Below, piece after piece: positions 1 through 26,177 of a stretch of DNA of 26,177 bases (the first letter of the stretch is position 1; every line of letters starts with the position of its first letter). Position numbers and translations under genes: made by a program. The notes under the pieces were generated by a model. That model had not been told where the DNA came from. It did not search any database and saw only the letters and a program-made list of their open reading frames with translations. This DNA comes from a virus, in IMG/VR virus record IMGVR_UViG_3300017756_000091, positions 1 to 26,177 of that record. The stretch is one strand, 5' to 3'.

Positions 1-43
1 AGAGATATTTTTATTAGTAACACTTCAAATGAGGAGAAGTACA

Positions 44-643
44 ATGACAAACCAAATCGCAACAATCTCTGCTGAAATCAACACTCTTGAAGCTGAAGGC
101 TTTGCCCTTGCCAAAGAGTGGAAGGCTATCAGCAAAGCTGACAAAGCACGTTTCACCAAGTCCACGAAAGCCGATGGCTTTGATACGAGACTTGGCAAGC
201 TGATGTTTGCTTTAAAGCAAGAGGCAAATGGTCGTATCACTAGCCAAAGGCTAAAGGATTGCGGCATCAATACCATTGATAAGCGTAGAAGAAGTGAGGC
301 TTTGTGGTTCGTTGAAAACGAAACTGAGGCAAGAGCCTTTGTTCAAGCCTCAAAGAAAGGCTTTACATCCCTGACAGCTTTACAAGCTGCTATGAAGAAA
401 GCTGACAAATCAGCTAAAGCTGATGAACAGGCTGAGACACATGAACAGCCAGAGGCTGATGCAGAGTCCAATGTTGGACTAGACAGCGAAGCTGAAACAA
501 AACAGTCTGAGCCTTTATCACCTAGTGATATTGCTTTGGAAGCACTTATCCAGTGCGAAACAAATGGCATAGCCATTAAGGATTTTATGCTTGCTCTTAA
601 AGAGCAGTTAGAAATGCTTGACGAAACACAGGCAGTAGCATAA
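44..643 (+). CDS. Hypothetical phage protein, 199 aa, acidic middle linker
   Basis: I do not recognise the family. Residues 1-115 look like a compact alpha-helical domain with many Lys and Arg. Residues about 116-160 form a low-complexity Ala/Glu/Asp/Lys linker, and the C-terminal 40 residues are again helical. An in-frame ATG lies at 29, but GAGGAG at 30-35 is well placed for the ATG at 44, so I start there. The linker carries one copy of the 16-bp palindrome (465-480), read as S-N-V-G-L. Nothing upstream is visible because the window begins here. The product is probably a soluble early phage protein, but no function can be assigned. Confidence 0.75.
   Translation: MTNQIATISAEINTLEAEGFALAKEWKAISKADKARFTKSTKADGFDTRLGKLMFALKQEANGRITSQRLKDCGINTIDKRRRSEALWFVENETEARAFVQASKKGFTSLTALQAAMKKADKSAKADEQAETHEQPEADAESNVGLDSEAETKQSEPLSPSDIALEALIQCETNGIAIKDFMLALKEQLEMLDETQAVA
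465..480. repeat. 16-bp palindrome copy 1 (intragenic)
   Basis: AGTCCAATGTTGGACT has 7-bp inverted arms AGTCCAA and TTGGACT around a 2-bp centre. The same 16-mer recurs at 1148, 2151 and 3158 with only the centre changing. This copy lies inside the first gene, about 200 bp upstream of the next start codon. A dimeric DNA-binding protein site is the simplest reading. Confidence 0.8.
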
Positions 644-679
644 GCTACTGTCTCACTCTTGATAATCGGAGATTATATC

Positions 680-859
680 ATGTTAGCAAAACTGTTTCTC
701 ATCCTAATAGGATGCATCACGTTTTCATTAGGCATTTGCCTAATTGCCCTATCACTCATTTACACAGTAAATCATGACACTGTGTATGCCTTGATTGCAA
801 TGGCAACGGGCTTTGGCGGCATTATGTATGGAATACATATTTGTGAGGAATCAGCATAA
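680..859 (+). CDS. Small membrane protein, two TM segments, 59 aa
   Basis: The protein has two hydrophobic stretches, about residues 2-27 and 36-54, separated by a short polar turn (TVNHDT), so it is a likely two-pass inner-membrane protein. The ATG at 680 is preceded by CGGAG at 668-672 and is preferred over the upstream in-frame ATG at 659. Its stop codon shares one base with the next start (TAATG), which suggests coupled translation. No family was recognised. Early small membrane proteins in phages often alter the host envelope or exclude other phages, but that is only a general possibility here. Confidence 0.65.
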   Translation: MLAKLFLILIGCITFSLGICLIALSLIYTVNHDTVYALIAMATGFGGIMYGIHICEESA

Positions 860-1083
860 TGGCAAAGCGTCATATCATACCGCTTGGCAAGCATAAGCCT
901 GTCAGGTCATCATGGGCATCTATGGATACACTAGCCTATAGCCGTAGCTATGAGCCTGAAACACGTCCAGAATACCAGTGCTTTGTCACTGGTCAGCAGT
1001 CAGCTATGATTGCCTCATATGAGAAGCACAAGAAAGTGCTTGACAAGCGTGAGGCATTGGCTATTCTGGATTCACTGCTTTAG
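859..1083 (+). CDS. Small basic hypothetical protein, 74 aa
   Basis: This is a basic, soluble protein of 74 aa with Arg/Lys-rich N-terminal third and a helical C-terminus ending in leucines. No motif was recognised. It starts at the ATG that overlaps the previous stop as TAATG. It is followed directly by the long hairpin and palindrome of the 1084-1183 intergenic stretch, so it closes the first small operon-like group. Confidence 0.65.
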   Translation: MAKRHIIPLGKHKPVRSSWASMDTLAYSRSYEPETRPEYQCFVTGQQSAMIASYEKHKKVLDKREALAILDSLL

Positions 1084-1140
1084 TGTGTAACGTAATATAT
1101 ACTGATACTTTAGTGAAAGTATATATTACTTATACATCAC
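1083..1140 (+). promoter_or_regulatory. Long hairpin element A (ACTTT-AGTG-AAAGT apex)
   Basis: The apical hairpin is ACTTT (1107-1111), loop AGTG, AAAGT (1116-1120). Below it, after a one-sided 6-nt bulge (ACTGAT, 1101-1106), GTAATATAT (1092-1100) pairs with ATATATTAC (1121-1129). Weaker pairing continues outward to about 1083 and 1140. The same apex recurs at 2111-2124 with a different outer stem that also pairs. No T-run follows, so a simple terminator is unlikely. It is followed 8 nt later by palindrome copy 2, then by a ribosome binding site and a start codon. Confidence 0.55.
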
Positions 1141-1147
1141 TTAACTA

Positions 1148-1163
1148 AGTCCAATGTTGGACT
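1148..1163. repeat. 16-bp palindrome copy 2 (5' of the 1184 gene)
   Basis: AGTCCAATGTTGGACT, identical to copy 1, ends 20 bp before the ATG at 1184. It sits between hairpin A and the ribosome binding site (ACGGAG), a position suited to an operator or a translational control site. Confidence 0.8.
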
Positions 1164-1183
1164 AAACATTAACGGAGTTAAAC

Positions 1184-1450
1184 ATGGTTATTGCTACTTA
1201 TGAAGATATGTGTCAGGCTTTCAGTGATGCGTTCAAAGCGTATCATGGTGTTCGTCCATACGGCTATGGCAATAGCTTCACATATGATGAGTTAGGTGAG
1301 AAAATCCTGAAGCTGGAAAAGTGGGCTGAAGAGGATGCCCAGCGTGATGCACAGGAAGAAACACGTGCTGTGGCAAGTGTAATGGCTGTAGGCTGTCCTG
1401 ATGAGCAGACAGCACAGCGTTGGTTAAATGATGCATGGGAGATTTACTAA
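1184..1450 (+). CDS. Hypothetical acidic phage protein, 88 aa
   Basis: This is a predominantly helical, acidic protein of 88 aa with no known motif. A short stretch, AYHGVRPYGY (residues about 18-27), loosely resembles QYHGVKMGRY in the protein encoded at 3205, so the two may be distantly related. The start is supported by GGAG about 9 nt upstream. It is the first gene after the hairpin A plus palindrome leader and shares a TAATG junction with the next gene. Confidence 0.65.
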   Translation: MVIATYEDMCQAFSDAFKAYHGVRPYGYGNSFTYDELGEKILKLEKWAEEDAQRDAQEETRAVASVMAVGCPDEQTAQRWLNDAWEIY

Positions 1451-2073
1451 TGGCTATCGAGTTCAATATGCAAATTGCAGTGAAAAACATTATCGCTATC
1501 CGCAAGAAGGCAAAGCCTGAAGATGTGGCAAATGGCATTGCATGGTATGCTGAAGCATATGAAGAGTGTCGTATCATGGCTGATAGGTTCAGATTGCCTA
1601 TCAATGTGGTTACTGGCGTTGTGGCGGCACTGTCACCAAACAATCGTTGGGAATTGAATTTGCGTAATGCAAAGGATTTGATTGATGCCTATCTTGTTGG
1701 CGGCACAGTGGATGATGTATCAGTATGCACTTACAGTGCCATGAAGAAAAAAGCATGGTCTATTCTTGAGGCTATGCCAGACCATGATGAAACTAAGCGT
1801 ATGCTTAATGGCAAGAAGATTGTCTGTTTCTACGAAAACATCATGGGCGATGACACTTGCACCATTGATGGACACGCTAGAAACATTGCTTACAATGAAC
1901 GTGTTGTTCTTACTGATGGAAAGACAAGCATTGGTGCTGTAGAATACCGCAATCTGCAAGAGGCATATCGCATTGCCGCTAGTCGTTGCCGTGTCAATGG
2001 CAGACGTTTGAAGGCATACGAATTGCAAGCAATTACATGGGTCACTTGGAGAAAGCAACACGGCATTGCTTAA
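1450..2073 (+). CDS. Conserved phage protein, possibly HhH-GPD glycosylase-like, 207 aa
   Basis: The protein has the layout seen in a widespread uncharacterised phage family: a helical N-terminus, an ALSPNNRWELNLRNA block (about residues 60-74), a KKIVCFYENIMG block (about 122-133) and a CTIDGHARNIA block (about 138-148). The order of a helical bundle, a short G-K-linked turn and an Asp-containing D-G-H-A motif recalls the HhH-GPD DNA glycosylase fold, in which a catalytic Asp follows the hairpin. This is inference from motif layout only. The ATG at 1450 overlaps the previous stop (TAATG) and has GGGAGA upstream; the in-frame ATG at 1435 is less likely. A role in base excision or DNA modification is possible but unproven. 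Confidence 0.7.
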   Translation: MAIEFNMQIAVKNIIAIRKKAKPEDVANGIAWYAEAYEECRIMADRFRLPINVVTGVVAALSPNNRWELNLRNAKDLIDAYLVGGTVDDVSVCTYSAMKKKAWSILEAMPDHDETKRMLNGKKIVCFYENIMGDDTCTIDGHARNIAYNERVVLTDGKTSIGAVEYRNLQEAYRIAASRCRVNGRRLKAYELQAITWVTWRKQHGIA

Positions 2074-2081
2074 ACCCTTAC

Positions 2082-2144
2082 GTATATCTTATGTGATAAA
2101 CACACTTGAAACTTTAGTGAAAGTGTTTTATCACTTAGATATAC
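2082..2144 (+). promoter_or_regulatory. Long hairpin element B (same apex as element A)
   Basis: The apex ACTTT (2111-2115), AGTG, AAAGT (2120-2124) is identical to that of element A. The outer stems are GTGATAAA (2093-2100) with TTTATCAC (2127-2134), and GTATATCT (2082-2089) with AGATATAC (2137-2144). The 5' side again carries an unpaired segment just before the apex (CTTGAA here, CTGAT in A). Outer stem bases differ between the two copies yet still pair, which favours a selected structure. Palindrome copy 3 follows 6 nt later. Confidence 0.6.
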
Positions 2145-2150
2145 TAGACA

Positions 2151-2166
2151 AGTCCAACGTTGGACT
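2151..2166. repeat. 16-bp palindrome copy 3 (5' of the 2183 gene)
   Basis: AGTCCAACGTTGGACT is a perfect palindrome because its centre is CG. It ends 16 bp before the ATG at 2183 and directly precedes the ribosome binding site GGAG. Copies 2, 3 and 4 are spaced about 1 kb apart (1003 and 1007 bp). Confidence 0.8.
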
Positions 2167-2182
2167 AACTGGAGATTTGAAA

Positions 2183-2362
2183 ATGACTGAATTATTCTTG
2201 GTTTTATACTCACCCAAAGATGAAACATTATGGGAGTGCTATTCTACAGTGCATGACCTGTCTGTAGCGGCAGATATATCGCTAGAGTTAAACACCAAAG
2301 GCTTCCGTACTAATGTGCAGTCTGTGTTACTGGATGAGTATGGGCAGGTGACGGATGATTAA
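2183..2362 (+). CDS. Small hypothetical protein, 59 aa
   Basis: This acidic 59-aa protein appears to form beta strands at its N-terminus (ELFLVLYSP) followed by a helix, ending in TDD. I do not recognise it. The reading frame is open further upstream through the palindrome, but GGAG at 2171-2174 fits the ATG at 2183. It ends with an 8-nt ATGATTAA overlap onto the next gene, the first of a long series of such junctions. Confidence 0.6.
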   Translation: MTELFLVLYSPKDETLWECYSTVHDLSVAADISLELNTKGFRTNVQSVLLDEYGQVTDD

Positions 2363-2507
2363 ACGTATTAATCCCATAGCCAAAGTAATGGCTGAGAGTA
2401 GACGCAGGACTAGCACAAAGGTAGTGCCTGACAAGAAGAAGTACAATCGCAAGAAGGATAAAGACAATGCAAATAAAAATCGAAAAGATGAAGTCACTAA
2501 AGACTAA
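2355..2507 (+). CDS. Very basic mini-protein, 50 aa
   Basis: This 50-aa protein is dominated by Lys and Arg, especially after residue 15, and is probably largely disordered or nucleic-acid binding. It begins at an ATG that overlaps the previous stop by 8 nt (ATGATTAA). No clear Shine-Dalgarno precedes it beyond GACGGA, so translation is probably coupled to the upstream gene. No family was recognised. The neighbouring reading frame (2467-2598) is also Lys/Arg-rich. Confidence 0.45.
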   Translation: MIKRINPIAKVMAESRRRTSTKVVPDKKKYNRKKDKDNANKNRKDEVTKD

Positions 2508-2598
2508 GCCCCGCAAAGCAAAGCGTGATGATTGGAAGCGTAACCGCAAGGTGTTGCGTAATGCAAAGCGTGAGACACAGGAGAGATGGTATGCCTAA
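2467..2598 (+). CDS. Very basic mini-protein, 43 aa
   Basis: This is a Lys/Arg-rich 43-aa frame preceded by AAGGA about 8 nt upstream. It overlaps the previous mini-gene by 41 nt in a different frame, which is unusual in this otherwise neatly joined region. It ends with an 8-nt ATGCCTAA overlap onto the next gene, the junction pattern shared by its neighbours, and that supports it being real. No function can be assigned; nucleic-acid binding is plausible from charge alone. Confidence 0.45.
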   Translation: MQIKIEKMKSLKTKPRKAKRDDWKRNRKVLRNAKRETQERWYA

Positions 2599-2800
2599 AC
2601 ATGACTTTACACCAGCTAAAACACCAGAATATCTTGAAAGTTTTATTGCGTTCTTGGATAACAAGGTTAAGAAAGCTTCCAACAGGGAAGAATTTGAGCG
2701 TATTGCTAGTCTCAAAAGGGATGTGCAGATAGAATACATAGCAAGTTTACACATTAATACTGCATGGTTAAGAGTTAAGCAAGAAAGGCTAAGAGGATGA
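2591..2800 (+). CDS. Hypothetical helical protein, 69 aa
   Basis: This is a 69-aa helical, charged protein with no known motif. The ATG at 2591 has GGAGAG upstream and overlaps the previous stop by 8 nt. Upstream in-frame start codons from 2525 are rejected because they lie inside the preceding gene without a good ribosome binding site. It ends at an ATGA overlap with the next gene. Confidence 0.6.
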   Translation: MPKHDFTPAKTPEYLESFIAFLDNKVKKASNREEFERIASLKRDVQIEYIASLHINTAWLRVKQERLRG

Positions 2801-3189
2801 GAAAAGTACGTATGTATTGGAATTTGCACAAAAAGATATGGTCTGTGCAAGACTGTAAGACAGGGCGTGTTACAGACCATGTGACAGCACTGACACTGGC
2901 AGATGCCAAGTTTGTAGTGCGTCCTGCTGGTCGTGCCAAAGTATTGCGTGAAGGCAAGAAGAATGTTCATGCCTTTGCAGTAGGACACATTAGCTTAATG
3001 AATGGTGTTGCCACTTGTATAACTGGCAGACCAGTTACATATAACCCATACAAGAATGATACATTTGTATTTGCTGACACAGATGAACCCGTCACAGATA
3101 CTCATGCTATCTCATTATTCATACATGATGGGAAACCCAAAGTGTATGCAATCCCCAAGTCCAACATTGGACTAACTAACCAACAGTAA
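2797..3189 (+). CDS. Hypothetical phage protein, 130 aa
   Basis: The first 60 residues have a beta-rich pattern (RKVRMYWNLHKKIWSVQD then TGRVTDHVTALTLADAKFVV), followed by a Lys/Arg-rich turn (GRAKVLREGKKNVHAFAVG). This style is common in small uncharacterised podovirus early proteins. Its last codons contain palindrome copy 4, read as S-N-I-G-L, the same frame as in the 44-643 gene. AGAGG precedes the ATG. The C-terminal tail LTNQQ may be an accident of hosting the regulatory site. Confidence 0.65.
   Translation: MRKVRMYWNLHKKIWSVQDCKTGRVTDHVTALTLADAKFVVRPAGRAKVLREGKKNVHAFAVGHISLMNGVATCITGRPVTYNPYKNDTFVFADTDEPVTDTHAISLFIHDGKPKVYAIPKSNIGLTNQQ
3158..3173. repeat. 16-bp palindrome copy 4 (5' of the 3205 gene)
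   Basis: AGTCCAACATTGGACT ends 31 bp before the ATG at 3205 and overlaps the last codons of the upstream gene. Like copies 2 and 3 it is followed by ACTAA and lies just upstream of a gene start, but no ACTTTAGTGAAAGT hairpin accompanies it. Confidence 0.8.
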
Positions 3190-3204
3190 AAAGGAGACTT
3201 TATT

Positions 3205-3582
3205 ATGACTATTCAAACTATCACATTTCACCAGCGTTCAACAGGTATGACAGGTCAGGTGCTTGCATCACCAGAGATTGAGAAGAAACTTGCTAAAGTA
3301 GAAGCATTGTATGAGCAGTATCATGGCGTGAAGATGGGACGTTACAAGTTCTATCGTCAGGCTCTTGAGTGGACACGTGAGACTAAGCGTGATGGTGGTG
3401 GGTACATCCAGTACACAGCCGAAGCAGTAGCAGGTTTTATCTTGGACAAGATGCACAAGGAACTAAGCAAGGGTGTGCGTAGGAAGAAGCGTAATCCTAT
3501 CTCACTTGAGTTTGGTATGTATGAGATTAGCAACATTCGTGACCTTGCCCGTGGCAAGCGTGGCAGAAAGGCGGTAGCATAA
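3205..3582 (+). CDS. Hypothetical phage protein, 125 aa
   Basis: This is a basic helical protein of 125 aa. Around residues 28-50 it carries LAKVEALYEQYHGVKMGRYK, loosely similar to part of the 1184 gene product, and its C-terminus is rich in Arg, Lys and Gly. A very good ribosome binding site (AAAGGAG) precedes the ATG. No family was recognised. It is the first gene after palindrome copy 4 and joins the next gene by TAATG. Confidence 0.65.
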   Translation: MTIQTITFHQRSTGMTGQVLASPEIEKKLAKVEALYEQYHGVKMGRYKFYRQALEWTRETKRDGGGYIQYTAEAVAGFILDKMHKELSKGVRRKKRNPISLEFGMYEISNIRDLARGKRGRKAVA

Positions 3583-3761
3583 TGTATTGGGAAGTCGGTA
3601 TCAAAATTGGTAATGAGAGTGGGCAGGTAACTGTCCACCCTCAAGCCCTTGAACAGAGCGAGTGGGGTAATGCAATAGAACATGCTATGGAAATGGCGCA
3701 GTCATTGTATCCGAAACACAAGATTGAGTTTGATTATGTAAAGGAGTATGACAATGACTGA
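3582..3761 (+). CDS. Small hypothetical protein, 59 aa
   Basis: This 59-aa protein has a beta-like start (MYWEVGIKIG), a short helix (IEHAMEMAQSLYP) and a final beta segment with an acidic end (DYVKEYDND). This alternation resembles small single-domain alpha/beta phage proteins, but I do not recognise the family. It starts at a TAATG junction and ends with an 8-nt ATGACTGA overlap onto the next gene, whose ribosome binding site AAGGAG lies within it. Confidence 0.6.
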   Translation: MYWEVGIKIGNESGQVTVHPQALEQSEWGNAIEHAMEMAQSLYPKHKIEFDYVKEYDND

Positions 3762-4038
3762 CACTTATGACAGCGGCTTTGACCTTGTGTTATCAGACTA
3801 TGAACGCAGTATGCTGACCGCCCACTACAGGGCTGGGTTCTTGCAGGAGTTCATGGAAGATAAAGAAGATGACCAATGGTATGGTTATCAAATAGGTGAC
3901 AGGATGTTTGACTTTAACATCTGGCGTGATGACATTACACAGGAGATTGTCTGCACAGTTTATGAGTGTGATTGGATTAATGATAATTGGCAGACTAACT
4001 GCCACCATAGTTGGACATTGACAGAGGAGTTAGAATAA
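3754..4038 (+). CDS. Acidic hypothetical protein, 94 aa
   Basis: This is an acidic, Trp/Tyr-rich 94-aa protein (for example DDQWYGYQIGDR and CDWINDNWQTNC). Strong negative charge and small size are compatible with a DNA-mimic or inhibitor type early protein, but nothing specific supports that. AAGGAG at 3741-3746 is 7 nt before the ATG at 3754, which is preferred to the ATG at 3748. It joins the next gene by TAATG. Confidence 0.6.
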   Translation: MTDTYDSGFDLVLSDYERSMLTAHYRAGFLQEFMEDKEDDQWYGYQIGDRMFDFNIWRDDITQEIVCTVYECDWINDNWQTNCHHSWTLTEELE

Positions 4039-4193
4039 TGAACTGCTGGCATTGTAAAGCAGAACTGATATGGCAGAGTGACCATGACATATCGGATGAG
4101 TCTGAGAACATGTCTATGGTCACGAACCTACACTGCCCTAACTGTGGGTGTGATGTAGATGTATGGTATCCAAAGGAGAATGATGATGAATAA
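4038..4193 (+). CDS. Zinc-ribbon mini-protein, 51 aa
   Basis: Two Cys pairs, CWHC (residues 3-6) and CPNC (about 33-36, followed by G-C), are separated by an acidic stretch, the layout of a four-cysteine zinc ribbon. Small proteins of this type that start MNCWHC are common in phages and have no settled function. The C-terminus KENDDE is acidic because it is formed by the next gene's ribosome binding site (AAGGAG) and the 8-nt ATGAATAA overlap. The start is the TAATG ATG at 4038. Confidence 0.65.
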   Translation: MNCWHCKAELIWQSDHDISDESENMSMVTNLHCPNCGCDVDVWYPKENDDE

Positions 4194-4353
4194 TTTAGAA
4201 CGAGGCATGAAGCTATCACAATCTGTGAAGTGGCAAGGACAAGACATATTTGAGATTGCCCAAGCTGCATTTGAAGATGCAAACTACCACGCATTCAATG
4301 AGGTATTCACTGAGGCATGGAATGAATTTAATCAGGAGAATGAAGATGACTAA
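4186..4353 (+). CDS. Acidic helical mini-protein, 55 aa
   Basis: This 55-aa protein appears mainly helical, with FEIAQAAFEDANYHAFNEVF as its core, and is strongly acidic at the end (QENEDD). Three ATGs in a row occur at 4180, 4183 and 4186; I choose 4186 because AAGGAG at 4173-4178 is then 7 nt away, matching the spacing at neighbouring genes. It overlaps both neighbours by exactly 8 nt. No family was recognised. Confidence 0.6.
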   Translation: MNNLERGMKLSQSVKWQGQDIFEIAQAAFEDANYHAFNEVFTEAWNEFNQENEDD

Positions 4354-4540
4354 GTTTGACCCAAACAAATCATACAGCATAGGTGTATGGGATATGACCT
4401 TTTATGTGGTTGATGAAAACGGCAACCCTGTACGCAATGAACAAGGTGAGATTGCTGTATTCCATGCACCAAACATTGACTACTCATACATGGCTGATGG
4501 CCTTGATGTAGATGACCTTGAGGAGAATGATGATGCCTAA
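4346..4540 (+). CDS. Acidic mini-protein, 64 aa
   Basis: This is an acidic 64-aa protein with a beta-rich middle (YSIGVWDMTFYVVDENGNPV) and an acidic end (EENDDA). AGGAG at 4334-4338 gives a good start at 4346. It has exact 8-nt overlaps with both neighbours. No homologous family was recognised. Confidence 0.6.
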   Translation: MTKFDPNKSYSIGVWDMTFYVVDENGNPVRNEQGEIAVFHAPNIDYSYMADGLDVDDLEENDDA

Positions 4541-4703
4541 ATACAAAGTTATAGCAACACAATATACATATAAGGATGCTTTTATTGAAGCAAGCAGTGA
4601 AGAAGAAGCAATCTCCAAGGCAGAAGAAGATAACGTAGATTGGATTACAGTCGGTGGTGATTGGGAAGTACATGAGGCATTTGAGGAGACAGATGATGAG
4701 TGA
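4533..4703 (+). CDS. Small alpha/beta protein, 56 aa
   Basis: This 56-aa protein reads as strand-helix-strand: PKYKVIATQY, then SSEEEAISKAEEDN, then VDWITVGGDWEVHEAF. The pattern resembles small phage domains in which a Y-x-V strand precedes an acidic EEA helix. The C-terminus EETDDE is again set by the next gene's ribosome binding site and start overlap. AGGAG at 4521-4525 fits the ATG at 4533. Function unknown. Confidence 0.6.
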   Translation: MPKYKVIATQYTYKDAFIEASSEEEAISKAEEDNVDWITVGGDWEVHEAFEETDDE

Positions 4704-4875
4704 GACACCAGACGAAAGATTAATCAGGTTAGCGGTAGAAGAAATGCGAGACTGTTTTGAACAGTATTCTATGTCTAACATACATCACCTGCTAGAGGAA
4801 CTGCTAGAGGATGGTGTAGACAAGAGGCGAGTGCTTGCAGACTTTGTGCGGCAGGGGTTGTATCCAGATGATTAA
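4696..4875 (+). CDS. Helical mini-protein, 59 aa
   Basis: This 59-aa protein appears entirely helical and amphipathic (DERLIRLAVEEMRDCF, HHLLEELLED), ending LYPDD. GAGGAG lies 7 nt upstream of the ATG at 4696; the adjacent ATG at 4693 is possible. Both junctions are 8-nt overlaps (ATGAGTGA and ATGATTAA). No family was recognised. Confidence 0.6.
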   Translation: MSETPDERLIRLAVEEMRDCFEQYSMSNIHHLLEELLEDGVDKRRVLADFVRQGLYPDD

Positions 4876-4999
4876 GCACATATGCAAGCACTGCAAGAAC
4901 ATAATGCACATACCCAAAGAATGGTTGCTGTATGCACATAAGCTGGTATGCTATGTGTGTAGCAATGAGATAAAACGTGAGGAGAAAACAGATGACTAA
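4868..4999 (+). CDS. Zinc-ribbon mini-protein, 43 aa
   Basis: This 43-aa protein contains CKHC (residues 6-9) and CYVC (about 28-31), a compact four-cysteine zinc-binding pattern, on a basic background. It is a second Cys-pair mini-protein in the same gene run as the one at 4038. No clear ribosome binding site precedes it, so translation is probably coupled through the ATGATTAA overlap. It ends KTDD in the 8-nt ATGACTAA overlap with the next gene. Confidence 0.55.
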   Translation: MIKHICKHCKNIMHIPKEWLLYAHKLVCYVCSNEIKREEKTDD

Positions 5000-5273
5000 C
5001 ACATACAAACTAATCATGGACAGTAAACACAACCCACTGTCACACATACCTGACACAAACACACGGCACATGGTGATGCAAGTATTGGCATGGATGTGGT
5101 GCATAATATTCAGTATGTATCTGGGTAGCATCGTTGCCTTTGGTATCAGTGCTGCATTACATGCTTTGGTTATTGCTGGTGTGTTTATTACAGTGGGTGT
5201 ATTTGAAACAGCCAAGCACAGACCACAGTATTTCGGTGGTCTAGGCCGGGGCAATGGCGGTGAGCATGAATGA
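4992..5273 (+). CDS. Two-pass membrane protein, 93 aa
   Basis: Residues about 32-54 (VMQVLAWMWCIIFSMYLGSI onward) and 57-76 are strongly hydrophobic, giving a likely helical hairpin in the inner membrane. Residues 1-30 are polar and the C-terminus is Gly-rich and soluble. GAGGAG precedes the ATG at 4992. A holin was considered because of size and topology, but position among early genes and the lack of a neighbouring endolysin argue against calling it one. Confidence 0.6.
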   Translation: MTNTYKLIMDSKHNPLSHIPDTNTRHMVMQVLAWMWCIIFSMYLGSIVAFGISAALHALVIAGVFITVGVFETAKHRPQYFGGLGRGNGGEHE

Positions 5274-5439
5274 AGAACTGCCACTTGACCATAAGCCTAG
5301 TCTTAACCATTGGGCAAAGTGTATTGCCGATGATGACATAGCTACAGGCTATCATACAAACTGGGATTATGCTTACGAACAGGCGTGGCATTGGCTTGAC
5401 GCTGAGTATAATTACAACTACGAGTATCAATATGGATAA
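5266..5439 (+). CDS. Acidic, Tyr/Trp-rich mini-protein, 57 aa
   Basis: This 57-aa protein is acidic and aromatic-rich, ending in a Tyr/Asn-rich tail (EYNYNYEYQYG). The start is uncertain: the ATG at 5266 gives the 8-nt overlap seen at neighbouring genes, while the ATG at 5254 also lies in frame. The ribosome binding site is weak (GGCGGTGAG). No family was recognised. Confidence 0.5.
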   Translation: MNEELPLDHKPSLNHWAKCIADDDIATGYHTNWDYAYEQAWHWLDAEYNYNYEYQYG

Positions 5440-5578
5440 ACTATTGAGAAGGCTAGGACTAAAGGATGACTATGGTTACTGTGATACCAGCATTGTTGGG
5501 TTCATTGTAATCTGGTCTGCGTTTGGTTACATGATATATGTAGCCATAGGTGGGATAATAGAAAGGATAGTAGGATGA
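5432..5578 (+). CDS. Single-pass membrane mini-protein, 48 aa
   Basis: A basic N-terminus (MDKLLRRLGLKDD) is followed by one hydrophobic segment (about residues 21-44), giving a single-pass membrane protein with a probable cytoplasmic N-terminus. It overlaps the previous gene by 8 nt (ATGGATAA) and the next by 4 nt (ATGA). No clear ribosome binding site is present, so coupling to the upstream gene is likely. Function unknown. Confidence 0.5.
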   Translation: MDKLLRRLGLKDDYGYCDTSIVGFIVIWSAFGYMIYVAIGGIIERIVG

Positions 5579-6105
5579 ATAGATTTCTGATTGAGCATCA
5601 CCCTGATGCAATCGCCAAGTCACTGTGTGACAAGCACATTGTGAAGATGCCATTGGAAGAGGCACAGATGCTATGCACAAGCATATGGCATCATGCCCCT
5701 GAGTATGCAGAGGCACATGAGTTGTACAAGCCTGTGCATCAGAAGCATCCATGTACTCTGTGGGCAATGGAGACTAGGGCAAACTTTGTGTTTGCTTTCA
5801 ACCTGTACACATCAATGCTCTGCGAGTACCATCACAGGTATGACAAGTGGCATGGTGCAGGTAATCCTAGTACGACTAACAAGGATGCAAGACCCCAGCA
5901 TATACTGGCGGCTCGTCACTTCATACCTGATGGACAGCTAACGCCACACCCACAGTGCTTCAGTGGGCTTGACCACCTAAAGACGGACGAGCAGTGGCCT
6001 ATAGAAGCGTATCGTGCGTTCTACAAAGTAGACAAGGTAGCATTTGCACGATGGGATAAAGGCGGCAGAACAATACCACATTGGATGGAAGGAGAAGTAG
6101 CATGA
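5575..6105 (+). CDS. Conserved phage protein with CDKHIVKM-EEAQML signature, 176 aa
   Basis: The N-terminal signature (residues 18-32: CDKHIVKMPLEEAQM) and the later HPCTLWAMETRANF and LCEYHHRY blocks mark a protein family found widely in cyanophages and other marine phages. Some members carry a pyrimidine-dimer glycosylase label, possibly because the D-x-H motif recalls T4 endonuclease V, but I regard that as unproven. Many conserved His, Trp and Asp residues suggest an enzyme or metal binder. AAGGATAGTAGG precedes the ATGA junction, and the next gene follows by another ATGA overlap. Confidence 0.65.
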   Translation: MNRFLIEHHPDAIAKSLCDKHIVKMPLEEAQMLCTSIWHHAPEYAEAHELYKPVHQKHPCTLWAMETRANFVFAFNLYTSMLCEYHHRYDKWHGAGNPSTTNKDARPQHILAARHFIPDGQLTPHPQCFSGLDHLKTDEQWPIEAYRAFYKVDKVAFARWDKGGRTIPHWMEGEVA

Positions 6106-6377
6106 GCAAAAAGAAACTAGAGAACATGAGTACAGATGAACGCATCGAGTATTGGGCAAGGGTTCGTGAGAAGGAACGTGATGCAAGGCAGGTGCGGTTA
6201 GACAACCTGTCACCAGAACAGTTGCTTGCAGTACACAGGATGTATAAACTGTCTAGGGAACTTGTGCATGAAGCATTGTATGGTGCTGGTGTCCGTTACA
6301 TATACTGTGACACATTCAATGAGTTGGAAGATACTATTGAAATAATACGCAATCAGTTCAACATGGGAGAGGAGTAA
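6102..6377 (+). CDS. Charged helical hypothetical protein, 91 aa
   Basis: This is a highly charged helical protein of 91 aa, basic at its start (MSKKKLEN) and acidic at its end (NMGEE). GGAAGGAG lies just upstream of the ATG at 6102, which is preferred over the in-frame ATG at 6081. It joins its neighbours by ATGA (upstream) and TAATG (downstream). No family was recognised. Confidence 0.6.
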   Translation: MSKKKLENMSTDERIEYWARVREKERDARQVRLDNLSPEQLLAVHRMYKLSRELVHEALYGAGVRYIYCDTFNELEDTIEIIRNQFNMGEE

Positions 6378-6439
6378 TGGACATAATATTAGGTATACTA
6401 ATAGGCAATATAATTATTGCTTTTATAGTTTCATCGTGA
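6377..6439 (+). CDS. Putative 20-aa hydrophobic peptide
   Basis: A tiny frame, MDIILGILIGNIIIAFIVSS, starts at a TAATG junction with GGAGAGGAG directly upstream. Almost the whole peptide is a single membrane span. The strong ribosome binding site and the coupling pattern support translation, but the length makes the call tentative. It closes the early gene run before a 47-bp gap. Confidence 0.4.
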   Translation: MDIILGILIGNIIIAFIVSS

Positions 6440-6486
6440 TATAACACACTATCAGTTGACATTTAACAAACATAAGGAGATAAGAT

Positions 6487-7335
6487 ATGCCGTTTGATAT
6501 TCCAATGCAGGACATGATTCCTGAGAACCTTGACTTTACTGTAGAGTTTGAGCCTACTAAGGTGAAGGACAAGAAGTATGTAATCAATGGTGACACGGGT
6601 GATTACATTGGTGTCGTAGGTGACACATTCCAGTGTGCATCACATACGGAGTTCTTTGAGGGTGTACACAACACTGTCACTGAACATCTGGGTGAGGCTG
6701 AGTGTGAGAACATGAATATGAAGTGGCGTATTGCACGTCAGAATGCATGGGCTATGCTTGACATGACCCTGCCTGAAGTGACTGCCCGTATTGAGACAGA
6801 CAAGCACAGCACCACCATTGCACAGCGTATCATTGCTTTGCATGGTATTGATGGTAGCTGTTCTAACCAGACATTCTTTGGTGCTATTGATTTCTTCTGT
6901 ACCAATGGCATGATACGTGGTGAGCATGATAAGATACGCAGGAAGAACACTGCTAACTTCACAATGGATAGGTTCATCCGGGATTTACGTCAGGCTACAC
7001 AGTCATTCTATGCACAGTCAGAGCGTCTACAGGGCTGGGCTAACAAGCCTCTGTATGTTGGTGATGTCAAAGCTATGCTTGAGACACTGCTAAAGTCTGA
7101 CCGCATGGCAGACAAGATGTTCAGCCTATACAATCAAGAGGCGAGTGTGCGTGGACAGAATGTCTGGTCACTGTACTCTGCCTTCACTAACTATGCCAGC
7201 CACGCTGATGAACGTAATGGGTTCAACCTGCGTAACACTGGCAAAGATACAGGTGCTGTGTCCATGTTCCAACGTGAGAACAAGGTATCACAGTGGATTG
7301 AAAGCAAGCCATTTAAGGAGTTGATTGCAGCATGA
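6487..7335 (+). CDS. DUF932 family protein, 282 aa
   Basis: This matches by eye the DUF932 / phage-plasmid-like (TIGR03299-type) family: an N-terminal block with YVINGDTGDYIGVVGDTFQ (about residues 31-49), a central block with IVAL-type strands and the FFCTNGM motif (about 136-142), and an Arg/Lys-rich stretch after it. The family is common in phages and plasmids but has no established biochemical role. AAGGAGATAAGAT precedes the ATG. The gene opens a new block after the small early genes and overlaps the next gene by ATGA. Confidence 0.75.
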   Translation: MPFDIPMQDMIPENLDFTVEFEPTKVKDKKYVINGDTGDYIGVVGDTFQCASHTEFFEGVHNTVTEHLGEAECENMNMKWRIARQNAWAMLDMTLPEVTARIETDKHSTTIAQRIIALHGIDGSCSNQTFFGAIDFFCTNGMIRGEHDKIRRKNTANFTMDRFIRDLRQATQSFYAQSERLQGWANKPLYVGDVKAMLETLLKSDRMADKMFSLYNQEASVRGQNVWSLYSAFTNYASHADERNGFNLRNTGKDTGAVSMFQRENKVSQWIESKPFKELIAA

Positions 7336-7688
7336 CCGATGATTGGCAACCTTACACAAAGCGTTTCAATGCAGGTGATAAACCTAACACGTTAAATGGG
7401 GCGTGGTTTTTGCCACGCTTCGTTTATTGGACTGTGATGTGTTACGTTCCGTACTGGACAAAAGAGAGAAAAGGTAAGCACTGGAAGAAATACAAGCTAT
7501 ACAAGTTTAGGTATGAGCGTGGTGAGAACCCAGAGGACTATGTACATGGCATATTCAACAAGTGGGGAATACATTTAGGTGATGGAGTCTATGTTCATGA
7601 CCGCACCAGTCAGTATTACAAACTTGCAACTTATAGATTTGTAGAGGATAGTGAATTTGAAAGTTTAGATTGTGAGGAACTAAAATGA
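7332..7688 (+). CDS. Hypothetical aromatic-rich protein, 118 aa
   Basis: This 118-aa protein is rich in Trp, Tyr and Lys (WKKYKLYKFRYERG), with a moderately hydrophobic stretch near residues 25-42 (WFLPRFVYWTVMCYVPYW) that could lie on or in the membrane. I do not recognise the family. It is joined to DUF932 upstream and to the recombinase downstream by ATGA overlaps, so the three are probably translated together. Confidence 0.6.
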   Translation: MTDDWQPYTKRFNAGDKPNTLNGAWFLPRFVYWTVMCYVPYWTKERKGKHWKKYKLYKFRYERGENPEDYVHGIFNKWGIHLGDGVYVHDRTSQYYKLATYRFVEDSEFESLDCEELK

Positions 7689-8584
7689 AAACAGTAGAAG
7701 ATTTAGTATTGACATACTATTCTTCCAACGATTTCAGTATGTTGAGGGATAAGTCTAAGAAGGACTATAAGTATTTCCTCAACATATTGGTCGGTGAGTT
7801 TGGTGACGTGCCGTATGGAGAGTTGACCAGTAAGCAAGCCAAACACGCATATGAAGAATGGGTAAAGCGTGGCATCACATTTGCCAATCATGTGTGTACT
7901 GTGTCATCACTTGTGTACAGGTACGCAATGGAGATGGAGTACACCACAATCAATCCGTTTGCCAACATCAAACGTAAAGCACCTAAACAACGCAAGGTTG
8001 TGTGGACAGAGCAGGACATACAGAAGTTCCTGTCATTCTGTTATAGTGACTTTGCCTATCGTAACATTGGACTGATTGTTCACATGGCGTATGAATGGTG
8101 TCAGCGTCTGGGTGACATGAGACTATTGACATGGGATGTGCTTGATTTGGATGAGCAGAAGCTGTTTCTTGAGCAGTCAAAGCGTAGGGCAGAGGTGACA
8201 TTGCCTATCAGTGATGACCTTACAGCTATGCTGGTACAACAGAAGGATGACTTTGGCTTCCAACAGTACGTTGTTCCCCGTCCAAGACCCGCTGGTGGCG
8301 TTTATCATCCTTACAGTATAGATAGGCTGTCCAAAGCAGGTCGGCAAGCTATGAGGCTTGCAGGGCTTCCAGAGGAGTTACGTCTGATGGACTTACGTAG
8401 GACAGGCACAACCGAAATGGTTGAAGCTGGTGTCGGTATGGCACAAATCATGTCGGTTACAGGACATAGTAACCCACAGTCAGTTAAACCATACATGAAA
8501 AATACATTTGCAAGTGCGAATTATGCATTGACGACACGAGAAATGCATGATATAAGCATGGACAAGTGCCGCACAGGAGAGTGA
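7685..8584 (+). CDS. int: Tyrosine recombinase (integrase family), 299 aa
   Basis: Residues 1-90 form a SAM-like core-binding domain and 100-285 the catalytic domain. Arg141 lies in CQRLGDMRLLTW, Lys166 in EQSKRRAEVTLPI, Arg238 in RLMDLRRTG, His261 in VTGHSNPQS and the nucleophile Tyr270 in SVKPYMK. The usual box II His (HxxR) is Met235 here, an uncommon but not unknown change that need not abolish activity. The gene is transcribed with the replication block and overlaps its neighbour by ATGA. No attachment site, excisionase or repressor is visible beside it. It could integrate the phage, or resolve genome multimers. Confidence 0.85.
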   Translation: MKTVEDLVLTYYSSNDFSMLRDKSKKDYKYFLNILVGEFGDVPYGELTSKQAKHAYEEWVKRGITFANHVCTVSSLVYRYAMEMEYTTINPFANIKRKAPKQRKVVWTEQDIQKFLSFCYSDFAYRNIGLIVHMAYEWCQRLGDMRLLTWDVLDLDEQKLFLEQSKRRAEVTLPISDDLTAMLVQQKDDFGFQQYVVPRPRPAGGVYHPYSIDRLSKAGRQAMRLAGLPEELRLMDLRRTGTTEMVEAGVGMAQIMSVTGHSNPQSVKPYMKNTFASANYALTTREMHDISMDKCRTGE

Positions 8585-8587
8585 TAT

Positions 8588-9361
8588 ATGTATAATAATA
8601 TATTAAACATTATAAGTGATATAGATATACCTAATGGTAATACAAAGAGAATGAATTGTCCTAACTGTAATGGGTACAAGACATTCACTGTCACTAATAA
8701 CATGGGTTCTCTTGTGTGGAATTGTTACAAGGCTTCTTGTGGCGTCAAAGGCGGCACTCGTGTTCATCTAACAGTGGATGACATACGTGCTGGCTTCTCA
8801 GGTGCAGATGACTTTGCTTCTCAGGAAACATTCACTCTGCCAGAGTACATTGTACCTGCTAACTTTGACGTGGCTGAATGGGCTATGGAATTGTATGGCC
8901 TAGACTCAGAAGAGTTGGGTATTATGTATGACGTCAAAGAACAACGTGCCGTTTTCCCCGTTAGACATGGTACAAAGATTGTTGATGCAACAGGACGTGC
9001 ATTGACACATCGCCTACCTAAATGGAAGCGGTATGGAAATAGTGGCTTGCCATACATACATGGTTATGGTAAAGTCGCTGTAGTTGTTGAGGACTGTGTG
9101 AGTGCCGCAGTTGTGGGTAATGACGTATGGTGTGGGGTTGCCGTGTTGGGTACGTCACTATCCGAATCACACAAGAGGTATCTCTCACAGTTCTCAACGG
9201 CAATAATTGCGTTAGACCCTGACGCACTACCTAAGACCCTACAGATGGCAAAGGAACTACGTGGGCATGTAGATAATGTTCGTGTCCTGCGCTTGATGGA
9301 TGATTTGAAATACCGCAACCCAACAGACTTTGAAAACCTAACCAACATGGGAGATAATTAA
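8588..9361 (+). CDS. DNA primase (zinc finger plus TOPRIM), 257 aa
   Basis: The N-terminus has a zinc-binding set: CPNC (residues 23-26), then Cys46 and Cys51, as in the primase half of T7 gp4. The TOPRIM core follows, with VAVVVEDCVSAAVVG supplying the conserved Glu and AIIALDPDALPK the DxD metal ligands. It would synthesise short RNA primers for lagging-strand DNA synthesis. AGGAGAGTG lies upstream of the ATG. It ends one base before the helicase start, so the T7-type primase-helicase is split here into two adjacent genes. Confidence 0.85.
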   Translation: MYNNILNIISDIDIPNGNTKRMNCPNCNGYKTFTVTNNMGSLVWNCYKASCGVKGGTRVHLTVDDIRAGFSGADDFASQETFTLPEYIVPANFDVAEWAMELYGLDSEELGIMYDVKEQRAVFPVRHGTKIVDATGRALTHRLPKWKRYGNSGLPYIHGYGKVAVVVEDCVSAAVVGNDVWCGVAVLGTSLSESHKRYLSQFSTAIIALDPDALPKTLQMAKELRGHVDNVRVLRLMDDLKYRNPTDFENLTNMGDN

Positions 9362-9362
9362 T

Positions 9363-10586
9363 ATGGAACTAGCCCTAGTACGCAGCCTTATGGACAAGTC
9401 GTTCTACGATGACCATCGTGGTTCTAAATGTCCTGACCGCCTGTTCAGTAAGGATGTGCGTAAGATTAAACAGGCAATTGATACAGCAATGGATAGGTAT
9501 GAACGTACTGTCTCACCCGATGAGATTGAAGCACTGTTCATGTCAAACAATCCAACGCTTACTACAGCACAGAAGCAAGCCTTCGCCAGCCTGTTTGCAC
9601 AGGTCAAGAAGGAACAGCCTATGGGCAGTGACATTGCACAAGAGGTACTGTCTAAGTTGTTTCAACAGGTAGTGGGCGAGGACGTGGCAAACATTGGCTT
9701 TGATATGGTCAATGGTGATGCTACTACACTGGAAACACTCCGCAGTCTGCTTGAACGGTATGGTGATGACTTTGTGCCTAACCTCAACATTGAGTGGGAT
9801 GATATCAGCATTGAAACACTCATGGCAAAGGCTGAGTTGGAAGCACGTTGGCAATTCAATCTACCCTCAGTAACACGTAAGGTAGAGGGTGTCAGTGGCG
9901 GTCAGCTTATTGAGGTAGGTGCTAGACCTAACACAGGTAAGACATCCTTTCATGCCAGCTTGATTGCTGCACCGGGTGGGTTTGCACATCAGGGTGCTAA
10001 GTGTGTTATCTTATGTAATGAAGAGCCTACCCACCGTGTCGGTGCTAGATACCTTACAGCAGCAGCAGGTATGTCTGCCGCAGAGGTGAAGAGCAACATG
10101 GGTAAGGCCAAAGCACTGTACGAACCTGTGATGAACAACATCAAGATTAAAGATGCTGGTGGTCGTGATATGCCTTGGGTTGAGTCTGTCTGTAAAGCAT
10201 ACAAGCCTGACATACTTGTGCTTGACATGGGTGACAAGTTTGGTGTAGCTGGTTCATATTCCAGACCAGATGAAGCCTTGAAAGCCTGTGCTATTTATGC
10301 TAGACAGATAGCAAAGACGTATGACTGTGCTGTATTCTATATGTCTCAGCTATCTGCAGAGGCAGAAGGACGTACCACACTCAATCAGTCCATGATGGAA
10401 GGTTCACGTACTGGTAAGGCAGCAGAGGCTGACCTGATGATACTGATTGGTAAGGCAGCTACAGTAGAAGGACAGGAAGAAGATAGTCCAATGCGGCACA
10501 TCAATATCGTGAAGAACAAGCTGAATGGCTGGCACGGTATGGTGAATGTGGAACTGGACTACAAGACAGCGAGGTACGAAGGATGA
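9363..10586 (+). CDS. Replicative DNA helicase, DnaB/T7 gp4-like, 407 aa
   Basis: This is a RecA-fold hexameric helicase. The N-terminal 150 residues are helical, and the ATPase core includes the Walker A motif GARPNTGKTS (about residues 182-191), ILCNEEP as the catalytic Glu strand, and ILVLDMGDKF as Walker B. VFYMSQLSAEAEGR and the MMEGSRTGKAAEADLMI stretch match the later DnaB motifs, including a sensor and Arg finger region. It unwinds DNA ahead of the polymerase and acts with the primase just upstream. The start is weakly supported (GGGAGATAATTAAT). It overlaps the polymerase gene by ATGA. Confidence 0.9.
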   Translation: MELALVRSLMDKSFYDDHRGSKCPDRLFSKDVRKIKQAIDTAMDRYERTVSPDEIEALFMSNNPTLTTAQKQAFASLFAQVKKEQPMGSDIAQEVLSKLFQQVVGEDVANIGFDMVNGDATTLETLRSLLERYGDDFVPNLNIEWDDISIETLMAKAELEARWQFNLPSVTRKVEGVSGGQLIEVGARPNTGKTSFHASLIAAPGGFAHQGAKCVILCNEEPTHRVGARYLTAAAGMSAAEVKSNMGKAKALYEPVMNNIKIKDAGGRDMPWVESVCKAYKPDILVLDMGDKFGVAGSYSRPDEALKACAIYARQIAKTYDCAVFYMSQLSAEAEGRTTLNQSMMEGSRTGKAAEADLMILIGKAATVEGQEEDSPMRHINIVKNKLNGWHGMVNVELDYKTARYEG

Positions 10587-12625
10587 AGCTAACACTAGAC
10601 GTAGAGAATGTAGGACAGAAGAGGGGTGGTAAGTTACACCTTGACCCCTTTGAGCCTGACAATTCTTTGACTATGATTGGTATGCTTACCGATACAGGTG
10701 AAGAACGGCTGGTTACATTTGACCATCAGGATTGTCCACCTACCCCAAACGGACATGCTCTGGTGCAAGAGTGGTTAGATAAGGCAACAGTACTTATCAT
10801 GCACAATGCCGCCCACGATTTGATGTGGCTATGGGAGTCAGGCTTTACATATGATGGTGCAGTCTTTGACACTATGCTTGCAGAGTATGTGTTACAACGT
10901 GGCCTGAAAGAACCACTAACGCTTGAGGCATGTGCTGAACGATATGAGTTGGCTACACAGAAGCAAGACAGTCTAAAGGAACACTTGAACAGTGGTGGCA
11001 CAGCTTACAATATGAACTATCCTAAGTTGGCAGAGTACTTGTCTACTGACATACATGCTACTCAGCAACTGTCTGACAGGCAGATGTACAAACTAAATAC
11101 CCCTGATGATGCAGGGCTTATGAATAGTGTGACACTTACTAATGAAGTGTGTGTTACTCTTGCTCGTATGTATCAACGGGGATTTACTGTAGACATGACA
11201 GCTTTACAGCAAGTTCATGACGAGTTTCTACAGGAGAAGGAGACATTGACCAATGAATTACAGGCTCACGTTAGGAATCTTATGGGCGATAGCCCTATTA
11301 ATCTTAATAGTCCAGAACAACTATCTTGGGTAGTGTATGGACGTAAGGTGTTAGACAAACAGTATTGGGGCAATGCCATTGACCCTTACATGGATGATGC
11401 TGATTTCCGTAGCCTGATGTCTGCTGGTACAGAGCGTGTGTATAAGACTAAGGCAGAGCAGTGTACAGAATGTGATGGCACTGGCTACATAAGAAAGGTA
11501 AAGAAAGATGGAACACCATTTGCTAAGCCTAACAGATGTACGAATTGTAGTGGGTCTGGTTATTTGTTTGTATCTACTCAAGACTTGGCTGGACTAAAGT
11601 TCAAACCACCGTCTGCTAAGTGGGCTAGTGCTAATGGATTTAGTACAAGCAAACAGAACCTTGAGATACTAGAAGGTGCTGCCAAGTCTAAAGGACTTAC
11701 AGATGCGGTTGACTTTCTATCTAAGGTACGCAGATTGTCTGCAGTAGATACTTATCTATCATCCTTTGTTGAGGGCATACGTATGTTCACAAAGTCAGAT
11801 GGTAAGTTGCATGTACGTTTGTTACAACACCGTACATCTACAGGTAGATTTAGTGGTGCTAACCCTAACATGCAGAACATGCCACGTGGCGGTACATTCC
11901 CGGTAAAGAAGGTGTTTGTATCTAGGTTTAATGGTGGTAAGATACTTGAAGCTGATATGGCACAGCTAGAGTTTCGTACTGCCGCATTCTTATCACAAGA
12001 TGGAGTAGCAATTGAGGAAGTATCTACTGGATTTGATGTACATGCATACACCGCTAAAGTTATTACTGATGCTGGTCAACCTACGAGTAGGCAGGATGCA
12101 AAAGCGCATACGTTTGCACCACTCTACGGGGCAACTGGATACGGAAGAACACCAGCGGAAGCAGCGTACTACACACACTTCAATGACAAATACCAAGGGG
12201 TCGCAGTTTGGCATTCCCGATTGGCTAAAGAGGCTATAAACACGGGCAAGATTACCACACCATCAGGGCGTGAGTTTGCTTTCCCTGATATAGTTCGTAA
12301 GCACAACGGCAGGGTGTCTCACTTTACACAGATAAAGAACTACCCCGTGCAGTCGTTTGCTACAGCAGACATTGTACCCATTGCATTGCTTCACATTGAA
12401 CGCTTGCTAAAGGGTATGCAATCCTGTATAGTCAACACAGTGCATGATAGTATTGTTATTGACGTACACCCAGATGAAGAACAACAGGTAATTGATTTAA
12501 TCAACAAAACAAATGATGACCTACCAGATTTGATTACACTTAGATGGGGAATAAAGTTCAATGTTCCACTGTTACTAGAATCAAAAATAGGTCCGAATTG
12601 GCTTGACACTAAAGACGTTATCTGA
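10583..12625 (+). CDS. polA: Family A DNA polymerase with DnaJ-like zinc-finger insertion, 680 aa
   Basis: The 3'-5' exonuclease motifs are DVE (residues 6-8), HNAAHD (74-79) and YLSTD (152-156). The polymerase motifs are A (LEADMAQLEF, Asp458), B (Arg503, Lys507, Phe511, Tyr515) and C (HDS, His621-Asp622). Between the two parts sits CTECDGTG (from 294) and CTNCSGSG (from 319), the four-Cys DnaJ central-domain zinc pattern. A partial DnaJ domain in this place is a reported hallmark of SAR116 phage HMO-2011. The residue equivalent to E. coli Phe762 is Phe511, the state associated with virulent marine phages. The start overlaps the helicase stop by ATGA. Confidence 0.95.
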   Translation: MKLTLDVENVGQKRGGKLHLDPFEPDNSLTMIGMLTDTGEERLVTFDHQDCPPTPNGHALVQEWLDKATVLIMHNAAHDLMWLWESGFTYDGAVFDTMLAEYVLQRGLKEPLTLEACAERYELATQKQDSLKEHLNSGGTAYNMNYPKLAEYLSTDIHATQQLSDRQMYKLNTPDDAGLMNSVTLTNEVCVTLARMYQRGFTVDMTALQQVHDEFLQEKETLTNELQAHVRNLMGDSPINLNSPEQLSWVVYGRKVLDKQYWGNAIDPYMDDADFRSLMSAGTERVYKTKAEQCTECDGTGYIRKVKKDGTPFAKPNRCTNCSGSGYLFVSTQDLAGLKFKPPSAKWASANGFSTSKQNLEILEGAAKSKGLTDAVDFLSKVRRLSAVDTYLSSFVEGIRMFTKSDGKLHVRLLQHRTSTGRFSGANPNMQNMPRGGTFPVKKVFVSRFNGGKILEADMAQLEFRTAAFLSQDGVAIEEVSTGFDVHAYTAKVITDAGQPTSRQDAKAHTFAPLYGATGYGRTPAEAAYYTHFNDKYQGVAVWHSRLAKEAINTGKITTPSGREFAFPDIVRKHNGRVSHFTQIKNYPVQSFATADIVPIALLHIERLLKGMQSCIVNTVHDSIVIDVHPDEEQQVIDLINKTNDDLPDLITLRWGIKFNVPLLLESKIGPNWLDTKDVI

Positions 12626-12662
12626 TATAACTACCAAACTTAAACTGAATAGGAGATATAAT

Positions 12663-13541
12663 ATGACTTCAATCACAACAATTGACACTAACAACTTCGC
12701 AGCAATGGCATCAGCAATGGGCATTGACTCCGAAGGTGGGGCATCTAAAAAGCAAACCAGTACACTGGCTCGTCTTCGTATCAACCACTCACCAATTCTT
12801 GGCTCAGATAAGATTCTGGTTAAGGGTGGTACATACAAGATGGATATTCCTGATGGGCCTACTTACTATGGCACGTCTATTAAGATGCGTCCTTATCTGC
12901 AACGCTTCATGTATAAGAAGTTTGTCATGGGCAGTGGTGGTAATCCTAATCGTTACGTAAAGACTGTGATGGCTAACAACTTAAACATTGACCTGAAAGA
13001 TAATGATGGTGGTTTTAACTGCGGTAAACCTGCTGGCTACATCGCTGACTTTAAATCACTACCAGAGAAGACACAGGAACTAATCAAGCAGATTAAGCGG
13101 GTTCGTGTTGTTTTAGGTACAGTTGAATTGGTAGACGCAGTAGATGCAAATGGCAATCCTGCTGACGTTCCTGAGACACCTTTTATCTGGGAGATTGAAA
13201 ACCGTGATGCTTTCAAGGATGTGGGTCAACTGTTTACTAAGCTAAACAAGATGAAGCGGTATCCTGTACAGCACATCATGACAGGTAACACAGAAGAGCG
13301 TAAGCTACCTAATGGTAACAGCTTCTATCTTCCTGTTATGTCACTGGACTTGACTAACACTCTTGAACTAACTGACACAGAGCAAGAGACATTTGCTGAC
13401 TTCATGTCATGGGTAGAGAATTACAACGAGTATATCATCAATGCTTATGCAGAGAAGGCTACCAGCAAGGCAGACGCTGAACTGGATGAACTTAACATAG
13501 ATGATGTTGTAGACATTGAACTTGACGATGAGGTAGCATAA
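12663..13541 (+). CDS. Candidate ssDNA-binding protein, 292 aa
   Basis: I do not recognise a signature. The protein is basic and beta-rich in its first 130 residues (LARLRINHS, YYGTSIKMRPYLQRFMYKKF) and ends in a strongly acidic tail (ELDELNIDDVVDIELDDEVA). An acidic C-terminal tail is typical of phage and bacterial single-stranded DNA-binding proteins, where it recruits partners. Its place right after the polymerase and before two nucleases fits such a role. AATAGGAGATATAAT gives a strong ribosome binding site for the ATG at 12663, and a 37-bp gap after polA may allow independent translation at a high level. Confidence 0.55.
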   Translation: MTSITTIDTNNFAAMASAMGIDSEGGASKKQTSTLARLRINHSPILGSDKILVKGGTYKMDIPDGPTYYGTSIKMRPYLQRFMYKKFVMGSGGNPNRYVKTVMANNLNIDLKDNDGGFNCGKPAGYIADFKSLPEKTQELIKQIKRVRVVLGTVELVDAVDANGNPADVPETPFIWEIENRDAFKDVGQLFTKLNKMKRYPVQHIMTGNTEERKLPNGNSFYLPVMSLDLTNTLELTDTEQETFADFMSWVENYNEYIINAYAEKATSKADAELDELNIDDVVDIELDDEVA

Positions 13542-14404
13542 TGAACCACCCTGCTGAAATGGCGTTGTATCAGTACATGGAAAATGCTGTCAAAGGCACT
13601 ACGTCCATGTCAGATGATACTATCCAGCAAGTTGCACAGGATGTATCAGATGCACTAAAACGTCAGTTTGGCGGGGGCAATAAGCGTGATGGGTTCGGCT
13701 TACGTATGTCTAACATAGGTAGGCCATCCTGTCAGCTTTGGTTTGAAAAGAACAAGCCAGAGACAGCATTGCCCCGGCCTACAACATTCGTAATGAACAT
13801 GATGCTTGGCGATATCGTTGAGGCAGTGTTCAAAGGTTTACTCAAAGAAGCGGGAGTGGCATATGAAGATAGTAAAAAGGTTACTTTGGAGTTGCCTGAC
13901 CATTCTATTTCTGGGACATATGATATTGTCATTCGGGATGCAGTTGATGATATTAAATCGGCTTCCGACTGGTCCTACAGAAACAAGTTTGAGTCATACG
14001 AAACCCTTGCAAATGGTGACAGCTTTGGATATGTTGGACAGCTTGCAGGATATGCAGCAGCGGCTGGGAAGAAAGCTGGCGGCTGGTGGGTTGTAAACAA
14101 AGCCAACGGTGAGTTCAAGTATGTACCCGCAGAGGGTTTAGACATGGACACAGAGTTAGGTAAGATTGAAGAGAACATTGATAAAGCACTAAGTGATGAC
14201 TTAGAGAGGTGCTTTGAACCAGAGAAGGAAACATTCAATGGTAAAGAGACAGGCAACCTTGTACTAAACAAGGGTTGTACATTCTGCTCTTACAGACATG
14301 CTTGCTGGCCTAACATGAAGGAGTTACCAGCAGTTAAGTCAAAGGCACGTGAGCCTAAGATTGTTTCGTACATCAAACTATCAGAGGAATACGATGCGGC
14401 ATAA
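13541..14404 (+). CDS. Cas4/RecB-like PD-(D/E)XK exonuclease with Fe-S cysteines, 287 aa
   Basis: The nuclease core shows SGTYD (Asp128), DDIKSAS (Asp137, Lys139) and GQLAGYAAA (Gln167, Tyr171), matching motifs II, III and QxxxY of RecB-family nucleases. Cys64 (RPSCQLWF) with Cys246, Cys249 and Cys255 (CTFCSYRHAC) forms the split four-cysteine set that holds a 4Fe-4S cluster in Cas4 and AddB-type nucleases. It would resect DNA ends, serving phage recombination or host DNA turnover in place of the T7 gp6 exonuclease. It begins at a TAATG junction with the candidate SSB and overlaps the endonuclease I gene by 11 nt. Confidence 0.85.
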   Translation: MNHPAEMALYQYMENAVKGTTSMSDDTIQQVAQDVSDALKRQFGGGNKRDGFGLRMSNIGRPSCQLWFEKNKPETALPRPTTFVMNMMLGDIVEAVFKGLLKEAGVAYEDSKKVTLELPDHSISGTYDIVIRDAVDDIKSASDWSYRNKFESYETLANGDSFGYVGQLAGYAAAAGKKAGGWWVVNKANGEFKYVPAEGLDMDTELGKIEENIDKALSDDLERCFEPEKETFNGKETGNLVLNKGCTFCSYRHACWPNMKELPAVKSKAREPKIVSYIKLSEEYDAA

Positions 14405-14855
14405 CTTCAAGCAGTTTAAAGCGGCACGTAAGTATGGGTATCGGTCAGGCTTAGAGGTCAAACTATCTGAGTATCTCAAAGAGTTAAAGATTGACTTTGA
14501 CTATGAGACCATTAAGATAGAGTGGGAAGACCTAGCCTACCGTACTTATACACCAGACTTTATACTTCCCAATGGGATAATAATTGAGAGTAAAGGAATG
14601 TTCACAGCCGCAGACAGGCGCAAACACTTAGCTATCAAACGGCAACATCCTCATCTTGATATACGCTTTGTCTTTGAAAACAGCAGACGAAAGCTACGTA
14701 AAGGTGCTAAGTCTACTTATGGTGAGTGGTGTGACAAGTATGGTCTTAGATGCTATGACCGCATCATACCAGAAGATTGGCTGAAAGAAAAAGGCAAGAA
14801 CAAGCACCCCTCATTCATTAAGTTTGAGGGCGGCAAGATAAAAAGGAGAAAGTGA
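14394..14855 (+). CDS. Endonuclease I, T7 gp3-like Holliday junction resolvase, 153 aa
   Basis: The catalytic set of T7 endonuclease I is present at nearly the same numbering: Glu21 (RSGLEVK), Asp55 (YTPDFIL), Glu65 and Lys67 (IIIESKG). T7 uses Glu20, Asp55, Glu65 and Lys67. The enzyme cuts branched DNA, clearing recombination and replication intermediates before packaging and helping degrade host DNA. The length is close to T7 gp3 (149 aa). The ATG at 14394 has GAGGAA upstream; the in-frame ATG at 14349 is rejected. It sits beside the Cas4-like exonuclease, forming a nuclease pair. Confidence 0.92.
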   Translation: MRHNFKQFKAARKYGYRSGLEVKLSEYLKELKIDFDYETIKIEWEDLAYRTYTPDFILPNGIIIESKGMFTAADRRKHLAIKRQHPHLDIRFVFENSRRKLRKGAKSTYGEWCDKYGLRCYDRIIPEDWLKEKGKNKHPSFIKFEGGKIKRRK

Positions 14856-14857
14856 AC

Positions 14858-15220
14858 ATGGAAGAGAATGAATTTACAGCAATAGAAGAAGATGATTTCG
14901 TTATACGTGTAAGACCTTTCAAAGACAGAAAGGGTTCATGGAATGGTGAGATTGACCTAGCAATTATAACCCAGCCAGAAAACAGCTTTGACGATGAAGA
15001 TTACTTTCAACTGACACACTTCTGCAAGATGCTTGCATCCACTGTACCAATCATGGAATACAATGAAGAACTTCGTAATTTAGTTCACGAATATGTTACA
15101 GATATTGTTGACAAAGAGAAGGAGTATCTGGTAGAACTAGAGGAAGGTCCAACTGTTGTGGACAGAGAAGACAATATTATTACTATTGACTTTGGTACTA
15201 AGACGAAAGGAAGTGCATGA
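14858..15220 (+). CDS. Acidic hypothetical protein, 120 aa
   Basis: This is a strongly acidic 120-aa protein with clusters such as AIEEDDFVIRVRPF and NSFDDEDYF and a central helix (HFCKMLASTVPIM). No family was recognised. AAAAGGAGAA precedes the ATG at 14858 at a good distance; a GTG at 14852 is also in frame but less well placed. It lies between endonuclease I and the DUF3310 gene, so it probably belongs to the replication and nucleotide block. Confidence 0.6.
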   Translation: MEENEFTAIEEDDFVIRVRPFKDRKGSWNGEIDLAIITQPENSFDDEDYFQLTHFCKMLASTVPIMEYNEELRNLVHEYVTDIVDKEKEYLVELEEGPTVVDREDNIITIDFGTKTKGSA

Positions 15221-15510
15221 TGACAAGCTACAAAAAAATTATGGAAGAGTTAGATGCTACTGCCAATCGTGTAGTAGATAAACTAGATATGGTAAATAGT
15301 CCACCTCACTACAATGAGTCTGGCATTGAATGCATTGACGCTATTGCTGCAGCTACAGGAGAGGGCTTTGAGTTTTATCTACAGGGTAATATCATGAAGT
15401 ACCTGTGGCGATATCGCTACAAGAACGGTACGGAAGACTTAAAGAAAGCCCGTTGGTATTTGGACAAACTGATAGTAGAAACAGAGGGTCTATACAATGA
15501 TGAGAGTTAA
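15217..15510 (+). CDS. DUF3310 family protein, 97 aa
   Basis: The DUF3310 layout is clear: VNSPPHYNESGIECIDAIAA (residues 26-45), then YLQGNIMKYLWRYRYKNG and DLKKARWYLDKLI. The family is widespread in phages; its function is not established. The His-Tyr-Asn block and the GN-KY-RY-K helix are its conserved parts. Two start codons, 15217 and 15220, are possible (ATGATG). It overlaps the acidic gene upstream by 4 nt and the next small gene by 11 nt. Confidence 0.85.
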   Translation: MMTSYKKIMEELDATANRVVDKLDMVNSPPHYNESGIECIDAIAAATGEGFEFYLQGNIMKYLWRYRYKNGTEDLKKARWYLDKLIVETEGLYNDES

Positions 15511-15658
15511 AGTGTTTATTACCATTGATGTAGACCCTGACGAATACCCTGTACCTGCAGATGAAAACGTAGGGGAAGAGATAGAAGAAGGCATACGTGA
15601 ATACTTCTATGACATAGACGGTGCAGATATACGCAACATTAAAATAATACAGGAGTAA
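15500..15658 (+). CDS. Small acidic protein, 52 aa
   Basis: This 52-aa protein has a strand-rich start (MRVKVFITIDVDPDEYPVP), an acidic helix (GEEIEEGIREYFYDI) and a final strand (IRNIKIIQE), a plausible small alpha/beta fold. It is joined to the DUF3310 gene by an 11-nt overlap and carries the RNR ribosome binding site (AGGAG) in its last codons. No family was recognised. Confidence 0.6.
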   Translation: MRVKVFITIDVDPDEYPVPADENVGEEIEEGIREYFYDIDGADIRNIKIIQE

Positions 15659-15662
15659 CTTT

Positions 15663-17606
15663 ATGTTAAGCAATCATTTACCTACAGACTACCAGAACTT
15701 CATTGCGTTATCTCGCTACGCAAGGTGGAAAGAGAAAGAACAAAGGCGAGAGACATGGACGGAAACGGTAACACGATACTTTGATTACATGGAGAGCCAT
15801 CTAAAGGCAAACCATAAGTATAAGTTACCAGTTGAACTGCGCTTAGAATTAGAAGATGCAGTACTAAACCAAGACATCATGCCAAGCATGAGAGCCTTAA
15901 TGACATCTGGACCAGCACTGGACCGTTGCCATGTAGGTGGATACAATTGTTCATACGTACCCATTGATAGCCCTCGTGCATTTGACGAGACAATGTACAT
16001 CTTAATGTGTGGCACTGGCGTTGGCTTCTCAGTAGAACGTCATCACGTTGAGAAGTTACCTATTGTGAATGAAGATATGCATGATACAGACACAATCATT
16101 AAGGTAGGTGACAGCCGCCCCGGTTGGGCTAAGTCACTAAAGGAACTGATTGCCATGCTGTACACTGGACAGATTCCTAAGTGGGATGTATCAGAGGTAC
16201 GCCCTGCAGGTGCAAGGCTCAAGACATTCGGTGGTCGTGCCAGTGGCCCTGCCCCACTAGAAGAACTGTTTGAGTTTATCATTGACAAGTTCAAGGCAGC
16301 AGCAGGTCGTAGGCTCTACCCTGTTGAGTGTCACGATATCATGTGTAAGATTGGTGAGGTTGTAGTTGTCGGAGGGGTCAGACGAAGCGCACTCATTAGC
16401 CTATCAAACCTGAATGATGACCAGATGAGTCATGCTAAAGCAGGTATGTGGTGGGAAAACGAAGGACAACGTGCGCTTGCAAACAACAGCGTTGCCTACA
16501 AAGAGAAGCCGCAGATGGGTACATTCATGCGTGAGTGGCTGTCACTGTACGAGAGTAAGTCTGGTGAGCGTGGCATATTCAACCGTCAGTCTGCACAAGT
16601 ACAAGCAGCTAAGAATGGCAGACGGGATGCTAACCAAGACTTTGGGTGTAACCCATGTAGTGAAATTATCTTGCGTCCATACCAGTTCTGTAACTTGTCT
16701 GAGGTAGTTGTACGTGAGGGTGACACACATGAAACACTCACTGAGAAAGTACGCTTGGCTACAATCTTGGGTACGTTCCAATCTACTCTGACTAGCTTCA
16801 AGTATCTACGTAAGATATGGAAGAATAACACAGAGGAAGAACGGCTGTTGGGTGTATCACTAACAGGTATCTTAGACAATCAATTGATGTCAGGTAAGTC
16901 TGCTAGTCTTGGTACAAACATTGGTGCTACTCTTGAAGCACTGAAGGATGTAGCAATCAATGCAAACAAGAATATGGCAGCTAAGTTAAAGATACCACAG
17001 TCAACCGCCATCACATGTGTTAAGCCTAGTGGTACAGTATCACAGTTGGTAGACAGTGCATCAGGTATTCATGCCCGTCACAATCCATACTACATTCGTA
17101 CTGTTCGTGGTGATAACAAAGACCCACTAACACAGTTTATGATTGCACAGGGTATTCCATCAGAGCCGGATGTCATGAAGCCTGACTCAACTACAGTGTT
17201 CAGCTTCCCAATGAAGTCACCTATGGGTGCGGTAACACGTACTGAGATGACAGCTATTGAGCAGCTTGAGTTATGGCTACTGTATCAACGTCATTGGTGT
17301 GAGCATAAACCTTCAGTCACAATCTCTGTGAAGGAAGATGAGTGGATGGATGTAGGCTCATGGGTGTATGAACATTTTGATGAAGTGTCAGGCATCAGCT
17401 TCCTGCCATTCAGTGAGCATACTTACAAGCAAGCACCTTATCAGGATTGTACAGAAGAAGAGTACAAAGAGATGAAGGCAAACATGCCATCAGCTATTGA
17501 TTGGGTACTGCTGAGTGACTTTGAGAAGGAAGACACTACATCAGGTGGACGTGAGTTAGCATGTACTGCTGGCGTTTGTGAAGTAGTGGACATCAGTGCA
17601 GCATAA
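15663..17606 (+). CDS. nrdJ: Class II (adenosylcobalamin-dependent) ribonucleotide reductase, 647 aa
   Basis: This matches the monomeric Lactobacillus leichmannii type of reductase. NPCSEIIL holds the active-site Asn330, Cys332 and Glu334. Cys96 (YNCSYVP) and Cys343 (QFCNLSE) form the likely redox pair. CTAGVC near the end (Cys634, Cys639) is the C-terminal shuttle pair. The block GGVRRSALISLS and the KPSGTVSQL loop are typical. It makes deoxynucleotides using vitamin B12 coenzyme, so the host must supply or import cobalamin. Length is shorter than the 739-aa L. leichmannii enzyme but all catalytic parts are present. AGGAGTAACTTT precedes the ATG. Confidence 0.93.
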   Translation: MLSNHLPTDYQNFIALSRYARWKEKEQRRETWTETVTRYFDYMESHLKANHKYKLPVELRLELEDAVLNQDIMPSMRALMTSGPALDRCHVGGYNCSYVPIDSPRAFDETMYILMCGTGVGFSVERHHVEKLPIVNEDMHDTDTIIKVGDSRPGWAKSLKELIAMLYTGQIPKWDVSEVRPAGARLKTFGGRASGPAPLEELFEFIIDKFKAAAGRRLYPVECHDIMCKIGEVVVVGGVRRSALISLSNLNDDQMSHAKAGMWWENEGQRALANNSVAYKEKPQMGTFMREWLSLYESKSGERGIFNRQSAQVQAAKNGRRDANQDFGCNPCSEIILRPYQFCNLSEVVVREGDTHETLTEKVRLATILGTFQSTLTSFKYLRKIWKNNTEEERLLGVSLTGILDNQLMSGKSASLGTNIGATLEALKDVAINANKNMAAKLKIPQSTAITCVKPSGTVSQLVDSASGIHARHNPYYIRTVRGDNKDPLTQFMIAQGIPSEPDVMKPDSTTVFSFPMKSPMGAVTRTEMTAIEQLELWLLYQRHWCEHKPSVTISVKEDEWMDVGSWVYEHFDEVSGISFLPFSEHTYKQAPYQDCTEEEYKEMKANMPSAIDWVLLSDFEKEDTTSGGRELACTAGVCEVVDISAA

Positions 17607-17764
17607 TGTGGGAGTACTGGTGTAAAGCAATGGGCAGCAAGGCATATGATGACGATGACAAAGCAAACAAAGTAGCAATACTTAGAACTGCTTGGGTTAT
17701 CCTTCATGTCCTTGCTTGCCTAGCCATCATTATGCACAATACGCAGAAGATGGGTTGGTGGTAA
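17606..17764 (+). CDS. Small membrane protein, 52 aa
   Basis: A polar start (MWEYWCKAMGSKAYDDDD) is followed by one hydrophobic span (about residues 24-45) and a short MGWW end. Short proteins with this WEYWCKAMG-type opening accompany replication or nucleotide genes in other marine podoviruses, as far as I recall, but have no assigned role. It starts at a TAATG junction with the RNR gene, which implies coupled translation. Confidence 0.6.
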   Translation: MWEYWCKAMGSKAYDDDDKANKVAILRTAWVILHVLACLAIIMHNTQKMGWW

Positions 17765-17900
17765 GAATAAAATATACGTTGGTACTTTCTGTAGACCCTT
17801 TAAATCAAGAGGCCACTTATTGAGTGCCGCAGCACCAGTGGTAGGGATAGGCCGGGAAAGCTAAGAGAATGGATGTGAGACTGCCAACACATTATAAGGA
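17765..17900 (+). ncRNA. Candidate structured RNA downstream of nrdJ
   Basis: This is the longest non-coding gap in the replication half. Two adjacent hairpins can be drawn: CCTTT (17797-17801) with AGAGG (17808-17812), then CCACT (17813-17817) with AGTGG (17837-17841) enclosing GTGC (17824-17827), CGCA and GCAC (17832-17835). A purine-rich tail follows. No T-run is present, so it is not a simple terminator. It matches no riboswitch consensus I know. Part of it overlaps a possible 15-codon frame at 17869-17916. Confidence 0.4.
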
Positions 17901-17916
17901 GAGTGAGAATGCTTGA
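17869..17916 (+). CDS. Possible 15-aa leader peptide
   Basis: A short frame, MDVRLPTHYKESENA, ends with the same 8-nt ATGNNTRA overlap (ATGCTTGA) that joins many small genes in this window, and it carries the ribosome binding site AAGGAG of the next gene. Its own ribosome binding site is poor. The overlap signature is the main reason to list it; it may be a coupled leader peptide or chance. Confidence 0.3.
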   Translation: MDVRLPTHYKESENA

Positions 17917-18073
17917 CGATACAGGACAGTTTACGTTACTATGGTGGCAGTGGTGGTTGCTTGCAATGGTAACACTGAACACCGCTTTGAATACTGTTGT
18001 ATTCTTTAAGCACAGATTTAAAGGCTTTAACAAAACAGAGAAGGAGAATAGGAATGGCAATGCAACCAATTAA
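17909..18073 (+). CDS. Small Trp-rich membrane protein, 54 aa
   Basis: Residues 8-33 (FTLLWWQWWLLAMVTLNTAL onward) form a Trp-rich membrane span, followed by a basic tail (KHRFKGFNKTEKENRNG). Tryptophans at one end of the span suggest interfacial anchoring. AAGGAGAGTGAG precedes the ATG. Its last codons contain the ribosome binding site and start of the next gene (20-nt overlap). Function unknown; it is one of several small membrane proteins in this window. Confidence 0.6.
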   Translation: MLDDTGQFTLLWWQWWLLAMVTLNTALNTVVFFKHRFKGFNKTEKENRNGNATN

Positions 18074-18551
18074 AGGCGCAGTTAACCGTAGATTTAGACC
18101 GTCTTCATACAATAGGAATGACTCTCTTGCAAAAGAAACAATCATTGCACACCTAGAAGCAGATGGGCATACCATCCTAGACTCAGAGGAAAACTATTCG
18201 TTTGACATTAAGAGTGAGAAGAACGGCAACATCTATTACAGTGAAGTAGAGATGAAGAACCAGTGGAAGGGAGATTGGAATACTGCATGGAAAGAGATAC
18301 GCATACCGTATCGCAAGCACAAACTAATCAATAAGTTTGAGGAAGTAAAGTCAGACACCACCTTCTTAAACTTCTATGTGATACGTGGCGATTGTAAACA
18401 AGCATGGCGCATAAAGGACACACTGCTTGAGAAGTCACAGGTAAAAGAAGCACAGGGATTTAGAATTGAAAAGGGTGAACACTTCTTTCATATACCATAT
18501 GAAGATGCAATACTTGTGGAGTTAAAAGATGAGCATAGAGCAGCAAGCTAA
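18054..18551 (+). CDS. Putative PD-(D/E)XK nuclease-like protein, 165 aa
   Basis: The block YSFDIKSEKNGNIYYSEVEM followed by KNQW (about residues 46-69) has an Asp followed some 15 residues later by E-x-E-x-K between hydrophobic strands, the core pattern of PD-(D/E)XK nucleases. A helix with WKEIRIPYRKHKL follows. The fold call is inference from spacing; catalysis is unproven. AAGGAGAATAGG sets the ATG at 18054 over the earlier in-frame ATG at 17997. It lies between a membrane protein gene and mazG and overlaps mazG by 23 nt. Confidence 0.5.
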   Translation: MAMQPIKGAVNRRFRPSSYNRNDSLAKETIIAHLEADGHTILDSEENYSFDIKSEKNGNIYYSEVEMKNQWKGDWNTAWKEIRIPYRKHKLINKFEEVKSDTTFLNFYVIRGDCKQAWRIKDTLLEKSQVKEAQGFRIEKGEHFFHIPYEDAILVELKDEHRAAS

Positions 18552-18909
18552 ACAGTGGATGAAGGAGAAGTACAAAGACATGGAAATGAATGATTACCAA
18601 CGTAAGTCAGTAGAGTTTGCCATCTATCCACACTCTCATAGCATTCTCTACCCTGCACTTGGACTCGCAGGTGAGGCAGGTGAAGTTGCAAACAAAGTAA
18701 AGAAGTTCATACGTGATGGGTATGACCAAGAGAACTTTGAGCAAAAGAAGATTGAACTGGCAGGTGAGATAGGGGATGTGCTATGGTACTGTGCTGCACT
18801 AGCACGTGACTTAGGCTTTGACCTGTCTGAGATTGCACAGGAGAATTACACTAAGCTGTCTGACAGAGCAAGTAGGGGCAAGATAGGTGGTGACGGAGAC
18901 AATAGGTAG
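18529..18909 (+). CDS. mazG: MazG-like nucleotide pyrophosphohydrolase, up to 126 aa
   Basis: The MazG metal-binding pattern is present: GEAGEVANKV (ExxE) then GEIGDVLWY (ExxD), within one all-helical domain. Such enzymes hydrolyse NTPs or dNTPs to monophosphates; in marine phages they are thought to adjust nucleotide or ppGpp levels, though the latter is debated. The start is uncertain: the ATG at 18529 gives a 23-nt overlap with the upstream gene, while the ATG at 18580 (MEMNDYQ) follows GGAGAAG and fits the usual N-terminus of phage MazG proteins better. Confidence 0.88.
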   Translation: MSIEQQAKQWMKEKYKDMEMNDYQRKSVEFAIYPHSHSILYPALGLAGEAGEVANKVKKFIRDGYDQENFEQKKIELAGEIGDVLWYCAALARDLGFDLSEIAQENYTKLSDRASRGKIGGDGDNR

Positions 18910-18984
18910 ATGCTTTTAAACACACTCATATGTATAGGCTACTTCGGTTTCATATACTACCTACATAAAGTAGAGGGGGCTTAA
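18910..18984 (+). CDS. Putative 24-aa hydrophobic peptide
   Basis: This short frame begins right after the mazG stop and encodes a single membrane span (LLNTLICIGYFGFIYYL) followed by HKVEGA. No good ribosome binding site is visible beyond GGTAG, so expression would rely on coupling. Its stop codon lies inside the terminator hairpin, the last feature of the plus-strand block. Confidence 0.35.
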   Translation: MLLNTLICIGYFGFIYYLHKVEGA

Positions 18985-18998
18985 CTGCCCCCTTTTTC
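18974..18998 (+). terminator. Rho-independent terminator between convergent blocks
   Basis: AGGGGGC (18974-18980) and GCCCCCT (18987-18993) form a 7-bp GC-rich stem with a 6-nt loop (TTAACT), followed by TTTTTC. It ends the plus-strand transcript exactly where the minus-strand genes converge (their last stop is at 19000-19002). Read on the minus strand, the stem is followed by TCTACTTTA, a weaker T-run, so it may act on both strands but mainly on the plus strand. Confidence 0.9.
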
Positions 18999-18999
18999 T

Positions 19000-21900
19000 T
19001 TATCTATATGCTCTGTTGTATGCCTTACCTATTTCAACTAGCCTCATAAGGTCTTTGAAATCTGTACCGTCCGGCTGTCTATCATACTCTTCTACAAACC
19101 TTACTGTAGAAACTGTACGCACCTCTTTGGGTAGTCTACGATATGTAAGCATTGCCTCTGCATACTCAGGTGCATTAGCAGTGAATACCTTACTGTCAGA
19201 TACCTGTTTACGAACATTCTTTATCTGACCCTTAATGTAAGGTCTAATCTTGCTAGACACGTACTGTTCCTCAGTAAACTCTTCCTTTACTGTATCACTA
19301 GCCATCTGATACTGATTACGTAGTGTCTCTTCATAGATACGTGCGTTGTCCACAATGTCAGGCAGTGCATCACGTACTACAGTATTTTCAAACCTACGTA
19401 TACTAGGAACTTTAGACCTGCTGCCTAGTTCATAGTCTGTATAGCCAAAGTTGGCAATGTACTCACCGTATTCATCGTCAACAGTAGCTAGGTTGATACC
19501 ACCAATAACACGGAACAGTGGAAGTACACGAGACTTCTCTTCAGCAAACAAGAACTCACGCTTCGGTCTGTTAGCTTCATCCTCTGCTGCTTCAAACCTT
19601 CTGAATGGACGTGATAACTCACTCATGAATGTTGCACTAAAGTCAAGTGATGGGTCTTCTGCAGTATCTTTGTACTCAAGACCACGAATACCAGTAGCAC
19701 GTTCAGCTTCAATAATCTGTGCGAATGGTACTGCCCATGTAGATAGATAATTACCCAATGACCTACCAAGCAAACGTCCTGCCTGTTCTTCATTTGTTAA
19801 GTCAACACCAGTAGACAGGTCAGCAATTTCCTGTATCAGACTTTGACCTACGCCTTCCCGGATGTTTGTGCCTACAAATGTTTCAGTAAACTCTTTAGCC
19901 TTAAACCAATCACCGAATGTACCATCCTGTATACGCTTCATGGCCTCACCAACGTACATAAACTGACGCATTGGGTACTGTGGTGTGACATCCATAACTG
20001 TGCCATCACCTGTTTTCAATTGCTTGTAATCTGCTGGTGCTTCATCTGATGTGCGATACTGATATGCTGCACCTGCCACTGCAATGCCTTGTATGTTACG
20101 TGATATACGCTGACGGTCTTTCATAGTCAGCTTACCCTTGCCAACTTTCCCGCCAGATACAATGCTTGCCATCTTACGTGCCAACGGTATAGATGCACCA
20201 CCTGCATACTGACCCATCAATTCCATGCTGTTAAACATAAAGCGTGGGAATGGCAGTACAACAGTCAGACCATTACGTACAATGAACTGCGAAGTAGAAC
20301 GGAATACTGGCACTTCAGGCTGCTTGGCATATGTAATGTCCAGTGCAGCATTTGTAGCATCTTCCATAATATCTACGAATGACCTTGCATCCTTTGGCCT
20401 TACACTGCTTGCGTCATTTAACAGGTCACGTATCTGACCCTTATTGATTGTGTCAATCAGGTCAATCTTATATTCACGTTTAACTAGCTTCTCTAACTCA
20501 GACAAGAAAGCACCCCTACGAATTAGATGTTCCTGCCAACGGTTAGGTGTGTTGAGTACATCTACTGAATCTTCCAGTACAGATAGTACACTATCTACAG
20601 CACCACCTTCACCACGTCCTGTTAGCTTTTGTATCTCGTTAATGTTGTTAAACAGTAGGTCTGCTTGTCCTGCAAGTTCCGGCTGTTCCATTAGGAAGTC
20701 TACATAGTCCTTAACATCAAGCCGTGTCTCAGGGCCAAACATATACTTCATGTGACGGAAGCTGTCTTTCCAGTTACTAAAGCTGCCTAACTCTTTTAAT
20801 CCAGCAGCAGCACCCTCTTCTGATAGCTGGTACAAAGCATTGTCCATGACATTGCCAAAGCCTTCCAGTGGCGCACGGATAGCACCTGACTGAAGGTTAC
20901 GTGCAGCAGTAGCAAGCTGAGACACCAGCCCACCTCTACGAATGTTTTCAATACGCATGACTGTCTTGCGTATAGTACCTGCTGCTTCTTTGGTAGCGGC
21001 TTCCTGCATAGCAATCATTTCATTAGCAGGTCTCATACGTTTAATCTGAGATAACTTCTGCAGTGTTCTACCTGCTTCTGAACCAGACCCAACAACAGTA
21101 AGAATGTAATCTTCAAAGTTAATGTTGTACTTGTTGAGCATGTCAATCAGTTCATCGCCAGCAATCAACTCTTTGTTGACTGTCAGTTCAAACAGATTAT
21201 CAATTACTGTTTTGTCATTATCAAATGCGTCAGGAAACTTTTCTTTCAGGTCAGCTACAGTAGCTACAAGAGCATCCAGCTTCTCTGGCTTGAGCAGTGG
21301 CTGTGTAATATCATCACCAATGCCAGCCAGCAATGCGGCTTCAGTCTGCTCACTGTCAGTGCCTACAAGAAACTCTCTTACAGTACTTGCCTGTTGCTTC
21401 TGTGTAACCTCTTCTGCAGTTTCTTTACCAGCCCTACGTGCCAGTTCACCATCTAGTACTTTGTGTCCATCTACAGTATTAGATACAGTCTTACCTGTAC
21501 GTGTTTCAAACTCAGTAATCAGTTCGTCTGAGATATCACGATTGGATGCTGCCTTCTCTGCTGCACGTGCTTGTCTTTCTGCAATCTCATCTGATGTAGC
21601 TGCACGTGCTTTAGATATGCGCAGCTTACGTGCTTCAGCTTTAGCGATTATATCTGCAGACTTCTTTGCATCTTTCAAGGGCTTGAGTGAGGCTTGACGT
21701 GATGCAGCACCAGCTATGCCAGTAGCACTGCCAACAGCAGGTACAGCTTCAGCCATTTCAACCATCATACTCAGGTCTTTAGCAAACTTACTACCCGCAG
21801 TCTTAGGGTCAAACGGCAGTATCTCTTTGCCTGTCATACCCAGTATCTTGTTATCTTCTGTAAATGTATCATGTACAGCCTGTGTGATAGCTTCACCAGC

Positions 21901-22473
21901 ATCTTCTGCTGTTTCACTCACTGCTTCTACAGCTACAACAAGACCCTTCAATGCCTCATCACCTATTGATGTCAAGCCACGTGCAAAACCCTGCAAAGGT
22001 TTAGGTATACTGTCCTTGATAAACTCTTCATTCTGTAATATCTTTACATCCTGCCCGTACAACAACTCTTTTGTCTCTGCAGTTTTCTCATAGCCAAATA
22101 GCCTGTCTGTCTGTTCGGCAGCAGGGGCAGGTGCATCAATGCGTTCTAGCTTTACGTTTTCTTCGGGATTGTCGCTTATAGGTGCGCTGGGAACGTACCT
22201 GTATCCAGCAGGTGCTTGACCAGTACGCAGGTAATACTGCTCTGGTGTCTCATCTACTTCTGCAACGTTAGTTACCGCTACCTCATCAGTAGGGTCTTGG
22301 GTAGGTGCAGCACTTCTTTTTCTACGTAGCTGCGCACGTAATGTGTCACGACTAGACGGTTCAGTAGCCCCTTGTTGTACTACTGTCTCATCGTCTTCTT
22401 TATCTGTAGGTGATTGTGCTAGACTGCCATTACGTCTACGCAATTGCTGTCGCAACGCTTCTCTATCAGCCAT
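19000..22473 (-). CDS. Large internal virion / DNA ejection-type protein, 1157 aa
   Basis: This is a very large, mostly helical protein with a disordered charged N-terminus (two ALRQQLRRR / LRAQLRRKR-like repeats in the first 60 residues), Ala-rich amphipathic segments (VPAVGSATGIAGAASRQ) and a hydrophobic patch near the middle (NGLTVVLPFPRFMFNSMELM). Size, composition and place in the virion block fit an ejected internal core protein like T7 gp16, but no lytic transglycosylase motif was seen. The ATG at 22473 overlaps the upstream stop (TAATG); the in-frame ATG at 22497 lies within the upstream gene. Its stop abuts the terminator. Confidence 0.65.
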   Translation of the reverse strand: MADREALRQQLRRRNGSLAQSPTDKEDDETVVQQGATEPSSRDTLRAQLRRKRSAAPTQDPTDEVAVTNVAEVDETPEQYYLRTGQAPAGYRYVPSAPISDNPEENVKLERIDAPAPAAEQTDRLFGYEKTAETKELLYGQDVKILQNEEFIKDSIPKPLQGFARGLTSIGDEALKGLVVAVEAVSETAEDAGEAITQAVHDTFTEDNKILGMTGKEILPFDPKTAGSKFAKDLSMMVEMAEAVPAVGSATGIAGAASRQASLKPLKDAKKSADIIAKAEARKLRISKARAATSDEIAERQARAAEKAASNRDISDELITEFETRTGKTVSNTVDGHKVLDGELARRAGKETAEEVTQKQQASTVREFLVGTDSEQTEAALLAGIGDDITQPLLKPEKLDALVATVADLKEKFPDAFDNDKTVIDNLFELTVNKELIAGDELIDMLNKYNINFEDYILTVVGSGSEAGRTLQKLSQIKRMRPANEMIAMQEAATKEAAGTIRKTVMRIENIRRGGLVSQLATAARNLQSGAIRAPLEGFGNVMDNALYQLSEEGAAAGLKELGSFSNWKDSFRHMKYMFGPETRLDVKDYVDFLMEQPELAGQADLLFNNINEIQKLTGRGEGGAVDSVLSVLEDSVDVLNTPNRWQEHLIRRGAFLSELEKLVKREYKIDLIDTINKGQIRDLLNDASSVRPKDARSFVDIMEDATNAALDITYAKQPEVPVFRSTSQFIVRNGLTVVLPFPRFMFNSMELMGQYAGGASIPLARKMASIVSGGKVGKGKLTMKDRQRISRNIQGIAVAGAAYQYRTSDEAPADYKQLKTGDGTVMDVTPQYPMRQFMYVGEAMKRIQDGTFGDWFKAKEFTETFVGTNIREGVGQSLIQEIADLSTGVDLTNEEQAGRLLGRSLGNYLSTWAVPFAQIIEAERATGIRGLEYKDTAEDPSLDFSATFMSELSRPFRRFEAAEDEANRPKREFLFAEEKSRVLPLFRVIGGINLATVDDEYGEYIANFGYTDYELGSRSKVPSIRRFENTVVRDALPDIVDNARIYEETLRNQYQMASDTVKEEFTEEQYVSSKIRPYIKGQIKNVRKQVSDSKVFTANAPEYAEAMLTYRRLPKEVRTVSTVRFVEEYDRQPDGTDFKDLMRLVEIGKAYNRAYR

Positions 22474-24005
22474 TACAGAAGTGTACTCCCTGTCCACAGG
22501 ATGTTTTGCGTGACACCCTTCTCATCTTTGTATTGAATAATATCACCCGGCTTATATTGACCTGCTTCCACACGGTCAAGTAGTTCTTCTTCATTCTGTG
22601 CTTGTTCTGGTTGAAAACCTTCAGTAGAAAGTTCTTTCTTGATGTAAGAAGCAGCATCCGCAGCAAGGCTACTACGTTGTGCAGCAATAGTGTTATTCAT
22701 CTGTGTGTCATCGAGACCACCAACACGTAACTCTACATTGTCTAATGCACGGTTCATACGGTCAAAGTATTGTACTTCATTACCCTCAATCTTGTAAGTA
22801 ATCTGACCTTCAATATCCTTAACCAAACCAACAGGCTCAAGCTGACGTTTGATTTCACTATTGATGATACTGTCTACAGACTGCTTAGAGAATGACGGGG
22901 TATATGTTGTAGTGCTTTCTGCATCAGCAACAGACTTAATACCTGCCAATGCTTTATTACGAATAGCTGTAGCATCTGCCAAGTCACGTTTCTGTTGACT
23001 TGTTTTCTGTGCTTCTGGAATAGACTCAAGTGTAGCAATCTTCTGGTCACTAGCAACAAGCATAGCTTCGTAGGTAGAGAACTGTGGTGCTTCTTTAGCC
23101 TTCTTTAGTTCAAGCTGACGTTGCTCTATAGTCACGCCCTGCAATTCTTGTGATGTTATAAATGCCTGTGCATCTCGTTCTGCTGATGCAACGGCTAGGT
23201 CAAGACGTGACTGTTCACGGGCAGCGGCTGCATCAGCACGAGCGTTAGCAATAACCTGCTGGTCTGCACCCTCTTGTGCAAGTCTTTCAGCACGTGCTTC
23301 TGCTGACTTTGCAATATCCATAGATTGTGCTGCTTGTGCCTGTGCAGTAGTAAAGCGGCCCTCTTCCATAGTAAATCTACCTTCAGCACGTAAACGTTCT
23401 TTGGCAGTCTCAGCAGCTTTTTCTGCTTCAATAAATCTTGAACGGTCAATCTTAGCTTGTGCTGCACGTGCTTCTTTAGTGGTAGGTTTAGGTGCTTCAG
23501 GCAATGGTGCTTCTTCCTCTACCTGCTGCATTAGTTGTTTACCTACGTCTGGCTTAAATAGTTTGTACAGACCAGACGCTTGCATCTCATCTTCCATCAC
23601 AGGCAGAGTAGAAACAGGTGTAATATTACGAGAGATAAAGTCAGTAAAGTTACCGGGTTCTGCACCTGCTTCTGCAAACTGAATAGCTGCACCAACATCC
23701 TTACCTGCCTTTTGATTAGCACGTAACTCAGTAATCAAATCATTACCACCAGCTATTGTTTTACCAGCACTGTTGTACAGTTGGATAGCTTTATCTTCAT
23801 CACCACCAGTAAATGAAGCAAGGTTCTGAAGCACTTCACGTAGTTCTTTTTTATCCTTTTCTTTTTGTTCCAAGGCTGCACGTCTACGAGTAACACGATA
23901 CTGACCCATACCGTCCATGCGGTCCTGAGTACGCTTCATATCATTTTGCAATTGCTTATCTACAGCACTTGCAGCACCTGATACTAACCCTAAAAAGAAA
24001 CTCAT
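22473..24005 (-). CDS. Coiled-coil virion protein, 510 aa
   Basis: The first 15 residues are mildly hydrophobic (SFFLGLVSGAASAV). Residues about 165-310 are an Ala/Glu/Arg/Gln-rich coiled coil, and the C-terminal 120 residues look globular, with Gly-rich turns and strands ending ITYK, PGDIIQYKDEKG and LWTGSTLL. This composition fits an internal or tail-associated virion protein of podoviruses such as a T7 gp15 counterpart, though no signature was recognised. CGGAGATAAAAC precedes the ATG. It lies 3 nt after the gene upstream and shares a TAATG junction with the 1157-aa gene. Confidence 0.6.
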   Translation of the reverse strand: MSFFLGLVSGAASAVDKQLQNDMKRTQDRMDGMGQYRVTRRRAALEQKEKDKKELREVLQNLASFTGGDEDKAIQLYNSAGKTIAGGNDLITELRANQKAGKDVGAAIQFAEAGAEPGNFTDFISRNITPVSTLPVMEDEMQASGLYKLFKPDVGKQLMQQVEEEAPLPEAPKPTTKEARAAQAKIDRSRFIEAEKAAETAKERLRAEGRFTMEEGRFTTAQAQAAQSMDIAKSAEARAERLAQEGADQQVIANARADAAAAREQSRLDLAVASAERDAQAFITSQELQGVTIEQRQLELKKAKEAPQFSTYEAMLVASDQKIATLESIPEAQKTSQQKRDLADATAIRNKALAGIKSVADAESTTTYTPSFSKQSVDSIINSEIKRQLEPVGLVKDIEGQITYKIEGNEVQYFDRMNRALDNVELRVGGLDDTQMNNTIAAQRSSLAADAASYIKKELSTEGFQPEQAQNEEELLDRVEAGQYKPGDIIQYKDEKGVTQNILWTGSTLL

Positions 24006-24008
24006 GTT

Positions 24009-24482
24009 TTATCTCCGTGCCATTAGGCCAGACTTAGGCTCTTCTTTTGTTACTTCTTCTTCTACTTCTGGTTCTTCTTCAGACTCATCAATCTTCTGTT
24101 GCATCTCTTTGCGAACAGATTCAATGAGAGTATCTTTAGTAGTATTATCTGGTACATCAGTGAGGCCACTATCATACTTTACACCTGCATTATCCCCAAT
24201 AAGCATAATCATTTCCATTAGCAATGGCATTACAAGCATACCAACATCCACAGTATGCTTGCCGTCCATCACACTTGCAAGCTGTATGGTGTTTGCAAGT
24301 GTAGTCACTGGAACATTCATTTCCAATACGTCAGCCATCTGGTCCATAAACTCATCTGTAGACATACGCTCAAGATAATACTCAATCGCTTCATCTACAG
24401 TTGTGTACTGTGGTGGACTTTGCCACGGTCTTGCACCCAACTCGTGGGTCAAAGACATTCCGGGAATAGGGGCATCAAACAT
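24009..24482 (-). CDS. Virion-block hypothetical protein, 157 aa
   Basis: A helical core with a Met-rich hydrophobic stretch (GMLVMPLLMEMIMLIGDNAG, about residues 80-99) is followed by an acidic tail (DESEEEPEVEEEVTKEE) and a basic end (SGLMARR). The Met-rich stretch could be a membrane-active helix, which would suit an ejected protein. The ATG overlaps the upstream stop by 8 nt (ATGTTTGA), the same junction type as in the early genes. No family was recognised. Confidence 0.6.
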   Translation of the reverse strand: MFDAPIPGMSLTHELGARPWQSPPQYTTVDEAIEYYLERMSTDEFMDQMADVLEMNVPVTTLANTIQLASVMDGKHTVDVGMLVMPLLMEMIMLIGDNAGVKYDSGLTDVPDNTTKDTLIESVRKEMQQKIDESEEEPEVEEEVTKEEPKSGLMARR

Positions 24483-24690
24483 CTTTTAGCATCTCTCTTT
24501 GCTTACGTAATAGTAGCATGTGATTGCCTACACGGAAAGCAGGTTGATTTACTCTATCATCTTGTGATGTAGGCATTATAGATTTCTTAGGCGCAAGAAG
24601 ACCTTTAGTCTCTGGTTTTTTAGCAGGAACATCTAAGTTTTCAATGTCCATACTATTATACAGTTGCTTTGCAGGATTAATAAGCGGCAC
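24475..24690 (-). CDS. Small virion-block protein, 71 aa, GTG start
   Basis: This 71-aa basic, proline-rich protein has a likely disordered middle (DVPAKKPETKGLLAPKKS) and a helical end (GNHMLLLRKQREMLKDV). It starts with GTG at 24690; AAGGAGATAAGAA directly upstream lies inside the end of the preceding gene and makes this start convincing. It overlaps the preceding gene by 14 nt and the following by 8 nt. Function unknown. Confidence 0.6.
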   Translation of the reverse strand: MPLINPAKQLYNSMDIENLDVPAKKPETKGLLAPKKSIMPTSQDDRVNQPAFRVGNHMLLLRKQREMLKDV

Positions 24691-26177
24691 TTCTTATCTC
24701 CTTACGTTCTACTACAATATCCATAAGTTTCTTTGTCATCCATTTAAGTACAGGCTTGTTACGAATAAACTCAGCATATGCTTTACCGTGCTTTCCATAC
24801 AAATCTCTAAACCATGCAGGTGCTTCATGCTTTACCCACATACGGAAGATAAACCAACGTGGGTCTGCTTTACCATATACCTCACGTCCTACCCAACAGA
24901 ACTTAGCACTGATAAATGCACTACCTAATGTACCAATCAAACCACCTACTGCACTACCAGCAGCAGTCTTAGCTGACTGTGCGGCTGTCTTAGCCCGTTC
25001 ATCTGCATTCAATGTAGCAATAGCCATATCAGCATAACGGTTCAGTTCATTCTCAGCAGATGTCCATGCCCATTCCATTGTGTCAGAATAATAATTCCAC
25101 AGATTATCGTAGGCTTGCTTAGATACATCTACAATAGCCGTAGCGTTAAGTTCATTAGCACGGTTGACTGCAGCAGTATCGGCAGTAGCAATCTCTCTAC
25201 GCCACTGTGCGTTAGACTGTGCAATCACAAGCTGGTTCTGTGCATTAAACTGGTCACGTTGATTGTTAAGTTCAGCATTAAATCTTTCAACAGTATTAAT
25301 TTGTCCCGCATTAAACTGTGCCTGACCATTTGTCTGTGCTGCATTAAACTGCGACACTTGGTTAGCCAGATTAGCAAAGAACTGGTCTGTTTGATTTTGT
25401 GAACTTGCATTAAACTGACGTGAAGCATTTTCTGCAGCTTGGTCAGTAAATAATGATTGAATACGCTGTTGACCTTTAAACAGTTCAGTTTGTTGTTGAT
25501 TAGACAGGTTAGCCATATCAACCTGCAAGAAAGCATTAGCATTTTGTACAGCAGATTGTTGACGATTGTTTAGGTTCTGTGAATCTAACTGTGATAGTGC
25601 TGCTGCCTCTGCCATAACCATTGCCTGATTATTAGACAGATTGTTTAAGTTCATTGTATTAGCTATACGAGAGTTTTCTAATGATACTTGCTGCTCAGCA
25701 GTAAAGTTCATATTAGCTATGTCAGATACTTTAGCAGCGTTCTGTACTTTAGCTTGGAATGTCTGGTCAAACTCCTGCCCTAAAAACTTAGCACGTTGTT
25801 CTGCTGCAAGCATAGCAGATTGCTGACGGTTTGACAAGTTGTCTCTTTCAAACTGTGCAATAATACCTGCATCTGCTTGCGCAATAGGAAGGGATGCTTC
25901 CATAGCTGCTTGCACAATAGCCTGACCAGCAAGAGATGAAGCACCTAAACCACGTGCAGCCATCTGTGCATTGGCAGTACGCATAGCCCCTGCAGCCCAT
26001 GCAGGTGGTGTAGTTCCTTGAAACTGTGTCATCAAGTTAGCAAGCTGACCTTGAACAAGTGCTTGCTGTGATGGTTGTGCTGATGCAGCAGCAGCTTGTG
26101 TCTGAGCAGTTACCTGTGCAGCCTTAGTTGCATCTACACCTGTGCCACTGATAAGTTCACCCGCCTGAATCTGCCTC
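24677..26177 (-). CDS. Asn/Gln-rich virion protein with 11-residue repeats (N-terminus outside window)
   Basis: The frame is open to the right window edge, so the N-terminus is missing; about 499 residues are visible. Twenty consecutive 11-residue units, most beginning with Asn (NLSN or NA), fill 25181-25840. A helical, Ala-rich stretch with a possible membrane segment (AGSAVGGLIGTLGSAFISA) follows. The C-terminal domain begins FCWVGREVYGKADPRWFIFR and ends with RNKPVLKWMTKKLM, a block I recall from other phage virion proteins. Role: probably a rod-like internal, tail or ejection component. It is the most upstream gene of the visible minus-strand block. Confidence 0.65.
   Translation of the reverse strand, partial: RQIQAGELISGTGVDATKAAQVTAQTQAAAASAQPSQQALVQGQLANLMTQFQGTTPPAWAAGAMRTANAQMAARGLGASSLAGQAIVQAAMEASLPIAQADAGIIAQFERDNLSNRQQSAMLAAEQRAKFLGQEFDQTFQAKVQNAAKVSDIANMNFTAEQQVSLENSRIANTMNLNNLSNNQAMVMAEAAALSQLDSQNLNNRQQSAVQNANAFLQVDMANLSNQQQTELFKGQQRIQSLFTDQAAENASRQFNASSQNQTDQFFANLANQVSQFNAAQTNGQAQFNAGQINTVERFNAELNNQRDQFNAQNQLVIAQSNAQWRREIATADTAAVNRANELNATAIVDVSKQAYDNLWNYYSDTMEWAWTSAENELNRYADMAIATLNADERAKTAAQSAKTAAGSAVGGLIGTLGSAFISAKFCWVGREVYGKADPRWFIFRMWVKHEAPAWFRDLYGKHGKAYAEFIRNKPVLKWMTKKLMDIVVERKEIRSAAY
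25181..25840 (-). repeat. Twenty tandem 33-bp (11-residue) degenerate repeats
   Basis: On the plus strand GCATTAAACTG or close variants occur at 25242, 25275, 25308, 25341, 25374 (variant) and 25407, all exact multiples of 33 bp apart. In protein these are QFNA units. The NLSN/NLNN units further upstream on the minus strand fall in the same phase, giving 20 unbroken 11-residue units. Confidence 0.8.

Follow-up and report, generated by a model that had tools for sequence, protein, structure and literature searches.

The early region of the phage analysed here carries four copies of one palindrome, which raises the question of what these sequences do and which protein recognises them. The window is the whole 26,177-base viral record. 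By sequence comparison the phage is of the HMO-2011 type: its polymerase shares 76% identity with that of HMO-2011 (whole query covered), and the gene order integrase, primase, helicase, polymerase is that of HMO-2011. As described in PMC9038755, phages of this type rank among the most abundant marine viral groups known, and integrases are encoded by many of them. Two papers on this group nowhere use the word “repressor” in their main text; the word searches of main texts covered PMC9038755, PMC4981710 and PMC6918029. In the literature searched, with subscription papers mostly outside it, no title or abstract opening dealt with the sites.

On the basis of comparative sequence analysis, the palindromes are likely to be the binding sites of gp01, a candidate early regulator or repressor from an undescribed small helical family. 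This protein probably fills the place of the missing repressor in these integrase-bearing phages; an integrase match is present in 19/19 long records carrying gp01. Two peptide-pattern scans of bacterial genomes, of limited sensitivity, revealed no prophage with gp01.

Palindromic sites in the window and in related phages

The first-pass annotation had reported four copies of AGTCCAA-NN-TTGGACT and proposed an operator family. These four are the only exact copies in the whole record (Table 1), with TG, TG, CG and CA at their centres. Its statement that the remaining 23 kb contain no full copy holds as well: allowing up to three mismatches adds a single match, at 12555, and shuffled sequences gave on average 1.41 matches at this tolerance, five being reached in 1 of 100 shuffles. 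When the window was searched without prompting for exact palindromes that recur (arms of 6-8, spacer of 0-8), only this family had at least three copies. The start codons at 1184, 2183 and 3205 lie, as annotated, 20, 16 and 31 bases past copies 2, 3 and 4. The in-gene copies are read as E-S-N-V-G-L (copy 1, gene 44-643) and K-S-N-I-G-L (copy 4, gene 2797-3189). The similar spacings of 1003 and 1007 bases, also pointed out earlier, were considered as a signal and rejected; they resemble chance, because neighbouring sites within the clusters of relatives are 194 to 2196 bases apart.

Table 1. Coordinates of the sites, the associated elements and the relevant genes in the window
Feature	Position	Strand	Remarks
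gp01	44..643	+	candidate site-binding protein; orphan, helical, 199 aa
gp01 codons 111-115 (T-A-L-Q-A)	374..388	+	residues 111 and 115 covary with site base 5
Site copy 1	465..480	.	inside gp01 linker (S-N-V-G-L); same in-gene place in many relatives
AU-rich hairpin element 5' of copy 2	1090..1131	+	apical ACTGA..GTGAAAGT; element family in relatives
Site copy 2	1148..1163	.	flanked by AU-rich hairpin and the 1184 gene's ribosome site
AU-rich hairpin element 5' of copy 3	2093..2134	+	stem core computed, outer stem read from sequence; element family
Site copy 3	2151..2166	.	5 bases from TATACT of promoter-like pair (2117-2145)
Site copy 4	3158..3173	.	within gene 2797-3189, at its end; 31 bases separate it from 3205 gene start
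Tyrosine integrase	7685..8584	+	possible temperate life style

Related phages hold several copies of a palindrome at matching places, with letters that change in concert and with different flanks. The window has GTCCAA..TTGGAC, HMO-2011 has GTCCGACAGCGGAC (5 copies), and other relatives have GTCCGATGTCGGAC, GTCCTACCTAGGAC and further types. The five HMO-2011 copies (AGTCCG-ACAG/CTGT-CGGACT) stand at matching places, with no other exact copy genome-wide. The common form is a palindromic 14-bp core whose centre is mostly pyrimidine-purine. From 3 to 8 sites per record were counted in 17/19 long records, the other two belonging to other letter classes; these counts demand exact GTCC/GGAC and are hence uninformative on variation there. 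A random scatter, which the first-pass annotation had named as evidence against its proposal, is not what was found: among the matches listed, most sites in long relatives are gathered in the early zone, over a few kb, and a few are strays. This confinement, together with the persistence of the sites while flanks and letters change, argues for an operator family.

The suggestion that protein sequence is bent to carry the site is borne out in gp01, where S-[N/D]-x-G stands out within an otherwise variable linker. This motif is present in 13/16 of the gp01 proteins compared and is missing from HMO-2011, L106 and L116. Residue 143, encoded by the in-gene site, switches from N to D when the sites change, in 5/5 near pairs.

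Some of the sites follow predicted promoters. Hairpin elements accompanied by high promoter-like scores mark 64 of 227 downstream sites and not the other 163. Among these hairpin-bearing sites, 35/64 reach at least 9 of 12 for a sigma-70 pair, compared with 16/500 in the background, the hairpin motif itself containing TTGA, which raises the score. The hairpins compared were selected for an inverted repeat, and their pairing percentage is partly given by construction. A consensus promoter scan of window positions 1-4000 is uninformative alone (13 found, 8.9 expected). Rfam at gathering thresholds gave no match in the window.

The candidate protein and its co-occurrence with the sites

The predicted structure of gp01 has a mean pLDDT of 73.6, and residues 111 and 115 fall in a predicted helix, 110-130. 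In sequence searches gp01 has no PHROG match, and Pfam gives no family for the window protein at E <= 1. Over 16 gp01 members, 11 Pfam families match weakly in some (best E 0.0035, RNA_pol_Rpc82, in one member), with no HTH repressor family among them. A profile of 78 gp01 sequences, run against all PDB chains, gave no match at E <= 1, the solved L5-type immunity repressor included. The fold search of the PDB with the first model yielded no clear relative (lowest E 0.8), and a second look at Foldseek's own PDB list gave a best Z of 4.0, with no entry clearly similar to gp01. Among viral structure models, S4S2E1 alone falls below E 0.001 (31% identity), followed by the weaker A0A6J5NRU3 (E 0.03).

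The sites occur together with gp01. Among 14 integrase-selected loci reaching at least 7.8 kb upstream (taken from the best 80 of at least 596), the 12 with gp01 hold 4-7 sites and the 2 without gp01 hold none. At least one site is present in 95/96 gp01-selected loci, the exception (L231) ending 184 bases past gp01, and at least two in 45/45 further loci; the gp01 relatives taken were the best 80 of 127 and the best 80 of 133. Of the named isolates, 3/9 possess gp01 and repeated sites and 6/9 neither. Here bases 1-50,000 were scanned for CRP-1, CRP-345 and the six without repeated sites, with CRP-212 and CRP-738 left out; CRP-2 and CRP-603 show a single GTCC-N6-GGAC each in that range. The first-pass annotation had also held that relatives keeping the genes without the palindromes would speak against it. 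This is seen in part: locus L100 has several early genes, including homologues of g52, g128 and the 5575-6105 protein, and no sites, but gp01 is missing there too.

Site letters and gp01 residues that change together

The letter at base 5 of the site changes with two residues of gp01: T111/A115 accompanies A, and S111/K115 accompanies G. All 59 T111 loci that could be classed at 90% have A at base 5, and all 12 loci with S111 and K115 have pure G. Other combinations are K111 (G, 5/5), V111 (A, 3/3), Q111 (T, in 1 locus), N111 (a mixture at base 5, in 3 loci) and S111 with R115 (A plus some hybrid half-sites, in 10 loci). A class call required at least 4 half-sites and one base at 80% (tree) or 90% (T111 count). 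Residue 111 was chosen from the same data as these counts.

In five near pairs picked by hand from the gp01 tree, columns 111 and 115, plus the site-encoded 143, are the only ones of 311 changing identically in 5/5. A gp01 tree from which the helix was left out requires 7 changes of site class; this tree was made by a quick method, has weak deep branches and a long-branch warning, omits L172 and L223 (partial gp01) and includes 11 rows without an A/G class. In random sets of 6 independent pairs, residue 111 changes in the same direction in 5.8 on average and in the opposite direction in 0 (median p 0.031); the mean becomes 6.0 when S111/R115 is not counted as G type. A forward test on 45 new loci matched the predicted majority base in 44, and it is weak because 43 of the 45 predictions were A and some of the loci are near-copies of each other; of the two G predictions, L311 (S111/K115) showed only hybrid sites. 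For control proteins, no more than 3 of the 5 near pairs allowed a comparison, and in two of these proteins a single identical substitution recurs in 2/2 pairs. By best-column purity alone gp01 is not distinguished (0.943 vs 0.941 for a 34-locus control). A contrast of D79-[KR]RRR with [PA]KQRR was perfect as a specificity motif in the first 16 sequences and was then rejected, because D[KR]RRR also occurs in G-class loci (L144, L178, L184 and others).

Alternative readings and comparison with known systems

The main rival is a role at the RNA level, because sites in transcribed zones are oriented. The palindrome would then be an mRNA hairpin beside the ribosome site, through which gp01 or another protein controls translation; we regard this as unlikely. 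Centre letters TG and CA occur 83 : 17 downstream and 35 : 0 in gp01, compared with 11 : 12 upstream of gp01, where there is no strand bias, and this bias of the transcribed zones is not predicted by a plain symmetric dimer site. Mutational strand bias was rejected as a cause, the background being equal (161 : 159). The flanks are oriented likewise, and hybrid sites favour G-U over A-C pairing: CG-centred hybrids in gp01-selected loci read GACGTT 20 times and AACGTC once, and 3/3 times GACGTT in L311. A ribosome-site-like motif and a start codon lie within 60 nt of 191/240 downstream sites, 139 of which sit 15-24 nt before the motif/start.

Against an RNA hairpin, such motifs accompany only 19/68 sites in gp01 and 8/70 upstream sites, and start codons are mostly absent next to the in-gene gp01 sites, the gene-end sites and those lying ~290 nt ahead of gp01. 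The pair adjoining GTCC/GGAC is unpaired in 116/234 downstream sites. The L224-226 class has a mismatch at the base 5/10 pair in 7/12 sites and shows both orientations. On the transcribed strand, unlike half-sites are found both ways round (GACATA/TATGTC; GACAGC/GCTGTC, GACAGC leading 18 : 3), which fits a duplex site. Translational operators of the T4 type are hairpin-capable sequences adjoining ribosome sites, and the gp01-associated sites resemble them in both respects; they differ in that many have no start codon nearby and in the mismatched class just described.

It is improbable that another phage protein binds the sites and that gp01 is only linked to it. An early protein (5575-6105) does match a PHROG annotated “DNA binding protein”, and the control families are poorly testable for covariation. 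However, Pfam names no transcription-regulator family among ten early proteins, the presence of gp01 tracks the sites while the homologues of 5575-6105, g52 and g128 persist in site-free L100, and the gp01 helix residues switch repeatedly together with distant sites. Still less probable are partition, packaging or nucleoprotein nucleation sites with no regulation. ParB/parS systems likewise have several palindromes near the gene of their binder, but many sites here follow promoter-like pairs or have a stop triplet before them and a ribosome site after them (stop triplets counted in any frame, with many expected by chance), and no ParA- or ParB-like family matched among the proteins scanned, which represent part of the genome. 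Hijacked sites of a host regulator, suggested by the palindromic form only, deserve hardly any weight, as site letters track gp01 residues across phages.

For recognition by gp01, we infer from the sequence data that a dimer would bind GTCC-N6-GGAC. At sites just past a promoter-like pair or hairpin (2151, probably 1148) it would block initiation; at non-promoter sites (465 in gp01, 3158 at the end of a gene) it would impede elongation in the manner of L5 stoperators, and likewise at those sites of relatives that fall past a stop codon and ahead of the following ribosome site. The early operon, gp01's own gene included, would be silenced, and gp01 would act as an immunity-type repressor or an early switch, with no cross-repression expected between phages of different site letters. 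A broader reading, offered tentatively and given somewhat less than an even chance, is that gp01 founds a new repressor family with a new DNA-binding fold, that T/A versus S/K mainly set specificity, that the near-symmetric sites serve as operator and directional roadblock, and that the system splits this abundant ocean group into immunity classes.

For HMO-2011-type phages the analysis names a repressor candidate together with its sites, the residues proposed to set specificity and a set of predicted immunity classes, and the lysogeny question is therefore directly testable; the classes could be read from metagenomes. Lambda-type CI repressors are characterised by palindromic sites at early promoters, phage-specific letters and heteroimmunity. 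The gp01 system is similar in its palindromic sites by promoter-like pairs and its phage-specific letters, with heteroimmunity expected, and differs in that gp01 has no convincing Pfam match and that sites also lie in genes and away from promoter-like pairs.

As described in PMC9283540 and PMC6550527, the repressor of cluster A mycobacteriophages (L5, TipsytheTRex) has operators in promoters and stoperators in short intergenic gaps; the sites are more than 20 asymmetric, monomer-bound 13-mers genome-wide, their orientation follows transcription direction, and their letters vary between related phages along with the repressor. Compared with these accounts, the sites described here are near-palindromic 14-mers, 3-8 in 17/19 long records, and most of them are concentrated in a few kb of early genes. 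The cores are palindromic, and the centre letters follow transcription downstream and in gp01, not upstream. As in cluster A, one site is present in multiple copies in promoter-like (here predicted) and non-promoter places, and its letters differ between related phages alongside the candidate repressor gp01.

Palindromes of the window and its relatives

The four copies of one palindrome described in the first-pass annotation have been borne out: all are exact, and they are found nowhere else in the record. At 69-73% identity, the closest DNA relatives of the window are HMO-2011 (SAR116 host) and two roseophages, CRP-1 and CRP-345, and its DNA polymerase shares 76% identity with the HMO-2011 enzyme; judged by these similarities, the 26-kb record is an HMO-2011-type phage.

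The viral collection contains AAGTCCAANNTTGGACTAA in 46 stretches, most of them with several copies, and GTCCAAYRTTGGAC occurs three times within the first 2.3 kb of CRP-1 and CRP-345, one copy lying inside gp01, the first gene. The window-type palindrome is absent from HMO-2011, where an unprompted palindrome search revealed five exact copies, and no more in the genome, of another one, adjoining homologues of the same early genes as in the window. Other site classes are GTCCGATGTCGGAC, GTCCTACCTAGGAC and one with unlike half-sites, e.g. GTCCGACATAGGAC. Among 19 long gp01-bearing records (12 of 52-57 kb, as long as complete isolates), 17 contain 3-8 matches to GTCCRANNTYGGAC, the remaining two represent other letter classes, and the reversed-pattern control gave zero in all 19. 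In the records with listed positions, the sites spread mostly within about 2-5 kb. G007, G008 and G012 each have a stray within the integrase gene, and G008 and G015 each contain one other stray. The integrase-gene palindrome, of GTCCAAGGTTGGAC type, is also found in CRP-1 and CRP-345, separate from the early cluster, and would be either a coding coincidence or an extra site.

Positions of the sites and neighbouring features
Feature	Position	Remark
gp01 (199 aa)	44-643 (+)	candidate binder of the sites
AGTCCAA-NN-TTGGACT, copies 1-4	465, 1148, 2151, 3158	
AU-rich hairpin, oriented	1090-1131 and 2093-2134	apical ACTTGA-N-GTGAAAGT, covarying stem; in many gp01 loci
Promoter-like pair at copy 3	2117-2145	GTGAAA-17-TATACT; five bases before site
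Early genes	1450-2073 and 6487-7335	match DUF7178 and DUF932
Gene with copy 4 in its end	2797-3189	matches Pfam Phage_L5_gp82, E 1.5e-34
Early protein	5575-6105	matches PHROG annotated 'DNA binding protein'; Pfam Pyr_excise below curated cut-off
AGTCCG-NNNN-CGGACT, HMO-2011	53878, 54807, 60, 1261, 1926	circular genome
Integrase-gene palindrome, CRP-1 (L006)	6868	
Integrase-gene palindrome, CRP-345 (L007)	7079	

Gp01 and its covariation with the sites

Of 14 loci chosen by integrase alone, all extending at least 7.8 kb upstream, 12 possess gp01 together with 4-7 sites, and L062 and L100 possess neither. Both gp01 and any repeated palindrome are absent from CRP-2, CRP-603, CRP-207, HTVC033P, CRP-3 and CRP-235. 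At least one site was identified in 95 of 96 gp01-selected loci and at least two in 45/45 of a further set; all 19 long gp01-bearing records show an integrase match. The window gp01 matches neither a PHROG nor, at E <= 1, any Pfam family, Pfam hits of other members are weak and scattered, and the family profile matched no PDB chain. In the model predicted with 78 sequences, all structure is helical (46-61, 67-73, 80-91, 93-102 and 110-130); the in-gene site falls in its low-confidence stretch 129-157.

The site letter at base 5 (A in the GTCCAA of the window, G in the palindrome of HMO-2011) varies with the predicted-helix residues 111 and 115. T111 accompanies A in 59 of 59 loci (classed at 90%), and S111 with K115 accompanies pure G in 12 of 12; the other combinations are K111 with G (five), V111 with A (three), Q111 with T (one), N111 with a mixture (three), and S111 plus R115 with A and hybrid half-sites (ten). 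The gp01 tree, a quick one omitting the helix columns, with weak deep branches and a long-branch warning, requires the class to change seven times, and well-supported branches force six of these changes. For six independent pairs chosen at random, residue 111 followed the expected direction in 5.8 on average and the opposite never (median p 0.031), the average rising to 6.0 if S111/R115 is not taken as G type. Across five near pairs, only columns 111, 115 and the site-encoded 143, out of 311, change identically. In pairs like L195/L190 and L192/L187 matching sites have near-identical flanks, yet both base-5 letters are different. In a forward test the predicted majority base was found in 44 of 45 new loci, only two being G predictions: one pure G, the other (L311) with hybrid sites only. 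This covariation is the pattern that a protein-DNA contact would predict, with the caveats of a residue picked from the data and of gene mosaicism; control proteins from the same zone, comparable in at most three pairs, neither strongly support nor strongly exclude a rival.

A single fully G-class site amid A-class sites occurs in the A-class phages L109/L141, L284 and L285, possibly recent recombinants.

Surroundings and orientation of the sites

Of 240 distinct sites downstream of gp01, 191 are followed within 60 nt by a ribosome-site-like motif and start, the distance being 15-24 nt in 139 of them; 172 of the 191 are preceded within 15 nt by a stop triplet, counted in any frame. The AU-rich hairpin precedes 64 of 227 downstream sites, with high promoter-like pair scores, in part because its motif resembles a -35 box; in-gene sites lack hairpin or promoter-like context. 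In partly redundant loci, all five stem pairs form in 99 of 123 hits on the gp01 strand, and more than three in 0 of 12 on the reverse strand. Rfam gave no match in the window. The hairpin, located before many sites, also stands before some site-less genes; perhaps it is part of a promoter.

TG outnumbers CA at the site centre 83 : 17 downstream and 35 : 0 in gp01, with 11 : 12 upstream of gp01 and 161 : 159 in the background. Read along the transcribed strand, CG-centred hybrid sites have the G at left 20 : 1 (L311 3/3), and GACAGC stands to GCTGTC as 18 : 3. This orientation bias does not fit a plain symmetric dimer site: either a roadblock at the sites would be directional, as at L5 stoperators, or the transcript hairpin would play a part as well. 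In-gene and far-upstream sites speak against a purely RNA role, as does the L224-226 class, where 7 of 12 sites are mismatched and both orientations are in use.

Comparison with L5-type phages

The earlier reading of the palindromes as operators holds; gp01 is most likely a phage-encoded, self-linked putative repressor with operators and stoperator-like sites. In the literature (PMC9283540, PMC6550527), the sites of L5-type phages are divided into operators and stoperators, and the placement described here resembles that division.

Follow-up and report, generated by a model that had tools for sequence, protein, structure and literature searches.

Lambda boxB and the coat-protein hairpins are regulatory RNA hairpins that are bound by a protein, and the promoters of the N4 virion RNA polymerase are strand-specific hairpins in the early region. 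RNase III sites are another kind of hairpin found in phage messages; in T7, site R1.1 is located at 5887, and the loops of bacterial RNase III targets are reportedly little conserved (PMC8708148). One alphaproteobacterial RNase III reportedly cuts T7 R1.1 and requires longer double-stranded RNA than the Escherichia coli enzyme (PMC6121014). In yeast, Rnt1p recognizes stems of at least 13 bp by their AGNN cap (PMC8708148).

We analyzed a stretch of 26,177 nt (hereafter, the window) from an HMO-2011-type marine podovirus, whose DNA polymerase shares 76% identity with its counterpart in Puniceispirillum phage HMO-2011. Its replication genes are directed rightward and its structural genes leftward. 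An earlier note had pointed to two related long hairpins, here called elements A and B, both of which lie in the early region among small genes without an assigned function (Table 1). Elsewhere in the window, an integrase-like gene (7685-8584) has the same place as the phage integrase of HMO-2011, and the gene at 2797-3189 is a homologue of mycobacteriophage L5 gp82 (PF25735).

Table 1. Locations of the hairpins, neighboring genes and palindromes in the window, and of hairpins in isolate genomes.
Feature	Position	Strand	Details
Early protein family (first early gene)	44-643		~200 aa; HMO-2011 gp74, CRP-1 gp01
Gene upstream of element A	859-1083	+	stop codon 1081-1083 meets the hairpin's first base
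Element A, whole hairpin	1083-1137	+	lower stem 1083-1090/1130-1137; upper stem 1092-1103/1118-1129; cap GATACTTTAGTGAA 1104-1117
Small gene 3' of element A, 88 aa	1184-1450	+	ribosome-binding site GGAG 1174-1177, after element A
DUF7178 gene upstream of element B	1450-2073	+	stop ends 8 nt ahead of the hairpin
Element B, whole hairpin	2082-2144	+	outer stem 2082-2089/2137-2144; internal loop TAT/TT; stem 2093-2100 + 2102-2107 / 2121-2134; cap GAAACTTTAGTGA 2108-2120
Small gene 3' of element B, 59 aa	2183-2362	+	ribosome-binding site GGAG 2171-2174, after element B
Palindrome GTCCAAYRTTGGAC, four window copies	466-479, 1149-1162, 2152-2165, 3159-3172		
Palindrome GTCCAATGTTGGAC	1149-1162		3' of element A
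Palindrome GTCCAACGTTGGAC	2152-2165		3' of element B
HMO-2011 elements	6-40, 1208-1238		
CRP-1 element	992-1025		
CRP-345 element	820-853		

Both hairpins are real. As the note had described, their outer stems differ and yet pair, and neither is followed by a T-run; their folding z-scores are -4.92 (A) and -5.19 (B), with 0 and 1 of 200 shuffles, respectively, folding equally well. A covariance model trained without either window element scores A at 31.1 bits and B at 35.1 bits. However, the fold proposed for the shared 14-mer ACTTTAGTGAAAGT, whose only exact copies in the window are these two elements, has to be revised. When this 14-mer is drawn as an apical hairpin with a bulge on the 5' side, the energies are -5.9 and -5.8 kcal/mol for A and B, as compared with -12.1 and -13.3 kcal/mol for a nested fold in which (A)AGT is the partner of the 5' ACT(T) and GA stands at both ends of the loop. 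What had been taken as a CTGAT / CTTGAA bulge is actually part stem and part the 5' half of a G-A cap. A switch in element B is not supported: the alternative pairing thought to allow it is weak, and most loop variants are unable to form it.

Viral contigs were scanned for the exact 14-mer and, among the matches listed, many lie in long hairpins whose stems pair although their sequences are unrelated. A descriptor that requires at least 9 of 10 Watson-Crick pairs in the stem and a GA...GA loop found 115 distinct elements, versus 8 matches in reversed sequence. In this family, the apex that is exactly shared by A and B turned out not to be invariant. Loops are of 39 kinds among the 103 retained members (GATACTTTAGTGA, GAAACTTTAGTGA, GAACTTTAGTGA, GAACATTAGTGA, GAATGTATATGA, GAATTTGTGA, GATATTTATTGA, GAGTTCTTACGA and others), and loop length varies by 3 nt across the family. 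Only 4 of the 39 distinct loops could form the originally proposed apex, whereas the nested stem is present in every member, the members having been selected for a paired stem. All share a cap consisting of GA, 0-1 nt, a short inner stem (AC/GU, AU/AU or GU/AC), a small loop and GA. Since the loops vary and the pair adjacent to the cap also varies (U-A, A-U or C-G), while GA...GA is common, the conserved feature, judged from sequence, is the cap, with its potential for tandem G-A mismatches, whereas the stem sequence is almost free but remains paired. We also observed two related-looking minus-strand hairpins, in loci L153 and L066 (at ~12584 and ~10507, respectively, counted on the reverse complement), in which the GA/GA is replaced by fully paired CTCAC...GTGAG. 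Such variants could reveal the role of the cap mismatches.

The median number of stem pairs across the loop is 24 (120 elements), and small bulges or internal loops interrupt the stem. We analyzed covariation in homologues, without using R-scape, and the outcome is positive. In 52 members, both partners vary at each of the 11 modelled stem pairs, and 96.0% of cells are paired, versus 64.3% in shuffled data and no more than 58% in controls with a slid partner. Because these 52 members were preselected for paired stems, a test on elements selected by their loop weighs more. For this test, 43 distinct elements were chosen by ACTTGANACTTTAGTGAAAGT alone, with the outer stem unconstrained; positions 5-10 are 88% Watson-Crick, compared with 53% (maximum 62%) when the arms are shuffled, and each of these positions has at least two pair types. 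Compensatory changes are likewise seen in the upper stem of seven copies located 3' of one gp01-like gene (whose protein is 66-100% identical to HMO-2011 gp01), and the lower stem of the same copies is compensated too (ATCT/AGAT versus ACCT/AGGT). The homologues therefore strongly support the view that compensatory change around a fixed feature reveals a selected structure, although what stays fixed is the GA...GA cap and not the 14-mer in its entirety. In short, the structure is real and selected; it is most likely a selected structure of the mRNA, and perhaps a processing site.

Regardless of which genes surround it, the hairpin has a consistent position. It is on the sense strand of the surrounding genes in 99 of 104 elements, the distance from the loop to the next start codon, which has a ribosome-binding site, is 27-86 nt in nearly all of them, and a stop codon is often located just 5'. 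The downstream proteins form 43 clusters whose mutual similarity is not detectable, and a gene-neutral role fits downstream genes from more than 40 unrelated clusters better than a riboswitch does. The three fully read isolate genomes that bear hairpins have 1-2 copies each, in the early region only, and a BLAST search of isolate phages with one 41-nt element rises above noise only for these three: HMO-2011, CRP-1 and CRP-345. No element was found in the HMO-2011-type isolates CRP-207 (full length) or CRP-2, CRP-3, CRP-603 and HTVC033P (in the parts read), so the hairpin is not essential to this group, as judged from one complete and four partly read isolates. It also occurs in other lineages, at loci without detectable HMO-2011 proteins. 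L346 is a terminase- and portal-bearing phage with six capped hairpins within ~2.1 kb (8872-10984) and no detectable match to the HMO-2011 proteins tested, the L192 type is integrase- and HTH-bearing, and similar elements are present in L145 and L008.

A search of 84,980 prokaryote genomes gave a single exact copy of the 21-nt core, which is approximately the chance expectation, and we therefore rejected a host or prophage origin. At the gathering threshold, Rfam has no match in the window or in seven related loci, and a permissive Rfam search of 1040-2240 gave only sub-threshold matches to eukaryotic families. Papers on HMO-2011-type and RCA phages mention neither hairpins nor promoters. As judged against Rfam, in which Ocean-VI and the GUCCY-hairpin (Weinberg 2010) have no number, these long stem-loops are an uncatalogued, phage-restricted family.

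A feature of the stem that is unusual for RNA is the near absence of G-U pairs. At pairs 5-10 of the 43 loop-selected elements there are no G-U and one A-C, G-U makes up 1.5% of predicted pairs overall (120 elements), and a wider set, which includes some chance matches, has 7 G-U and 2 A-C. This scarcity could reflect a hairpin at the DNA level, correction of palindromes by template switching, or selection for double-stranded RNA that is perfectly paired.

The element had been proposed to be an RNA or a cruciform, and our results narrow this choice towards a single-stranded structure of mRNA sense. Apart from the bias in strand, the sense strand folds more stably than its complement in 96 of 98 apical segments, and the purine mismatches are on the mRNA-sense strand. 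Together with the position at ribosome-binding sites, these properties make a structure at the RNA level likely. A single-stranded or cruciform DNA hairpin bound by a protein, e.g., as an N4-like hairpin promoter or as a replication or recombination site, would account for the rarity of G-U, which is expected if both DNA strands must pair, and would suit the confinement to the early region in the three complete hairpin-bearing genomes. However, a symmetric cruciform leaves the sense orientation and the position near ribosome-binding sites unexplained, no RNA polymerase domain was found in the three large virion proteins tested, and no conserved block lies beside the hairpin across all lineages; we consider such a DNA structure improbable. 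A sigma-70 promoter with its -35 box (TTGATA) in the loop and its -10 box (TATAAC) in the stem is very improbable. Some stems do give TTGATA-N17-TATAAC, but loop length varies by 3 nt, many loops and stems destroy both boxes, which are thus not conserved at a fixed spacing, and a promoter does not need compensatory pairing. The elements are almost certainly not intrinsic terminators either: although a strong hairpin follows a stop codon, a five-T run 18-55 nt past the loop is present in 1 of 103 elements, and a terminator-like site was found at neither A nor B. On inspection, CUGA and the tandem G-A resemble a hammerhead ribozyme or k-turn, but a three-way junction is lacking, as is a 3-nt bulge preceding the GA step, and these identities were rejected.

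Our preferred explanation, which we hold tentatively and with slightly more doubt than belief, is that the hairpin acts in cis in early polycistronic mRNA as a gene-neutral site of processing or stabilization, with host RNase III as the first candidate enzyme. A Watson-Crick stem of ~24 pairs, interrupted by small bulges or an internal loop, carries a compact cap made up of tandem G-A mismatches, a short inner stem and a small loop. This hairpin is placed after one gene's stop codon and ahead of the ribosome-binding site of the following gene, whatever these genes are. A double-strand-specific endonuclease would cut or bind the stem, which would separate the early messages and protect their ends, as RNase III sites do between T7 early genes; the cap may position or protect the stem. 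The early intergenic regions of T7, in which we take sites R0.3, R0.5, R1 and R1.3 to lie, were folded here and contain hairpins similar in size, strand and position. As expected for RNase III sites of the T7 type, which have about 20 pairs or more, our stems are long (median 24 pairs), intergenic, in sense orientation in 99 of 104 elements and ahead of the next ribosome-binding site. This likeness to T7, in combination with the data on substrates of an alphaproteobacterial RNase III, makes a processing or stabilizing site the best mechanistic guess. Against it stand the rarity of G-U and the several HMO-2011-type isolates, four of them partly read, in which no hairpin was found. Its weak point is the conserved cap, which bacterial RNase III does not explain. 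Since the loops of bacterial RNase III targets are described as little conserved, the main rival is a factor, of the phage or host, that reads the cap. According to this rival, the hairpin is regulatory, and a phage or host protein bound to the GA...GA cap controls translation of the next gene or makes the polymerase resistant to termination. The cap is indeed the conserved part, and the stem would serve only to hold it. Moreover, the early protein family of window 44-643 co-occurs with the hairpin, and in eight distinct cases the hairpin is directly 5' of the family gene. The family and the hairpin are both present in 3 of 3 isolates with the family, and no hairpin was found in the parts read of 5 of 5 isolates without it. 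All 4 primase-selected loci with the family carry hairpins, while primase-selected L504 and L571 have a descriptor match without the family, with atypical loops. All 28 family-bearing loci that were first counted as lacking an element have one according to the covariance model, although most of these loci were fetched by hairpin patterns. However, this association may reflect only a clade or shared ancestry, and L346, L192, L145 and L008 have hairpins without a detectable family member. The family gene also holds the GTCC palindrome in its linker, so that its product may act as a regulator that binds DNA instead. In the AlphaFold prediction (mean pLDDT 84.9), the protein is all-helical and has a disordered linker; this fold has no convincing structural match among the families in the searched set, and the family has no Pfam or PHROG assignment. 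From its co-occurrence with the hairpin and the palindrome, we regard the protein as a candidate regulator, and we consider control through a protein bound to the cap rather unlikely.

The GTCCRANNTYGGAC palindrome is found behind 50 of the 103 hairpins, and also within coding sequence and in divergent intergenic regions of relatives; in the linker of the 44-643 family it encodes a conserved SNVG. It is separable from the hairpin, as L346, L192, L145, L008 and L368 have hairpins but no GTCCN6GGAC. Within one genome it is nearly uniform (HMO-2011 has GTCCGACAGCGGAC at four places and the reverse complement at a fifth), while it differs between genomes, drifting in concert. Because of this pattern in the sequences, the palindrome is probably a DNA operator for a phage-specific regulator, separate from the hairpin. 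In CRP-345 and CRP-1, the annotated integrase gene retains the variant GTCCAAGGTTGGAC of the palindrome (L122 7079, L123 6868).

A structured element that is found at early gene boundaries independently of the genes offers a concrete, testable handle on the processing of early mRNAs in these phages. For a bacterial system, recognition of a conserved cap while the stem drifts freely would be unusual. The covariance model is now at hand for annotating the family.

We also entertain, with appreciable doubt, a broader idea: the hairpin might be a phage-specific RNA signal, long, free in sequence and capped by tandem G-A, that a dedicated phage or host factor reads via the cap, and that punctuates early operons in abundant marine phages and, as a module neutral to the genes around it, has spread among distant phage lineages. 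The hairpins of lambda boxB and HK022 put resemble ours in being located in early phage mRNA and having a conserved loop. However, up to six copies occur here in 2.1 kb, they are intergenic and not just in the leader, and no boxA partner was recognised; TCTTAC-like stretches, of interest with regard to a boxA of the lambda nut type, fall inside the paired stem. The hairpin promoters of the N4 virion RNA polymerase are similarly strand-specific and in the early region, but our elements differ in their long, variable stem, the lack of conserved flanks, and the lack of a polymerase domain in the large virion proteins tested. T7 sites R0.3, R0.5, R1, R1.1 and R1.3 are, like our elements, intergenic, early and in sense orientation, with ~20-25 pairs, internal loops and a position near the next ribosome-binding site. 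At least three T7 sites have stem sequence in common (AAGG...CCTTTATGATT) while their loops vary, whereas here the cap is kept, the stem is free and G-U is nearly absent. Although Rnt1p is a eukaryotic enzyme that reads another cap, which makes the comparison a functional analogy only, its substrates in yeast likewise combine a conserved cap with a variable stem (PMC8708148).
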